From positions 1-64,000 of the forward strand of contig JOSY01000007.1 of assembly GCA_000746765.1 (NCBI GenBank): a DNA stretch of 64,000 bases. The letters are read 5' to 3'. The notes under the pieces are model-generated. The model had not been told where the DNA came from. It ran no database searches and saw nothing but the letters and a program-made list of their open reading frames with translations. Position 1 is the first letter of the stretch; every line of letters begins with the position of its first letter. Of this stretch, positions 1 to 64,000 are shown one piece after another. Source of the DNA: Marine Group I thaumarchaeote SCGC AAA799-D11 (GTDB taxonomy: Archaea; Thermoproteota; Nitrososphaeria; Nitrososphaerales; Nitrosopumilaceae). Both the position numbers and the translations under genes were made by a program.

Positions 1-1
1 A

Positions 2-94
2 AGAACTGCAATAAGATATGAAAGAGTAGCAGAGAATTATCTTGGATTCATCAACATTGCGTCATTTTTGATGTATTGTAGGGTTTTGAGATGA
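2..94 (+). mobile_element. C-terminal end of a transposase (IS5/IS4-like), truncated by window edge
   Basis: Frame 2 reads RTAIRYERVAENYLGFINIASFLMYCRVLR*, resembling the YE(R/K)xAENYLxFxxIAS end of DDE transposases; no full gene visible. Confidence 0.6.
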
Positions 95-193
95 GTTCGT
101 TATAATTTTGATCTTTTTTGATTATTTCCAGAATTTTTTGTGAATGTGTTTTAGAAGTAGATTTTTATTAAATTTGAAGTCAAAACGATCGAT

Positions 194-1861
194 ATGGGGC
201 TCAATTATTATCAAATTAAGAAGAATATTCTTAGAGCTCGAAAATTAGTTATCAAAGCCACAAATACTGCTGGTTCTGGTCATCCTGGTGGTTCATTTTC
301 AATGGCTGAAATTTTGGGTTGTTTGTTTAACAAACATCTAAAATTTGATCCTAAAAACCCCCAATGGGAAGATAGAGATCGATTAGTGTTATCCAAAGGT
401 CATGCAGCTCCTGGATTGTTTTCAAATATGGCAGTTGCAGGATATTTTCCAGAATCAGAACTTGAAACTTTGAGAAAATTTGGAAGTAAATTACAAGGAC
501 ATCCAGATTTAAAATGTCCTGGAGTTGAGTTTTGTGGTGGTTCGTTAGGTACTGGTTTGTCTTATTCTGTTGGAATTGCACTTGCAGGAAAAATCGATTC
601 TAAAGATTATCATGTTTACACGATTATTGGAGATGGTGAATCTGATGAAGGTCAAGTTTGGGAAGCTGCTATGACTGCAGCAAAATACCAGGTTGATAAT
701 CTTACTGTTTTTCTTGATAGAAACTTTATCCAACAAGATTCATACACTGAAAAAATTATGCCTCTTGACAAAAAATTAGAAAGTGATAATCTTTCTGAGA
801 TGTGGAAAGATGCTTCTAGATGGAAAACTGGTGATAAATGGAGATCATTTGGTTGGAATGTAATTGAAATTGATGGTCATAGAGTTGAACAAATTGATTC
901 TGCTATTAAAAAAGCAAATGCAACTAAAGGCGTTCCAACAATAATTATCTCAAGAACAATCAAAGGAAAGTCTGTTGAGCATATGGAAGATAATCCTGCA
1001 TGGCATGGAAAAGCACCTGACTCTGATGTTGTTCCAATTATCAATATGGAATTAGATTCTCAATTCATGATTGCACCATCAATTATTGCTGGCGATATGA
1101 CAAATCTTGAAAACGAAGTCAAAAGATGTGTTTCTGGAAGATCTGATTATATCCATCTGGATGTTATGGATGGTCAATTTGTTCCAAACAAAACATTTGA
1201 TCATGTTAAAATCAAAGAACTGCGACCACTTACTGTAATTCCGTTTGATTCTCACTTGATGATTAATGAACCTGTAAAACATGTTAGAGATTACATTGAT
1301 GCTGGTAGTGATATTATCACAGTGCATGCAGAAGTAACTGACGAATCTAGTTTTGGAGAAATTCATGATTTATTAAAACAAAATCAAGTTGGTGTTGGTT
1401 TTGCAATAAATCCTGACACTGAATTACCTGAATGGTCTTACAAATTCTTGCCTTCACTTGATCAACTTATTGTAATGTCTGTAGTTCCTGGAAAATCTGG
1501 TCAAAAATACATTGAAGAGACACACGCAAAAATGGCTAGGTTGAATACTATACTAAAAGAGCATAATTTCTCTGGATATATTGAGGCTGATGGCGGTGTT
1601 AATCTTGAAAATATTGGCTCAGTTTTTGCAGATGGTGCTCGTGCATTTGTCGGTGGAGGTGCTATAATTGGACAACAAGATGTGCGTGCTGCAATTAGAG
1701 ATTTCAGAACTGAGGTATTATCTTCTAGAAGGCAACTATTACTTGACAAAGCAAATGAACTAGGTGGAACTGAATTAGTGAATAAATGGATTGGATTGCA
1801 TGTTGTTGGCGAAAAACAAGAACAAATTAAAAAAATTGCACAGGAGAGAGGATATCTTTGA
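194..1861 (+). CDS. Fusion: transketolase N-terminal (TPP-binding) domain + ribulose-phosphate 3-epimerase
   Basis: N-half GSGHPGGSFSMAEIL...GDGESDEGQVWEA (transketolase); C-half MIAPSIIAGDMTNLENEV...YIHLDVMDGQFVPN...VNPGKSGQ-like, EADGGVN (RPE). Confidence 0.93.
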   Translation: MGLNYYQIKKNILRARKLVIKATNTAGSGHPGGSFSMAEILGCLFNKHLKFDPKNPQWEDRDRLVLSKGHAAPGLFSNMAVAGYFPESELETLRKFGSKLQGHPDLKCPGVEFCGGSLGTGLSYSVGIALAGKIDSKDYHVYTIIGDGESDEGQVWEAAMTAAKYQVDNLTVFLDRNFIQQDSYTEKIMPLDKKLESDNLSEMWKDASRWKTGDKWRSFGWNVIEIDGHRVEQIDSAIKKANATKGVPTIIISRTIKGKSVEHMEDNPAWHGKAPDSDVVPIINMELDSQFMIAPSIIAGDMTNLENEVKRCVSGRSDYIHLDVMDGQFVPNKTFDHVKIKELRPLTVIPFDSHLMINEPVKHVRDYIDAGSDIITVHAEVTDESSFGEIHDLLKQNQVGVGFAINPDTELPEWSYKFLPSLDQLIVMSVVPGKSGQKYIEETHAKMARLNTILKEHNFSGYIEADGGVNLENIGSVFADGARAFVGGGAIIGQQDVRAAIRDFRTEVLSSRRQLLLDKANELGGTELVNKWIGLHVVGEKQEQIKKIAQERGYL

Positions 1862-2832
1862 ATGACCCAGTAATGACTGACATGCGTTCAGAATATTCAA
1901 AATCTCTAATTCATCTTGGAAAAGAAAATCCAAATGTTGTTGTATTGGGAGCTGATACTACTGATTCACTAAAAACATCTGGTTTTGGAAAAGAATTTCC
2001 AAATAGATTTTTTAACGTTGGAATTGCAGAAGCCAATCTTGTCACAACTTCTGCAGGATTGGCAGTATCTGGAAAAATACCTTTTGCAAGTACTTATGCT
2101 ATATTTTTGCCTGGGAGAGCAGTTGATCAAATCAGAAATAATGTAGCTTATCCTTCTCCACCTGGTAAAAAAGGTCTTAATGTAAAATTTGTTGTTTCAC
2201 ATGGGGGTCTTTCAGTTGGACCTGATGGTGGCTCACATCAACAAATTGAAGATATTGCAATTATGAGAGTTATCCCAAATTTCCGAGTTTTTATCCCTGC
2301 AGATACAATTGCAGTTTCTAAATTAACATCTTTGATGGCAAATGAATATGGACCATTTTACATGAGAATGGCAAGATCCAAAACTCCTTTAGTTCATTCT
2401 GATTCTCAAAACTTTGAAACTGGAAAAGGAATAACTCTGAGAGATGGTTCTGACTGCACAATTGCTGCATGTGGAATTACTGTTCGAATGGCCTTAGAAG
2501 CAGCTGAAACACTTCAACAAGATGGAATTTCTTGTAGAGTTTTGGATATGTTTTCTATAAAACCCATTGATCATGAAATTTTAGAAAAAGCCGCTAGAGA
2601 AACCGGCTGTATTGTAACTACTGAAGAACATAATATTTTGGGTGGAATGGGTTCTGCAGTTGCTGAGTCTGTTTCTGAATCATATCCTGTGCCTATAAAG
2701 AGAATTGGCGCTCAAGATATGTTTGGTGAGTCTGCTAGAGATAAAGAAATCCCATTACTTTTAGAAAAGCATGGAATAACATCTTTTAATATGGTAAAAC
2801 AAGTCAAAGAAATTAGGAGCAAAAAATTATGA
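1858..2832 (+). CDS. Transketolase C-terminal subunit
   Basis: DMRSEYSKSLIHLGKENPNVVVLGADTT...; ATGA overlap with upstream ORF. Confidence 0.93.
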   Translation: MNDPVMTDMRSEYSKSLIHLGKENPNVVVLGADTTDSLKTSGFGKEFPNRFFNVGIAEANLVTTSAGLAVSGKIPFASTYAIFLPGRAVDQIRNNVAYPSPPGKKGLNVKFVVSHGGLSVGPDGGSHQQIEDIAIMRVIPNFRVFIPADTIAVSKLTSLMANEYGPFYMRMARSKTPLVHSDSQNFETGKGITLRDGSDCTIAACGITVRMALEAAETLQQDGISCRVLDMFSIKPIDHEILEKAARETGCIVTTEEHNILGGMGSAVAESVSESYPVPIKRIGAQDMFGESARDKEIPLLLEKHGITSFNMVKQVKEIRSKKL

Positions 2833-3497
2833 AAATCTTTCTTGATACTGCCAATTTAGAATCAATAAAAAAATTCAATGATATGGGATTGCTTGATGGA
2901 ATAACTACAAACCCTTCTCTCATGTCAAAAGAAAAAGGTAATCCTAAAGATGCAATGGAAGAGATTACAAAAATTATCAAAGGTGATGTAAGTCTAGAAG
3001 TTGTTAGTACTGAATTTTCTGGAATGGTTGAAGAAGGAAAACGATTACGTGAATATGGAGAAAACGTTGTTGTTAAAGTTCCTATGACTCCTGATGGACT
3101 AAAAGCATGTAAGTCACTTTCTTCAGAAGGCATTCCTGTAAATGTGACGTTAGTTTTTTCTCCAAATCAAGCATTACTTGCTGCAAAATCTGGTGCAAAA
3201 TATGTTAGTCCATTTATTGGAAGATTAGATGACATTGGTCAAGATGGTATGAATTTGATTAAAGACATTAAAGATATTTTTAAAAATTACCCTCACCTAA
3301 AAACTGAAATTCTAGTTGCAAGTGTTCGTCATCCAATGCATGTAGTAGAAGCTGCAAAAATTGGAGCTGATGTGGTAACTTTACCTCCTGGAGTTTTAGA
3401 TAAAATGCTTCAACATCCACTGACAAAAATTGGTCTAGAAAACTTCCTCAAAGATTGGGAAAAAGTAAAATCTGAAAATCCTGATGTTAAAATTTAA
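2829..3497 (+). CDS. tal: Transaldolase / fructose-6-phosphate aldolase family
   Basis: MKIFLDTANLESIKKFNDMGLLDGITTNPSLMSKE...KVPMTPDGLKA; ATGA overlap. Confidence 0.95.
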   Translation: MKIFLDTANLESIKKFNDMGLLDGITTNPSLMSKEKGNPKDAMEEITKIIKGDVSLEVVSTEFSGMVEEGKRLREYGENVVVKVPMTPDGLKACKSLSSEGIPVNVTLVFSPNQALLAAKSGAKYVSPFIGRLDDIGQDGMNLIKDIKDIFKNYPHLKTEILVASVRHPMHVVEAAKIGADVVTLPPGVLDKMLQHPLTKIGLENFLKDWEKVKSENPDVKI

Positions 3498-3545
3498 CAT
3501 TTTGTGATATAAAGAATATTGTAAAAATAGAGTTTTGAGGAAAAA

Positions 3546-3818
3546 TTAGGATGAACCCTTATTCTTACTTTTTCTTGAACCTGTTCCTCTACCAGTAATT
3601 CTGGTCATTCCTTCTGTTGATGGTCTAGATTTTGGTTCTGGCATGTCACTAAGTTTTCTTGAACCTGTTCCCCTGCCTGTATGTACCATTCTGTTTCCAG
3701 CAGCTTTTTTCCTTGCTTCTTGAATTTTTCTAAATTCATCACCAGACCATTTTTTGGGATCATCGTCAACTTCAATAGTTCCTGTTCCCCTTCCAGTTCG
3801 TATTTTGATTTTGCCCAT
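3546..3818 (-). CDS. Small basic protein with three TGRGTG repeats, unknown function
   Basis: MGKIKIRTGRGTGTIEV...MVHTGRGTGSRK...RITGRGTGSRKSKNK. Confidence 0.75.
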   Translation of the reverse strand: MGKIKIRTGRGTGTIEVDDDPKKWSGDEFRKIQEARKKAAGNRMVHTGRGTGSRKLSDMPEPKSRPSTEGMTRITGRGTGSRKSKNKGSS

Positions 3819-3885
3819 AACATTAGTTAAATTATCTGGTATTTATCTAATCTCCTTTTTTCAATTATCTTTGATTTTGATATCT

Positions 3886-4908
3886 TTAGTTATTGATCCA
3901 GCCTAACTTTTTGAAATATGTAAACATCATAATTGCTGGAATAGCTGATGCAAGAATTACAATTATGAAAGTTGTAAATGGCCCTAAGAACATTGGATTT
4001 TCTTCAATTCCTCCTGGTAAATTTACGTTCATCCCATAAAATGTTCCAATTACTGTTGCTGGAATAGCTAATGTGAATATGATTGTTAAAACTGCAAGTA
4101 CCTTGTTTGTTTTTTCTGTACTTAACACAAAATCTGTATCTTTGTAAATTTCCATTGTTTCTCTTGATTCCTCTAAAGTTTCAATGACCTTGTCAATATG
4201 GTCAATTACGTCATCAAAATACAATGAGAGGTCCTCCTCATCTCTTTCAGAGAATTTCTTTACGTTTTTTGTTATTTCTAAAACAAATTTCTTTAATGGT
4301 GTAGCTATTCTTCTTAATCTGTTAATCTCTCTTCTAAGTAATGCAATACTTCTTGCAACTGGTTTTGTTTCATCAAACACTCTGTCTTCGATTTCATCCA
4401 AATTTGCAATAATTTTTCTTGAAGTATGTAAAAGATCATCTACTAATACATCTATAATTTCGTGAAGTAATAATCCTGAAGATTTTTGTAGTATTCTATT
4501 TTTTCTTTGTTCATCTGAATTTGATATACATGTGTTTACCAAGTCTACAAGTGGTTTAAGATCCCCTTGGTGTACCGTTACTAGGAAATCCTTTCCTACG
4601 AATATGGATAGTTGACTATTTTTTGAAATTCCAACTTTCTGAGTAAGTGGCGGAAAATGAAGAATTACGAAGAAATGATCATCATAACTATCTAATTTTG
4701 GTAGTTCAAATTTTGTCATACAGTCTTCGATGTTTAGTGCATTGAAATTGTATTTTTTAGCTAATTCTTCAACATCACTTCTGTCTGGATTTTGTAGGTC
4801 AATCCATACAAATTTCTCTGCTTGTATGGTCTCAATTTTTTTCTCAATAGAACTCTCTATGGGTTTTCTACCTGAACGTAATCTATTGGAGATGAATCCT
4901 TTTCTCAT
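3886..4908 (-). CDS. corA: CorA-type magnesium/divalent cation transporter
   Basis: C-terminal IPATVIGTFYGMNVNLPG (GMN motif) and two TM segments. Confidence 0.93.
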   Translation of the reverse strand: MRKGFISNRLRSGRKPIESSIEKKIETIQAEKFVWIDLQNPDRSDVEELAKKYNFNALNIEDCMTKFELPKLDSYDDHFFVILHFPPLTQKVGISKNSQLSIFVGKDFLVTVHQGDLKPLVDLVNTCISNSDEQRKNRILQKSSGLLLHEIIDVLVDDLLHTSRKIIANLDEIEDRVFDETKPVARSIALLRREINRLRRIATPLKKFVLEITKNVKKFSERDEEDLSLYFDDVIDHIDKVIETLEESRETMEIYKDTDFVLSTEKTNKVLAVLTIIFTLAIPATVIGTFYGMNVNLPGGIEENPMFLGPFTTFIIVILASAIPAIMMFTYFKKLGWINN

Positions 4909-5013
4909 GTCGAAAAGTACCCTGATACAACAAATTTAAAGCGATCGTTAAGTGCCTACATAAAATCTATAATAATTATGAAATAAAGAACCGTGCTAAA
5001 ATTTTAGGCTCTA

Positions 5014-5094
5014 CTACTTGTATGGAAGTAAGTACATTCCACCGTAATATGTTAGTCCGATTGTAATGGCCATTGCAACCCACCAAAATCTCAT
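5014..5094 (-). CDS. 26-aa predicted single-pass membrane microprotein
   Basis: Manual read: MRFWWVAMAITIGLTYYGGMYLLPYK*; not in supplied ORF track. Confidence 0.5.
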   Translation of the reverse strand: MRFWWVAMAITIGLTYYGGMYLLPYK

Positions 5095-5187
5095 AATAGA
5101 AATTTCACATAGTTAATAATAAATCTACAGTCTGATTTTCATAAAAAATCAAAGATTATTACTGGATAATCTCTTTTTCTAATTTGT

Positions 5188-5261
5188 GGCCTTCGTAGTA
5201 CAGTGGTTAGTATAGAGGATTGTGGATCCTCGGACAGGAGTTCGATTCCCCTCGAGGGCCC
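5188..5261 (+). tRNA. tRNA-His (GTG)
   Basis: Acceptor GGCCTTC/GAGGGCC, anticodon stem GAGGA-TTGTGGA-TCCTC, T-loop TTCGATT. Confidence 0.93.
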
Positions 5262-5315
5262 TCCTTTTATTTTATGAATTTAGATTTTTTCTGTATTGAT
5301 TATGTGGATATAGAA

Positions 5316-5710
5316 CTATAATTTTGTAGGTCCTATGTCCAACAAGGCTGAGATATTTTTTATGTTGATATTCTTGAACATCTCTACTTCATCATCTTTG
5401 TTATCCATACTTATGAAGAGTAAATGTTCTTCATCAATAGGGATGTTATTCTCTTAATCTTCTCATATGATGTGACTGAGTATAGAGGCCTACCTACTTT
5501 ATCTTTAATTTCTGCGCGTGATTTCCATGATTCAATTGTTCGATTCAATTGTTCTTTTGTTTCTTCTAGAGAAAATAACTGTCTAATATCATCACGACGT
5601 TTTTGAAATAATAATTCTCCGTCTAAACTACAAATGGCTGAAAATCTAACATTTTTGTTTGACACCATTAAAACTTCTAAAAAACTCTTGTAATCTTCCA
5701 TTTTTTTCAT
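5316..5710 (-). pseudogene. DUF6659-like small protein, interrupted by a 1-nt frameshift near 5444
   Basis: Frame A ...SVTSYEKIKRIT|SLLMKNIYSS*; after shift the other frame continues IPIDEEHLLFISMDNKDDEVEMFKNINIKNISALLDIGPTKL*. Confidence 0.6.
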
Positions 5711-5772
5711 TAGTGTTTACTATTAAAAAATATGATCATGTGTTTTTGAGAATATTTGACCCTAACTCTGAT

Positions 5773-6141
5773 CTAAAATATTCCAAATTTACTTGATTCC
5801 ATTTCTTCTTTTATAGCTAGTTTGAATCTAGGTGACTTGTTCTCTAAATTATTGGTTAACCATGTAAGAAATTTCTTTTCAGTACCTTTACCCTTTAATT
5901 TTTCAAAATCAGGCCCCATCATATCTACTAATTTCTGGATGAGTGATTTATTCACGCTTAACACAAAAAAGTGCCATCCAAATGCAAATTCTGAATCTGT
6001 CATGACAAAATCTTCTTCACTATGAACCATTTCTTCTAATAATGATAACTGTCTAGTTAGTGCTTTACTTGTTTTGTCATAATCTACAGCTGATACATTA
6101 ATGTGCATTCTCCCATCCATGATTAATTTATGTAAAAACAA
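5773..6141 (-). CDS. Hypothetical protein
   Basis: 122-aa ORF, coding-like composition, isolated from competing ORFs. Confidence 0.7.
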   Translation of the reverse strand: MFLHKLIMDGRMHINVSAVDYDKTSKALTRQLSLLEEMVHSEEDFVMTDSEFAFGWHFFVLSVNKSLIQKLVDMMGPDFEKLKGKGTEKKFLTWLTNNLENKSPRFKLAIKEEMESSKFGIF

Positions 6142-6160
6142 AATAAAAGGATTACACGAG

Positions 6161-6922
6161 TTATTCTTTTAACATGGGTTCAAAATCTATGTCAAAATTC
6201 ATTTTCATGAGTTTAATGTATGTCTGAATAGATTCTGGAATCTCATCTCCACAAGCAACTCCTAATTTTTTTGCATTTATCCATATTACTAAGGTCTGGA
6301 TAATTGTTAGAAATCGATCATTTTTGATTTCAGATGATCCAATTGCTTTTGTGTATCTTTCTGCAAATTCCCATGCTGTAACAAAATCTACACATTTTAC
6401 ACCAAATATTGCTAGCAATTGTTCTTGCATGTTTTTTGCTTTTTTGAATGGTACTTTGTTTATGATGTATGGAAAGTTTACTTTATCTGGAATACAATCA
6501 GGTAAAGGTCCCCAAATAGTGATTATTTTTGTATCTGAGTTTAGACCTTCAAATTTTTTCAACATTTGATTTGTAATGTTTTCATCTGTAAACCAAAACA
6601 AAATTACTGTTGCGTCAGAAATATCTGAATCTAAAACATCTTGACATTTTACTTCTGCTTGAATTTGTTTTTCTTTAAGATTTTTTTTGGCATTTTCAAT
6701 TTTTTCACAGTTATTATCTATCCCTGTAGCTTTTTTTACCTGAAATTCTTTTTTTGCAATCTCTATTCCTTTTTCATTACCGCATCCTAAATGATAAAAA
6801 ACATCCTCTTTTCCTAGTTCAACAAATTTGAAAATTTCTCTTAGTGACTTTTCTGGTAATTGTACATCTTCTCCACTCAGTAAATTTTCAGGAAGAGTTT
6901 CTAAATATTCATCAATTTTCAA
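6161..6922 (-). CDS. SAM-dependent methyltransferase-like protein
   Basis: DVFYHLGCGNEKGIEIAKKEF..ATGIDNNCEKIENAKKNL resembles class I MTase motif I/II. Confidence 0.7.
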   Translation of the reverse strand: MKIDEYLETLPENLLSGEDVQLPEKSLREIFKFVELGKEDVFYHLGCGNEKGIEIAKKEFQVKKATGIDNNCEKIENAKKNLKEKQIQAEVKCQDVLDSDISDATVILFWFTDENITNQMLKKFEGLNSDTKIITIWGPLPDCIPDKVNFPYIINKVPFKKAKNMQEQLLAIFGVKCVDFVTAWEFAERYTKAIGSSEIKNDRFLTIIQTLVIWINAKKLGVACGDEIPESIQTYIKLMKMNFDIDFEPMLKE

Positions 6923-6947
6923 TAATACTTGTTTTAAAAACGAGAAT

Positions 6948-7217
6948 TTATTCTCTTATGCTTTCTAATTTTGATACTGCTTGCCATAGTTGAGTTCTAA
7001 CATATGAGGGCATATTGGGATCCTGCGTTACATCATCAAGCAGACTAATTGTATTTGCAGCCCTTACTGATAACGAGTATTCGTCATTATTCAAATCCGC
7101 AATCAAATCTGTAATGGATTTTTTGATTGTTTTTGGAGTTGAACTACTTGCAATGATCTGATTTAATGTATCAATTGCTTCTTTCATTGATTCTTTGTTT
7201 TGTGCCTCGTCTGCCAT
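6948..7217 (-). CDS. UPF0147 family protein
   Basis: LNQIIASSSTPKTIKKSITDLIADLNNDEYSLSVRAANTISLLDDVTQDPNMPSYVRTQLWQAVSKLE. Confidence 0.9.
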   Translation of the reverse strand: MADEAQNKESMKEAIDTLNQIIASSSTPKTIKKSITDLIADLNNDEYSLSVRAANTISLLDDVTQDPNMPSYVRTQLWQAVSKLESIRE

Positions 7218-7252
7218 TTTTCCACCTTTTCTTAAAAATTAGAAGTATATAG

Positions 7253-7561
7253 TTACATCTCTACAAATACGCTATCTGATTCAACAGTAACGTTGTATGA
7301 TGTCAAATCTCTAATTTTTGCTGGGAATTTTACCAGTTTTCCTGTTTTACAATCAAATTCTGCTGCATGCCATCCACATGTGACAACACATCCATCTAAT
7401 TTTCCTTCTGAAAGACTTGCGCCTGAATGTGTACATGAATCATCTGTTGCACAATATTCACCATCAATATTTGCAACTAGTATGTCTCTTCCATCAATAG
7501 ATATTTTGATCATTTTTCCAGGAGGGATATCTGATGTTTTTCCTGCAATAATTTTTCCCAT
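7253..7561 (-). CDS. Rieske [2Fe-2S] ferredoxin-like protein
   Basis: CTHSGASLSEGKLDGCVVTCGWHAAEFD with CxH...CxxH ligands. Confidence 0.9.
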   Translation of the reverse strand: MGKIIAGKTSDIPPGKMIKISIDGRDILVANIDGEYCATDDSCTHSGASLSEGKLDGCVVTCGWHAAEFDCKTGKLVKFPAKIRDLTSYNVTVESDSVFVEM

Positions 7562-7602
7562 TGAAGTTTTTATCTGACAATGCTTAATATTTTTTCGTAT
7601 AT

Positions 7603-8379
7603 ATGATTAGAAATGCAAAACTTTCAGATAAACATCAAGTTTTGAAATTTTGTCAAAACACTTTCTCTTGGGGCGATTATGTTGAACATGTTTGGGACTT
7701 TTGGTTAACTGAAGATTTTCTGTTTGTTTATGAAAAAGAATCCCCCATTGGAATTTGTCATGCATTTTTTTCTAAAAACCAAGTTTGGATTGAAGGAATT
7801 AGAGTAGATCCAAATTTTAGAAAACAAAAAATTGCGTCTGATTTAGTAAATCATGTAGAGTCAATAGGAAAAAAAGATAATGTACCTTTTTCATTCATGT
7901 TAATTGATACTGAAAATCACATTTCTCTTTCTATGGCTGAATCATTAGAATATGAAATTTTTCAAACCTGGAATTTTTATTCTCTTGAGCCTGAAAAAAA
8001 CTCAAATTTCAATATTTTTTTTGCAAACTCCTTGGATGAACAAATTTGTACACATTATGTAAAATCTTGGCGATGGCTTCCACTTGATAGTACAATAATC
8101 TCTGAATTCTCTAAACAAAATAAAATAATTCAATCAAAAATTGATGATAAAACTTCTACTGTTATTCTTTCTGATTCTGAACATTTTGAAAAAACTCTAA
8201 TTGTTACATTATTTTCAGGTTCTGAAAAAACAACATTGCAAATTCTATTATTTTTAAAAAATTATGCTATGGAAAATAATTATAATAGAATTCAAATTCT
8301 AACTAAAGAAAAATTGTCAAATTTAGAACTTTTAGAACACAAACTTTCTTTTCATTTGTTAAGAAAAAAATTAGATTGA
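7603..8379 (+). CDS. GNAT family N-acetyltransferase
   Basis: WIEGIRVDPNFRKQKIASDLVNHVESIGKKDNVPFSFMLIDTENHISLSMAESLEYE. Confidence 0.88.
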   Translation: MIRNAKLSDKHQVLKFCQNTFSWGDYVEHVWDFWLTEDFLFVYEKESPIGICHAFFSKNQVWIEGIRVDPNFRKQKIASDLVNHVESIGKKDNVPFSFMLIDTENHISLSMAESLEYEIFQTWNFYSLEPEKNSNFNIFFANSLDEQICTHYVKSWRWLPLDSTIISEFSKQNKIIQSKIDDKTSTVILSDSEHFEKTLIVTLFSGSEKTTLQILLFLKNYAMENNYNRIQILTKEKLSNLELLEHKLSFHLLRKKLD

Positions 8380-9249
8380 TTTTACAACTTTTACTGTGTT
8401 GTTTAAAATACCAAGACCTTCGATTTCCATCTCAACTTTGTCTCCGTCTTTTAAGAACACTGCATTTGGTTTGTTTAACATAACTCCTGCAGGTGTACCT
8501 GTTGAAATGATATCTCCTTTCTCTAATGTCATAACTTTGGAAATTTTTGATATTATTTCAGGTATTTTGATAAACATATTGTTAGTAGAGGAGTTTTGTC
8601 TCAACTCCCCATTGATTTTAGTTGTTAATTTTAGATTTTGTGCATCTTGAATTTCATCAGCAGTTGTGATCCATGGTCCACATGGTGCAAATGAATCAAA
8701 ACTTTTTCCTCTAGTAAACTGTTTGTCTTTAAACTGAATATCTCTTGCCGAAACATCGTTGAATACCATATATCCAAAAATCACATTTTTGGCTTCATCT
8801 GGATTGATATTCTTACAATTTTTCCCAATTATCAAGGCTAATTCAATCTCGTAATCTAATTGTGTGACAAAATCTGGACACTCTATATGGGAATTATTTC
8901 CATTAAGAGCGGTTCTGGGTTTTATGACGATTGCAGGATCTTCTGGTGCAGTTAACCCTTGTTCTTCTGCATGATCTACGTAGTTGAATGCCAAACAAAT
9001 TATCTTATTTGGATTTGGAATTGGTGCCAATAGTTTGAATTTGGAGAGATTTTCTTCATAAGGCAAATCTTGTATTTTGTTTTTAATTTCATCAAACCAT
9101 CCATCAAAGAGAAAATCTTTTACATTGTATGGGATTGGAACTCCAGTAAGATAAGTTATCTCATCTTTTGTTGCAACTTTGTCTCCTTTTACAAACCCAT
9201 ACGTTTCGTTATTCTCATGTACTAATCTTGCTATTTTCATATCAATCAC
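8371..9249 (-). CDS. Fumarylacetoacetate hydrolase family protein
   Basis: IICLAFNYVDHAEEQG...LDYEIELALIIGK...GYMVFNDVSARDIQ...GDIISTGTPAGVM. Confidence 0.93.
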   Translation of the reverse strand: MIDMKIARLVHENNETYGFVKGDKVATKDEITYLTGVPIPYNVKDFLFDGWFDEIKNKIQDLPYEENLSKFKLLAPIPNPNKIICLAFNYVDHAEEQGLTAPEDPAIVIKPRTALNGNNSHIECPDFVTQLDYEIELALIIGKNCKNINPDEAKNVIFGYMVFNDVSARDIQFKDKQFTRGKSFDSFAPCGPWITTADEIQDAQNLKLTTKINGELRQNSSTNNMFIKIPEIISKISKVMTLEKGDIISTGTPAGVMLNKPNAVFLKDGDKVEMEIEGLGILNNTVKVVKSI

Positions 9250-10955
9250 TTGTGTGTAAAAATCGCTTGATTCTGTGAATCTTTTCTACAATATCCAAAT
9301 CTAACAAACTGAATTTCTTCTCCTTCTTTTAATTGTAAATATTGAGGTTCTGTATAAACGTCTAATTCTTCTAAACTTTCTTCATTGAATTCTTCACCAT
9401 TGAATAAAATCTTTGGAACAATCATTTTAATTTCGTGAGCTGTTTTTTGAGGTACCCATTGAATTTTTGGTATGTTAGATGAATCTCCTTCTCCAACAAA
9501 TTCACCTTCAAATTCATCACTTACTTTTGTAATCTTAACATTGCCTAATCCTAAAAGTCTAATCGATGTCTGTTCTTTGATTAATTCTGCATCGTCTCCA
9601 GAAATGTAAAAATCTTCAGTGATCTCGATTTTTCTTTTTCCCATGTCATTTATTGGATGATTAGGAATTTCAACTACTGATGTTGGTAAATTTTTTATCT
9701 TTAATTTTTTGGCATTTTTTACCATAAACAATCTCATGCTGTCTGCATCTACAAATTTACGATTGAATGCCTCAAGAGCATCAAATGGAGCAAGTGTATT
9801 TGCTTTGGTTAGTCCTAAAGACATGATGAATTTTCTAATTGCTTCAGGTTTGATTCCTCTTCGTCTAAGCGCTTCTAATGTTGGGAGCCTAGGGTCATCA
9901 TACCATGAAACTTTTCCCTCTTCAATCAAAGGCTTAATAATTCTCTTTGATATGGGCATTCCTTTGAATTCAAGCCTAGAGAAAAAGCCCTGCTGAGGCT
10001 TTCTCATGCCTAATGCATCTAAAATTGTATCAATAAGCTCTTTTCTCAATTCAAATTCTTTTGAACGAAATGCATGTGTTACTCCGTCTATACTATCTTC
10101 AATTGCTACTGCAAAATCATAACTGGGCCAAATTCTGTACTTGTCCCCTACTGTGTAATGTTTTTCATCTATAATTCGTAATAGTACAGGATCTCTCATA
10201 ACTGCATTATCTGCTTTCATATCTCCACGGAATCTAACTATAGCTTCACCTGGTTTGAATTTATTTTGCATCTTTTCCCAATTTTTGTTATTTTTTCCAA
10301 TATCCTCCATACTACATTTGCAAACTTTTCTTTCTCTTCTATTCTTACTGATGTCTTCTCTTTTACAAGTACAAACATACGCTTTTCCAGAATTAATTAA
10401 TTCCATTCCTTTTTCATAAAATATTTCCATGTCATCTGAAGTATTTTTCACTTGATCAAATTCTATACCTAACCATTCTAATCCTACTTTGATTGCAGCA
10501 TGATATTCCATTCTTTCAGCTTCAGGATTTGTATCATCCATTCTGAGAATAAATTTCCCTCCATACATCTTTGCATATTCTGAATTGATTATTGCAGCTT
10601 TTGCATGTCCTATGTGTGGATAACCATTTGGCTCTGGAGGAAATCGTGTAACCACTTTTCCTTGTTCTGCATTTTTTAATTCTGGTAATCCTTCTCTTTC
10701 TTCAACTTTTTCTTTAGGTACTAATGCATCTGGAAAGTTTTCTTCTAACTCTTTTTGTTGTTGTTCTTGTGATAATTGATTCACTGATGCAACAATTTCT
10801 GAGATTTCTCCTGAAATTTCTTTTACTTTTGTTCTAAATTCTGGCTTTGTTCCAAGAATTTTTCCTAAAACAATTTTATCTTGAGTTTGACCTCCATGCT
10901 CAAAAGCATTCTGAAGAGCCATTTTTCTAATTTCTTTTTTTATTTCTTCATCCAT
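9246..10955 (-). CDS. gltX: Glutamyl-tRNA synthetase
   Basis: RFPPEPNGYPHIGHAKAA (HIGH), EFKGMPISKR (KMSKS-like). Confidence 0.96.
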   Translation of the reverse strand: MDEEIKKEIRKMALQNAFEHGGQTQDKIVLGKILGTKPEFRTKVKEISGEISEIVASVNQLSQEQQQKELEENFPDALVPKEKVEEREGLPELKNAEQGKVVTRFPPEPNGYPHIGHAKAAIINSEYAKMYGGKFILRMDDTNPEAERMEYHAAIKVGLEWLGIEFDQVKNTSDDMEIFYEKGMELINSGKAYVCTCKREDISKNRRERKVCKCSMEDIGKNNKNWEKMQNKFKPGEAIVRFRGDMKADNAVMRDPVLLRIIDEKHYTVGDKYRIWPSYDFAVAIEDSIDGVTHAFRSKEFELRKELIDTILDALGMRKPQQGFFSRLEFKGMPISKRIIKPLIEEGKVSWYDDPRLPTLEALRRRGIKPEAIRKFIMSLGLTKANTLAPFDALEAFNRKFVDADSMRLFMVKNAKKLKIKNLPTSVVEIPNHPINDMGKRKIEITEDFYISGDDAELIKEQTSIRLLGLGNVKITKVSDEFEGEFVGEGDSSNIPKIQWVPQKTAHEIKMIVPKILFNGEEFNEESLEELDVYTEPQYLQLKEGEEIQFVRFGYCRKDSQNQAIFTHK

Positions 10956-10976
10956 TGTGATTTACCTAATTGATGT

Positions 10977-11957
10977 CTAGACACTTCTCTTAACTACAAA
11001 ATCTAATAATACAATTAGTTCATTTTTTGCCGAACCAGAGTATTTTGATAGTGATTTTTCAGCCTTTTCAGCATATTTTAGTGCCTGTTTCCTAACACTT
11101 TCTTCTATTCCAAGAGAACGAATTACTTCTACTGCCTTGTTAAGGTCATTTCTTGAAATTTTGGGATTTCCAAATGCCTTTAAAATATTTTTTTTATCTT
11201 TACCTTTTGCGAGCTTTATTGCCATTAGTATGGGAAGTGATTTTTTACCTTCTCTAAGATCATTGCCCACTGGTTTCTTTGTAATCTTGGGATCCCCCAT
11301 TACTCCAATTAGGTCATCAGTAATTTGAAATGCTATCCCTAAGTTTCTTCCAAATGACGACAAATTTGAAATATCTTTGTCTTTATTTGTTGCACATATT
11401 GCTCCCATTGCACATGACACATCAAACAATGCTGCAGTTTTCTTTCCAATCATTGTGATGTATTGTGATTGTGTTGGAATTTTCTTTTCTTCTGCCATTT
11501 TAACATCTAATAACTGTCCTTCACAAACATCTACACATGCTTTTGCAAGTCTTGAAATAAGATGTGTGGTTGCAGTTGGTGATAATTTAGTATCTGAAAT
11601 TACTTGATATGCTTTTGAGAATAACACATCTCCTGCAAGAATTGCAATTGGCATACCATATTTTTTATGCGTAGTTGGCACTCCGTGACGCATTTCATCA
11701 TTATCCATAATATCATCATGAACCAAAGTAAAATTGTGAACCATTTCCACTGCGCTTGCAGCTGGCATTGCATTGGATACTTTTCCACCTAAAATTTGGC
11801 AACTCCTAATTACCATATATGGTCTTAATCTTTTTCCACCATGGATGATAAGGTGACCTGCAGCATCATAGAGTTTTTTTGGATTTCCTTTTAATTTTGA
11901 TTTAAGATACTTGTTTACAGTTTTTGCATTTTTTTCAATCTGCTTAGTTTTTTTCAT
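10977..11957 (-). CDS. Polyprenyl synthetase (geranylgeranyl diphosphate synthase type)
   Basis: GGKRLRPYMV, LVHDDIMDND, FQITDDLIGVMGD aspartate-rich motifs. Confidence 0.94.
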   Translation of the reverse strand: MKKTKQIEKNAKTVNKYLKSKLKGNPKKLYDAAGHLIIHGGKRLRPYMVIRSCQILGGKVSNAMPAASAVEMVHNFTLVHDDIMDNDEMRHGVPTTHKKYGMPIAILAGDVLFSKAYQVISDTKLSPTATTHLISRLAKACVDVCEGQLLDVKMAEEKKIPTQSQYITMIGKKTAALFDVSCAMGAICATNKDKDISNLSSFGRNLGIAFQITDDLIGVMGDPKITKKPVGNDLREGKKSLPILMAIKLAKGKDKKNILKAFGNPKISRNDLNKAVEVIRSLGIEESVRKQALKYAEKAEKSLSKYSGSAKNELIVLLDFVVKRSV

Positions 11958-12594
11958 TTACTAATCTCCATTTTTCTTGTGGCAAATGTTTTTTGATTGC
12001 ATTTTGCAATCCTTCATGAATCTCACTAGTCATCCATGTAGTTAAGACATTTGCATGTTTTTCAAGCATAGTCTTATCTGATTTATCGAGTAATTCTAAT
12101 GCAATTAACATCCATGGGCAATAAATCTCAGGATTTGTCTTGATTTCTGAAAGTAATTCGCTAGATGAAATCCATTTAATTTCATCTATCTCTCCTTCAA
12201 TCTCTTTTAGTTCTATAGATTCATCTATGATTCCAATTAATGTTCCACAAATTTCATTTTCAGAACCTACATCTTTGTAAGGTACATGATATTCAAATTT
12301 ATGTAAATAATCTAACTTTCCTTCAATTCCTAATTCTTCAGGCATTCTTCTTTCTCCTGATGAAACATAAGTTTCTGATTCTCTAGGATGACTTGCAAAT
12401 GTACCATCCCAATCTCCTGGCCACAACATCTTTTCTTTTGCTCTTCTTGTTAGGACTAATCTTCCATTTTCATCAAACAATAATGCAGTAAATGCTCTGT
12501 GGAGTTTTCCATTAGGTAAATGACATTTTACTTTTTCTTCTTTTCCAATAGGATTGTCATTTTCATCAACTAGTATAACAAATTCTTCAGCCAT
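11944..12594 (-). CDS. idi: Isopentenyl-diphosphate delta-isomerase, type 1 (NUDIX)
   Basis: CHLPNGKLHRAFTALLF...WDGTFASHPRESETYVSSGERRMPEELG. Confidence 0.92.
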   Translation of the reverse strand: MAEEFVILVDENDNPIGKEEKVKCHLPNGKLHRAFTALLFDENGRLVLTRRAKEKMLWPGDWDGTFASHPRESETYVSSGERRMPEELGIEGKLDYLHKFEYHVPYKDVGSENEICGTLIGIIDESIELKEIEGEIDEIKWISSSELLSEIKTNPEIYCPWMLIALELLDKSDKTMLEKHANVLTTWMTSEIHEGLQNAIKKHLPQEKWRLVNEKN

Positions 12595-13337
12595 TATTTT
12601 CCTCTAAACAATGTTCCTTCAAATTTCCTATTTTTAACCGCTTTCACGATTCTATCAGGCTTGTTTCCGTTTACAAAAAATACATTCATTCCCATCTTTG
12701 AAATTTTTGTTGCTTCTTCAATCTTTCTAGTCATTCCACCTGTTACATCCATTTTATTTTCAGAGATCGATGGATTTTCTCCTTTTAATTCATGAATTAG
12801 TTTTTTAGATTTAAGATCAGAATATACTCCATCTTCATTTAAAGCAAAAATACAAAGTTTGGGTTTTAGAATTTTTGCAAGATGTGTCATTATTTTATCT
12901 CCTGATAAAATGAATGTCTTGTTTTGTCCATACCATAGTGCATCCCCAAAAGTGACTGGAATCAAACCTGATTTTGAAATTTTTTCAATTTCTTTTACTT
13001 TTTTTGGTATTGGTTTGTTTCCTACCATAAAATCTGTAGGTGGAAGACAGTATGGATTTAATTTGTTTTTTAGAAATGAATCCAAAATTATTTTGTTTAG
13101 TTCTATCATGGAGTTTTTTACAATTGCAACTCCTCTCAAATCATACTTTCTTTCTCTAGTATGCATGTCGTATTTGACAGACCAATAATGTCCATAAGAT
13201 CCGCCTCCATGAACTATTATTATTGGCTCTTTGATTTTTTTCAGACTCTTTGCAAGATTCTCTATTGTTTTTCTTCTTGCAGATAGTGGCTTTTCTTTAT
13301 TTGTAATAATTGAACCGCCTAATTTTATGAGAATCAT
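12594..13337 (-). CDS. ipk: Isopentenyl phosphate kinase
   Basis: MILIKLGGSIITNKEKP...IIVHGGGSYGHYW...DVTGGMTRKIEEA; adjacent to idi and mvk. Confidence 0.93.
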   Translation of the reverse strand: MILIKLGGSIITNKEKPLSARRKTIENLAKSLKKIKEPIIIVHGGGSYGHYWSVKYDMHTRERKYDLRGVAIVKNSMIELNKIILDSFLKNKLNPYCLPPTDFMVGNKPIPKKVKEIEKISKSGLIPVTFGDALWYGQNKTFILSGDKIMTHLAKILKPKLCIFALNEDGVYSDLKSKKLIHELKGENPSISENKMDVTGGMTRKIEEATKISKMGMNVFFVNGNKPDRIVKAVKNRKFEGTLFRGK

Positions 13338-13360
13338 GTTGTTCCAAATTATCTATATAA

Positions 13361-14302
13361 TTAAAAAGTATCCAGTCCTTTGAAATCAATTTTTACAGAA
13401 AAGCATTCGTAATTCTTTTCATTGAATTCTTTTATCGTATTTTGTAAATTTGATTCGTCAGTTAGGGCAAAAATACATCCTCCTCCGCCTGCACCCGTAA
13501 TTTTTGCTCCAAATGATGTCTTTTGTCCAATCTTAATCATATCTCTAAGCTTATCATTTGAAATTCCAATCCTCTCTAAATATTCTTGATTTTGAATTGC
13601 TTTTTGACCCAAATCTTTTACATTGTCTTCTTTCAACAATTCTAAGACGTTTTCAATAAGATAAGATTCATCTTCACACAATTTTGAAAATTCTTTTTCA
13701 TTATTTTCCTTGAATTTTCTTACTCCTTCTACTACACTTTCTGTTGAATGTTCAACATTTGAGTTTGCAATAACTAGATGAAAATTAGGTTCAGATTCTA
13801 TTTTGGAAAATCCATTTTTCTTATCATATTCCATTAACCCTCCAAAAGTGCAAACGGTACAGTCTGCGCCTGATGTATTTTGAAAAATTGTTTTCTCAGC
13901 CTCTATTGCAAGTTTTAAAATTTCATCTTTTGAAATATTTTCAAATAACTTTGAAATTGCAGCTGCACCTGCTACGCAACAAGCAGATGATGAACCTAAA
14001 CCTACTCCTAAAGGAATCTCTGATTCAACCTCTATCTTAATTCCAGAATCTTTGTCTTGAATTATCTTATCTGCTAAATAATAAAATGGTTTTAGTGGAG
14101 AATTAATTTCTGAAATTGGTTTGTTTGGTTCTAATTCAAGTTCTCCAATATTTGATTTGATTGAAATCTTCTTTTCGCTAATTTCTTCTGCAGTAACTGT
14201 AATTCTTTTGTTAATTGCACAAAGAATTGCTTTTACTCCATATACAACAAAATGTTCTCCAAAAAGAATGACTTTTCCTGGAGCGGATGCTTTTGATTTC
14301 AA
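13361..14302 (-). CDS. mvk: Mevalonate kinase
   Basis: SAPGKVILFGEHFVVYG, PLGVGLGSSSA, KITGAGGGGCIFAL (GHMP motifs). Confidence 0.95.
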   Translation of the reverse strand: MKSKASAPGKVILFGEHFVVYGVKAILCAINKRITVTAEEISEKKISIKSNIGELELEPNKPISEINSPLKPFYYLADKIIQDKDSGIKIEVESEIPLGVGLGSSSACCVAGAAAISKLFENISKDEILKLAIEAEKTIFQNTSGADCTVCTFGGLMEYDKKNGFSKIESEPNFHLVIANSNVEHSTESVVEGVRKFKENNEKEFSKLCEDESYLIENVLELLKEDNVKDLGQKAIQNQEYLERIGISNDKLRDMIKIGQKTSFGAKITGAGGGGCIFALTDESNLQNTIKEFNEKNYECFSVKIDFKGLDTF

Positions 14303-14328
14303 GTAAACACTTTAAGATTCTGATTTAT

Positions 14329-14952
14329 TTATTCGATTTCCTCTTCGGTAATCTTTGTTTCAAAATCATCAATTTCAATGCTCATTGGGTCTTCTTCTTT
14401 TAATTCTCCTTTTTCAATGAGAATTTGACGTACCAATAACCAGTAAACAGTAGCTAATGCTTTTCTTCCTCTGTTGTTTGCTGGTATGATTACATCAAGA
14501 TTTGATGTTATGTTGTCTGTATTTGCAATTCCAATTACTGGAATTCCTGCATTGGTTGCTTCAGTAATTGCCTGTTCGTTAACTTGAGGATCTGAAATCA
14601 AAACTAATTTTGGTTCAATGTAATATGGTAATGATGGATTTGTCAGGGTTCCTGGCATGAATCTTCCAAGTAATTTCTTTGAGCCTAATGTCTCACAAAA
14701 TTTCTCAATAGGCGTTTCAGCATATTGTCTACCTGAACAGACAATGAGATTTTCTACTCCTAATCTGTTGATAAATTTGGCTGCGGTCTTAATCTTGTCT
14801 AATGTAATATCCAAATCAAGCATGTAGAGTCCTTCTGGACTAGCCTTGGTGATGAATGGTCTCATGAATTTTGTCTTAACTTGAGTACCTACTCTAATTC
14901 CTGTAGATATGATCTTCTTTTTGATGTCTGTTGTTTCTGCTTGTTGGCTCAT
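14329..14952 (-). CDS. rpsB: 30S ribosomal protein S2
   Basis: GTQVKTKFMRPFI...FIPGTLTNP-like, EPKLVLISDPQVNEQAITEATNAGIPVIGIANTDN. Confidence 0.95.
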   Translation of the reverse strand: MSQQAETTDIKKKIISTGIRVGTQVKTKFMRPFITKASPEGLYMLDLDITLDKIKTAAKFINRLGVENLIVCSGRQYAETPIEKFCETLGSKKLLGRFMPGTLTNPSLPYYIEPKLVLISDPQVNEQAITEATNAGIPVIGIANTDNITSNLDVIIPANNRGRKALATVYWLLVRQILIEKGELKEEDPMSIEIDDFETKITEEEIE

Positions 14953-14959
14953 AGCGATT

Positions 14960-16198
14960 TTAAATCTCTGCCATACCGCGTATTAAATCATGCTCTGATA
15001 GGCGTAATAATTCATTTAATTTTGCCACTCTTTCTCCTCCTACAACGCCAACTTTGAGCATTTTTGACTTTGTTGCAAGACCAATATGAGAAATTTGTGA
15101 ATCTGTAGATTCGCCTGATCTGTGTGATGTGATTAATCTGATATTGTTTTCATTTGCTAGATTTGCAAATTCTAGAGCATCATAAAGGCTTCCTGCTTGA
15201 TTGACTTTCAAAATTGCAGCATTACATGATTTCATATCAATGGCTTTTGAAAGAATGCCTTTGTTTGTAACTGTCAAATCATCTCCTGTGATCAAAGTAT
15301 TTGGAAATTTTGCTGTTAATTCTGACATGTCTTCAAATGCTTCTTCATGAACTGCATCTTCTGCATAAATTAGTTTGAATTTTTCAATAATATCTGCTGC
15401 AAAATCAATCTGTTCAGATGTTGTATTTTCAAAACCTGCTCTATCATAAACATACTTTGATTTTTCTTCATCCCATTGTGTAGATGATGCAAAATCAACA
15501 CCTAATGATACTTCTTTTCCTAAAGTAAATCCTAAATTTTCACAAGCCTTTGCAGAAACCTCTAATGCTTTCTGATTTTCTAATTTTGGTGCCCATCCAC
15601 CTTCATCTCCTCGTCCATTTGTAAAGTTAGGATCTTCTTTTTCTAAAACACTACGTAATTCTTTATGTACTGCTAAGTTTGTCTCAATTGCATCTTCAAT
15701 ACTTTTTGCGCCTGTTGCACAAATCAAAATCTCTTGAATGTCTGGTGTGCCTGGTCCTGCATGAGCTCCCCCTCCTAAAATATTTCCTAAAGGAAATGGA
15801 AATTTGTATGATGATTCGTTTGATAATGTTTTGAATAATGGTTGTTCAAGTGCTTTTGATGCTGATTCCATGGATGCAATTGTTACTGCAAAAGCAAGCG
15901 CGCCTCCAATTTCTGAATAGTTTGACGAATTATCAAAACTTTTCAAAGTATCGTGAACTCCTTTTAGATCAGATGATTCTAAACCGATAAATTTTTGAGA
16001 ATTTTCTTTTAAAATTTGAAGACTTTCTTCAGGTTTTCCATTGCGGAAACTTACTGCCTCATATTTTCCAACACTTGCACCTGATGGAGCACAAACTCTT
16101 CCTAAGAATTTTCCATCAGATTCAACATCCACTTCTATTGTTTTACTTCCTCGACTATTGTATAGAATACGTCCTTCAATTGAAGTGATCTTGGCCAA
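14960..16198 (-). CDS. eno: Enolase
   Basis: GRILYNSRGSKTIEVDV...LPFPLGNILGGGAHAG...LITSHRSGESTDSQISHIGLATKS. Confidence 0.96.
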   Translation of the reverse strand: MAKITSIEGRILYNSRGSKTIEVDVESDGKFLGRVCAPSGASVGKYEAVSFRNGKPEESLQILKENSQKFIGLESSDLKGVHDTLKSFDNSSNYSEIGGALAFAVTIASMESASKALEQPLFKTLSNESSYKFPFPLGNILGGGAHAGPGTPDIQEILICATGAKSIEDAIETNLAVHKELRSVLEKEDPNFTNGRGDEGGWAPKLENQKALEVSAKACENLGFTLGKEVSLGVDFASSTQWDEEKSKYVYDRAGFENTTSEQIDFAADIIEKFKLIYAEDAVHEEAFEDMSELTAKFPNTLITGDDLTVTNKGILSKAIDMKSCNAAILKVNQAGSLYDALEFANLANENNIRLITSHRSGESTDSQISHIGLATKSKMLKVGVVGGERVAKLNELLRLSEHDLIRGMAEI

Positions 16199-16199
16199 G

Positions 16200-16436
16200 T
16201 TATTCTAACTCAGATTGAACTTCTTGCTTTCTTCTCTGAATTGCTTCATAGAATGGAATTACCTGTTGAATTGTTTCAACAGTAGTTAGTAACATCCTTC
16301 TACAACAATATCTCTCAACTCCAACAGAATCTAGAGTTTTCTCTGGATCTTCTCCAGCTTTGATTTTATTTTGATAATCATCATATTTGTCAGCAATTAG
16401 ATTTCCACATGTAAAACATCTAACAGGAATTAACAT
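16200..16436 (-). CDS. rpoN: RNA polymerase subunit N (track ORF extends to 16472; start chosen at MLIPVRCF)
   Basis: MLIPVRCFTCGNLIADKYDDY...GVERYCCRRMLLT. Confidence 0.93.
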   Translation of the reverse strand: MLIPVRCFTCGNLIADKYDDYQNKIKAGEDPEKTLDSVGVERYCCRRMLLTTVETIQQVIPFYEAIQRRKQEVQSELE

Positions 16437-16488
16437 ACGAACGAAAAAGTAATCAAGGATTATAAAAACCATGCATGGAAATTTCTTT

Positions 16489-16573
16489 GCGGGCGTCGCC
16501 CAGCCTGGCCAAAGGCGCTAGCTTGAGGGGCTAGTCTCTCAGGAGTTCGTGGGTTCAAATCCCATCGCCCGCA
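16489..16573 (+). tRNA. tRNA-Leu (GAG)
   Basis: Acceptor GCGGGCG/CGCCCGC + A; anticodon loop CTTGAGG; long variable arm; T-loop TTCAAAT. Confidence 0.93.
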
Positions 16574-16582
16574 TACAAAAAA

Positions 16583-17197
16583 TTATTTTTCAAATTTTTG
16601 TAATGTTTTGATTAATTCAGTTCTTCTCTGTTCTTCAGTAATTGCAGATCTGACATCATCGACTAAAATTCTATTTACATCAATTTTTCTTCTAGCTTCT
16701 TTTACTACTTTATCGTACATCGAAAAGGTGTAGAGTTGAAGATACAAATTTTCCATTATTTCAAAAATTCTTGTGGCCTCGTCAATTTCACCAATTCTGA
16801 TCTTATCAAATGTCATTCTCTTTAGTTCTCCAATACAATCTAGTAACCCCAAAACATATGATTCTGGTAAAACCCCTAATTTTTTATCTGATGGGATTTC
16901 TTTTTTCTCCACAACTGCAATTAGACATGCTGCTTCAACAAATTCCTGTTCGGCTGTGATGATGTATCTTTTAAGATCTCCTGTTGCTTTTTTCTTGTAT
17001 TTTTTTAAGAGACTCTCTGCTTTTTTGAGATTATTTTTTCCTGTCTTTGTGTCTTTTTTATGAACTGCAATTATTGATCTACTACAAAGAACGATTATCT
17101 CTCTGGTATTTTTTAATAAAAATTCTCTTGAGTCTTGAGTATCTCCTAAAGTTTTTGAAATTTTATTCAATGATGGTTTTACATTTTTTAATGTCAT
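16583..17197 (-). CDS. Translin family protein
   Basis: DTQDSREFLLKNTREIIVLCSRSIIAVHK...AEQEFVEAACLIAV...GLLDCIGELKRMTFDKIRIGEIDEATRIFEIMENLY. Confidence 0.85.
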   Translation of the reverse strand: MTLKNVKPSLNKISKTLGDTQDSREFLLKNTREIIVLCSRSIIAVHKKDTKTGKNNLKKAESLLKKYKKKATGDLKRYIITAEQEFVEAACLIAVVEKKEIPSDKKLGVLPESYVLGLLDCIGELKRMTFDKIRIGEIDEATRIFEIMENLYLQLYTFSMYDKVVKEARRKIDVNRILVDDVRSAITEEQRRTELIKTLQKFEK

Positions 17198-17270
17198 GTT
17201 TGATGTTCATACTAACCCGGATAAAGCCGTTTTCTAAACTCTTATTTTGGATATGATTTTCATGTAAATT

Positions 17271-17918
17271 ATGGAAATTACAGTTGATCAAATGTACAAT
17301 ATTGAAAATAAAGGTCATGATATGGGGTTTTTAAAAAAATTCATGATGGAAAACGCAGGTGCTGCTGCAGTAAAAAGATTAGTTGAAAAACTTGGAAACG
17401 TAGACTCGAAAAATATTTTGATTTTTGTTGGAATGGGAAATAATGGTGGTGACGGATTAGTAATGGCAAGACATCTTGCTGGATATGGTGCTAAAGTAAC
17501 CGTTATGCTTCTTGGAAATCCTGAAAACATCAAAACTGAGGAGAGTAACTGGAATTGGTCCATTTTAGAGAAAATGCCTTCTGTAAAACTAATGACCGGC
17601 GGTTCTACTGATTTTGATTTTAAACCTGATGTGATTATTGATGGAATCCTTGGTACTGGTATTTCTGGTGAAATAAGAGAACCATATGCATCTGCAATTA
17701 ATTACATAAACAAAACTGATTGTTACAAATTTGCAGTTGATGTTCCATCTGGTTTAGATCCTCAAACAGGTGAAACCGCAAATATATTCACTAAATGTGA
17801 TATGACTGTAACATTTCACAAAATGAAACAAGGAATTCCAAAAAGAAAAGACTTGACAGGTGAATTATTTGCCGAAAAAATTGGAATTCCTCCAGAAGCA
17901 GAGGAGGGAATTTTGTGA
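17271..17918 (+). CDS. NAD(P)H-hydrate epimerase (YjeF_N)
   Basis: MMENAGAAAVKRL...ILIFVGMGNNGGDGLVMARHL...VIDGILGTGISGEIREPY. Confidence 0.92.
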   Translation: MEITVDQMYNIENKGHDMGFLKKFMMENAGAAAVKRLVEKLGNVDSKNILIFVGMGNNGGDGLVMARHLAGYGAKVTVMLLGNPENIKTEESNWNWSILEKMPSVKLMTGGSTDFDFKPDVIIDGILGTGISGEIREPYASAINYINKTDCYKFAVDVPSGLDPQTGETANIFTKCDMTVTFHKMKQGIPKRKDLTGELFAEKIGIPPEAEEGIL

Positions 17919-18523
17919 TAGTTCATCAAATTCAAGTTGGAAACATGCAAAATTTTTCTTATATTGTTGAGGATGAAGATACAAGTGAATCCATCGTAAT
18001 TGATCCATCGTGGGATCTTATTGAGTTAGAGATGGTAATCAAAGAAAATAGTTTGAAAATAAAATACATTGTAAACACACATCACCACTTTGATCACACC
18101 CTTGGAAATGAGGTAATGGTAGAATCCACTAAAGCCCCAATTATTCAACATGAAAATTCCGAATTGAAACATGATATCGCTGTAAAAGATGGAGATGTAA
18201 TTGAATTTGGTAACTCAAAATTAAAAGTCTTTCATACCCCTGGTCATTCTAAGGATAGTATTTGCTTGATAGGGGATGGAAAGATTTTCTCAGGTGATAC
18301 ATTGTTTGTTGGAAATTGTGGCCGCATTGATTTACCTGGTGGTAGCGCAAAAGAACTCTATCACAGTCTATTTGATGTTCTTTACTCCTTAGATGATAAT
18401 TTGGTTCTATATCCTGGGCACAATTATGGTCATAAAGAGACATCTACAATAGGACAAGAAAAAATTACAAATATGGTAATGCAAAAGAGGACTGAACAAC
18501 AGTTTCTTGATATGATGGGTTAG
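17915..18523 (+). CDS. MBL-fold metallohydrolase (glyoxalase II-like)
   Basis: YIVNTHHHFDHTLGN...HTPGHSKDSICLIGDGKIFSGDTLF...YPGHNYG. Confidence 0.93.
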   Translation: MIVHQIQVGNMQNFSYIVEDEDTSESIVIDPSWDLIELEMVIKENSLKIKYIVNTHHHFDHTLGNEVMVESTKAPIIQHENSELKHDIAVKDGDVIEFGNSKLKVFHTPGHSKDSICLIGDGKIFSGDTLFVGNCGRIDLPGGSAKELYHSLFDVLYSLDDNLVLYPGHNYGHKETSTIGQEKITNMVMQKRTEQQFLDMMG

Positions 18524-18530
18524 TGATTTT

Positions 18531-19589
18531 TTGGAAGATTTTGAATTATATGGAAATATTGATCTGGCTCATAATTTTATTGACTCTGTAAAATCTGGCA
18601 AATTTCTTTTTTCATTTGTAATTTCATACACTGAAACATCTGAAATTCCAGGAATAACTTTTGCTGGTGCTGATAAAGACTCTATTCAATTTACTCCTCC
18701 AGCTGATGCAGAATATCTTCATTATGGATATTGTAAAACTATTGATAAAATCCCAATGACTCCTGATGGAAAACCTACTCCTGGGGTGCTAACAAAGACT
18801 GCTCTTGAATCTGCAAGCATTCCTCATCTAACAATTAATGCTGGAAGTAAAATAGCACCACAATTACCTTTTATTGAATCTGGTTTACCTTTTGGAAAAA
18901 ATATTTCAATTCAAGATGCAATGACTGATACGATAGTTTCTCATGCTGTTGAATATGGACAAATCCTTGGAAGAAGTCTAGCATCATTAACTGATTGTTT
19001 GATAATTGGTGAGTGTATTCCTGGTGGAACAACTACTGCTTTAGCATTGCTTAAAGCATTAGACTATGATGCAAAGGTAAGCTCAAGTATTCCTAATAAT
19101 CCTGTTGAATTAAAAAATAAAATTGTAGCTTCTGCACTTGATAGAATTAATTCTGAACATCCATACAGTATTGTTGCAAAAATAGGTGATCCGATGATTC
19201 CTTTTGTTGCAGGAATGTTGAGCTCTGCATCTAGTGTGTCTAAAGTTATGTTGGCAGGCGGAACACAAATGGCTGCAGTTTTGGCGTTTGCATCAAAAAT
19301 TGGATTTAATGAAGAAAATACTGCAATTGGAACCACATCTTATATCACAAATGACACAACTGCAAACTTCAAAGAACTCGTCAATGGTATTGCAGATATC
19401 CCTGTCATTTCTGTTGATCCAGGCATGAAAAACTCCAAATTTTCTGGTCTAAAGGCATTTTCTGAAGGGTTTGCAAAAGAAGGAGTAGGTGCTGGTGGAA
19501 GTATTATCTCATCTATGTTGAAAACTGGAAGTAATTCTGAAAATTTCTTGAATTTGGTTGAAAAAGAATATCAAAGATTGTTTACTTGA
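18531..19589 (+). CDS. Nicotinate-nucleotide-dimethylbenzimidazole phosphoribosyltransferase-like (archaeal CobT family)
   Basis: GEC(I)PGGTTTALALLKALDYDAKVSSS; VMLAGGTQMAAVLAF; TTG start. Confidence 0.82.
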   Translation: MEDFELYGNIDLAHNFIDSVKSGKFLFSFVISYTETSEIPGITFAGADKDSIQFTPPADAEYLHYGYCKTIDKIPMTPDGKPTPGVLTKTALESASIPHLTINAGSKIAPQLPFIESGLPFGKNISIQDAMTDTIVSHAVEYGQILGRSLASLTDCLIIGECIPGGTTTALALLKALDYDAKVSSSIPNNPVELKNKIVASALDRINSEHPYSIVAKIGDPMIPFVAGMLSSASSVSKVMLAGGTQMAAVLAFASKIGFNEENTAIGTTSYITNDTTANFKELVNGIADIPVISVDPGMKNSKFSGLKAFSEGFAKEGVGAGGSIISSMLKTGSNSENFLNLVEKEYQRLFT

Positions 19590-21342
19590 CTGTAACTGAT
19601 TTTGCAAGATTTCTTGGATAGTCAGGATCTGTATCTTTTTCTAGTGCTGCATAATATGACAACAATTGAATTGGAATAATCTCTGAAATTGGATACAACA
19701 CCTCACTAATTTTTGGCATTTCAATCCAATAATCATAAACATCGCTTTTTACATCTGATACGCCAATAATCTTTGCACCTCGAGCTTTGATTTCTCTTGC
19801 ACTAGTAAGGGTGTCTGAATACGTTGAATCATTTGGATTTAGAATTATTACAAATACTTTTGAATCCATTAATGCAAGAGGTCCATGTTTTAATTCTCCA
19901 CCTGCTATTCCTTCTGCATGAATGTATGTCAATTCTTTGAGTTTTAATGCTGATTCTGTTGCAATAGGATAGTTTATTCCACGTCCTAGAATGTAAATGT
20001 CTGAAACTTCTTTCAATTTTTTTGCAATTTCTTGAATGTTTGTTGGATTGTCTAGTGTTTTTGAAATTGATTTTGCGAATTCTTCAAAATCAATTGTTAT
20101 GTCATTGTTGCTTAATTTTTGTACAATTTTGTATAATATCACAAGTTGTGATGTAAAACTTTTTGTTGCAGCCACTCCTATTTCAGGTCCACAATTCAAA
20201 CCAATTACAACATCTGCTTCTCGTGCTAGTGAAGATGTTAAGAGATTAACAATTCCGATAATTTTACAATTTGCATTTTTTGCAATTTTTACTGCTTCTA
20301 AAATATCTGCACTTTCTCCACTTTGGGATATTGCTACTAGTATGGAATTTTCTTCAATAGCGTTTGGAGCAAACTGAAGTTCACTTGACATGATTGGCTC
20401 AGCCTTGATTTTCACATATTTTGACAAAATTTGCTTTGCAATTAGTGCGGAATTATAACTAGTTCCACTTCCTGTAATGTAGATATTTTTTGCGTGCCTG
20501 ATGTAGTCTGTTGCTTTTTCAATACCACTAATTGTTTTTTCTCCTGCTTTCAGAATTGTTTCAGGTTGCTCGTAAATTTCTTTTAATGTAAAGTGTGCAT
20601 AATCTCCTTTGTATGAATCTCCAAACTCTTTTGAAACTTTGGTAATTTCATACTCTGCATGTTCTCCATTAAAATCTAAAATTTGGAATTTGTTTTTATC
20701 TAATATTACAAAAGTTCCATTTTCCATGTAAATTGCATCATCTGTAAATTCGATAAATCCTAAAACATCGCTTGACAAAAAGAAATCACTTTCTCCTACT
20801 CCAATAATTAGCGGTTCATGAAATCTTGCAGCTGCTAATTGTCCGTCTTCAAACATTGCTACAAATGCATAATGTCCTTTTAGTACTGAAACAGTTTTTA
20901 GAATTGTTTCTTTAACATCATTTGTTTGCTCATAATTTTTTTGAAGTAAATTTGCAATAATTTCACTGTCTGTTTCACTTTTGAAAACATATCCATCTCC
21001 TTCTAATTGTTTTTTCATCTCTTCAAAATTTTCTATAATTCCATTATGTACAATTGCAATTTTTCCTGAGTTACTAGGATGTGGATGTGCATTTACATCT
21101 GTAACTTTTCCATGAGTTGCCCATCTAGTGTGACCAATTCCCACTTTTCCTGGTAACATTTCTAATTGTACTTTTGAATTAACCTCTTGCACTTTTCCAG
21201 TACCTTTTTTCAATTCAATTTGATTTTCTGATTCTGTAGCAACCCCTACACTATCATACCCTCGATATTCCATTCTCTTTAACCCCTTTACAATTATGGG
21301 TGCTGCTGTTCCTTTTCCGTAATAACCGATAATTGAACACAT
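19582..21342 (-). CDS. glmS: Glutamine--fructose-6-phosphate aminotransferase
   Basis: MCSIIGYYG; GHTRWATHG; two SIS domains; LAKSVTVK C-terminus. Confidence 0.96.
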   Translation of the reverse strand: MCSIIGYYGKGTAAPIIVKGLKRMEYRGYDSVGVATESENQIELKKGTGKVQEVNSKVQLEMLPGKVGIGHTRWATHGKVTDVNAHPHPSNSGKIAIVHNGIIENFEEMKKQLEGDGYVFKSETDSEIIANLLQKNYEQTNDVKETILKTVSVLKGHYAFVAMFEDGQLAAARFHEPLIIGVGESDFFLSSDVLGFIEFTDDAIYMENGTFVILDKNKFQILDFNGEHAEYEITKVSKEFGDSYKGDYAHFTLKEIYEQPETILKAGEKTISGIEKATDYIRHAKNIYITGSGTSYNSALIAKQILSKYVKIKAEPIMSSELQFAPNAIEENSILVAISQSGESADILEAVKIAKNANCKIIGIVNLLTSSLAREADVVIGLNCGPEIGVAATKSFTSQLVILYKIVQKLSNNDITIDFEEFAKSISKTLDNPTNIQEIAKKLKEVSDIYILGRGINYPIATESALKLKELTYIHAEGIAGGELKHGPLALMDSKVFVIILNPNDSTYSDTLTSAREIKARGAKIIGVSDVKSDVYDYWIEMPKISEVLYPISEIIPIQLLSYYAALEKDTDPDYPRNLAKSVTVK

Positions 21343-21395
21343 AACTATTCTACCTGATAATTGGAGGTTATTTACTGATAAGCCTAATTATTCTA

Positions 21396-22031
21396 TCATT
21401 CTGTTGAAGAACTTTCATCAGCAGGAGCCTCAACTTTCTCTTCAGCAGGAGCCTCAACTTTCTCTTCAGCAGGAGCCTCAACTTTCTCTTCAGCAGGAGC
21501 CTCAACTTTCTCTTCAGGAGTTTCATTTTTTGTCTTTTCTAAAACTTGTGGAATCTTTGATTCTGGTGTAAAATGAATACTATCTTCTTCTTCTACTGTG
21601 ACTGTATATGATGGAATGTCTACTTTTCTTTCACCAATCATAATGTGACCGTGAACAACTGCTTGTCTTGCTTGGTATGGTGTTTTGAATCCTAATTTTT
21701 TTGTAACAATAGTTTGTAATCTTCTTGAAAGCAAATCATTTGGAGTCAAGTTAAGTACATCATCTAATGTTGCATCCGCACTAACTAATCCTATTCTAGC
21801 TAGTGACTTCATTAAGATTGGTTCTTTCTCTGCTCTCACTTCTTGTCTTAATGCAAGTAATGATCTTGCTTGATGTCTTACTCTAGATAATTCTGTATGT
21901 GCTTTCCATAATTCTCTTTTAGTTCTTAATCCAAATGTTCCAAGAGTTTTCAACTCTTCCATTTTTAATTCATAATTAAGAGGTCTCTTTGGTTTTCTCC
22001 AAACTCTACGTGGGTATTTTGGATCTCCCAT
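21396..22031 (-). CDS. rps4: 30S ribosomal protein S4 with repetitive acidic C-terminal extension
   Basis: MGDPKYPRRVWRKPKRPLNYELKMEELKTLGTFGLRTKRELWK; tail (EEKVEAPA)n. Confidence 0.95.
   Translation of the reverse strand: MGDPKYPRRVWRKPKRPLNYELKMEELKTLGTFGLRTKRELWKAHTELSRVRHQARSLLALRQEVRAEKEPILMKSLARIGLVSADATLDDVLNLTPNDLLSRRLQTIVTKKLGFKTPYQARQAVVHGHIMIGERKVDIPSYTVTVEEEDSIHFTPESKIPQVLEKTKNETPEEKVEAPAEEKVEAPAEEKVEAPAEEKVEAPADESSSTE
21419..21514. repeat. 4 x 24-bp in-frame tandem repeat in rps4 3' end
   Basis: CAGCAGGAGCCTCAACTTTCTCTT repeated at 21419, 21443, 21467, 21491. Confidence 0.95.
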
Positions 22032-22040
22032 TCAAAACAC

Positions 22041-22595
22041 CTATTCTTTTTTCTCCTCTGCTGCTGGAGCTGCGGCTGCTGCTGGAGCTGCGGCTGCTGC
22101 TGGAGCATCAGAAGATGATTTCTTTGCAGGAGCTGCCATGCCACCTTTTGCAACACCGACTGCTCCTCCTTTTCTACCTGATGTTCTTGTTCTTTGTCCT
22201 CTTACTTTGAGACCACTAAGATGACGATAACCTCTCCAACTTGCAGTAATTCTTTCTCTTTCAATATCGTTTCTTAATGTAAATGGAATATCTGATGTTA
22301 ACAAATGTAAATCGTTACCAGTTTCAATATCTTTTCTTCTGTTAAGGAACCATGTTGGAAAATTACTCTCAACTGGATTTGAAATTAATTTTTCAATTGC
22401 TTGAACATTTTCATCAGTAAGGTGACCTATGTTGGAATTTGAATCAATTTTTAGTGTATCTAGAATTGCTGTGGCAAAATTATACCCAATACCTTTGATC
22501 TGAGTAAGTCCCACGAGCATTTTTCTCTCTCCTGGGATATCGTTACCCACAATCCTAACAATGTGTCTATATTCTTGAGTGCTCAAGTATTCCAA
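22041..22595 (-). CDS. rps13: 30S ribosomal protein S13 with Ala/Pro-rich C-terminal extension
   Basis: [33 protein letters not shown]...[25 protein letters not shown]; tail [19 protein letters not shown]. Confidence 0.95.
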
Positions 22596-22696
22596 AATTC
22601 AAAGAAACCCCGATAAAAACCATGCTAGGCACCATTTTGGTTGATTTTTCTCATTTTTGTACAAAATTCTTGTTTGTGAGCATTTTTTGTATCTTA

Positions 22697-22849
22697 TTAT
22701 CTAAAGTCTTCATCTTCTGTCCAATCGTTACCTTGAACATTCCATTGATTACATTGACAGCATTTTTTGACGCCTCTTTGAGCATCTATATCGATACAAT
22801 AACAATGCTCTCCTTTCCCTGATGGGTCATTCCCACAAAGTTTTTGCAT
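22697..22849 (-). CDS. 50-aa Cys-rich microprotein, unknown function
   Basis: Manual read: MQKLCGNDPSGKGEHCYCIDIDAQRGVKKCCQCNQWNVQGNDWTEDEDFR*; not in supplied track. Confidence 0.6.
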   Translation of the reverse strand: MQKLCGNDPSGKGEHCYCIDIDAQRGVKKCCQCNQWNVQGNDWTEDEDFR

Positions 22850-22929
22850 ATTCAATTGTGGGTTTTTTTCTTAATTATCTTATTGGATTTTGAAAAGTTA
22901 TAACTTTCTACATCCTTATTTTTAGTGAA

Positions 22930-23238
22930 ATGGCAGACAATTTTGATCGCGAAAAGGTTGTAGATTGTATGTTTGATCCAATAACATCTTCAATTTTGGC
23001 AGAATTAGAAGATGGTGAAAAAGCATGTTCTTTTTTGGCCGAACAAGCTTCTATTTCTGAATCTGAAGTATTAGAGAGATTGTCTTATCTCATAGAACAC
23101 GAATTTATCATAAAAAATACTGATGGTCAAACCACTCTTTCTGCAAATTCTGAGAAACTTAGTAGTGTTGTTGAGAGCAGTGAAAATTTTGATCAAACTA
23201 TTAGCGGTCTTGAAAAAATGGACAGTTATCTAAACTGA
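22930..23238 (+). CDS. Small winged-helix-like protein (putative regulator)
   Basis: ITSSILAELEDGEKACSFLAEQASISESEVLERLSYLIEHEFIIKNTDGQTTLSAN resembles a helix-turn-helix plus wing. Confidence 0.6.
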   Translation: MADNFDREKVVDCMFDPITSSILAELEDGEKACSFLAEQASISESEVLERLSYLIEHEFIIKNTDGQTTLSANSEKLSSVVESSENFDQTISGLEKMDSYLN

Positions 23239-23733
23239 TTTTTTCCTACTTTTAATTCTGTAAATTCCAGAACCCACTAAACCCACCATCCCAATTATCA
23301 AAATATATGCTGAAACAAAACTAAGTGATTTCTTTCCTGCATCAGGAAGTGGGCCTATTGCACCAAACACCTGTGTTTCTTCACTGGAATCGCTTTGAAT
23401 AATTAACTTGTATTCTCCTGTTTCAAAAATATCAAATTCTTCTTCAATTGTTTCTTCATCTACATTTTTTGAAACTATTTCATTATCAAATGGATCTAAT
23501 ATTTTGGCTGAAATTCTATTTCCCTTAAACTCCATTACTTGTACTGCAGAGATACCTATAGGTGATTCCTCTGAGTTGAACTCTCCTGAGATAATCAAAT
23601 CTTGATTTGCGCTAATTTTGCCATTTCCTTGATAAACGCCTTCTAGAATTATCTGATTTCCGACTGCAAGTAAAATCAGTCCTATTACAATCAATGCGCC
23701 TGAAGCAACTAGGATGATTCCAGCCTTTTGCAT
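23230..23733 (-). CDS. Membrane-anchored extracytoplasmic protein, unknown
   Basis: Two terminal TM segments (IILVASGALIVIGLILLAV; YILIIGMVGLVGSGIY) around a beta-rich domain. Confidence 0.75.
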   Translation of the reverse strand: MQKAGIILVASGALIVIGLILLAVGNQIILEGVYQGNGKISANQDLIISGEFNSEESPIGISAVQVMEFKGNRISAKILDPFDNEIVSKNVDEETIEEEFDIFETGEYKLIIQSDSSEETQVFGAIGPLPDAGKKSLSFVSAYILIIGMVGLVGSGIYRIKSRKKSV

Positions 23734-23784
23734 ATTTTTAAGATTTTTTTCTTTACTTTAAACCTAATTTTTCTAATTTTGAAA

Positions 23785-23841
23785 TTTAGCCCTGTTTAAC
23801 AAAGTTAGATCAGGCTAAGAAAGTTAGCTTAGGTTAAATTT
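23785..23841. promoter_or_regulatory. Three 19-bp-spaced operator-like repeats overlapping the promoter of the MCO gene
   Basis: TTTAGCCCTGTTTAA (23785), GTTAGATCAGGCTAA (23804), GTTAGCTTAGGTTAA (23823); pattern KTTAGNNNNGNNTAA. Confidence 0.6.
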
Positions 23842-23860
23842 AAATAAAGAATTTTTTTAC

Positions 23861-24922
23861 ATGATCTTATTGAGAATTACACGTTCTAATGCTATGATTT
23901 TACTTGTATCGATAACTGTTGCACTTTCAGCAGTTGTAGCATTTCCCGCAATTTCTGAAGCTCAATCTGAAGAAAAAACATTTGTTACTCACTCTGGTGC
24001 AGTTGTTACAACCTCTGGGGAAGTCATTGATCCGCTATATACTGAATCAACAGTAGATTTCGATCCTGATGAATTTTTACGAAATTTTGAGTATGGTAGA
24101 ATATCTACTTCTGAAACTGGTCAAACCATTAGAGAATATACTATAATTGCTGAAGATGATGGAGTGCAAGAAATTTCTCCAGGTGTATTTTACAATGTTT
24201 GGACTTTTAATGGAACCGTACCTGGACCTACAATAAGAGCAACTGAAGGAGATATTGTTAGAATTAATTTTATCAATAATGGCTCAAAAGAACACACAAT
24301 ACATTTTCATGGAATCCATCCTGCTGGAATGGATGGTGTCTTTGAACCTGTTGGTGGAAATGGAGGACAATTTGTTTATGAATTCGAAGCAGGCCCTGTA
24401 GGTGTTCACCCTTATCATTGTCATGTTATGCCTCTTGAAGAACACATTGTTCATGGTTTGTATGGTGTCTTTATTGTAGATCCAAAAGAGGGACGTGCAC
24501 CAGCTGATGAAATGGTTATGGTTCTAAATGGTCTTGATACTGATTTTGATACTGAAAATAATTTCTATGCAGCTAACACCATTCCATTTTATTACCAGCA
24601 CCATCCAATTCAAATCAACACCAATGAATTAATCAGAATTTATGTTGTCAACATGGTTGAGTTTGATCCAATCAATAATTTCCATCTTCATGGAAATTTG
24701 TACAAATATTATCCCACAGGAACTGATATTGTTCCATCATTCTATACTGATATGATAACCCTATCTCAAACTGAGCGTGGAATCATGGAATTTGAGTATG
24801 AATATCCTGGAAAATATCTATTTCATGCTCATAAAGTAGAATTTTCAGAAAAAGGCTGGGTTGGAATTTTCCTTGTTAAGGACAACCCAAATAATTCTCA
24901 GGAATTAGAATATGGAACTTAG
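23861..24922 (+). CDS. Secreted two-domain multicopper oxidase / nitrite-reductase-like protein
   Basis: HTIHFHGIHP, HPYHCHVMPLEEHI, NNFHLHG, YLFHAHKVEFSEKGW copper-ligand motifs; signal peptide. Confidence 0.9.
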   Translation: MILLRITRSNAMILLVSITVALSAVVAFPAISEAQSEEKTFVTHSGAVVTTSGEVIDPLYTESTVDFDPDEFLRNFEYGRISTSETGQTIREYTIIAEDDGVQEISPGVFYNVWTFNGTVPGPTIRATEGDIVRINFINNGSKEHTIHFHGIHPAGMDGVFEPVGGNGGQFVYEFEAGPVGVHPYHCHVMPLEEHIVHGLYGVFIVDPKEGRAPADEMVMVLNGLDTDFDTENNFYAANTIPFYYQHHPIQINTNELIRIYVVNMVEFDPINNFHLHGNLYKYYPTGTDIVPSFYTDMITLSQTERGIMEFEYEYPGKYLFHAHKVEFSEKGWVGIFLVKDNPNNSQELEYGT

Positions 24923-26090
24923 TGATAATACATCTAAAGGAAAAGTAATTGCAAGTGGGATCATTCCTTTTGCATTTGTCATTATAATGATGGCTTACAT
25001 TTTTGGTCCTGGTGCCGATTTACTTGATTTGGGAATTCCATTACCTGAAATAACTATTGAAAAGGTAGATTTTGTTGATTCTGAAATTCAGGCAACTGTG
25101 AGGAATACTGGTCCTATTCCAGTTGAAGTAGTTATGGCTGATGTCAATGATAGAATTCATCCTGCAGCTGTGGAACCTGATGGATTTTTAGAACGATATG
25201 AAACAGCCCTTGTAAGAATACCCTTTGATTGGAATGAAGCAGAACCATACATAATTGGAATTACTGTTGATGATGGAACTCGATTTGAAAAAGAGATTGA
25301 AGCTGCTGCCCCTGCATTGCAACCTACTTTAGATCTTGCAGTATTTTTTGCAATTATTGGAACTTATGTTGGAATAATTCCTGTTATGATTGGATTACTT
25401 TGGTTACCTTTTATTAAAAAAATTAGCAAATCAAAATATCATTTCTTTTTGGCATTAACTGCTGGATTATTACTTTTCTTAGCTCTTGATTCTATAGAGG
25501 AAGCAATTGAAGTTTCTGACGAAAGTTTAGCAGGAAGTTTTAATGGAGCATTATTAGTTGCAACCGTTGTAGTTCTTTCTTTCTTGGGACTGTATTATTC
25601 TGGAGAAAAATTAGTCCAAAGAGCAAGTTCTTCAAAATTTGCAAAACCAGTTGCGATTGCTTTGATGATTTCCATAGGAATAGGATTACATAATTTTGGT
25701 GAGGGATTGGCAATTGGCGCTGCTGTAGGTATGGGTTCTATTGCATTTAGTACATTTTTGATTGTTGGATTTGCACTTCACAATACTACTGAAGGAATTG
25801 CAATTGCGGCTCCTATGTCTAGAGGAAAGTTAATGATTGGAAAACTTGCTGCCATGGGAATGATTGCAGGTTCTCCTGCAATTTTTGGTGCTTGGATAGG
25901 TGGCTTCGTTTATTCTCCATTCACATCTGTGATATTTCTTGGAATAGGCGCTGGCGCAATTTTTCAAGTGATTGTCATTTTGATGAAGTGGTTGCGAGAA
26001 GAAGGCGACAAAAATCTCTCTAGTGCATCTGTTGCATCTGGATTTGCTGTAGGAATGCTTGTAATGTATTTGACAAGCATTTTTGTTTAG
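24912..26090 (+). CDS. ZIP family metal transporter with extracytoplasmic N-terminal domain
   Basis: IGIGLHNFGEGLAIGAAVGMG; GFALHNTTEGIAIAAPM; overlaps MCO gene by 11 nt. Confidence 0.92.
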   Translation: MELSDNTSKGKVIASGIIPFAFVIIMMAYIFGPGADLLDLGIPLPEITIEKVDFVDSEIQATVRNTGPIPVEVVMADVNDRIHPAAVEPDGFLERYETALVRIPFDWNEAEPYIIGITVDDGTRFEKEIEAAAPALQPTLDLAVFFAIIGTYVGIIPVMIGLLWLPFIKKISKSKYHFFLALTAGLLLFLALDSIEEAIEVSDESLAGSFNGALLVATVVVLSFLGLYYSGEKLVQRASSSKFAKPVAIALMISIGIGLHNFGEGLAIGAAVGMGSIAFSTFLIVGFALHNTTEGIAIAAPMSRGKLMIGKLAAMGMIAGSPAIFGAWIGGFVYSPFTSVIFLGIGAGAIFQVIVILMKWLREEGDKNLSSASVASGFAVGMLVMYLTSIFV

Positions 26091-27439
26091 TTTGGTTCAG
26101 GATGAATTGTTATTACTGCATTTTTGATTTCTTCTCTTATGACATGCTCAATCTCTGATGTCAAGTCATGAACTTTTTCAATTGATAGTTCCTTGTCAAA
26201 TGAACAATCAATATCGATTTTGAGGATGTTCTCAAAGTTTAATGATACTATTCTTCCAATTTTTTTGATCTCAGAATATTTTTCTAAAATTATCTTTATT
26301 TTTTCCTCAGTGATTTTGTCTTCTAGATGAAAATTTTCTGGAACTGTAACAAATGGTTCCAAGTGAATTGTGGCATGCTCAATCTCGGGAATGTTATCTT
26401 GAATTTTCTGTTCTATGATTTCTGAGATTTTATGGGCTGATAATAGATTTCTATCCCTGTCAACCATTACATGCAAATCAGAAAATGTTTTCCCTTTAGT
26501 TTTGTGAGTACTAACGTTGTGAACACCTTTTACCCCTTCTACACTTTTTGCAATGTCTAGAATTTTTGCATCTAATGGAACATCTTCCCAATCAGGCTCA
26601 AAATGTATTGTAATTGAGGCATTTGGGACTTTGTTTTTGATATTTTTCTCGACATTGCTACTTATCTCATGTGCTCTATCAAAACTCGTATCTCCTCTTA
26701 GAGATATTGTAACATCTGCAAAAATCGTATCGCCTGAGCGTCTCATTAGTATCTGATCTGCACCAATCACCCCTTTCGTTGATGTTGCAATGTCTCTTAC
26801 ATTTTTAACAAGTTCTGGTGAAATAATATCTGTCAAATCAAGAGCCGTTTTGTAAACTAGTTTGATGCTAAGTACTGCTAGCAATCCTCCTAAAATTAAT
26901 GCTGCAACAAAATCCCCATGATACAAACCATAAGACACCAAAACGATTCCAATAATTGCTACTAGGGTTGAACCAAGATCCATGAATGCATGATAAAAAT
27001 CAGCTTTGAGAGTTGTTCCACCAATTTTTTGAATTGATCTTTTCAAAAGAATTATTCTAAAAATATCTATTCCTATTGTGTATATCCCACCGATTATTGC
27101 AAACATTCCAGGCAATACACTTGGCGGTGGACTTTGAATTCTGTTAATGGATTCATAAATGAAAAAACATGCAATCAGAAAAATTGCAATTCCTCCAATT
27201 AAACCTCCTAGTGATTCTATTTTTCCATGACCATAGGTGTGTTCTGCATCTGGTGGTTTTATTGCCATTCTTGCAGCTAACAATAACACCAAAGTAACTA
27301 CACTATCTAACAACGCATGAATACTATCTGTAATTAGTGCTAAACTATTGGAAATAAGACCAAAAATCAGTTCCACTAAAAATGCCGAAAAAATGGCTAA
27401 AAGTGAAATCTGTAATACTTTGGTTCTTTGTACAAACAT
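26087..27439 (-). CDS. Cation diffusion facilitator transporter with three tandem C-terminal domains
   Basis: SLALITDSIHALLDSVV; HTYGHGKIESLGGL; FYHAFMDLGSTLVAI; three ITIHxEP-type cytoplasmic modules. Confidence 0.92.
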   Translation of the reverse strand: MFVQRTKVLQISLLAIFSAFLVELIFGLISNSLALITDSIHALLDSVVTLVLLLAARMAIKPPDAEHTYGHGKIESLGGLIGGIAIFLIACFFIYESINRIQSPPPSVLPGMFAIIGGIYTIGIDIFRIILLKRSIQKIGGTTLKADFYHAFMDLGSTLVAIIGIVLVSYGLYHGDFVAALILGGLLAVLSIKLVYKTALDLTDIISPELVKNVRDIATSTKGVIGADQILMRRSGDTIFADVTISLRGDTSFDRAHEISSNVEKNIKNKVPNASITIHFEPDWEDVPLDAKILDIAKSVEGVKGVHNVSTHKTKGKTFSDLHVMVDRDRNLLSAHKISEIIEQKIQDNIPEIEHATIHLEPFVTVPENFHLEDKITEEKIKIILEKYSEIKKIGRIVSLNFENILKIDIDCSFDKELSIEKVHDLTSEIEHVIREEIKNAVITIHPEPN

Positions 27440-27533
27440 TTTCTTATTTTCTAATAATTTCTATCACATATTACAAGTTTCTAGGGAGAAATCATACGAT
27501 AACGTTATTTGGTAAGAGCCTTCATTTTGAATA

Positions 27534-30500
27534 TTGGACAAAAATTGGCTATTTTTGTTAGGTTTTTTCTCAATAATGCTCATACCACTAATGGATGCTG
27601 ATGCTTCTAATCCAAATTTGTCAGTATCTGCTGAAAATTCAGAATTTGGTAATCGTTTTGCAGGTTCTATGGTAATTGAGGTAGTTATTCGTGATTCTAA
27701 CCTCTCTGATACTGATGAAGGAAAAGGCGAACCTGATGTCGCCATTAATGGAAAGACACTTCGTATGGTCCAAGCAACAGATGGAAATTGGTATGCTTAT
27801 TTTGCAAATGTTGACAAGGCAAAAATTGCTGATGCTACTGTTGGTTTAGCAGGCAAGGGGTTAGACTTTGGAGAATTTTGTAGTCGTGATACTGCAACAT
27901 CTGTTTTTGGAATTTCTCTAAGTGAAACTGATGGTTTTGCAATTCCTAGACCTGATTCTGTTTCTGGTTCTACCAATGGAGATTCATCTTTTTCTCAATG
28001 TACTTCTAGCCCAACAAATACATCTAATCATAATAATGTCGTCCGAAATGCAAAAGCAATTAACACAAACTCCAACATTCCTGTTGGTCAGATTGGTTTG
28101 GATGCTGATGCATGGCCATTAATTCAACTCTATTCTTTTGATGATGTAACAATACAATACAATCCTGGTGGTCCATCTCAACAAGTATATCTTGATTATG
28201 ATGAAATTCAGAACATCTCTTTGGAACTTGATAGAGAACTTTATCCTGAAAACTCTGAAGTCTTTTTGACTCTTAATGACATTCAATTAAATCAAGATCC
28301 AACTGATGAGGATTCTTGGACATTTAATGTAAATTCTACAACAAGTACATTTTACCAAGCATTTGATGATGCTGGAAATAATGATGCAAATGGAAATGCA
28401 GGATTAGTAAACCTAGTTCCACATCTATCAAATTTGGGTTTTGAAGATAATGGAAAATTAACTCTTAATCTTGGAAATATTATGGAATTAAAAACAAACA
28501 ACGATCAACCCAATTCATCAGTATCTGATGCAGTTCCAAACACTTTTTCCAATATAGTTACGTTAACTGAACAAGAACCAAACTCTGGAATATTTTCTAG
28601 CTCTGATTCTAATGATCAATCAGTAATTGGAATTTTAGATGATGCTCCTAGAGGACAAACTGGACAAGTAACCTACAATAAAGAATCCATTTCAGTAGTC
28701 ACTGGGTTTTCTACAGCTTCTGTTTCTTTTAATGATGAACCTGTTTTAACAATAGGAAATGGAGATTCTCTCAGACCTGGAACTGAATATCCTGTCTTGT
28801 TGATAGATCCTGATCAAAATTTGAACACTGGTGCTAGAGATGATCTTGATGTTTTTAGAGACTCTGCAATTATTCCTACAATCACCATTGGGAATCCTGT
28901 CACTTTAGAGCATGCGCATAGTGTGGAATTTCATTCAATCTCGCCTACTTTGACAGGAGGTGATGATTCTGACTCTTCCGTGCCTGATTCAAATTCTGAC
29001 ATCTTACTAATTGATACCTCTAATGTCTCTGATGCATCCTATGAGATGGTCTCAATTAATCTGGGCATATCTGCCTCATCCTTAGCATCTTCTCTTCTTG
29101 ATTCTTCAGAATCAAACATTGATGGAACAAACTGGATAAATTATGATTTGAGATCTTTTGAAAATGAGCTAGAAATTTCTGATTTTAGTAGTACCACATT
29201 TGCACTTACATTTGGAAGCCGTGACGCTTCTCCTCAAATTGTAATTGCTGATGATGGCGATGTGCTATCCTCTCAAGGATTTATTCAAATTGATAATGAT
29301 GATGTAGAAGACATCAAAACAAAAACTGGTAGTGTATTTCTAATAATTGATTTTGATTCTTCAGATACGGTTAAAGTTTCTAATGAATCAAATAAACTCC
29401 CAATAGTTTTTGACTTTTTTTCGTTTGGATTGGATAATAATGATAGTATTAACAATTCTATTTACCGTTTTGAATTAGAAGAAACTCAAGACAACTCATC
29501 TACTTTTGAAGGTACATTTGAGTATGCAGTTACAAACCAATTAAACATTCTTGATGCTGATTTTATTCAAACTGTCCAAACAATTGATGAAGAAATAAAA
29601 ATTATCATTACTGATAGATTAATTGACGAAGAAGGAGTTGCAATATCTTATGCAGATTTAGATTCAGTTGGTGTTACAACTACGACTACAAGCAAATCTG
29701 ATGTTGCAACAAATTCTGGAACAGTATCTACAACTTCAACAACATTTCGATTTGGTCAACCAGTAACAATTACACTTAGTGACTCTGATCTTAATTTGAA
29801 AAGTGATACTGTTGAAATTTATCAAGTGATAAATGATCCAAACTCTGACAATGTGGATACTGTAGGAAAAAACGGGGAAATTTTGTTGGAGATAAAACTC
29901 AAAGACATTCGTTACAAACGATGTACTGTCAATGGAGTTGAACATGGCGGTCTGGCATCTACTGGATTCACTCTTGTAGAGACAGGACCTAGTACAGGAA
30001 TATTTACCGGAGTATTCAAAATGCCATCTCAAATTTGTGATAAAACAGGCTCAAAACTAATCTATACTTCTGGTGGTAGTCTTGACGTTCGTTATTATGA
30101 CTCTCGTGATGCCTCTGGAAATCCAAACATCTTCAGCTTACTTGACTCAAAATCCTCTGTATCATTTTACACCCCTGCCAAATTAAGCTCTGAAAAAGTT
30201 ATTCTTCCAACAAGCGGTTCTACAAAAGAAATCATTTTGACAGGAAGTGTTGAAAATTATAAACGAGGAATTCCATTATCTATAGAACTTACAAATCCTG
30301 ATGGCACAATACAAAACTTTGGTGCATCTCTAAGTAATAGTGGAAGCTATCGCTCTATGTTTACAATTCATGCAAACACTTTGCCTGGAACATATTTTGT
30401 CTATCTTTCATATGATGGAAAAAATATTGGAACTCTTTCATTTGACGTAGTCTCTGAAAATGTTCCTGATTGGGTAAAAAATAATGCTCGTTGGTGGTCA

Positions 30501-30719
30501 TCTGATGACATTTCTGATGGTGAATTTATCAACGGAATCGAACATCTCATTGAAACTGGTGTAATTTCCATTGATCCTTCTGAAAGAAGTTCACTAGAAC
30601 AAAAAATTCCTGATTGGATTAAAAATACCGCAAAGTGGTGGGCAGACGATCAGATTCCAGAAGGAGAATTTCTAAAATCGATCCAATACTTAGTCAAAAA
30701 AGGTATAATTCGGGTATAA
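27534..30719 (+). CDS. Large secreted S-layer-like surface protein
   Basis: TTG start, signal peptide, beta-rich Thr/Ser/Asp-rich repeats, C-terminal duplicated (V/I)PDW(V/I)KNxAxWW module. Confidence 0.82.
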   Translation: MDKNWLFLLGFFSIMLIPLMDADASNPNLSVSAENSEFGNRFAGSMVIEVVIRDSNLSDTDEGKGEPDVAINGKTLRMVQATDGNWYAYFANVDKAKIADATVGLAGKGLDFGEFCSRDTATSVFGISLSETDGFAIPRPDSVSGSTNGDSSFSQCTSSPTNTSNHNNVVRNAKAINTNSNIPVGQIGLDADAWPLIQLYSFDDVTIQYNPGGPSQQVYLDYDEIQNISLELDRELYPENSEVFLTLNDIQLNQDPTDEDSWTFNVNSTTSTFYQAFDDAGNNDANGNAGLVNLVPHLSNLGFEDNGKLTLNLGNIMELKTNNDQPNSSVSDAVPNTFSNIVTLTEQEPNSGIFSSSDSNDQSVIGILDDAPRGQTGQVTYNKESISVVTGFSTASVSFNDEPVLTIGNGDSLRPGTEYPVLLIDPDQNLNTGARDDLDVFRDSAIIPTITIGNPVTLEHAHSVEFHSISPTLTGGDDSDSSVPDSNSDILLIDTSNVSDASYEMVSINLGISASSLASSLLDSSESNIDGTNWINYDLRSFENELEISDFSSTTFALTFGSRDASPQIVIADDGDVLSSQGFIQIDNDDVEDIKTKTGSVFLIIDFDSSDTVKVSNESNKLPIVFDFFSFGLDNNDSINNSIYRFELEETQDNSSTFEGTFEYAVTNQLNILDADFIQTVQTIDEEIKIIITDRLIDEEGVAISYADLDSVGVTTTTTSKSDVATNSGTVSTTSTTFRFGQPVTITLSDSDLNLKSDTVEIYQVINDPNSDNVDTVGKNGEILLEIKLKDIRYKRCTVNGVEHGGLASTGFTLVETGPSTGIFTGVFKMPSQICDKTGSKLIYTSGGSLDVRYYDSRDASGNPNIFSLLDSKSSVSFYTPAKLSSEKVILPTSGSTKEIILTGSVENYKRGIPLSIELTNPDGTIQNFGASLSNSGSYRSMFTIHANTLPGTYFVYLSYDGKNIGTLSFDVVSENVPDWVKNNARWWSSDDISDGEFINGIEHLIETGVISIDPSERSSLEQKIPDWIKNTAKWWADDQIPEGEFLKSIQYLVKKGIIRV

Positions 30720-30774
30720 TCTGGTCAATTTTTCTTTCATTGAATACATAAATACTGACAACTCATGAATCAAA

Positions 30775-31713
30775 ATGAAAATGAAGCCTGCAAGTATCTT
30801 TGCATTTACATTATTAGCTATTTCGATTATGACTTTTGGTATGACCGGACCTGCATTTGCAGCTAATTCGTTCATCACCGCATCTTCTAGTTCTGGAAAT
30901 GTTGGTAATGGTGATCCTATTATCATATCTGGAAATATTGTAGATTATGAAGATGCAGGACATGCGCTAACTTACACAATTGTTTCTCCTGATAACAGTA
31001 TTGTACAAATTGGCCAAGTAATGAGTGGCGTAAGTTCTGATGGTAGTTTTGAATTAAGTCTTGTTGGAGGGGGACCTCTTTGGAAAAATGCTGGAGAATA
31101 CACAGTTAATTTCTTCTATGGTCCAACTAAAGGTGATGCCACAGTAAATTATGTTGGTGGTAATGCTGCTCCTACACCAGAACCTGAGCCAGAACCTGAG
31201 CCAGAACCTGAGCCAGAACCTGAGCCAGAACCTGAGCCAGAACCTGAGCCAGAACCAACATGTGGACCTGGAACTGAATTAGTAAATGGAATGTGTCAAG
31301 TCATTAAAACTGACGAACCAGAATCTAATGGCGGTGGTTGTTTGATTGCAACTGCAGCATATGGAACTGAGTTAGCACCACAAGTCCAATTCTTAAGAGA
31401 AATTAGAGATAACACAGTAATGAGTACTGCATCTGGTGCATCCTTTATGACAGGATTTAACCAATTATACTATTCATTCTCACCAACAATTGCTGATTGG
31501 GAAAGAGAGAATCCAATGTTCCAAGAAGCAGTTAGAGCATTTATCACTCCAATGATTTCAACATTGTCTATTATGACATTGGCTGAAGATGGTTCAGAAG
31601 TTGAAGTTTTGGGATTGGGAATCTCAGTTATTGCACTTAACTTGGCCATGTATATTGCAGCACCTGCATTAATTGGATTCAAAGTTCACAAATCTCTCAA
31701 ATCTAGAAAATAA
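30775..31713 (+). CDS. Secreted Ig-like protein with (EP)n linker and CFI-box-CTERM-like domain
   Basis: Signal peptide; GDPIIISGNI...GPLWKNAGEYTVNFFYG; PEPEPEP linker; GGGCLIATAAYGTELAPQVQFLREIRDNTVM. Confidence 0.85.
   Translation: MKMKPASIFAFTLLAISIMTFGMTGPAFAANSFITASSSSGNVGNGDPIIISGNIVDYEDAGHALTYTIVSPDNSIVQIGQVMSGVSSDGSFELSLVGGGPLWKNAGEYTVNFFYGPTKGDATVNYVGGNAAPTPEPEPEPEPEPEPEPEPEPEPEPEPEPTCGPGTELVNGMCQVIKTDEPESNGGGCLIATAAYGTELAPQVQFLREIRDNTVMSTASGASFMTGFNQLYYSFSPTIADWERENPMFQEAVRAFITPMISTLSIMTLAEDGSEVEVLGLGISVIALNLAMYIAAPALIGFKVHKSLKSRK
31177..31256. repeat. 12-bp tandem repeat CCAGAACCTGAG, about 6.7 copies, coding PEPE
   Basis: Direct reading. Confidence 0.95.
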
Positions 31714-31763
31714 TCTTCTAGACTTACTCTAGGTTATTATACTGAAACACATTATCTTATTTC

Positions 31764-32087
31764 ATGCATGTTGAATATGAGGAATTTGATTCTGTTGAGG
31801 ATATCTTCATGTATTTGGCATCGGCTGCACCGCCAATGAAAAATACCATTCCAATCAATTCCTACAAGGACTATATCATGTCATTTATTCCACTTAGTCC
31901 TTCTACTGGAGAAACATATCTTATGTTGTATGTTAAAGGCTCATTGGAACCAGGAATCTATGAATTTGATGTTCCTTCAAAATCCTACAAAAAAGTAGAT
32001 AATATTGAAAGAGCTGACAAAGTTTACTTTGTGTCTTTGACACCAAAAAGAAATACTATTGCAGATACTGCTATAGAAAATCTATAA
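31764..32087 (+). CDS. Hypothetical protein
   Basis: 107-aa ORF from ATG. Confidence 0.75.
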   Translation: MHVEYEEFDSVEDIFMYLASAAPPMKNTIPINSYKDYIMSFIPLSPSTGETYLMLYVKGSLEPGIYEFDVPSKSYKKVDNIERADKVYFVSLTPKRNTIADTAIENL

Positions 32088-33662
32088 TTTCTTTGTTTGA
32101 ATTTTAGGCGCAGACACTGATCTGCTTCTAGCATATTTGTCAATTATCTCATCAGGCGTTCTTCCATTAAAGAGATCCTTACATAATCCTCTAAGATATC
32201 TCATAATTGCCCAAGTTCCTGCTTTCAAAATTCCATACATGAAGACCTTCATTGGAGGGCCATAAGTCTTGTTTCTAAGAATAATTGGAATAATGTCATT
32301 AATCACTCTAAGGTTGTTTTCCCAACATTTCCAAAACAATGTAAACTGAGCTTCATTCAAGTTTCCAAAGTGCATTGAATTCTTTTCACTAAAGTCTTGA
32401 TACAGTAATGGGGCTACTAATCCTCTAAAGTCCATCTCTCTAAAGTCATTCATCATGTCGATTGTATATTGAATGTCATCTGGTGTTTCATCTGGCCAAC
32501 CAATAATGATTGTAGCAGCTGGGAACCAATGGTTTTCATTAAGAATTTTTGCACCTTCTCTAACTACACTGCCCCACTCTTCTGTTGAGAATGGTCTTGT
32601 TTTGACACCAAGATGTTTCTTTACCATGTCTGGTGCAACTGTCTCGATTCCTAAATTAGTTGCAAGCCATCTTCCTGATTTATCTTGACCATTTACATGA
32701 GAAATTTGTTGCATTAATGTAGGATCAGCTGCAACTGCAGAAAATGTCATATGTGTTGTTCCAATAAAGTTTGCACCAAGTCCTTTTAATGACTTCCACA
32801 AGTCTGTAATTGCATCTCTGTTTGGAACAAAGTCTCTGTTATCACATCCATAAAGTAACATTTCATCAGAATGTAGCCAGATTGAATCAAAACCATAATC
32901 TAAGTTGGTTTTTGCTTCATGTTGTAATCTTTCTATAGGAAGATCTTTCTTTGACCTTTTATTTACATCACAAAAATCACAACCTCTTCCACATCCTCTC
33001 ATTGCCTCAATCAAAGAATTGATTGTAGGTCCTTCAATAATCGGAATATTTTCAAGGTTTCTTACAAAACAATGCATTAATTCTGGTGCATCATTTTTCT
33101 CTAAATCTTGGAATAAATCAACTGCTAATTCGTCTGCTTCTCCAACCACAACTGTATCAATTCCATGAATCTTCATTCTATCTGATTTTGCTAATTCCCA
33201 AGCTCCGTTTCCTCCAACTACAACTTTGAAATCATATTTCTTTTTTAGTTGAATAATACTTGCACACATTTTTTTAAATTTCATTGCAACATATGACAAT
33301 TTTTCTGGCGACATTGTTGTGGTAACTGGTGCCATTCCTAATGGATCCATTACGTTGATACCTACAACTTTGGTATCTGGCCCAATTGATTTGTGCAACA
33401 TATCTGGATGACCAATAAATACGTCTTCTCTGTTGTAACCTCCTTGAATCAATGAACTTTCAATTCTTCTTAATCCAATTTGTGCAACCTTTGCTTCACC
33501 TGTGATTGGGTCTGTTTCAACTGAAGGACAAAATACTTTGTCAAAAACCCATTCAGGTAGAACCTCATATGGTCCACATGCAATAAATCCATACAGAAAA
33601 TTCCCTCTATAATTTGTCATTAAACTACGATCAGCAGTAAGTACAACACGTTTGCCGGCCAA
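32082..33662 (-). CDS. Radical SAM protein
   Basis: MRGCGRGCDFCDVNKR (CxxxCxxC) and TIM-barrel-like C-terminal half. Confidence 0.9.
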   Translation of the reverse strand: MAGKRVVLTADRSLMTNYRGNFLYGFIACGPYEVLPEWVFDKVFCPSVETDPITGEAKVAQIGLRRIESSLIQGGYNREDVFIGHPDMLHKSIGPDTKVVGINVMDPLGMAPVTTTMSPEKLSYVAMKFKKMCASIIQLKKKYDFKVVVGGNGAWELAKSDRMKIHGIDTVVVGEADELAVDLFQDLEKNDAPELMHCFVRNLENIPIIEGPTINSLIEAMRGCGRGCDFCDVNKRSKKDLPIERLQHEAKTNLDYGFDSIWLHSDEMLLYGCDNRDFVPNRDAITDLWKSLKGLGANFIGTTHMTFSAVAADPTLMQQISHVNGQDKSGRWLATNLGIETVAPDMVKKHLGVKTRPFSTEEWGSVVREGAKILNENHWFPAATIIIGWPDETPDDIQYTIDMMNDFREMDFRGLVAPLLYQDFSEKNSMHFGNLNEAQFTLFWKCWENNLRVINDIIPIILRNKTYGPPMKVFMYGILKAGTWAIMRYLRGLCKDLFNGRTPDEIIDKYARSRSVSAPKIQTKKL

Positions 33663-33734
33663 CTATCACATTTCGTTTAACTATGTTATATATCATTTAC
33701 GAGGTTAATTTGCCTCTTGGATTGTAAATTTTGC

Positions 33735-34511
33735 TTATTCTTTTTTTCTTATTGTTCTATTTGCAATATTGGCAGCAATTCCACCTGCCGCAATACCATT
33801 GTCGATATTTACGACAGATAATCCTAATGAACAACTTTGAAGCATTGAAGCAAGAGCTGCAATCCCTTTTTCTCCATAACCATACCCTACTGATGTTGGA
33901 ATTCCAATAATTGGAATGTCTACTAATGTGGAAACCAGAGTTGCTAGTGCTCCCTCCATTCCTGCAGCTACTATGATACAATCAACATCTTCTTCTACCA
34001 TTTCTTTTAAAATTGGAAAAATTCTTTGAATTCCTGCTACTCCAACATCATAACTTGTAATGCATTTACAATTCATTGCTTCACATACCAATCTTGCTTC
34101 TTCGGCTACTCCTATGTCTGAAGTTCCTGCAGTAAGAATGCCTACTTTGCCTCCCTGAAATTTAATTGGTTTTTTAAACAATAACAATGTGGATGATTTT
34201 TTCCCTGTTTTGACTTTGACTTTTAGTTTCTTTGCAAATGTTTGAATCTTTGAATAATCTGTTTTCTTTAATCTTGAAACAATTACAGAATTTGATTTCT
34301 CTAAAGTTCGTTTTATGATTTTTTTAATTTCATCTAGTTCTTTTGTTTCTGCAAAAATTATTTCTGGAATTCCTCTTCGTTTCCTTCTATTGATGTCTAT
34401 CTTGGCAATTCCTTCTATCTCTTCAATAGAATACAATGATAGAAGTTTTTTTGCATCATTAACTGAAATCTTTCCTGATTTTACAGCTTTTAGAATTTCA
34501 TAAGTTTCCAA
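33735..34511 (-). CDS. larB: Nickel pincer cofactor biosynthesis protein LarB
   Basis: GKVGILTAGTSDIGVAEEARLVCEAMNCKCITSYDVGVAGIQRI...VVAAGMEGALATLVSTLVDIPIIGIPTSVGYG. Confidence 0.93.
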   Translation of the reverse strand: METYEILKAVKSGKISVNDAKKLLSLYSIEEIEGIAKIDINRRKRRGIPEIIFAETKELDEIKKIIKRTLEKSNSVIVSRLKKTDYSKIQTFAKKLKVKVKTGKKSSTLLLFKKPIKFQGGKVGILTAGTSDIGVAEEARLVCEAMNCKCITSYDVGVAGIQRIFPILKEMVEEDVDCIIVAAGMEGALATLVSTLVDIPIIGIPTSVGYGYGEKGIAALASMLQSCSLGLSVVNIDNGIAAGGIAANIANRTIRKKE

Positions 34512-34544
34512 TATTGGTTTTTCTTTTAATGGATAAAAAAAGGC

Positions 34545-35459
34545 TTAGATTTCAATACCTGAAATTGCGCCTTTAACACTCTCAACTGCCTTGTTAAAGA
34601 CTTGTTTTTCTTCATCGTTTAGATCTAATTCGATAATTTTTTCTACACCTTTCTTTCCTATTACTGCTGGAACTCCAATGGTAACATCTGAATGACCATA
34701 TTCTCCATCAAGATAGGTCGCTACAGGAATTACTTGTTTTCTATCTCTAACAACAGATTCAACAATTGCAGAAATTGCATTTCCTGGCGCATGTACTGTT
34801 GCACCCTTTAATTCAATTACTTTGGCTGCAACTTGTTTTGTATTTTGAACTAATTCATCTAGTTTTTCTTTTGGAAGAAATGATGATAGAGGTATTCCAG
34901 AAACGGATGAAAACCTTGGCAAAGGCAACATGTTTTCACCATGTTCGCCAATTACTAGTGCTCTAATTGAATCACGAGAGTGTCCTGTTGCTTCATGGAT
35001 AAATTGTCTAAATCTTGATAAATCTAGCATGCCGCCCATTCCAAATACTCTGCTTCTGTCAAATCCTGATACTTTATATGTGATGTATGCCATAGGATCT
35101 AATGGATTAGTTACTGGAATAATCATAGCGTCATCTGCATATTTTTTGACGTTTTCTACTACACTTTTTACAATTGATGCGTTAATTTTCAAAAGGTCCA
35201 TTCTAGTCATTCCTGGTTTTCTTCCAGAACCTGCAACTACTACAACAATATTGGAGCCTTTCATATCTTCAAAATTGTTGGAACCTTTTACTTCAACATC
35301 AATTCCTTGTTCTGAAAGCATGTGGTTGATATCCATTGCTTCCCCTTGAGGAAGTCCTTCTGCAACATCTAATAACAAAATTTGATCATCTAGTCGTTTT
35401 AGTGCTGAAAATAAGGCAGCATCTCCGCCTACTTTGCCTGAACCAATAATAGTAATCAT
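34545..35459 (-). CDS. mdh: Malate (or lactate/malate family) dehydrogenase
   Basis: [51 protein letters not shown]. Confidence 0.93.
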
Positions 35460-35549
35460 GAAAATCGCTGTTAATTTTCAATAATTAAATCTAATGAAAT
35501 TTCAGACCGATCAGACGAATTTATAAGCATTTTTGATAATTTTTAATCA

Positions 35550-36770
35550 ATGGTTTTGGTAGTTGATCCACAAATTGCAGGAATATCTGGAGATATGCTT
35601 CTATCTTCTTTAATTGATTTGGGAGCTGATAAGGATAAAGTAATTGATGGAATCAAAAGATCTGAAAAATTTTTCTCAAATTCAACTATTAAAAAAATAG
35701 ATTTTCAAAAAACCAAAAAAAGAGGAATTGAAGCTCTTCAACTGATTTTAGAGGTTGATGAAAATTCTCATGAAAGAAAGGGATCTGAAATTAAAAAAGC
35801 AATCAACGACTCTACACAAAACTTAGGTCTCTCAGATAAAGCAAAAACATTTGCTGAATCTTGTATTAACACACTCATTTCTTCAGAATCTAAAATACAT
35901 GGAGTTTCCGAAGATTCTGTCCATTTTCATGAAGCTTCTAGTATTGATACCCTAGTTGACATTGTTGGAATTACAATTGCCTTAGATGATTTAGGATTGT
36001 TTGATGAAAAAATTATCTGTATGCCTGTTTCTGTGGGTGGAGGAAATGTAACTTTTTCACATGGAACCATGTCTAATCCTGCAAGTGCTATTCTTGAGAT
36101 TTTCAAAAACTCTTATCTGAAAATTAAAGGAAATGGTGCTGATGAGGAATTGACAACTCCAACTGGTGCATGCATTTTGGCTAATTTGACGAATACTTGT
36201 ATGGATTACTACCCTGCAATGAAAATTGATTCAATTGGTTATGGTGCTGGGCAAAAAGATTTTGAAAATTTTTCAAATGTATTGAAATTAGTTAGAGGCT
36301 CTACAAACAATTTAGAAAGTGATTCGGTAAAGATACTTGAAACTAATGTTGATGATATCTCAGGTGAAATACTTGGAAATCTGATCGAAAAGATTATGCA
36401 AAAAGGTGCTAGAGATGTTTCTATTTATCATGGAATTACCAAAAAAGGCAGACCCACAAATCTTGTATCTGTAATATGTGATGATCAAAATATTGATGAA
36501 ATAGTTGACACATTGGTTCTTGAAACTGGTACATTAGGTGTTAGGATATCTGAGTCTAATCGATTTGTTGTACCTAGAACTAATGAAAATATTTCATTGA
36601 CAATTGATGGACGATCGTTTGAAGTAAGATACAAAAAATCAACATTCAAAGGAAAAACTGATTTTAAAATAGAGTTTGATGATTTAAAAGATATATCAAA
36701 TACTATTGAAAAATCCATTAAAGAAACAGAATCACTACTTCGAAAAGAGATTGAAAAACTGGAGAACTAA
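35550..36770 (+). CDS. larC: Nickel pincer cofactor biosynthesis protein LarC (single uninterrupted ORF)
   Basis: VVDPQIAGISGDMLLSSLIDLGA; VSVGGGNVTFSHGTMSNPA; ETNVDDISGEILG. Confidence 0.94.
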   Translation: MVLVVDPQIAGISGDMLLSSLIDLGADKDKVIDGIKRSEKFFSNSTIKKIDFQKTKKRGIEALQLILEVDENSHERKGSEIKKAINDSTQNLGLSDKAKTFAESCINTLISSESKIHGVSEDSVHFHEASSIDTLVDIVGITIALDDLGLFDEKIICMPVSVGGGNVTFSHGTMSNPASAILEIFKNSYLKIKGNGADEELTTPTGACILANLTNTCMDYYPAMKIDSIGYGAGQKDFENFSNVLKLVRGSTNNLESDSVKILETNVDDISGEILGNLIEKIMQKGARDVSIYHGITKKGRPTNLVSVICDDQNIDEIVDTLVLETGTLGVRISESNRFVVPRTNENISLTIDGRSFEVRYKKSTFKGKTDFKIEFDDLKDISNTIEKSIKETESLLRKEIEKLEN

Positions 36771-37568
36771 ATGACAAATTTAACTAAATTAGAAGACTGG
36801 TTTGCTGATAAAAATAAGGTTATGGTTGCATTATCTGGAGGTGTAGATAGTGCACTTGTAGCATATGCTGCATATCAAAAACTAGGTGACTCTGCAATTG
36901 CAGTGACTGCTGATTACAAAACACTCTCTGAAGAGGAACTACAAACTGCCAAAAGAATTTGTATTGAGATCGGCATAAACCAACTTTTCCTAGATTACAA
37001 TGAACTTGAAAATGAAGAATTTACAAAAAATGATTCCACTAGATGTTTTCATTGTAGGCTTGAATTAGGCGATCATCTGCTAAAATTGGCAAAAGACCAT
37101 AATGTAGATGTAATAGTTGATGGAACGAATCTAGATGATTTAGGTGATTATAGGCCTGGGATAGATGCATTACGACAAAATGGCATTAGGAGTCCACTAG
37201 TTGAAACAAATCTCTCAAAACCACAAATTAGACAAATTGCAAAGTCAGTTGGATTATCTGTTCATGATAAACCTTCTAACTCCTGTTTGGCCTCTCGTAT
37301 TCCATGGGGTCAAAGAGTCACTGCTGAGAAACTTACTAGAATTGAGTTTGGTGAAACTGTTGTTAAACAGTTAACCAATGTCAAACAAGTTCGTGTTCGT
37401 GATCTAAATGGCTCTGCAAAAATTGAGGTAGAAAAAAATGATATTCCTGAATTCAATAATGCAGTATTAGATAAAATCACAGAGAAACTAAAGATGATTG
37501 GATTCACTTCAGTTGAAATTGATCAAGAAGGGTATAAACCAGGAAAAATTAACGTGATTGCAGATTGA
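36771..37568 (+). CDS. larE: ATP-dependent sacrificial sulfur transferase LarE
   Basis: VMVALSGGVDSALVAYAAY; DGTNLDDLGDYRPGIDAL; KPSNSCLASRIPWGQ. Confidence 0.94.
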   Translation: MTNLTKLEDWFADKNKVMVALSGGVDSALVAYAAYQKLGDSAIAVTADYKTLSEEELQTAKRICIEIGINQLFLDYNELENEEFTKNDSTRCFHCRLELGDHLLKLAKDHNVDVIVDGTNLDDLGDYRPGIDALRQNGIRSPLVETNLSKPQIRQIAKSVGLSVHDKPSNSCLASRIPWGQRVTAEKLTRIEFGETVVKQLTNVKQVRVRDLNGSAKIEVEKNDIPEFNNAVLDKITEKLKMIGFTSVEIDQEGYKPGKINVIAD

Positions 37569-38731
37569 TTTATCTTGATAATGCTGCATCTACTCAAATT
37601 CATGATGATGTATTAGAATCAATGCTTCCATATCTCAAAGAACAATATGGAAATCCTTCTTCTATTCATCGTTATGGTAGGTTATCTCGTAAAGCAATTG
37701 AAAAGGCAAGAAAACAGATTGCATCTTTGATTGATGCTGAACCTTCTGAAATTTTCATTACATCTGGTGGTACTGAATCAAACAATACTGCATTACGAGG
37801 AATTGCAACTAAACACTCTTCTGGTCAAATTATAACTTCTTCAATTGAACATGATGCAATTTTAGAACCATGCAAAAAATTATCTCAAGATGGATTTGAT
37901 GTGATTTATCTTCCAGTTGATAAGTTTGGCATGACTGATATATCTGATCTCAAAAATCACCTATCTGAAAAAACTAGAATTGTCTCAATTATGTTTGGCA
38001 ATAATGAAGTTGGTACAATTCAACCAATTGCAGATATTGCCAAACTCTGTCATGATCATGGTGTTGTATTTCATACTGATGCAGTACAGGCGATAGGAAA
38101 AGTACCAATCGATGTGCACGAATTGGATGTAGATTTATTGTCTATTTCATCTCATAAGCTATATGGTCCAAAGGGAATTGGTGCCTTATACATCAAAAAA
38201 GGCGTCCTGCTCAACCCTATGATTTTAGGTGGTGGACAAGAACACGGTTTGCGCTCTGGTACTGAAAATGTAGCAAATATTGTTGGATTTGGTAAAGCCT
38301 GTGATATTGCAAAAAATAATCTAAATGAGAATATCTCTCATATGCGAAAACTCCGAGATATTTTGGTTCAAAAGGTATCTGATGAAATTTCTCAAGTTAC
38401 TGTTAATGGTCATCCTGAATCACATCTACCAAATAATGCTCATTTTACCTTTCTTGGTGTAAATGGCGAAGATCTAATCATCAAACTCGATGAATATGGT
38501 ATTGCTGCATCTACTGGTTCAGCATGTTCTGTTCATACTCAAAAAGCATCTCATGTTTTACAGGCAATGGGATTTTCACATGAACAAATTACTGGCTCTC
38601 TGAGGTTGACAACTGGAATATTTAATGATCAAAAAGAAATTGAGCATACTGTGGAAATTTTAAAAAAAGTTGTAGAGGAATTGAGATCTGTATCTCCGTT
38701 TAAGGAAAAGTATTCTTTTTCAAAAAACTAA
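37565..38731 (+). CDS. Cysteine desulfurase (NifS/IscS family)
   Basis: MIYLDNAASTQIHDDVLESM; SSHKLYGPKGIGALY; STGSACSVHTQKASHVL. Confidence 0.95.
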   Translation: MIYLDNAASTQIHDDVLESMLPYLKEQYGNPSSIHRYGRLSRKAIEKARKQIASLIDAEPSEIFITSGGTESNNTALRGIATKHSSGQIITSSIEHDAILEPCKKLSQDGFDVIYLPVDKFGMTDISDLKNHLSEKTRIVSIMFGNNEVGTIQPIADIAKLCHDHGVVFHTDAVQAIGKVPIDVHELDVDLLSISSHKLYGPKGIGALYIKKGVLLNPMILGGGQEHGLRSGTENVANIVGFGKACDIAKNNLNENISHMRKLRDILVQKVSDEISQVTVNGHPESHLPNNAHFTFLGVNGEDLIIKLDEYGIAASTGSACSVHTQKASHVLQAMGFSHEQITGSLRLTTGIFNDQKEIEHTVEILKKVVEELRSVSPFKEKYSFSKN

Positions 38732-39531
38732 ATTTTAATTTGAAATCTATTTCTTGTTAAAATTACTGTTGCCATAATTCCAACTAGCAAAATCATCATT
38801 GCAATTGTTCCAAACTCTGGAACAATATAGGTTCCAATAATTTCAATATCTGAATCCCCTTGCTCAAAATTGATTGTAATTACTCTTGAGTCTGAATGTA
38901 CTACTGATTCTTGATATGGTACCTCCACCCCATCAATCAAAACAATAAAGGTGTCATCTTTTCCATCTTGTTTCTCAGCTCCAATAAACTCTCTTGGCAA
39001 ATCCAAGTCAATTTTTCCTTCATCAGTTGAATCAATTTGAACTATCAACGCAAAAATATCTGCATCAACTATCATGTCTTTGACCGTACCTCCTTTGATT
39101 GTATATTCTACATCAAATGTTCCATGACTCCCAGCATCAACTTCAAAATTGGTTGTGGTTTCAACTACCTCTGATTTTGGGGTGTAACTAAACTCTGATT
39201 CTGCAATATTTCCTTCTCCGTATAATACTCTGACTAGATAATCTCCTGCTTTATTCCATAATGGGCCTTCTGCAATGACTGTATGAGAATAAGTTCCATC
39301 TTGAGCTACTGTGATTTGTGCTATGTCTACTAGATTTCCTTCTGTGAATAATTGAAGTGTTACAGGTGTTTCTCCAACTACCGTTGTGACTAGTCCTGAT
39401 ATTACTATTGTATCCCCCTCGTCATAATTTTTGTCATCTGTTTGAACTGAAATTAATGATTCTTGAGCAAAAACAGGTACTGCAGAAATTATCAATAAAG
39501 AAATTACTCCATAAAATATTCTAGAGTCCAT
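38728..39531 (-). CDS. PEFG-CTERM surface protein
   Basis: YDEGDTIVISGLVTT; C-terminal VPEFGTIAMMILLVGIMATVILTRNRFQIKI. Confidence 0.9.
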   Translation of the reverse strand: MDSRIFYGVISLLIISAVPVFAQESLISVQTDDKNYDEGDTIVISGLVTTVVGETPVTLQLFTEGNLVDIAQITVAQDGTYSHTVIAEGPLWNKAGDYLVRVLYGEGNIAESEFSYTPKSEVVETTTNFEVDAGSHGTFDVEYTIKGGTVKDMIVDADIFALIVQIDSTDEGKIDLDLPREFIGAEKQDGKDDTFIVLIDGVEVPYQESVVHSDSRVITINFEQGDSDIEIIGTYIVPEFGTIAMMILLVGIMATVILTRNRFQIKI

Positions 39532-39600
39532 AAATTTTGAATGGCATGTTTGTATATTTCTCTTACTATCAAAAATGAAAAAATGAAAAAAGATGTGATT

Positions 39601-40488
39601 TTAGTATCTTGGCATAATGCTAAGTCTTGATTTTGCAGATACTGCAATTATTGAGATAATTGCTACTGCTAGAATCATGGCTGCAATTGTGCCAAATTCT
39701 GGGATTACAAAGGTACCAATAATTTCAATTTGTTCAGTTCCAGCTGGGAACATGACTGTTACTTTGTTTGCAACAATCTCAACATCATCCCATTCTTGTC
39801 CATCAACTAGTACCATGAAGATACCGTCTTGGACTGTCTTTGATGGAGTCACAGTTAGTGTTCCATCGGACTCTCTGGCATTGATGTTGATAACAATTGA
39901 GTTATCGTCTGTATTGAGAGTTGCACTTGTAACTGTACCGCCTGAAATACTAAATGGTACACAATGACCATTTGCAGTGATTTCATTAGCACCACATTGT
40001 TTGGACGTTGTTGGTGTTTCATAGTTTGGTTTGTATGCAACTCCACCAGTTAATTCAACCTTGACACTGTTCTTTTTATCAGCACTGCCATAGTTTGCCT
40101 TAATGGTGTAAGTACCGTCGTATTTCCACATGTTACCTGCTGTGTTTATTGTTGTCTCAAAAGTACCATCATTTCCTACAGTTATTTGATCAACTGCGAT
40201 AATGGAGTTTAGAGGACTCACAACAGTAATTGTAACTGGAAATCCAGATGCTACATTTGCTACTTGCCCATTTACCATAATCACGTCACCTTGTTTGTAT
40301 CCTGTTTTATCTGTCCAAACAGATACGGGGATGTCTTGCATCAACATCTTGTTTGATGTTGCTCTTGCATCCTCCATGGAACACCCAACACATGCTTGTG
40401 GAATTTCATCTGCATATGCTGATGACATGGTTAAAGTACCGACTGCAGTCAAAACGGCTAGTAGCGCGAACGACGTACGGCTGTTCAT
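39601..40488 (-). CDS. PEFG-CTERM surface protein
   Basis: YKQGDVIMVNGQVA; VIPEFGTIAAMILAVAIISIIAVSAKSRLSIMPRY. Confidence 0.92.
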   Translation of the reverse strand: MNSRTSFALLAVLTAVGTLTMSSAYADEIPQACVGCSMEDARATSNKMLMQDIPVSVWTDKTGYKQGDVIMVNGQVANVASGFPVTITVVSPLNSIIAVDQITVGNDGTFETTINTAGNMWKYDGTYTIKANYGSADKKNSVKVELTGGVAYKPNYETPTTSKQCGANEITANGHCVPFSISGGTVTSATLNTDDNSIVININARESDGTLTVTPSKTVQDGIFMVLVDGQEWDDVEIVANKVTVMFPAGTEQIEIIGTFVIPEFGTIAAMILAVAIISIIAVSAKSRLSIMPRY

Positions 40489-40550
40489 CTTGTTGCGATT
40501 TGAACCTGTCTCTATTTATGTATATTTAAAAAATGAAAAAAGATGTGATT

Positions 40551-41423
40551 TTAGTATCTTGGTATGATACTCAGTCTTGATTTTGCAGATACTGCAATTA
40601 TTGAGATAATTGCTACTGCTAGAATCATGGCTGCAATTGTACCAAATTCTGGTACTACCATTCCGTCTTGAATATCTACTTCAGCTGAAGCAGTATATTT
40701 TGGATCGTTAAATTGTTGTGCTGTAACAGTGTAAATACCATCTTGTGTCCATAATGGTCCACCTGTTGTGATGGTTGCTGTAAACTCTCCATCAAGCATT
40801 GGTGATACTTGATCAATTGATACTACATTTCCATTTGGAGCAGTTACGGTTAATGTGATATCGGCACTTACTCTATCTGTACTTCCAGTAACTACAATTG
40901 TATCGGATCCCATTTCGGTTTCGGCGGTACTAATTTCAATTCCTGCATCTCTTGTAACATTTGGTTCGATTGGTTCAAACACATCTGAAGAGAAATTGGA
41001 TTCAGTTACAGAAGTTTGTTCTGCCATTCCACCATTTACTTCAACAAGAACTTCCATTGTATACAATGCCGTGTTGCCTTGTTGTGCTTTGATTTCATAG
41101 AATCCATTTTCAGTCCATGTTGGGCCTATTTTGAATTCTGCACCAAACATTCCTTCAGCATCTGGTGTTGTTTGACCAACAGCAACTACATTGTTTCCAC
41201 TTGGAGACGTTACAGTAAATGAGACATCAGTGTATCCTGAAACTGTTTTACCTGTTACGGTAATTGTTTTAGAACCGCTGTCTGCCATAGCTGTTAGGGT
41301 CATTCCTTGTGTTTGAGCAAATGCATCTTGTTGAATTGAGGTCACTGAAATTAATGACACTGCCAAAAGGGCTATTGCCATCGATGTTGTAGAACGTTTA
41401 AAATTCATCCTAATTTTTCCCAA
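40551..41423 (-). CDS. PEFG-CTERM surface protein
   Basis: Signal peptide; two Ig-like units; VVPEFGTIAAMILAVAIISIIAVSAKSRLSIIPRY. Confidence 0.92.
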   Translation of the reverse strand: MGKIRMNFKRSTTSMAIALLAVSLISVTSIQQDAFAQTQGMTLTAMADSGSKTITVTGKTVSGYTDVSFTVTSPSGNNVVAVGQTTPDAEGMFGAEFKIGPTWTENGFYEIKAQQGNTALYTMEVLVEVNGGMAEQTSVTESNFSSDVFEPIEPNVTRDAGIEISTAETEMGSDTIVVTGSTDRVSADITLTVTAPNGNVVSIDQVSPMLDGEFTATITTGGPLWTQDGIYTVTAQQFNDPKYTASAEVDIQDGMVVPEFGTIAAMILAVAIISIIAVSAKSRLSIIPRY

Positions 41424-41471
41424 GTTACCTTGGTATTTATGTATATTTAAAAAGAGAAAAAAGATGAAATT

Positions 41472-42368
41472 TTAGATTCTTGGCATAATGCTAAGTCTTG
41501 ATTTTGCAGATACTGCAATTATTGAGATAATTGCTACTGCTAGAATCATGGCTGCAATTGTACCAAATTCTGGGACTACAAATGTACCGATTATTTCAAT
41601 CTCTTCAGCCCCTGCTGGGAATGTTATGGTGAGTGTTCTATCTGTTGATGATTTTGTTTCATCAAAGTCTACCTCTTCCCCGTCAACTAGGACGAAAAAG
41701 TCATCATCAGCACCATCTGGGAAGGTTGCATCCAACACAGATCTTGGGATTGTTAATGTAATTGAACCATCATCCATGGCATCAATTGAGATGATTAGTG
41801 AATTTGCATCCACATCAGGCATAATTCCAAGTAGTTTTGCACCTGTGATCTCATATCCTATTAGATCAGTTGAGCCTTCAATTGAAACGGTTGTGTCAGT
41901 TACTTCAGAAGTCATAGAATCAGTTGGTTTCTCTACAGTAGATCCACCAAACTCAAATGATGTTGTAGCTGATCTATTGTCATTGCCGTATTGAACAGTA
42001 ATTGTATAAGTTCCTTCAGCTCTCATCAATGAACCTCCAGCAGTTATTTCAGTGCTGAATTTCTTGTCTGCGCCAACTGTTAGTTGTGCAATTGAGACCA
42101 TGTTTCCATTAGGAGCTTTTACAATTAGACTTACAGGCGTTCCTGAATATAGATCTCTGACTTCACCTGTTACCATAATAATTTCGCCTTCTGAATAGGC
42201 TGTTTTATCAGTAGTAACAACAATCGTGTTTTGTATTTGTCCAAATGCTGGTGCCATACCAATACTAGCAACTAGAATTGCTGATAAGGCAAACACCATC
42301 AATTGTGATTTCATTGATTTTACGCCTAAATTTCTCCTATTTAAGGTTGTGAAAAGATTAGTTGACAA
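41472..42368 (-). CDS. PEFG-CTERM surface protein
   Basis: YSEGEIIMVTGEVRD; VVPEFGTIAAMILAVAIISIIAVSAKSRLSIMPRI. Confidence 0.92.
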   Translation of the reverse strand: MSTNLFTTLNRRNLGVKSMKSQLMVFALSAILVASIGMAPAFGQIQNTIVVTTDKTAYSEGEIIMVTGEVRDLYSGTPVSLIVKAPNGNMVSIAQLTVGADKKFSTEITAGGSLMRAEGTYTITVQYGNDNRSATTSFEFGGSTVEKPTDSMTSEVTDTTVSIEGSTDLIGYEITGAKLLGIMPDVDANSLIISIDAMDDGSITLTIPRSVLDATFPDGADDDFFVLVDGEEVDFDETKSSTDRTLTITFPAGAEEIEIIGTFVVPEFGTIAAMILAVAIISIIAVSAKSRLSIMPRI

Positions 42369-42494
42369 AATAGAAAAATCACTATTTTCTTGACGAATTT
42401 CAGATTAGATATATATTAACCTGAGCGTGAGATTTTGACAGTTTGTGTGTATTCATTACTACTACATTTAATGTTCGACGTGGGGGTTTTGTAA

Positions 42495-42746
42495 TTGGCA
42501 ACTAAGAAAAACCAAATTCTTGTACCTGACCATATCTATGTTCCAAAACATGAAATCATTTCAAAACAAGAAGCTGAAGAAGTTTTAAAAAAATACAATT
42601 GTAAACCAACTGAATTACCATTAATCTTTGTAAACGATCCTGCAATTTTGGGACTTGGTGTAAAACCTGGTGACATGATAAAAATCACAAGAAAAAGTCC
42701 AACTGCAGGTGAAGGTCTCTATTATAGATACGTGGTGGAAGTTTAG
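42495..42746 (+). CDS. rpoH: RNA polymerase subunit H (Rpb5-like), TTG start
   Basis: LVPDHIYVPKHEIISKQEAEEVLKKYNCKPTELPLIFVNDPAI...GLKPGD-like. Confidence 0.94.
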   Translation: MATKKNQILVPDHIYVPKHEIISKQEAEEVLKKYNCKPTELPLIFVNDPAILGLGVKPGDMIKITRKSPTAGEGLYYRYVVEV

Positions 42747-45700
42747 ATGGCAGATCCTTCAACTAAACGTTGGCCAGTAATTCAAGATATCTTAAAGAGA
42801 GAAGGTATTGCACGTCAACACCTAAACTCCTTTGATGAGTTTTTAGAAAGAGGACTACAAAGTATAATCAATGAAGTCGGTCAGATTGATATTGAAAATG
42901 CTGAATATCCTTACAAAATTCAACTAGGTAAAGTTAAACTTCAACAACCAAGAATGATGGAACTTGACGGTTCCATTACACATATCACTCCTGCAGAAGC
43001 TAGACTGAGAAACGTATCTTATTCTGCACCTGTAATGATGGAGGCAAGTGTTGTTGAAGATGGAAAAATCCTTGAATCAAGATTTGTCCACATTGGTGAT
43101 GTTCCAGTTATGGCAAAATCAAACGCATGCATCTTACATAATTTCTCTACTCAAAAATTAGTTGAACATGGTGAAGATCCAAATGATCCTGGTGGTTACT
43201 TTATCATCAATGGCTCTGAGAGAGTAATTGTTGGATTAGAAGATCTCTCTTACAACAAAATCATAGTTGACAGAGAGACAGTTGGCGGAAACATTGTTCA
43301 TAAAGCCAAAGTCTATTCTTCTATTGTTGGTTATCGTGCAAAATTAGAACTTGTCATGAAAAATGATGGATTAATTGTTGCAAGAATTCCTGGTTCCCCA
43401 GTTGATATTCCAGTAGTTACTTTGATGAGAGCACTTGGCTTAGAATCTGATAGAGAGATTGCAGCAGCAGTTTCTTTGGTAGATGAACTCCAAGATGAAT
43501 TAGAAGGATCTTTTGAAAAAGCAGGAGATGTCCCAACTGCAAAAGACGCTATTGTTTACATCAGTAAGAGAATTGCACCGGGAATGCTTGAAGAGTTCCA
43601 GATTAAACGTGCTGAGACTTTGCTTGATTGGGGTCTATTACCTCATTTGGGTAAACATCCTGAAAACAGAAAAGAAAAAGCCCAATTCTTAGGAGAGGCA
43701 GCTTGTAAATTATTAGAACTAAAACTTGATTGGATTAAACCAGATGACAAAGACCACTATGGAAACAAAGTCATCAAATTCGCAGGACAGATGCTTGCAG
43801 ACTTGTTTAGAACTGCATTTAGAAATCTTGTCCGCGACATGAAATACCAACTAGAGCGTTCTGGTCAAAAACGTGGAATTAATGCAGTTGCTGCTGCAAT
43901 TCGTCCGGGAATTATTTCTGATAAACTAAACAATGCAATAGCCACAGGAAACTGGGGTAGAGGCAGAGTAGGTGTTACTCAATTACTTGATAGAACAAAC
44001 TATCTTTCAACAATTAGCCACCTTAGAAGAATTCAATCTCCGCTTAGTAGAACTCAGCCAAACTTTGAGGCAAGAGACTTGCACGCAACACACTTTGGAA
44101 GAATCTGTCCAAGTGAAACTCCTGAGGGTTCTAACTGTGGTCTTGTAAAGAATCTAGCCTTGTCTGGAATTATTTCTGTAAATGTCCCTTCTGAAGAAAT
44201 TGTAGAAAAACTCTATGATCTTGGAACTGTTCACTTTTTTGATGCAAAAGAAGACTTGAAGAAAGATGGAACTAGAATCTTTGTTGATGGTAGACTAATT
44301 GGATATTACAAAGATGGTGAACAACTAGCAGAATCTCTTAGAGATTTGAGAAGAAACTCAAAGATTCATCCACATGTTGGTGTGTCATTTCATAAATCTG
44401 AAATTGAAGGCTCTACTAGAAGACTTTATGTTAACTGTAATGCAGGACGTGTCTTAAGACCATTAATCATCATCAAAGATAACAAACCATTATTTACTGC
44501 TGATTTACTAGACAAAATTTCAAAGAAACTCATCTCGTGGACTGATCTTTTGAGAATGGGTGTCTTAGAAATGATTGATGCAAATGAAGAAGAGAACTGT
44601 TATGTCACACTAGATGAGAAAGACACAAAGAAACACACTCACCTTGAAGTTTTCCCACCAGCAATTCTTGGTGCAGGTGCTTCAATCATTCCATATCCTG
44701 AACACAATCAGTCTCCAAGAAATACATACGAATCTGCAATGGCAAAACAGAGTTTAGGATTCTCAACACCAATGATGAATACCAGTACGTATGTTAGACA
44801 ACACTTTATGCTATATCCTCAAGTCCCAATTGTCAATACCAAAGCAATGAAACTTTTGGGATTGGAAGACAGACCAGCAGGTCAGAACTGTGTTGTTGCA
44901 GTATTACCATTTGATGGCTACAATATTGAAGATGCAATTGTTCTTAGCAAAGCATCCGTTGATAGAGGTCTTGGCAGAACATTCTTCTTTAGAATTTATG
45001 ATGCTGAGGCAAAACAATATCCTGGTGGAATGCGTGATGCATTTGAAATTCCAAATGCTGAAGACAACATCAGAGGATACAAAGGAGAACGTGCATACAG
45101 ACTCTTAGAAGAAGACGGTGTTGTTGCAGCTGAAGCTCCAGTAAAAGGTGGAGATATCTTGATTGGAAAAACTAGTCCTCCAAGATTCATGGAAGAATAT
45201 AGAGAGTTTGAATCATCTGGTCCTTACAGAAGAGACACCTCAATTGGTGTTAGACCTTCAGAAACCGGAGTTGTTGATACTGTAGTTATGACCCAATCAA
45301 ACGAAGGTGGAAAGATGTACAAAATTAGAGCAAGAGATATGAGAATTCCTGAGATTGGTGATAAATTTGCATCAAGACACGGACAAAAAGGAGTGTTGGG
45401 AATTTTAGCTAAAGCAGAAGACTTGCCATATACTGCAAGTGGGATGTCTCCTGATGTTTTGATTAATCCACATGCTTTCCCATCTAGAATGACAGTCGGC
45501 ATGATGATGGAATCAATCTGTGGAAAATCTGCCGCATTACGTGGAGCAAGATTTGATGGTTCTGCATTTGTTGGAGAAAAGATGGATGAAGTAAGAGAAG
45601 TAATGGATGCACACGGATTTGAATATTCTGGTAAAGAAATAATGTATGATGGAAGAACTGGAAAATCATTCCCAGTTGAAGTTTTCATTGGAGTTGTATA

Positions 45701-46094
45701 CTATCAAAAACTACACCATATGGTTGCAGACAAGATTCATGCAAGAGCACGTGGACAAGTACAGATGTTAACTAAACAACCAACCGAAGGAAGAGCAAGA
45801 GGTGGAGGTCTAAGATTCGGTGAGATGGAGAGAGACTGTTTGATTGCCTATGGTGCTTCAATGATTCTTAAAGACAGACTACTTGATGAGTCTGATAAAT
45901 CTGATATCTATGTATGTGAGAGATGTGGTCTTGTTGCTTATCATGATGTTAAACAAAGAAAATATGTCTGTAGAGTATGTGGTGATAAAGCCAAAGTATC
46001 ATCAGTTTCAGTTGCATATGCATTCAAACTACTCTTACAAGAGATGCAAAGCCTCAACGTCGCACCAAGATTGTTAATCAAGGAGAAACTATAA
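42747..46094 (+). CDS. rpoB: RNA polymerase subunit B (unsplit B''+B')
   Basis: Full-length Rpb2 homologue; GRICPSETPEGSNCGLVKNLALS; KFASRHGQKGVLG; CxxCG zinc motif at C-terminus. Confidence 0.97.
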   Translation: MADPSTKRWPVIQDILKREGIARQHLNSFDEFLERGLQSIINEVGQIDIENAEYPYKIQLGKVKLQQPRMMELDGSITHITPAEARLRNVSYSAPVMMEASVVEDGKILESRFVHIGDVPVMAKSNACILHNFSTQKLVEHGEDPNDPGGYFIINGSERVIVGLEDLSYNKIIVDRETVGGNIVHKAKVYSSIVGYRAKLELVMKNDGLIVARIPGSPVDIPVVTLMRALGLESDREIAAAVSLVDELQDELEGSFEKAGDVPTAKDAIVYISKRIAPGMLEEFQIKRAETLLDWGLLPHLGKHPENRKEKAQFLGEAACKLLELKLDWIKPDDKDHYGNKVIKFAGQMLADLFRTAFRNLVRDMKYQLERSGQKRGINAVAAAIRPGIISDKLNNAIATGNWGRGRVGVTQLLDRTNYLSTISHLRRIQSPLSRTQPNFEARDLHATHFGRICPSETPEGSNCGLVKNLALSGIISVNVPSEEIVEKLYDLGTVHFFDAKEDLKKDGTRIFVDGRLIGYYKDGEQLAESLRDLRRNSKIHPHVGVSFHKSEIEGSTRRLYVNCNAGRVLRPLIIIKDNKPLFTADLLDKISKKLISWTDLLRMGVLEMIDANEEENCYVTLDEKDTKKHTHLEVFPPAILGAGASIIPYPEHNQSPRNTYESAMAKQSLGFSTPMMNTSTYVRQHFMLYPQVPIVNTKAMKLLGLEDRPAGQNCVVAVLPFDGYNIEDAIVLSKASVDRGLGRTFFFRIYDAEAKQYPGGMRDAFEIPNAEDNIRGYKGERAYRLLEEDGVVAAEAPVKGGDILIGKTSPPRFMEEYREFESSGPYRRDTSIGVRPSETGVVDTVVMTQSNEGGKMYKIRARDMRIPEIGDKFASRHGQKGVLGILAKAEDLPYTASGMSPDVLINPHAFPSRMTVGMMMESICGKSAALRGARFDGSAFVGEKMDEVREVMDAHGFEYSGKEIMYDGRTGKSFPVEVFIGVVYYQKLHHMVADKIHARARGQVQMLTKQPTEGRARGGGLRFGEMERDCLIAYGASMILKDRLLDESDKSDIYVCERCGLVAYHDVKQRKYVCRVCGDKAKVSSVSVAYAFKLLLQEMQSLNVAPRLLIKEKL

Positions 46095-49000
46095 TGTCCA
46101 TTCAAGCAGTAAAAGCAATCGACGGAATCAGATTCTCTGTTTGGTCTCCAACTGAAATCAGAAAATACTCTGTTGCAGAAATCACAGCTCCAGAAACCTA
46201 TGATGAAGATGGAATGCCAGTTCAAGGAGGTTTGATGGATGGCAGACTGGGAACATTGGAGCCTGGACAAAAATGTCTTACTTGTGGAAATACTGCAGCA
46301 AGATGTCCTGGACATTTTGGACACTTGGAATTAGCAGAACCTGTTTTACACATCGCATTTATTGATAATATCTACAAACTGTTACAATCAACATGTCGTT
46401 CTTGTGCAAGACTAAAGGTTCCACAAGAAGATCTTAACGTCTTCAAAACTATCAAAGAGAAACATGCAGCATACACTGTAATATCTCAAAAACGTATTCC
46501 AGAACAAATTATTGAAAAAGCAAAGAAAGCAAAAGAATGTCCTCATTGTGGTAAAACACAATACGAACTAATCTTTACAAAACCAACTATCTTTGTAGAG
46601 AAAACAGAAATTGGAGAACACAGATTACTCCCAATTACAATTAGAGAAAGATTCTCACAAATCCTTGATGAAGATTTAGAATTATTATCATATGATCCAA
46701 TTACTGCAAGACCTGAGTGGTTTGTCTTACAGGCATTTCCTGTTCCACCAGTCACTGTTAGACCTTCAATCATTTTGGAGACTGGAATTAGATCAGAAGA
46801 TGACTTGACTCACAAGATGGTGGATATCATCAGAGTTAATCAGAGACTAAAAGAAAGTAAAGATGCAGGTACTCCTCCTCTTATCGTTCAAGACTTGGTA
46901 GATCTTTTACAATATCACACAACCACATACTTTGATAACGAAGTATCTGGAATTCCACAAGCTCACCATCGTTCTGGACGTCCTCTCAAAACCTTAACGC
47001 AAAGACTCAAAGGAAAAGAAGGACGATTCAGAGGTTCATTATCTGGAAAGAGAGTCGACTTTTCAAGCAGAACTGTAATCTCACCTGATCCTAACTTGGA
47101 TTTGAGTGAGGTTGGTGTTCCAGAAGCAGTTGCTATGAAATTAACTATTCCTGAAATTGTTACAGAATGGAATATTGAAAGAATGAGAAAACTCGTAATT
47201 AACGGACCTGAGAAATTCCCAGGTGTAAACTATATCGTCAGACCAGATGGTGTAAAGATTAGACTTGATTTCGTAGAGGACCGCTCTACAATCGCTGAAA
47301 CACTTGAGATTGGATACTTGGTAGAAAGACATCTTGCAGATGGTGATATTGTCATGTTCAACAGACAACCATCACTCCACCAGATGTCAATCATGGCACA
47401 TTATGTTCGTGTGCTTCCAGGAAAGACATTCAGACTACACCCATCAGTTTGTCCTCCATACAACGCAGACTTTGATGGTGATGAGATGAACCTTCACGTT
47501 CCTCAAAGTGAGGAAGCAAGAGCAGAAGCAATTCTTTTGATGAGAGTTCAAGATCAATTAATCTCCCCAAGATATGGTGGACCAATTATTGGTGCATTAA
47601 GAGACTTTGTAACTGGTGCATATCTTCTAACTAAAGACGATACAGTATTGACTGTTCAAGAATTCTCAAACCTTGCAATGCTTGGTGGTTACACCGAACC
47701 TTTACCAAAACCTGCAACTAAAACTAAAGATGGTCCAGCTTATACTGGAAAACAACTCTTCTCATTATTCTTACCAAAAGACTTCAACTATGTTATTACA
47801 TCAAAATGGTCCAAGGGAACAAAAGGACAAGCAAAAGATGTTGTAATTAAAAACGGCGAACTAATCAGTGGTGTAATTGACAAATCTTCAATTGGTGCTG
47901 AAGAGCCAGAGAGTGTTCTTCACAGAATTGCAAAAGACTATGGTAATGCTGTAGGAAAAAGTTTCCTTAACTCCATTCTCATTATGGTAAAACAATTCAT
48001 CACCCATTATGGTTTCAGTTATGGTTATGGTGACCTTATCGTCCCTGACAAAGACAAACAACAGATTCTAGATGACATTCAAGGAACTTATGATATTGTC
48101 AGTGATTTGACTGATCAATACAAGAAAGGAACACTCAAACTCACTAGAGGTATGAAGCCTGAAGAAGCCTTAGAGGCATACATTGTAAATGAATTAGGTA
48201 AAGCAAGAGACAAGGCAGGCTCCACTGCAAATGATTGTCTTCCAGCAGATAATGCAGGAAAAATCATGGCTACTACTGGTGCAAGAGGTTCATCACTTAA
48301 TGTAGGTCAGATGGCAGGAGCTCTTGGACAACAGTCAAGAAGAGGTAACAGACTTCATGAAGGTTTCAATAACCGAGCATTAACTCATTATCAAGAACAC
48401 GATGATAATCCAGATGCACACGGATTTGTAAAATCTAACTACAGAGAAGGACTCTCTGCACTTGAATTCTTCTTCCACGCAATGGGTGGTCGTGAAGGAC
48501 TTGTTGATACTGCAGTTAGAACACAACAAAGTGGTTACATGCAGCGTAGATTGATTAACGCATTAGAACACATTAGATTAGAATATGATGGAACTGTAAG
48601 AGATCCTCACGGACACATTGTTCAATTCCTTTATGGTGAAGATGGAATTGATGTGCAAAAGAGTGACCATGGTGAAGCATTTAACCCAAGTAGATTAATT
48701 GAATCTCAAAAAATTATTGATTCTGGTAAAAAGGCAACAAAAGATGAGATTGAAACACTAGCCAAGAAATACACAAAGACATTCAATCCAAGACTAACTA
48801 AACTTGTAACTGATGCATTACTAGATTCAGAATTAAGCAAAGATGGTATTGAAGCAGTATGTAAGAAAGGACTATTACTTTACAACAAAGCTAAAGTGGA
48901 ACCAGGACAAGCAGTTGGAATCATTACTGCACAATCAATTGGTGAACCAGGTACTCAGATGACATTAAGAACATTCCACTTTGCAGGAATCAAAGAAAGA

Positions 49001-49885
49001 AACGTAACATTGGGTCTTCCACGACTAATTGAACTTGTTGATGCAAGAAAGAAACCAGTGACACCAACTATGGATATCTATCTTGATGATGAATCAAAGA
49101 AATCAAGAGAAAAGGCAATTGAAGTTGCAAGAAATGTTTTGCAAACCAAAGTAAGTGCCTTGATTGCAGATAGTGAGACTGATTATGCAACTGAAATTAA
49201 ACTAATTTTGAGCGAAAATAGGCTTAAAGAAAGAGGTTGTTCTATTGCAGAAGTAGAGGCAGCATTATCTTCTAACAAGAAATTCAAGATGGAAACAACA
49301 GGAGAACTAATCACACTAAAACTAGTTGAAGAATCTGACACTGCAACAGTAATTGCAATCAGAAACAAGGTTCTCAACACTACCGTCAAAGGTGTACCAG
49401 ACATTGAACGTGTAACACTTGTCCAAAAAGATGATGAGTGGGTTATCCAAACAACTGGTTCTAATGTTGCCAAAGTCTTAGAAGTTAAAGGAATCGACAA
49501 GAGAAACGTTAGAACAAACAACGTCTTTGAAATTGCAGGAACACTTGGAATTGAAGCTGCAAGAAATGCGTTAATCAATGAACTTAACAGTACTCTAGAA
49601 GACCAAGGACTTGAAGTTGATAATAGATACATCATGTTAGTAGCTGATTTGATGTGTTCTCGTGGTTACATGCAACAAATCGGAAGACACGGAATTGCTG
49701 GAACCAAAGATAGTGTCTTGGCAAGAGCAGCATTTGAGATTACTGTTCCAACAATTGCACACGCTGCACTTGGCGGTGAGATTGAACAACTCAAAGGTAT
49801 TACTGAAAACGTAATTGTTGGAAGTAACATTCCAATTGGAAGTGGTACAGTAGACTTGTACATGCAAGTAAGCAAGAAGAAATAA
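46094..49885 (+). CDS. rpoA: RNA polymerase subunit A, A' and A'' fused in one ORF
   Basis: CLTCGNTAARCPGHFGHLEL; PYNADFDGDEMNLHVP; VEPGQAVGIITAQSIGEPGTQMTLRTFHFAG in the same frame. Confidence 0.97.
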   Translation: MSIQAVKAIDGIRFSVWSPTEIRKYSVAEITAPETYDEDGMPVQGGLMDGRLGTLEPGQKCLTCGNTAARCPGHFGHLELAEPVLHIAFIDNIYKLLQSTCRSCARLKVPQEDLNVFKTIKEKHAAYTVISQKRIPEQIIEKAKKAKECPHCGKTQYELIFTKPTIFVEKTEIGEHRLLPITIRERFSQILDEDLELLSYDPITARPEWFVLQAFPVPPVTVRPSIILETGIRSEDDLTHKMVDIIRVNQRLKESKDAGTPPLIVQDLVDLLQYHTTTYFDNEVSGIPQAHHRSGRPLKTLTQRLKGKEGRFRGSLSGKRVDFSSRTVISPDPNLDLSEVGVPEAVAMKLTIPEIVTEWNIERMRKLVINGPEKFPGVNYIVRPDGVKIRLDFVEDRSTIAETLEIGYLVERHLADGDIVMFNRQPSLHQMSIMAHYVRVLPGKTFRLHPSVCPPYNADFDGDEMNLHVPQSEEARAEAILLMRVQDQLISPRYGGPIIGALRDFVTGAYLLTKDDTVLTVQEFSNLAMLGGYTEPLPKPATKTKDGPAYTGKQLFSLFLPKDFNYVITSKWSKGTKGQAKDVVIKNGELISGVIDKSSIGAEEPESVLHRIAKDYGNAVGKSFLNSILIMVKQFITHYGFSYGYGDLIVPDKDKQQILDDIQGTYDIVSDLTDQYKKGTLKLTRGMKPEEALEAYIVNELGKARDKAGSTANDCLPADNAGKIMATTGARGSSLNVGQMAGALGQQSRRGNRLHEGFNNRALTHYQEHDDNPDAHGFVKSNYREGLSALEFFFHAMGGREGLVDTAVRTQQSGYMQRRLINALEHIRLEYDGTVRDPHGHIVQFLYGEDGIDVQKSDHGEAFNPSRLIESQKIIDSGKKATKDEIETLAKKYTKTFNPRLTKLVTDALLDSELSKDGIEAVCKKGLLLYNKAKVEPGQAVGIITAQSIGEPGTQMTLRTFHFAGIKERNVTLGLPRLIELVDARKKPVTPTMDIYLDDESKKSREKAIEVARNVLQTKVSALIADSETDYATEIKLILSENRLKERGCSIAEVEAALSSNKKFKMETTGELITLKLVEESDTATVIAIRNKVLNTTVKGVPDIERVTLVQKDDEWVIQTTGSNVAKVLEVKGIDKRNVRTNNVFEIAGTLGIEAARNALINELNSTLEDQGLEVDNRYIMLVADLMCSRGYMQQIGRHGIAGTKDSVLARAAFEITVPTIAHAALGGEIEQLKGITENVIVGSNIPIGSGTVDLYMQVSKKK

Positions 49886-49889
49886 TTGG

Positions 49890-50132
49890 ATGATGATTAT
49901 GGCAGATGAGATTTCAACATTAATGACAAACTCCAAAGACAAAGTTGTATTGCTTCGATTAAGAAACAACAAGACCATTCAAGGAGCTCTCAAAGACTTT
50001 GATATTCACATGAATCTTACACTAGAAAATGCCGAAGATGTTTCTGAAGATGATAAAAAACAACTAGGCAAGGTTTTACTTCGTGGAGACAACATTTTGG
50101 CAATATCTCTTCCTGACGAAGAATCAGACTGA
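49890..50132 (+). CDS. Sm-like (LSm) protein; start ambiguous (49890 or 49899)
   Basis: KDKVVLLRLRNNKTIQGALKDFDIHMNLTLENAEDV...LGKVLLRGDNILAISLPDE. Confidence 0.92.
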   Translation: MMIMADEISTLMTNSKDKVVLLRLRNNKTIQGALKDFDIHMNLTLENAEDVSEDDKKQLGKVLLRGDNILAISLPDEESD

Positions 50133-50168
50133 CAAACCATAAATCTTAACATTCTATAAGAAAAACAA

Positions 50169-51347
50169 TTGCTTGATTTTTTATTTTTAATTTTTATTTT
50201 GCCGTTTGCTACTGCTCAAGAGATTCCAGATTATGACAAACCATATGCGCCAATATTTTTCGATAGGCCTATTTACTCTTGGACAGACAAAATCCAAATC
50301 AAAATAATTGCACCTAGTTGGAACACCGACAAAGACTTGATTGATTCAATTGGTGATGATAATGAGAATCCAATCAAAGTATCAACCCGAAGTCATTCAT
50401 TAGAACCATACAGACTAACTGAAACAGATGTCTCAAGTGGAATATTTACTGGCGAAATAATTCTCACTGGATTCTTACATGATGCAGATGGTGATGGTGA
50501 CTATGATACAACTCCTAGAACTGTTGGCACTGGTCCTACAAATGGATTCTTGGAAGTAGAAAGAGATTCTGCAGTAACTGTGTCCTTTGAGTTTGCCGAT
50601 GGTGTGGTCTTATCTGAATCAGTACCAATATCGTGGAATCTTGGAACAGTAGAGTTTGCAAATGATGTTTTCGTTAATGATGATTCTGTAATAGTTAGGG
50701 TAATTGATCTTGACATGAACCTAAACCCTGAGGCAATTGATCAAATTGAAGTTGAAGTTTTTTCAGACTCTGATGTTGGCGGAATTACTGCAAATGCAAT
50801 AGAAACATCTGAAAGTTCTGGTTCCTTTGTTGCCACAATATCACTTACTCAAAATTCAGCATCAAGTGGAAATAGACTATATGCAATTCCCGGTGATAAC
50901 ATTTCTGCTCGATACAATGATTATACCCTACCAAAACCATATTCTGAATCTGATAATTTAGAGATTCAGGCTCAATCTAGAGTAGAATCATCTGTACCTT
51001 CAACTCAACGATTAGAAAACTTACAAATCAATATCTCTGATAGTTTTGGAAACCATTTGACTTCTGTTTCTTCTGATCAACAAGTTCAGATCGTTGGTAG
51101 TTTGTCAAACCTGCAAGACTATGATCAAAAGTTTGTTTATCTGTTCCAAGTAAGAAATTCTGAAAACTATGTGGTGTCGCTTTCTTGGATTCAAGGTCAG
51201 CTATCATCAGGACAAAACCTTGACGTGTCTCAATCTTGGACTCCAAAAAATTCTGGAGATTATAGCATTGAAACATTTGTTTGGACTTCGCTAAAAGATC
51301 CAACTGCACTATCAAATCCTATAACTAGATCAATTTCTGTAGAATGA
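50169..51347 (+). CDS. Secreted surface protein, S-layer-like beta-rich domains
   Basis: TTG start, signal peptide; DxxxNLNPEAIDQIEVEV, ETSESSGSFVATISL units resembling those in the 1061-aa protein. Confidence 0.8.
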   Translation: MLDFLFLIFILPFATAQEIPDYDKPYAPIFFDRPIYSWTDKIQIKIIAPSWNTDKDLIDSIGDDNENPIKVSTRSHSLEPYRLTETDVSSGIFTGEIILTGFLHDADGDGDYDTTPRTVGTGPTNGFLEVERDSAVTVSFEFADGVVLSESVPISWNLGTVEFANDVFVNDDSVIVRVIDLDMNLNPEAIDQIEVEVFSDSDVGGITANAIETSESSGSFVATISLTQNSASSGNRLYAIPGDNISARYNDYTLPKPYSESDNLEIQAQSRVESSVPSTQRLENLQINISDSFGNHLTSVSSDQQVQIVGSLSNLQDYDQKFVYLFQVRNSENYVVSLSWIQGQLSSGQNLDVSQSWTPKNSGDYSIETFVWTSLKDPTALSNPITRSISVE

Positions 51348-51386
51348 AAAGTATCAATTATACGTGATTATTAAATAGAAAATTAC

Positions 51387-52118
51387 GTGTTTTTTCTTGT
51401 GATGCGATTCATTCTAGGGATAACTCTAGTGTTAACAGCTTTTGCACCGTTTGCATTCAATGATGTCTTTGCTGATTCATTTAATGTGAGTTTTAACAAA
51501 GATGGTTATCAAACTGGTGACACACTAGTAATTTCTGGGCAGATTATTGATTTTGGAATGCCAGTAATTGCTATGAGTGTATTTGATCCTGATGGAAAAA
51601 TTCTGTCTGCAAATAATTTGGATCTTTCATCTGATGGAAGTTTCTCAAAAACAATTACTTTAGAATCACCATTTTATGAAATGCCTGGAGAATATCTAGT
51701 AAAGTTAGACTATGGACAAGTAACTGAAGAGCATAGTTTTGTAATTCAAGGTGATATTGTAGAATCTGAACCTGAAACCACTCCTTCAGACGTCATAGTG
51801 CCTGAAATCATGTCTTTCTATACTGAAAAAGACCACTATTCTGATGGTGACACAATCAAAATTTTTGGAAGTGTCTCCACTTTGGATTCACCCACTGTTT
51901 TAATTGGTGTTCATGATCCGTTTGGAACTCCTGCAGGATTTTATTTTGGAAACATTAACAATGATTTAGAATTTTCTGCAAGTTTTCTTGTAAAAGATGG
52001 TGTGAACTTTAAGTCTGAAGGAACATATTCAATAAAAGCACATTATGTTGAAGATGATGCCCAACATTTCTTTGAATACACTATAGAACCATCTACAATA
52101 ACACAAACTGAAAACTGA
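51387..52118 (+). CDS. Secreted Ig-like surface protein, N-terminal part of a likely frameshift-split gene
   Basis: Signal peptide; YQTGDTLVISGQI and YSDGDTIKIFGSV units; ends TITQTEN* at the start of the tandem repeat. Confidence 0.8.
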   Translation: MFFLVMRFILGITLVLTAFAPFAFNDVFADSFNVSFNKDGYQTGDTLVISGQIIDFGMPVIAMSVFDPDGKILSANNLDLSSDGSFSKTITLESPFYEMPGEYLVKLDYGQVTEEHSFVIQGDIVESEPETTPSDVIVPEIMSFYTEKDHYSDGDTIKIFGSVSTLDSPTVLIGVHDPFGTPAGFYFGNINNDLEFSASFLVKDGVNFKSEGTYSIKAHYVEDDAQHFFEYTIEPSTITQTEN

Positions 52119-52203
52119 AGACACAACACAAACTGAAGACACAACACAAACTGAAGACACAACACAAACTGAAGACACAACACAAACTGAAGACACAACA
52201 ATT
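52101..52203. repeat. 18-bp tandem repeat (ACACAAACTGAAGACACA; TQTEDT), about 5-6 copies, with an imperfect first junction
   Basis: Units with ACTGAAGAC at 52114, 52132, 52150, 52168, 52186; first unit reads ACTGAAAACTGAAG. Confidence 0.93.
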
Positions 52204-52941
52204 GTGCCTACTACGGAAACAAATAATGAAAAAATAATTTTAGAAAAAGAAAATAAAAATGAAAAACAAGAAACTAAAACAGAAACAAAAAATAATTCAG
52301 AAAATGTTTTAGAAAATGAAGAACATGATAACCTTTCTGTAGAAGATATCGAACTTGGAAAACTATTGAATCAAATTAATCTTAAATGTGATTCTAGTAC
52401 TTTTGTTGACACAATTTCTTATTATGATGGTATGGGTCCTGCTCTTTACAGATTATGTCAATTCGATAATTCTTTGAAATTCTTTAATGAATCTCTAGTT
52501 GAAAGTCCTGACAATGTTGAGATTCTTGTCAACAAAGGTTCTACATTAGGAAAAGTTGGATATGTTACAGAAGCGATTGCATACTATGATCATGCTATTG
52601 CTCTTGATTCTAGTTATTTGCCTGCAAAAAATAACAAGGCAAATGCCTTAGCAAATCTTGGAAACCTTGATGATGCTATTTTGCTTTACAATGAAATTCT
52701 AGATGAGAATCCAAATTACTATACTGCAAGAACAAATCTTAATACTGCACTATCTCTAAAATCAGAAACCTTTGAAATTCCTAAAGTAATCAATACGCCA
52801 GAACCTGAAATTGAAACTTTGTCAACTGAAAAAACTTTACATGAAAAAACAATTCCAGCAGAAAATAAAAACGAAAAACAAACTAATTTTTTTGAAGAAT
52901 TAACTCGTGTATTTTCTTCTTTGTTTGGTTTTAATGAGTAA
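52204..52941 (+). CDS. TPR-containing protein, probably the C-terminal part of the 51387 gene
   Basis: FFNESLVESPDNVEILVNKGSTLGKVGYVTEAIAYYDHAIALDSSYLPAKNNKANALANLGNLDDAILLYNEILDENP; open reading continues upstream through the repeat to TAA at 52099-52101. Confidence 0.8.
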   Translation: MPTTETNNEKIILEKENKNEKQETKTETKNNSENVLENEEHDNLSVEDIELGKLLNQINLKCDSSTFVDTISYYDGMGPALYRLCQFDNSLKFFNESLVESPDNVEILVNKGSTLGKVGYVTEAIAYYDHAIALDSSYLPAKNNKANALANLGNLDDAILLYNEILDENPNYYTARTNLNTALSLKSETFEIPKVINTPEPEIETLSTEKTLHEKTIPAENKNEKQTNFFEELTRVFSSLFGFNE

Positions 52942-53015
52942 TCTTTCTTTTTTGTGTGCGTAATTTTTCCATAAACCTATAAAGCCCTGTTGTGACGATG
53001 CTCATAAGGAAAAAC

Positions 53016-53339
53016 ATGAGTAAGATACTTGAAAAATCTTTAAAGGATGCCCATAAAGAAGGAAAGCTCACCATGGGTACTAAACAAGTTTTAAACTCTG
53101 TAAAAAATTCCAAGCTAATTGTATTGTCTCAATCTGTTGAGAAAGAAATGATTGAGCAAATTGAATCAGATGCAAAAAAAGAAAAAATACCTTTAGTGAA
53201 CTTCCAAGGAACTTCAGTCGCATTGGGTAGATTATGTGGCTTACAATTTAGAATTTCAACAATTTCATTCACATCAATCGATGATGCAAACATCAAATCA
53301 ATTTTAAAAGATACAGAAGCTGAGGAAAAAAATGATTAG
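53016..53339 (+). CDS. rpl30e: 50S ribosomal protein L30e (track ORF starts 52992)
   Basis: MGTKQVLNSVKNSKLIVLSQSVEKEMIEQIESDAKKEKIPLVNFQGTSVALGRLCGLQF. Confidence 0.9.
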   Translation: MSKILEKSLKDAHKEGKLTMGTKQVLNSVKNSKLIVLSQSVEKEMIEQIESDAKKEKIPLVNFQGTSVALGRLCGLQFRISTISFTSIDDANIKSILKDTEAEEKND

Positions 53340-53393
53340 ATATACTATTGAAAGTTTAAATGAGACATTTTTTGTTTGGAGACATTAAGAATT

Positions 53394-53858
53394 ATGACAC
53401 AATCAATCAAACTAACAACGGATCAAATGCGTATGATGTCTTTGTTCCAAAATGTTACTGGTGCAACAGCACGTGATTGTGTAGAAGATGAAAAACAAGA
53501 TAGGGTAATTTTTGTAGTCAACACAGGAAAGATGGGTCTTGCAATTGGCAAGGGTGGAATGCATATCAAATCCTTACAAAACATTGTAAAAAGAAATGTT
53601 GAACTCGTAGAATTTGATGAGGATCCAGCAAAATTTCTGTCTAATTTGCTTAATTCTAAACTAGTTTCTGAAGTAAAAATAAATACACGGGCAGATGGGA
53701 CAAAACAGGCAATCGTTATGGTAGACCCAAGAAAGAAAGGAATTGTTGTAGGCAGAGAAGGCCGTAATGCTGAGAAGGCAAGAATGCTTGCAAAACGATA
53801 TTTTGATATTACTAGTGTCTTGATTAACAGTCCTGAAAGACAAACTATGGAGATGTAG
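53394..53858 (+). CDS. nusA: NusA-like KH-domain transcription factor (track ORF starts 53376)
   Basis: VNTGKMGLAIGKGGMHIKSLQNIV; VDPRKKGIVVGREGRNAEKARMLAKRYFDI. Confidence 0.93.
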   Translation: MTQSIKLTTDQMRMMSLFQNVTGATARDCVEDEKQDRVIFVVNTGKMGLAIGKGGMHIKSLQNIVKRNVELVEFDEDPAKFLSNLLNSKLVSEVKINTRADGTKQAIVMVDPRKKGIVVGREGRNAEKARMLAKRYFDITSVLINSPERQTMEM

Positions 53859-53861
53859 AAA

Positions 53862-54299
53862 TTGAGAAAATCACCACTTGGATTATTTGCAGGTAGAGTT
53901 CTAACTACTAAAAAGAAGAGACAGAGATGGGCAATCTCAACTTACAAGAGAAGAGAATTAGGTATTGATAAGAAAGCAGACCCACTTGGTGGTGCTCCCC
54001 AAGCAAGAGGTATTGTTTTAGAAAAAGTTGGAGTTGCAGCAAAACAACCAAACTCTGCAATTAGAAAATGTGTTCGTGTCCAATTAATTAAAAATGGTAA
54101 AACAGTTACAGCATTCTTGCCAAGAGACGGTGCAATGAACTTTATTGATGAACACGATGAAGTTCACATTCAAGGAATGGGTGCAACTCAAGGTGGTGCA
54201 ATGGGAGATATTCCTGGTGTTAGATTCAAAGTATTCAAAGTAAATGGTACTGCCCTTCATGAACTAGTAATTGGAAAGAAGGAGAAACCAAGGAGATAG
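53862..54299 (+). CDS. rps12: 30S ribosomal protein S12
   Basis: [60 protein letters not shown]. Confidence 0.97.
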
Positions 54300-54301
54300 A
54301 A

Positions 54302-54901
54302 ATGGCACAAACAAAAAACTTGTTACTATTTAGAAAATGGGATTTATCTGATATTGAAGTTAAAGACCCAGGTCTTAAAACCGCAATTTCTCTAAGAAAA
54401 CAAATCTTACCATACACATTTGGTCGTTCTGCACTCAAAAGATTCAACAAAGCAGATGTTAACATTGTTGAAAGACTAATCAACAAGACAATGCATTTTG
54501 GTAAAAAATATGCAAAGAACACTGGCAGAATGACTGGAAAGAAAACCAAAGTTCTCAATACAGTTAGAACAGCATTTACAATTATCGAACTTAAAACTGG
54601 CAAAAACCCAGTAGAGGTACTAGTTAGAGCAGTTGAGAATTCAGCTCCTAATGAGGATACAACTAGAATTGTTTATGGCGGTACTGTTTATCATGTATCT
54701 GTTGATGTTGCACCAATCAGAAGAGTTGACTTGGCTTTGAGATTCATTGCTGATGCAATCAAAGAATCAACATTCTCCAATCCAAAACCTATCGAAGAAC
54801 ACATGGCAGAACAACTAATCTTGGCTGCAGATAACGATCCTAACGCTCCTTCTGTAAAGAAGAAAAATGAGTTAGAAAGAATAGCACAAGCATCAAGATA
54901 G
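54302..54901 (+). CDS. rps7: 30S ribosomal protein S7
   Basis: GKKYAKNTGRMTGKKTKVLNTVRTAFTIIELKTGKNPVEVLVRAVENSAPNEDTTRIVYGGTVYHVSVDVAPIRRVDLALRFI. Confidence 0.97.
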   Translation: MAQTKNLLLFRKWDLSDIEVKDPGLKTAISLRKQILPYTFGRSALKRFNKADVNIVERLINKTMHFGKKYAKNTGRMTGKKTKVLNTVRTAFTIIELKTGKNPVEVLVRAVENSAPNEDTTRIVYGGTVYHVSVDVAPIRRVDLALRFIADAIKESTFSNPKPIEEHMAEQLILAADNDPNAPSVKKKNELERIAQASR

Positions 54902-54922
54902 AACTTTTAGAAATTATTCCAG

Positions 54923-55013
54923 TAGCCCGAGGCAGATTCGAACTGCCGTCTCCGCCTATATCCACTTTGTGAGATCCAGAGGGCAGAATCCTTGACCGCT
55001 AGACTATCGGGCT
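54923..55013 (-). tRNA. tRNA-Gln (CTG) with an 18-nt intron after position 37
   Basis: Acceptor AGCCCGA/TCGGGCT; anticodon stem CTGCC/GGCGG; loop CT-CTG-G[ATCTCACAAAGTGGATAT]A; T-arm GGCAG TTCGAAT CTGCC. Confidence 0.85.
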
Positions 55014-55059
55014 ACTTGAAAGAAATTTTGAATGTTTAGAATATAATCATTTGTTGTAA

Positions 55060-55395
55060 TTACTTTAGTCTGACTTCTCTAATTGCAGTTGCATAATCGC
55101 ACTCTGCTCTTAGTCTCATGTAAGGAATTAACTTGTAGTGAATGGAGTAAAGTGTTCCTTCTTTGAGTATGATTCCTTTTTGTTGTAATGATGCTAGCCC
55201 TCTTGATGGGACATTAATGGACAGATTATACTGTTGACAAATCTTGTCACGTTTATCTTGAAATTGTTTTAAAGTAAATGCAACATCGTTTAGTTCTAAA
55301 ATTAAAGGCCAAATTATTTCTGACCAGACAAATCTTCTATTTTCTGTAGCTGAAGCATATTTGCCTTTTTCACTCAACATTAATAACATCTGCAA
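55060..55395 (-). CDS. Hypothetical (possible winged-helix) protein
   Basis: 111-aa ORF, plausible start within; no motif recognised securely. Confidence 0.65.
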   Translation of the reverse strand: MQMLLMLSEKGKYASATENRRFVWSEIIWPLILELNDVAFTLKQFQDKRDKICQQYNLSINVPSRGLASLQQKGIILKEGTLYSIHYKLIPYMRLRAECDYATAIREVRLK

Positions 55396-55411
55396 ATGAT
55401 GTTATAACTTA

Positions 55412-56116
55412 TTGTCCCAAAAGGAGATAGAAGAGTCACTAGATTTACTACAAAAAGATTGGGATGTTGACCCTGTACTTCGAAACTTTATGCTAGGAAA
55501 AATTACTGATGTATCTGATAGGCCAATCAAAGTAAAAGACGTCGTGTTTCATGTACCTTATCTGAATTCTGAAAAAAAATTCATTTTATGGAAATGTTTC
55601 TGGCCTGATTGTCATAACTGCTGTGATAGACAAGGAAGACTCCCGCTGACTTCAGATGACTTGATTACAATTGGTAAGGGTCTGAAATATCAAAAGCCTT
55701 CAGAGTTTATCAAAAATGAAACTTTGACTGTCACTTATTCTGAACCAGGACCATCTGGACAGATGACTACAATGACTACAATTAATCTTAAAAGAAAAAC
55801 TGATGAAACTGAAGCTGATGATGGTACGCATATTTCCTGTAGATTTCTAAATGAAGAGGGAGGATGCTCTATGCATCCAGACAGACCTGGAGTATGTTAC
55901 TTGTATCCATTTTCTAGCTGGCTTGAAAATGAGAAAGGAAAACCACGTGTTCATGCGACATACCAATTTACTGGTGATTGCCCTGGATTTTATTTGGCAG
56001 AAGACTTGGAACCAATGAAAGAAGAATTCAAGGAATACTCTAAGATAATTTATGATTACAACATGGCATCAAACAGAACAAACAGAGAAGGATTTGGCTC
56101 TGTTAGTTTTGGCTAG
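55412..56116 (+). CDS. YkgJ-type cysteine-cluster protein
   Basis: CFWPDCHNCCDRQGRLPLTSDDL; CRFLNEEGGCSMHPDRPGVCYLYPF; TTG start. Confidence 0.85.
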   Translation: MSQKEIEESLDLLQKDWDVDPVLRNFMLGKITDVSDRPIKVKDVVFHVPYLNSEKKFILWKCFWPDCHNCCDRQGRLPLTSDDLITIGKGLKYQKPSEFIKNETLTVTYSEPGPSGQMTTMTTINLKRKTDETEADDGTHISCRFLNEEGGCSMHPDRPGVCYLYPFSSWLENEKGKPRVHATYQFTGDCPGFYLAEDLEPMKEEFKEYSKIIYDYNMASNRTNREGFGSVSFG

Positions 56117-56178
56117 AACTCAATTCATCAAAATAATTTCACATCCGTTTGTAAATGAAAAATTTTAGATTCTATTTC

Positions 56179-56265
56179 ATGTCAACTAATTGGTGTGCAA
56201 AATGCAGAAACCATACACAATCTGATGGACATTGTCATTGCTCAGTTTGTGGTGATGAATTTTAG
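56179..56265 (+). CDS. 28-aa zinc-ribbon-like microprotein
   Basis: Manual read: MSTNWCAKCRNHTQSDGHCHCSVCGDEF*; not in supplied track. Confidence 0.55.
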   Translation: MSTNWCAKCRNHTQSDGHCHCSVCGDEF

Positions 56266-56271
56266 ATAGAT

Positions 56272-57285
56272 TTAGGCTTTGGCCACTTTCATCAAATCAG
56301 CAATCTTGATGTCCATTCCAAATCTATCTTCATTCTTTTTCATGTAACGAAAGATAGCAAGAAAATCAGGTAATGATTTGAAGAAATTGAAATCTTTTTT
56401 GATTTTTGCTCTAACAAAATTGAAAACTTTGGCATAAACTTTGTAGTGTTCTTCAACTGCCTTTTCATATGCTTTGAAATCATTCATGTTTTCCAAGAAA
56501 AGCTCAACACATTGCATTGATGGAATAATTCCTTCGCCTAACAACGCATAAACTGTACCAATTGATTCTCCAACACCCACTACTTTACCTGAATAGTATG
56601 GCTTGCATCTGTCAGGAGTTGCTAATCTAATTGGCCTGCCTTTAGTTTTTAGAACTTTACCTCCGTGCTTCTTCAAGAAATCATCAGTTGCTTTGATGTG
56701 ATTCTTGTTGTAATCTCCTGCACCAATGTGTGCCCATTTTTCTCCTAGTGGGAAATACCAGAAATATCCTGACATTCCGGGAAATGGTTCAATGTAAAAG
56801 TCATCATATGGAACTCCATTTTCATATTCTACTTTGTATTCGTATGTAGGCAAAAAGAAATCTTCTTTGAGTTTTGGCAAGTATACTCTATGAAATCCAG
56901 TACAGTCCACTATCATGTCATACTCTTTTTCTAACTCTTCAAGTGATGGTGGTTTGCCATAGATAATTTTAGAATCTTTAATGAAATCTTTGATTAGACC
57001 AATCTTGTCATAAGTACACAATCCGTGTAACCCAATGTCAAACTTTACGTCATTGTTCATCTTGACATGCATGTTTTTTCCGTCATGAATTAGAAAGTCG
57101 TTAAAATCTCTGCCAGTTTTTTTACAGTATTCTGTAAGAATCGGTTTGATTGTGCCCCAAGCACAAATAGAATCATGTCTCTCCTTTGGGTTTAACTCGT
57201 ATCCTGTTACATCATGTTCAGAGTCTTTTAGTCTGGCCATAAGATAGGAACCTGCTACTCCCATCCCCATTACTGCAATCTTCAA
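56272..57285 (-). CDS. FAD-dependent oxidoreductase, geranylgeranyl-reductase-like
   Basis: MKIAVMGMGVAGSYLMARL (dinucleotide fold), YFWYFPLGEKWAHIGAGDYNK, GKVVGVGESIGTVYALLGEGIIPSMQC. Confidence 0.85.
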   Translation of the reverse strand: MKIAVMGMGVAGSYLMARLKDSEHDVTGYELNPKERHDSICAWGTIKPILTEYCKKTGRDFNDFLIHDGKNMHVKMNNDVKFDIGLHGLCTYDKIGLIKDFIKDSKIIYGKPPSLEELEKEYDMIVDCTGFHRVYLPKLKEDFFLPTYEYKVEYENGVPYDDFYIEPFPGMSGYFWYFPLGEKWAHIGAGDYNKNHIKATDDFLKKHGGKVLKTKGRPIRLATPDRCKPYYSGKVVGVGESIGTVYALLGEGIIPSMQCVELFLENMNDFKAYEKAVEEHYKVYAKVFNFVRAKIKKDFNFFKSLPDFLAIFRYMKKNEDRFGMDIKIADLMKVAKA

Positions 57286-57405
57286 GATATTTTGTGAATC
57301 TCTGGGGTGTAATAAATAGACTATCTGAATTTGTTAGATACGATTACCACTAGTAGAAATCATTAGCATCGGTTAAATATCAAATTCACATAATCTGTTT
57401 AAGAA

Positions 57406-57534
57406 AAGACAAGTCTGTCGTCTGAAAACAATCGTTTCAGGCCTTAAGATGAAATCACTGTCATCAGAGGACAACCGTTTCTGATCTTAAGTGGTAAGAG
57501 ATGTCATCAAGACGCTTTTGGTCTTGGTCTTAAT
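57406..57534 (+). ncRNA. Candidate structured RNA: three tandem 43-nt hairpin units
   Basis: Period exactly 43 nt; stems at unit positions 15-37 maintained by paired substitutions; G-T pairs place the transcript on +. Confidence 0.6.
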
Positions 57535-57585
57535 CTCGATTGTCTTTTCGTTTAATTTATTTTAGATTAATTTTGGATTCATTTC

Positions 57586-58188
57586 ATGGATGTTTTTGAA
57601 GCAGTATCAACACGACGTGCAATCAAAAAGTTTGATCCTAATCACAAGATGAGTCCTGAAGAAGTTAAAAAACTCATGGAACATGTGATATTGTCTCCTA
57701 CAAGTTACAACCAACAAAACTGGAGATTTATTTATGTCACTGATCAGGATGTAAAAGAGAAAGTTTCTGAAGCTGCACGTGGACAAGCTCAACCAAAAGA
57801 TGGTTCTTTGGTTGTTGTTTTGTGTGGTGATATGACTGCTTGGAAGACTGAGCCATTACGTTATTGGAAGAATCACCCAACAGAAAAACAAGAAATGGTA
57901 AAAGCAAGCCTTGAGAGAAAATATTCTACTGATACACAAGCACAAAGAGATGAAGCAATTCGTTCTTGTGGTATGGCAGCTCAAACAATAATGCTTGCAG
58001 CCCGTGACATGGGACTTGATTCATGTCCAATGGTTGGTTTTGAGTATGATGAATTGGCCAAAGTAATCAATCTGCCAGAGAACCATCTCATTGTAATGAT
58101 GGTTGTAGTTGGTAAAAAAGCAGAAGATGCAGCACAACGTGGTGGTCAGTTGCCTCTTAATGAAGTAGCATTTGAGAATAAATTCTAG
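57586..58188 (+). CDS. Nitroreductase family protein
   Basis: VFEAVSTRRAIKKFDPNHKMSPEEVKKLMEHVILSPTSYNQQNWRFIYV; AAQTIMLAARDMGLDSCPMVGFE. Confidence 0.94.
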   Translation: MDVFEAVSTRRAIKKFDPNHKMSPEEVKKLMEHVILSPTSYNQQNWRFIYVTDQDVKEKVSEAARGQAQPKDGSLVVVLCGDMTAWKTEPLRYWKNHPTEKQEMVKASLERKYSTDTQAQRDEAIRSCGMAAQTIMLAARDMGLDSCPMVGFEYDELAKVINLPENHLIVMMVVVGKKAEDAAQRGGQLPLNEVAFENKF

Positions 58189-58215
58189 ATATTCTTAATT
58201 GAAAGAAACACCTTA

Positions 58216-59325
58216 GTGATATTATTGAGAGAAATTCTAATTGTTGTAATTGCATTTGTTTTACTAATTCCAACTCCTATCTTTGCACCATCTCATCCTG
58301 AATACATGGGACAACATCATCGCTCCTACATGGGAATGTGTGCACCTGGATTTGCTTCCCTTGATGGAATATGTGTTCTAGATGACAGATGTGGGCCTGG
58401 TGCATATGCAGGACGACTGTGTGTAATGGATGGTGTTATCAAAGAATACTTGCGACCACACCACCAAAAGTTTGCAGGAATTTCAGCTGAAAATGTAATC
58501 TGTCTTGAGGGAAAGCAGTTGATGTTCAAACATGACGCGACCCCAGCTTGTTTTAATGAGGCATCAGTTGAAAAGATGAAACATCGTGGATGGCATACTG
58601 AAAAACCGCCAATTGCATGTACAATGGAGTACAATCCCGTATGTGGAGTTGATGGAGTAACTTATGGTAACCTTTGTGGATTGAATGCCGAACACATGGC
58701 AATGAAGCATAGAGGTGAATGTTATGTTGAACCAAAGGAAAGTGAATTTAGAAACTATTCTACTTCTGGTAATTGTAAAGGATATGCTGAATGCCTATCA
58801 GGATATGTTACTAGAATAGTTGATGGTGATACAATTCATGTTGATGGAAAATCAATTAGATTTGCATTAGCATCAGCTCCTGAACTTGATGAGACAAATG
58901 GCATTGAGGCAAGAAATTTCATTCAGACAATATGTCCTGTTGATTCTTTTGTACTAGTTGATGAAGATGACAAGCAGACTGAGGGAAGTCATGGTAGAAT
59001 GCTTGGTACTGTATATTGTAATGGAGTATCACTTAATCAAGAACTATTAGATTCTGGATTGGGATATCTAAGTTCAGAGTTTTGTCAATCTTCAGAATTT
59101 GAGCATTATTCTTGGGCCCAAAAACACGGATGCCAACCCATTCCAGCATCTACACCTACACTAGATAATCAAAATGATTGTGATGTGTCATATCCAGACT
59201 TTTGTATTCCATCTCCGCCACCAGACTTGAATTGTGTAGATGTTGTGTACAAGAAATTCACCGTTCTACCACCTGATCCTCACAACTTTGATGGAGATAA
59301 TGATGGAATTGGCTGTGAATCCTAA
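58216..59325 (+). CDS. Secreted multidomain protein: Kazal-type domain + thermonuclease (SNase) domain + excalibur-like tail
   Basis: CTMEYNPVCGVDGVTYGNLCGLNAEHMAMKHRGEC; GYVTRIVDGDTIHVDGKSIRFALASAPEL; DFDGDNDGIGCE-type end. Confidence 0.9.
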   Translation: MILLREILIVVIAFVLLIPTPIFAPSHPEYMGQHHRSYMGMCAPGFASLDGICVLDDRCGPGAYAGRLCVMDGVIKEYLRPHHQKFAGISAENVICLEGKQLMFKHDATPACFNEASVEKMKHRGWHTEKPPIACTMEYNPVCGVDGVTYGNLCGLNAEHMAMKHRGECYVEPKESEFRNYSTSGNCKGYAECLSGYVTRIVDGDTIHVDGKSIRFALASAPELDETNGIEARNFIQTICPVDSFVLVDEDDKQTEGSHGRMLGTVYCNGVSLNQELLDSGLGYLSSEFCQSSEFEHYSWAQKHGCQPIPASTPTLDNQNDCDVSYPDFCIPSPPPDLNCVDVVYKKFTVLPPDPHNFDGDNDGIGCES

Positions 59326-59357
59326 ACCCTAAATTCTGTAATAAAATAAATTATTCA

Positions 59358-59465
59358 TTGAGTTACAGAACGGCAGTCTTTTCTAGAAAAGAACTTGGTA
59401 TTATTATTGGAGTATCATCAGTAGTATCTATTGCACTGTATGTGGCTTATGTCTCAGGACGATGA
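59358..59465 (+). CDS. 35-aa membrane microprotein (TTG start), ATGA-coupled to next ORF
   Basis: Manual read: LSYRTAVFSRKELGIIIGVSSVVSIALYVAYVSGR*. Confidence 0.55.
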   Translation: MSYRTAVFSRKELGIIIGVSSVVSIALYVAYVSGR

Positions 59466-59716
59466 GACCAATAGTTCCTTTATCCATTGTAGTTGTAGTT
59501 GCAATAATTGTTGGAATAATGGGTACCTCAAACTATGACATCTATGTTACAGAACGTGATCAGAGAAACCTGCAGCTTGCAGTAGATGATTGCAAGAAAT
59601 TATTCCCACAAGGAATGGACCAAGAAGAATGTATCACAAAATCCCTTGATGTCTTTGGGACAGACTATCAAAAAGAACAATGGAATCAAAGAGACATTTA
59701 TTCCATAAACCCTTAA
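59462..59716 (+). CDS. Small membrane protein
   Basis: IVPLSIVVVVAIIVGIMGTSNYDIYVTERDQRNLQLAVDDCKKLFPQGMDQEECITKSLDVFG. Confidence 0.75.
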   Translation: MRPIVPLSIVVVVAIIVGIMGTSNYDIYVTERDQRNLQLAVDDCKKLFPQGMDQEECITKSLDVFGTDYQKEQWNQRDIYSINP

Positions 59717-59743
59717 TTTGATAATTAACTCAATCCTGATAAC

Positions 59744-59941
59744 TTGTCTTTTGAAAAAGATGTTGCAGCACTACAAGAGGCATTGAGTGATACTGATTCT
59801 CGAATCAAAAAGTTAGAAGAGCACAAAGAATCAGAAAGTAAAAAACCTGATTCCGATTCAGAAACTCTGCGTAGATTAGAAAAAAACCTAGAGAGTCTGC
59901 GCAAAAAACGCGCTCTAATTCTATCTGAACTAGAATCTTAA
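59744..59941 (+). CDS. Small coiled-coil protein
   Basis: MSFEKDVAALQEALSDTDSRIKKLEEHKES...RRLEKNLESLRKKRALILSELES; TTG start. Confidence 0.7.
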   Translation: MSFEKDVAALQEALSDTDSRIKKLEEHKESESKKPDSDSETLRRLEKNLESLRKKRALILSELES

Positions 59942-59985
59942 ATGAATATCCTCATACTTTAATATTAGTTGGTTTATTGGAAATT

Positions 59986-60078
59986 ATGGTAAATCCAAAT
60001 GGCTGGTACATTGCTATGCACTTTGATAACTTGAATCAGAAATTGCTTACCAATGAAGAAGACGAAGACGAAGATTAA
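59986..60078 (+). CDS. 30-aa acidic microprotein
   Basis: Manual read: MVNPNGWYIAMHFDNLNQKLLTNEEDEDED*; CTTTAAT element 29 nt upstream. Confidence 0.45.
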   Translation: MVNPNGWYIAMHFDNLNQKLLTNEEDEDED

Positions 60079-60080
60079 TC

Positions 60081-60100
60081 CAATACGCTTAATTTGAGAA
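60081..60100 (+). promoter_or_regulatory. Iterated promoter element CAATACGCTTAATTTGAGAA
   Basis: About 30 nt upstream of ATG 60118. Confidence 0.55.
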
Positions 60101-60117
60101 TTATTTTCTTGTATATT

Positions 60118-60351
60118 ATGCCTCTTTACTGTAAACAATGTGAGGAAAGACGCTATCCTCTGTATAATACCAATGACAAGGAAACGTTGTGGTTATGCAA
60201 CAAATGTCAAAATTACACTGATGCAGATGATGTTATTATTCGTGAACAAACCCAAGAAGAAAGAGATGAGATAAAGGCAAAAGCCAAAGAATTTGAGAGA
60301 ACTAGCAACTTTTCAGGCGAAAAACTTTCACGAAGAAAAGGTGTAAACTAG
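60118..60351 (+). CDS. Zinc-ribbon protein (track ORF starts 60094)
   Basis: MPLYCKQCEERRYPLYNTNDKETLWLCNKCQNYTDADDV. Confidence 0.8.
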   Translation: MPLYCKQCEERRYPLYNTNDKETLWLCNKCQNYTDADDVIIREQTQEERDEIKAKAKEFERTSNFSGEKLSRRKGVN

Positions 60352-60355
60352 AACC

Positions 60356-60535
60356 ATGGGATTCAAGGACTTGTTTGTTGGTGGAAATGAAGGAAACGTT
60401 CCAATCAAGGTACAATGTTCAGGATGTCAGAGGATTACTGTAGTTAAGATTCCAGCTGACAAAGACTTTGCAAAATGGAATAAAAAGTCAAGCTGCGGCC
60501 AATGTGGTGCTACTAACTGTTGGCAAAAAGTTTGA
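60356..60535 (+). CDS. 59-aa zinc-ribbon-like protein
   Basis: Manual read: MGFKDLFVGGNEGNVPIKVQCSGCQRITVVKIPADKDFAKWNKKSSCGQCGATNCWQKV*. Confidence 0.65.
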   Translation: MGFKDLFVGGNEGNVPIKVQCSGCQRITVVKIPADKDFAKWNKKSSCGQCGATNCWQKV

Positions 60536-60540
60536 AGATA

Positions 60541-60604
60541 TAGATTCGGCCATGAAACGAATTCTAGGTTACTTTTGGCAAAAAGCAGAAACGACCGAAT
60601 CCTA
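60541..60604 (+). other. Two mutually exclusive hairpins in intergenic DNA
   Basis: TAGATTCGG (60541-60549) can pair with CGAATTCTA (60558-60566) or CCGAATCCTA (60595-60604); T-rich tract follows. Confidence 0.4.
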
Positions 60605-60742
60605 AGTGAGTTTTTGTTTTGTAATTAATAAAAAATCAGTCTACACTGCAATACAATTTTCATATGTGACAAAAGAATGTAGTTTTTGGCACTAGTACAA
60701 ATTATTCTTTTTTTTAATATATTATGATGACATAATTCACTC

Positions 60743-60934
60743 ATGAACATCACTGATGAACATGGCATGAATCATTTGCTTGCAAAATGTCCAAACTGTC
60801 AAAGTGAGTCTCTTTTCTGCGGAAAGATACCAACTAATTTCAAAAAAATGCAAAACAAAGAGGTGTTGTTTTGCAAAAGATGCAAGTTCATTACTCCTGT
60901 AGAGGAGTTTAAAGACATGCTAGCTAGCAAATAA
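60743..60934 (+). CDS. Small zinc-ribbon protein
   Basis: HLLAKCPNCQSESLFCGKIPTNFKKMQNKEVLFCKRCKFITPVEEF. Confidence 0.75.
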   Translation: MNITDEHGMNHLLAKCPNCQSESLFCGKIPTNFKKMQNKEVLFCKRCKFITPVEEFKDMLASK

Positions 60935-60987
60935 TCTAGCTAGCAACTGTCTACTATACTAGTTATACTCCTTTAGACATCAAATGA

Positions 60988-61095
60988 ATGATGAAAATTA
61001 CGGTAAAAGAGGGATGGAGTAAAAATAGCAAATTATCGATAATTGCAATTTGTGTTAGTTTGATAGCAATTGCAGCAGTTGTAATGCTTGATTAA
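60988..61095 (+). CDS. 35-aa membrane microprotein
   Basis: Manual read: MMKITVKEGWSKNSKLSIIAICVSLIAIAAVVMLD*. Confidence 0.55.
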   Translation: MMKITVKEGWSKNSKLSIIAICVSLIAIAAVVMLD

Positions 61096-61141
61096 ATAAT
61101 GGATTCTAAATCCTTATTTTGATTTAATCTATAGTAAAATA

Positions 61142-61411
61142 ATGGACAAAGAGATTGAAGAAAAGATTCAATCAATAATCTTTGAGACCTTTGAAGACGC
61201 CGAATCTGAATGGGTCAGCTACTTTCAGCACAAAGCTGAACAAATGCATCTAGACAAGAAATCGTTTTTCATTGGAATGATGTATCCCAAAATCACTACA
61301 AATCTTGAGAAAAACAATATTCACATCAGAATAAAATCTGATTCCTGGGGAGATCATGAAAACGAAAAGATCAATTCTATGTTAAATCAATTATATGAAA
61401 AGTATGTCTGA
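61142..61411 (+). CDS. Hypothetical protein
   Basis: 89-aa ORF with promoter-like element CCTTATTTTGA 29 nt upstream. Confidence 0.75.
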   Translation: MDKEIEEKIQSIIFETFEDAESEWVSYFQHKAEQMHLDKKSFFIGMMYPKITTNLEKNNIHIRIKSDSWGDHENEKINSMLNQLYEKYV

Positions 61412-61643
61412 CCGTATGTGTGTCCTTGTTTGGGACATTGGTCGGATTAAGCCAAACAAAAACATACTATACAATCAGCTTCAAGCCTGCAAAGGTAGTA
61501 GGCTTTGCAGGATTCTTGAAGATTAATGTAATTTGCAATTTCACATATTTATCCATACATCATTTTTGTATTGATTTTTTAACCAAAACCCGAATTCTCT
61601 TGCTTTTCATTAGTTCATATTGAAACCACTTTGCGTTACCTCC

Positions 61644-61778
61644 GTGAATCTATTCAAAAAGAAACCTGAAACACCTGGTCTTGTTTGCAGAATATGTGAA
61701 ATGGAATTTACTGAACCTGAAAGAACGATGAGACACATGGTAAAGGCCCATTCAAAACCACAAAAAGCCAAAAAGTAA
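61644..61778 (+). CDS. 44-aa C2H2 zinc-finger microprotein (GTG start)
   Basis: Manual read: MNLFKKKPETPGLVCRICEMEFTEPERTMRHMVKAHSKPQKAKK*; CX2CX3FX8HX4H spacing. Confidence 0.6.
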   Translation: MNLFKKKPETPGLVCRICEMEFTEPERTMRHMVKAHSKPQKAKK

Positions 61779-61802
61779 AACCAATTCTAGTTTGGATTAA
61801 TC

Positions 61803-61820
61803 AAAAATCTTAAGTTTGAA
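61803..61820 (+). promoter_or_regulatory. Iterated promoter element AAAAATCTTAAGTTTGAA
   Basis: CTTAAG 29 nt upstream of ATG 61838. Confidence 0.5.
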
Positions 61821-61837
61821 TCTTTAGTAGACTACTC

Positions 61838-61978
61838 ATGCCATGTCTGAGATGTGATGGCAAGGGAAAAATTCGAAACGAGTTTGGCATGTGGGAGAAA
61901 TGTGAGTCTTGCCAGAAATCTGAAATGACCTTTGAGAGTGCAAATCCTGAACCCGATGTCAATGAAGAAGGAATTTAA
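61838..61978 (+). CDS. 46-aa zinc-ribbon-like protein (DnaJ CxxCxGxG-like knuckle)
   Basis: Manual read: MPCLRCDGKGKIRNEFGMWEKCESCQKSEMTFESANPEPDVNEEGI*. Confidence 0.65.
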   Translation: MPCLRCDGKGKIRNEFGMWEKCESCQKSEMTFESANPEPDVNEEGI

Positions 61979-62001
61979 TTTGATTGAATAATGTGTGAAT
62001 T

Positions 62002-62193
62002 ATGGATAATCTAGATAACGCAAAACATGATCATCAGAAAAACAAGTCTGATATTGTAAATTTGGTAAAACAGATGTTTGCCCAAGACAAATGGGGAGAT
62101 GAGGAATATCGTGCAGCCTTAGAAGAATTGGTAAAAAAAGATGAGGAATTAGTTGCCGAAGTTACTCGAATCATCAAAGAAAGACATGGATGA
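62002..62193 (+). CDS. Small hypothetical protein
   Basis: 63-aa ORF from ATG, charged helical. Confidence 0.65.
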   Translation: MDNLDNAKHDHQKNKSDIVNLVKQMFAQDKWGDEEYRAALEELVKKDEELVAEVTRIIKERHG

Positions 62194-62500
62194 GAAAAAG
62201 CTAAAACAAGAAGACTGTCATGAAGATACACTAGGCCAAGGCGTTCTTACCCTAACCACAAAAAGAATTGCATTTGACAAGACTAGATCTAGAATTATGG
62301 ATTTCTCAAAGCATATGGGGGAAACAATTCTTGATATTCCGTTATCCGATGTAACTCATACCTGGCGTGAAGGACTACTGATGAAAAAGGCCTGTATTAG
62401 TACCAAGACTTCAGATGGTGAGCAGACCTACAAGTTTGGTGTGTTTAATGTTGGTGGATGGGTTGATGACATTCAAGACGCAATAGATGATCTAGATTGA
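62186..62500 (+). CDS. PH/GRAM-like small protein (track ORF starts 62153)
   Basis: MDEKKLKQEDCHEDTLGQGVLTLTTKRIAFDKTRSRIMDFSKHMGETILDIPLSDVTHTWREG. Confidence 0.65.
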   Translation: MDEKKLKQEDCHEDTLGQGVLTLTTKRIAFDKTRSRIMDFSKHMGETILDIPLSDVTHTWREGLLMKKACISTKTSDGEQTYKFGVFNVGGWVDDIQDAIDDLD

Positions 62501-62512
62501 TTTGAAAATCAT

Positions 62513-62530
62513 CAATACTCTTAAGTTTGC
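62513..62530 (+). promoter_or_regulatory. Iterated promoter element CAATACTCTTAAGTTTGC
   Basis: CTTAAG 29 nt upstream of ATG 62549. Confidence 0.55.
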
Positions 62531-62548
62531 ATGTTTTAGATTGGATTT

Positions 62549-62971
62549 ATGATAAACCCAGAACTCTTGAGACTTCTTGAGACAAATGATGTTTTGGATG
62601 TGCTGAGAGATTCAGTTTCATACCAACTACAAAAACTCAACAATGTAGAAAAAACAAGTGAGGGACGTGACTGGTATGCAGAATTGCCTGCAATTGTAAA
62701 GGGAAAATTTGACAACTACAAAGAAGATTATGAGAAACTTTTGAGAATTTTACAATCAGATAATCTCAGTGAGGAGATGAACAAAGGATACTATTATTGG
62801 CGTCTTATTCGCTCTGCCTGCAACACATACCGAAACGATCTCAAAGAATATGACTTACAACTAAGCCAGGAATTCAATCTGCAGGAAACAAAGGCAATAT
62901 CTGAAAATGATTTGCTTAATGAATGCATTGGTGTCTTAGAACAGCATGCAGTTGAAAACCACGACTCTTAA
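62549..62971 (+). CDS. Hypothetical helical protein
   Basis: 140-aa ORF with own promoter element. Confidence 0.75.
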   Translation: MINPELLRLLETNDVLDVLRDSVSYQLQKLNNVEKTSEGRDWYAELPAIVKGKFDNYKEDYEKLLRILQSDNLSEEMNKGYYYWRLIRSACNTYRNDLKEYDLQLSQEFNLQETKAISENDLLNECIGVLEQHAVENHDS

Positions 62972-63036
62972 ACACCCTAATCTCAAAACTGAAAATAAAG
63001 AATCTGTTAATATGTAAAAAACACCCTTTGTAATTC

Positions 63037-63162
63037 ATGTCTGAAGACAAAGAAAAAGAATGGAAGAAACTCGAACAAGAAGAGATGAAAGAGGAAGATC
63101 ATCAACTAGACCTAAAAGAAGGATATGAGCAAGACGAAGAATACGAAGAATCACAAGACTAG
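63037..63162 (+). CDS. 41-aa highly charged microprotein
   Basis: Manual read: MSEDKEKEWKKLEQEEMKEEDHQLDLKEGYEQDEEYEESQD*. Confidence 0.5.
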   Translation: MSEDKEKEWKKLEQEEMKEEDHQLDLKEGYEQDEEYEESQD

Positions 63163-63165
63163 ATT

Positions 63166-63186
63166 CAATACGCTTAAGTTGAGAAT
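63166..63186 (+). promoter_or_regulatory. Iterated promoter element CAATACGCTTAAGTTGAGAAT
   Basis: CTTAAG 30 nt upstream of TTG 63203. Confidence 0.55.
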
Positions 63187-63202
63187 ATGTAGGTTGTAAC
63201 TA

Positions 63203-63286
63203 TTGAAGACATTATTCAAAGGAGTAATCATTGTTGCAGGAATTGTTTTAGGTGTCATGCTAATTCTAAATGCAATTAATCCTTAG
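63203..63286 (+). CDS. 27-aa membrane microprotein (TTG start)
   Basis: Manual read: MKTLFKGVIIVAGIVLGVMLILNAINP*. Confidence 0.5.
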   Translation: MKTLFKGVIIVAGIVLGVMLILNAINP

Positions 63287-63292
63287 ACTCAT

Positions 63293-63310
63293 CAATACCC
63301 TTAAGTTGAA
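63293..63310 (+). promoter_or_regulatory. Iterated promoter element CAATACCCTTAAGTTGAA
   Basis: CTTAAG 31 nt upstream of ATG 63331. Confidence 0.55.
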
Positions 63311-63330
63311 AAATTTTTGAAGGTTAGTTA

Positions 63331-63849
63331 ATGGCTGATGCAAAATTTTCATGGTATGGTAACTTTTACGGAATTGCCTGGAGGAGCAATGCAGGAAACC
63401 CAATTGCAGTTCCGTTGTTTGTAAAAAAAGAAGAATCTCAAAAGATTGCTGAAATTGTAAAGACGTGGAAGCCTAAAGACATCCATCTTACATTTATCGA
63501 AAAAGATGATGGCACTTATGCTATCTGTATCTATCAAGAAGCTGATTCAGGAGAAAATACTGGACTTTATCGCTCTGGCATGAGTCAGACAGGAACCTAT
63601 GGCAAAATAAAACAGATGATTGAAAAAAAATCCTCAATGTGGAATCCACTTCGTGCATATATCCAGATTGTTTATGCTGAAGATCCTGCTGATTCTCAGA
63701 CCTACCAAAACATGACAGACTATATCATAATTGGTAGACTGGAGATAATTTCAGAGGCCGCACTTAAATCAAAAAAATTTGCAACAGAAAGAGATGCTCA
63801 TACTACACTTGGCAGATATGCTATCCAAGATACCAATGATGAGAATTAG
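63331..63849 (+). CDS. Hypothetical protein
   Basis: 172-aa ORF with own promoter element. Confidence 0.8.
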   Translation: MADAKFSWYGNFYGIAWRSNAGNPIAVPLFVKKEESQKIAEIVKTWKPKDIHLTFIEKDDGTYAICIYQEADSGENTGLYRSGMSQTGTYGKIKQMIEKKSSMWNPLRAYIQIVYAEDPADSQTYQNMTDYIIIGRLEIISEAALKSKKFATERDAHTTLGRYAIQDTNDEN

Positions 63850-63887
63850 GCTCAGTCTTTATCTTGCAAATTTTGTAAAAGTAAACC

Positions 63888-64000
63888 ATGTCTGAAATTT
63901 GTGAGAGGTGCAAAAAGTCAGTTGATCAAGTAAGCAGATACCATGATCATGGTGTAGACAAGCTGCTGTGCTCTGATTGTACCTCTGAAATTGAAGAATA
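63888..64000 (+). CDS. Zinc-ribbon-like small protein, truncated by window end
   Basis: Manual read: MSEICERCKKSVDQVSRYHDHGVDKLLCSDCTSEIEE... Confidence 0.6.
   Translation, partial: MSEICERCKKSVDQVSRYHDHGVDKLLCSDCTSEIEE

Follow-up and report, generated by a model that had tools for sequence, protein, structure and literature searches.

A very probable stand-alone RNA gene with three repeated hairpin arms, and its smaller relatives, in marine ammonia-oxidizing archaea

Does the noncoding gap between a divergent geranylgeranyl-reductase-like gene and a downstream nitroreductase gene of Marine Group I thaumarchaeote SCGC AAA799-D11 encode an RNA of its own and, if so, what might such an RNA do? 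The window analyzed here is the whole stretch of 64,000 nucleotides from position 1 of contig JOSY01000007.1 (assembly GCA_000746765.1). A first-pass annotation, made from the letters of the window alone, had reported three tandem 43-nt hairpin units in this gap and had proposed an undescribed structured RNA transcribed from the plus strand. The sequence at 57400-57560 is as given there, the three units lie at exactly the coordinates reported (57406-57534) and, judged against shuffled sequences, represent more than chance, and all the inner-stem pairs and pair changes listed are present. That model was incomplete, having missed the outer stems, the closing stem P1, an invariant internal loop, and the relatives with one or two arms that the genome carries at other sites. 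The analysis described below indicates that the locus is, very likely, a real stand-alone structured RNA gene. The Nitrosopumilaceae are among the most abundant cells of the ocean and drive marine nitrification, and no structured regulatory RNA was found for them in the searchable literature.

The plus strand of 57400-57556 folds at -49.3 kcal/mol, compared with -32.7 +/- 3.8 kcal/mol for shuffled sequences (z -4.33), and 0 of 200 shuffles were as good. The predicted fold is a four-way junction in which P1 encloses three arms, and the minimum free energy (MFE) fold is identical to the comparative structure (Table 1). Each arm has two stems, outer and inner, separated by a 3x4 internal loop (5' NUC / 3' CUUA), and its tip is closed by A-C/G-U; in all three units of this locus, the internal loop reads 5' GUC / 3' CUUA. 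Across the arms compared, common apical loops are of the types CUAAUCG, CAAUAG, and CUAACCG. When the 64 kb were scanned with the arm model, only the three arms were recovered (E 4e-12 to 4e-10; next match, E 0.6), arm 1 being matched by R2 at 57412-57451 with E 1e-11 and with helices 2 and 3 paired in 97-99% of cells. The 43-nt period is local to this locus, and the arm spacing differs in other genomes. Loop positions C8, C1', U2', and A4' are present in 140 of 140 arms and U7 in 139, in contrast to the outermost stem pairs, which carry 0.2-0.7 bits; the 140/140 figure rests on matches selected by the model and is somewhat inflated. The segments that differ between copies are the paired ones, and the unpaired positions are those that are conserved.

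Table 1. Coordinates, in the window, of the RNA gene, its parts, and the flanking genes
Feature	Positions	Strand	Remarks
Conserved upstream promoter box CACTAGTAGAAATCATTAGCAT	57348-57369	+	Precedes nearly all three-arm loci; single hairpins have a related box
TATA box TTAAATA of the RNA gene	57373-57379	+	TATA 25-29 nt upstream of the model start in 49/49 loci
Three-arm RNA, predicted transcript body	57401-57553	+	Model R1 match, 147.3 bits; MFE fold equals comparative structure
P1 closing stem, 5' strand GAAAAGACAA	57403-57412	+	Two-sided changes in 9/10 P1 pairs
Arm 1	57413-57450	+	Internal loop G57417-C57419 / C57443-A57446 between outer and inner stems
Arm 2	57455-57494	+	Internal loop G57460-C57462 / C57486-A57489 between outer and inner stems; R2 E 3.8e-12
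Arm 3	57498-57537	+	Internal loop G57503-C57505 / C57529-A57532 between outer and inner stems; R2 E 3.9e-10
P1 closing stem, 3' strand TTGTCTTTTC	57540-57549	+	Comparative structure, MFE fold
T-rich tract, probable terminator	57546-57570	+	Coincides in part with the next gene's TATA region
Nitroreductase-family neighbour	57586-58188	+	Pfam PF00881, E 2.5e-33; outside the RNA
Divergent geranylgeranyl-reductase-like FAD enzyme	56272-57285	-	Weak TIGR02032 match; outside the RNA

Beyond the features in the table, a plus-strand gene just 3' of the nitroreductase (58216-59325) combines Kazal-type inhibitor and staphylococcal-nuclease domains, probably in a secreted protein, and keeps its position in only some relatives. 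At 60691-60745 (plus strand), a CACTAGTACAAATTATTC box similar to the upstream box of the RNA gene precedes a small protein gene.

The structural claim was examined in relatives, homology search and covariation having been among the checks that the first-pass annotation suggested. Searched at the DNA level, 60 relatives yielded about 29 homologous loci, with identities of 74-95%. When 28 sequences were aligned without structure, 87% of the cells pair and two-sided changes occur in 24 of the 47 pairs; with 48 distinct three-arm sequences aligned to the model, 92% of the cells are paired and 36/47 pairs change on both sides, whereas slid controls reached at most 44% paired and none of 500 shuffles reached any measure. 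P1 itself, over the 48 distinct sequences, is paired in 83% of the cells with two-sided changes in 9 of its 10 pairs, and in genus g42 it is replaced by the near-perfect but different ACAAGGGCUU/AAAGCCUUGU. Homologues in dozens of genomes, then, keep the stems as the sequence changes rather than losing them, and the structured-RNA claim held.

Ranking the structure-free three-arm alignment by covariation placed 57457/57492 first and 57500/57535 second, and true pairs dominate the top of that ranking (chance density, 0.4%). Under a strict tree-based, R-scape-like shuffle of the 151-column three-arm alignment, no pair was individually significant. For 158 arms aligned without structure (41 columns), the 11 pairs with the strongest covariation coincide exactly with the nested helix, down to the tip pairs 17-25 and 18-24. 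In 300 simulations with a tree-aware null that preserves site rates, the top four reach family-wise p values from <0.004 to 0.017. The covariation check was thus passed by the arm alignment and not by single pairs of the three-arm alignment, and the support consists of the pooled counts, the rank enrichment, and the arm alignment. G-U pairs far outnumber A-C oppositions, both in the arms (143 vs 14) and in the structure-free alignment (about 68 vs 10), and therefore the RNA is read from the plus strand, as had been argued from the wobble pairs. Both the structure and the strand are shown by these comparisons.

The RNA has its own promoter and is independent of its neighbours. All of the 49 three-arm loci examined have a TATA box 25-29 nt upstream of where P1 begins, which upholds the TATA-like box annotated at 57373. 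The 3' strand of P1 leads into the T-rich tract, and relatives are also T-rich at this position, including loci without the nitroreductase. A start near 57400 and an end in T-rich DNA, as previously proposed, are consistent with the sequence but remain inferred. The nitroreductase is downstream in 38/49 loci and missing in 11, and the divergent geranylgeranyl-reductase-like gene was seen in 46/49 (at L015, it was not seen, but the locus is too near the contig end to judge). INDEPENDENCE from neighbours is displayed by L213 and L231 (genus g42), which keep the three-arm RNA without either neighbour. Because the RNA is retained without the nitroreductase at 11 of 49 loci and, in g42, without both neighbours, it is a gene of its own and not a leader. 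The alignment of relatives places a TATA-like sequence of the nitroreductase itself about 28 nt before its ATG, in agreement with the separate TATA that had been noted for the next gene, and from this alignment it is inferred that the nitroreductase mRNA is likely leaderless. At the level of sequence, the conserved promoters, the U-rich ends, and the independence from neighbours are shown.

With the three-arm model, the full-length RNA (>100 bits) was found in 36 of 45 sampled Nitrosopumilus genomes, plus g24, another genus of the family, and a full-length match was absent from the other nine; genus g42 is matched at 68-75 bits, and a class-wide scan with the same model added nothing credible outside Nitrosopumilaceae. 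The arm model detects additional arms, single or in pairs, usually between 1 and 10 per genome with a maximum of 17 arm matches, among them three further matches in the window's own genome (G000 C33:129905, C16:13570, and C6:62495). Two-arm versions occur at L162, L171, L176, L205, and L211, such that the existence of a one-, two-, and three-arm family is likewise shown by sequence. A phylum scan of 398 genomes gave matches in 51, all Nitrosopumilaceae. In IMG/VR, 51 loose pattern matches were obtained and 0 were confirmed by the model, leaving viral copies unsupported. Only one single-hairpin gene came to light beyond the Nitrosopumilaceae, in a class scan: L289 (G339 C158:5511-5550), which has the same promoter and could be a horizontal transfer or a misbinned contig.

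The dispersed singles follow the consensus AAATCATCAGTATgttCTAAATACTATTTT, an unconserved spacer, AATTGGAACTGTCACCAAAcAACTAATCGTTgTTGGTCTTAAGTTCCAATT, and a T tract, which is the layout of a textbook small gene. They have an extended stem (CAATT) followed on the 3' side by the T tract, and most of them have a TATA box 33 nt upstream of the arm core, which places it about 27 nt ahead of the extended stem's base. The mean likeness of copies is 0.54 within a genome and 0.54 between genomes and, therefore, there has been no recent amplification burst. Two sets of singles are syntenic. Set A comprises L120 (2506-2546) and its orthologues L123, L127, L131, L132, L134, L138, L143, L152, L157, L158, L166, and L177, usually flanked by a plastocyanin-like copper protein gene on the divergent side and an unknown gene of about 120 aa on the convergent side, with the hairpins preceded by a TTGTCAATG...AACA box. 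In set B (L125, L129, L136, L142, L146, and L151), the hairpin is followed, after about 50 nt, by the gene for a conserved protein of 127 aa (MPGDEIEVPKE...) that has no Pfam match. As a separate observation, genus g37 (L192, L194, L207, and L208) carries a single hairpin whose extended stem, GGCAUC.../...GGGUGCC, is richer in GC; GGATTTTTTT comes after it and forms a clear terminator-like end.

The claim of novelty held within the scope of the searches. Rfam 15 at the gathering threshold yielded only two tRNAs in the window and no match to the RNA, a permissive Rfam scan of three homologous loci produced no credible match, and the Rfam check thus revealed no known family. The literature searched does not describe the RNA; an earlier mention in Walker 2010 (the N. 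maritimus genome) or Weinberg 2017 (224 candidate RNAs) cannot be excluded. In all likelihood, these hairpin RNAs form an apparently undescribed family across the ammonia-oxidizing archaea of the ocean.

As to function, we favor, tentatively and with less than even confidence, a reading in which each arm of these stand-alone small RNAs is a binding site for one and the same unidentified protein and the three-arm form serves as a multivalent decoy or scaffold; transcription, binding, and titration or sequestration are all inferred. The shared-protein reading is adopted because the unpaired parts are invariant while the stems drift with compensation and because the arm is used one, two, or three times. 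Such use, once, twice, or thrice per RNA, is what would be expected of a repeated binding site. Transcription would begin near 57400, at the P1 base, and stop in the T tract, with no transcript seen here; every arm would then bind the same RNA-binding protein via the invariant NUC/CUUA loop and the A-C/G-U-closed tip. By analogy with CsrB/RsmZ, the three-arm RNA may hold several protein copies as a multivalent decoy or scaffold, and the single-arm RNAs, from their own promoters, may tune the free protein pool. A small-molecule ligand would give the same conservation signature as a protein. CsrA (PF02599) itself is absent from the four genomes tested, the control being positive in E. coli and others. 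A bolder formulation, that of a new archaeal regulatory system with a new internal-loop motif, its own promoter type, an unidentified partner protein, and a multivalent decoy or scaffold in the dominant marine ammonia oxidizers, is held with the same less than even confidence.

Among the alternatives, the one that survives best, as a possibility, is that of trans-acting antisense RNAs, in which the arm would be a shared stability or chaperone module while the apical loops, the CUUAAG strand, and the tails pair with mRNAs. That there are multiple copies, with promoters of their own and upstream boxes that resemble one another, suits a co-regulated set of small RNAs, and CUUAAG is self-complementary and partly unpaired. 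However, the unpaired positions are conserved, little single-stranded sequence differs among copies, and a single-arm RNA is nearly all stem; since variation between copies falls in paired segments, different antisense seeds in different copies are unlikely.

It is unlikely that the RNA is a constitutive ribonucleoprotein component or a catalytic RNA with a structural or modification role and no regulatory one. Its compact, closed structure and strong conservation in most Nitrosopumilus genomes would fit such a role, but copy and arm numbers vary widely among genomes, nine of the 45 Nitrosopumilus genomes lack a full-length match, and no resemblance was found to the RNAs of 23S, the SSU region, SRP, or RNase P. 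The arm model compared with LSU, SSU-region, SRP, and RNase P loci gave nothing convincing, only one partial 15-bit flank match; the models for SRP and archaeal RNase P RNA, which had matches in G036, had none in the complete genome G106, possibly a limit of the search.

Similarly doubtful is a ligand-binding RNA, with the arm as a small aptamer and the locus acting like a riboswitch or as a free ligand-buffering RNA. An invariant asymmetric internal loop within a covarying stem, in tandem copies, is also aptamer-like; against an aptamer in a leader, the downstream genes differ or face the opposite way, and the nitroreductase, which is served by a TATA of its own, can be missing while the RNA persists.

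An element acting at the DNA level, be it an operator or a dispersed REP- or MITE-type mobile palindrome, is very unlikely. The copies are indeed multiple, palindromic, and intergenic, with varied neighbours, but the compensatory stem changes, the 143:14 strand asymmetry, the fixed TATA spacing, and the syntenic families across species speak against it, as does, for a mobile palindrome, the equal likeness (0.54) within and between genomes. Finally, a cis-acting leader or attenuator of the nitroreductase gene, suggested by the presence of that gene immediately downstream on the same strand at 38/49 loci, is all but excluded and was rejected, given that the RNA is maintained at the 11/49 loci where the nitroreductase is missing, that the nitroreductase is apparently leaderless with its own TATA, and that the one-arm relatives lie near unrelated, often convergent genes.

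The stand-alone RNA with a shared protein partner thus remains our preferred, if tentative, reading. Regardless of function, the results provide a defined RNA family with coordinates in the apparent cultured N. maritimus genome, a sharp recognition motif usable as bait for the partner protein, and a gene set that is likely co-regulated via one promoter type. In the apparent N. maritimus genome (G106), the three-arm RNA maps to 324575-324727 (plus strand) and single arms to 520106-520146 and 1004150-1004190 (both minus strand).

Several known systems resemble this family in part. The mini-ykkC/guanidine-II tandem-hairpin riboswitches share repeated small hairpins with conserved unpaired bases but have apical ACGR loops, whereas the conserved bases of the archaeal arms sit in the internal loop; membership among riboswitches or cis-leaders fails because there is no fixed 5' UTR position before one gene class. 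REP/MITE membership fails as the copies are no more alike within than between genomes. The L7Ae kink-turn RNAs (C/D, H/ACA) also have an asymmetric 3-nt internal loop in a short hairpin, and the comparison fails because the NUC/CUUA loop lacks tandem sheared G-A pairs. Archaeal H/ACA guide RNAs similarly consist of one to three tandem hairpins of similar size with an internal loop each; unlike these, the arms have neither a 3' ACA (ANA) box nor a kink-turn, and their loop is short and invariant, without a variable target-pairing pocket. Membership fails on the singles, which end in an extended stem and T tract, and on the presence of NUC/CUUA in nearly all of the 140 arms. Yfr103 and Tan1, abundant unexplained marine noncoding RNAs of 229-328 nt from different organisms (PMC5069720), are likewise lineage-specific structured RNAs of marine plankton with their own promoters, Yfr103 being multi-copy; their description in PMC5069720 gives no sign of a shared motif, no direct comparison having been made.

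The bacterial CsrB/CsrC and RsmX/Y/Z RNAs are similar in being stand-alone RNAs that repeat one small hairpin, with several paralogues per genome and a variable number of sites, and the RNA of this locus shares with them the repetition of one hairpin motif in a stand-alone RNA, having three arms of one motif under its own promoter. The CsrB/RsmZ hairpins present GGA in the loop for CsrA, whereas the archaeal arms follow no GGA rule and instead conserve the asymmetric NUC/CUUA internal loop. Membership in the CsrB type fails on the lack of GGA loops and on the absence of CsrA from the four genomes tested, but decoy-like working is still possible and, if that reading is true, multivalent RNA titration would be extended to Archaea with an unrelated motif.
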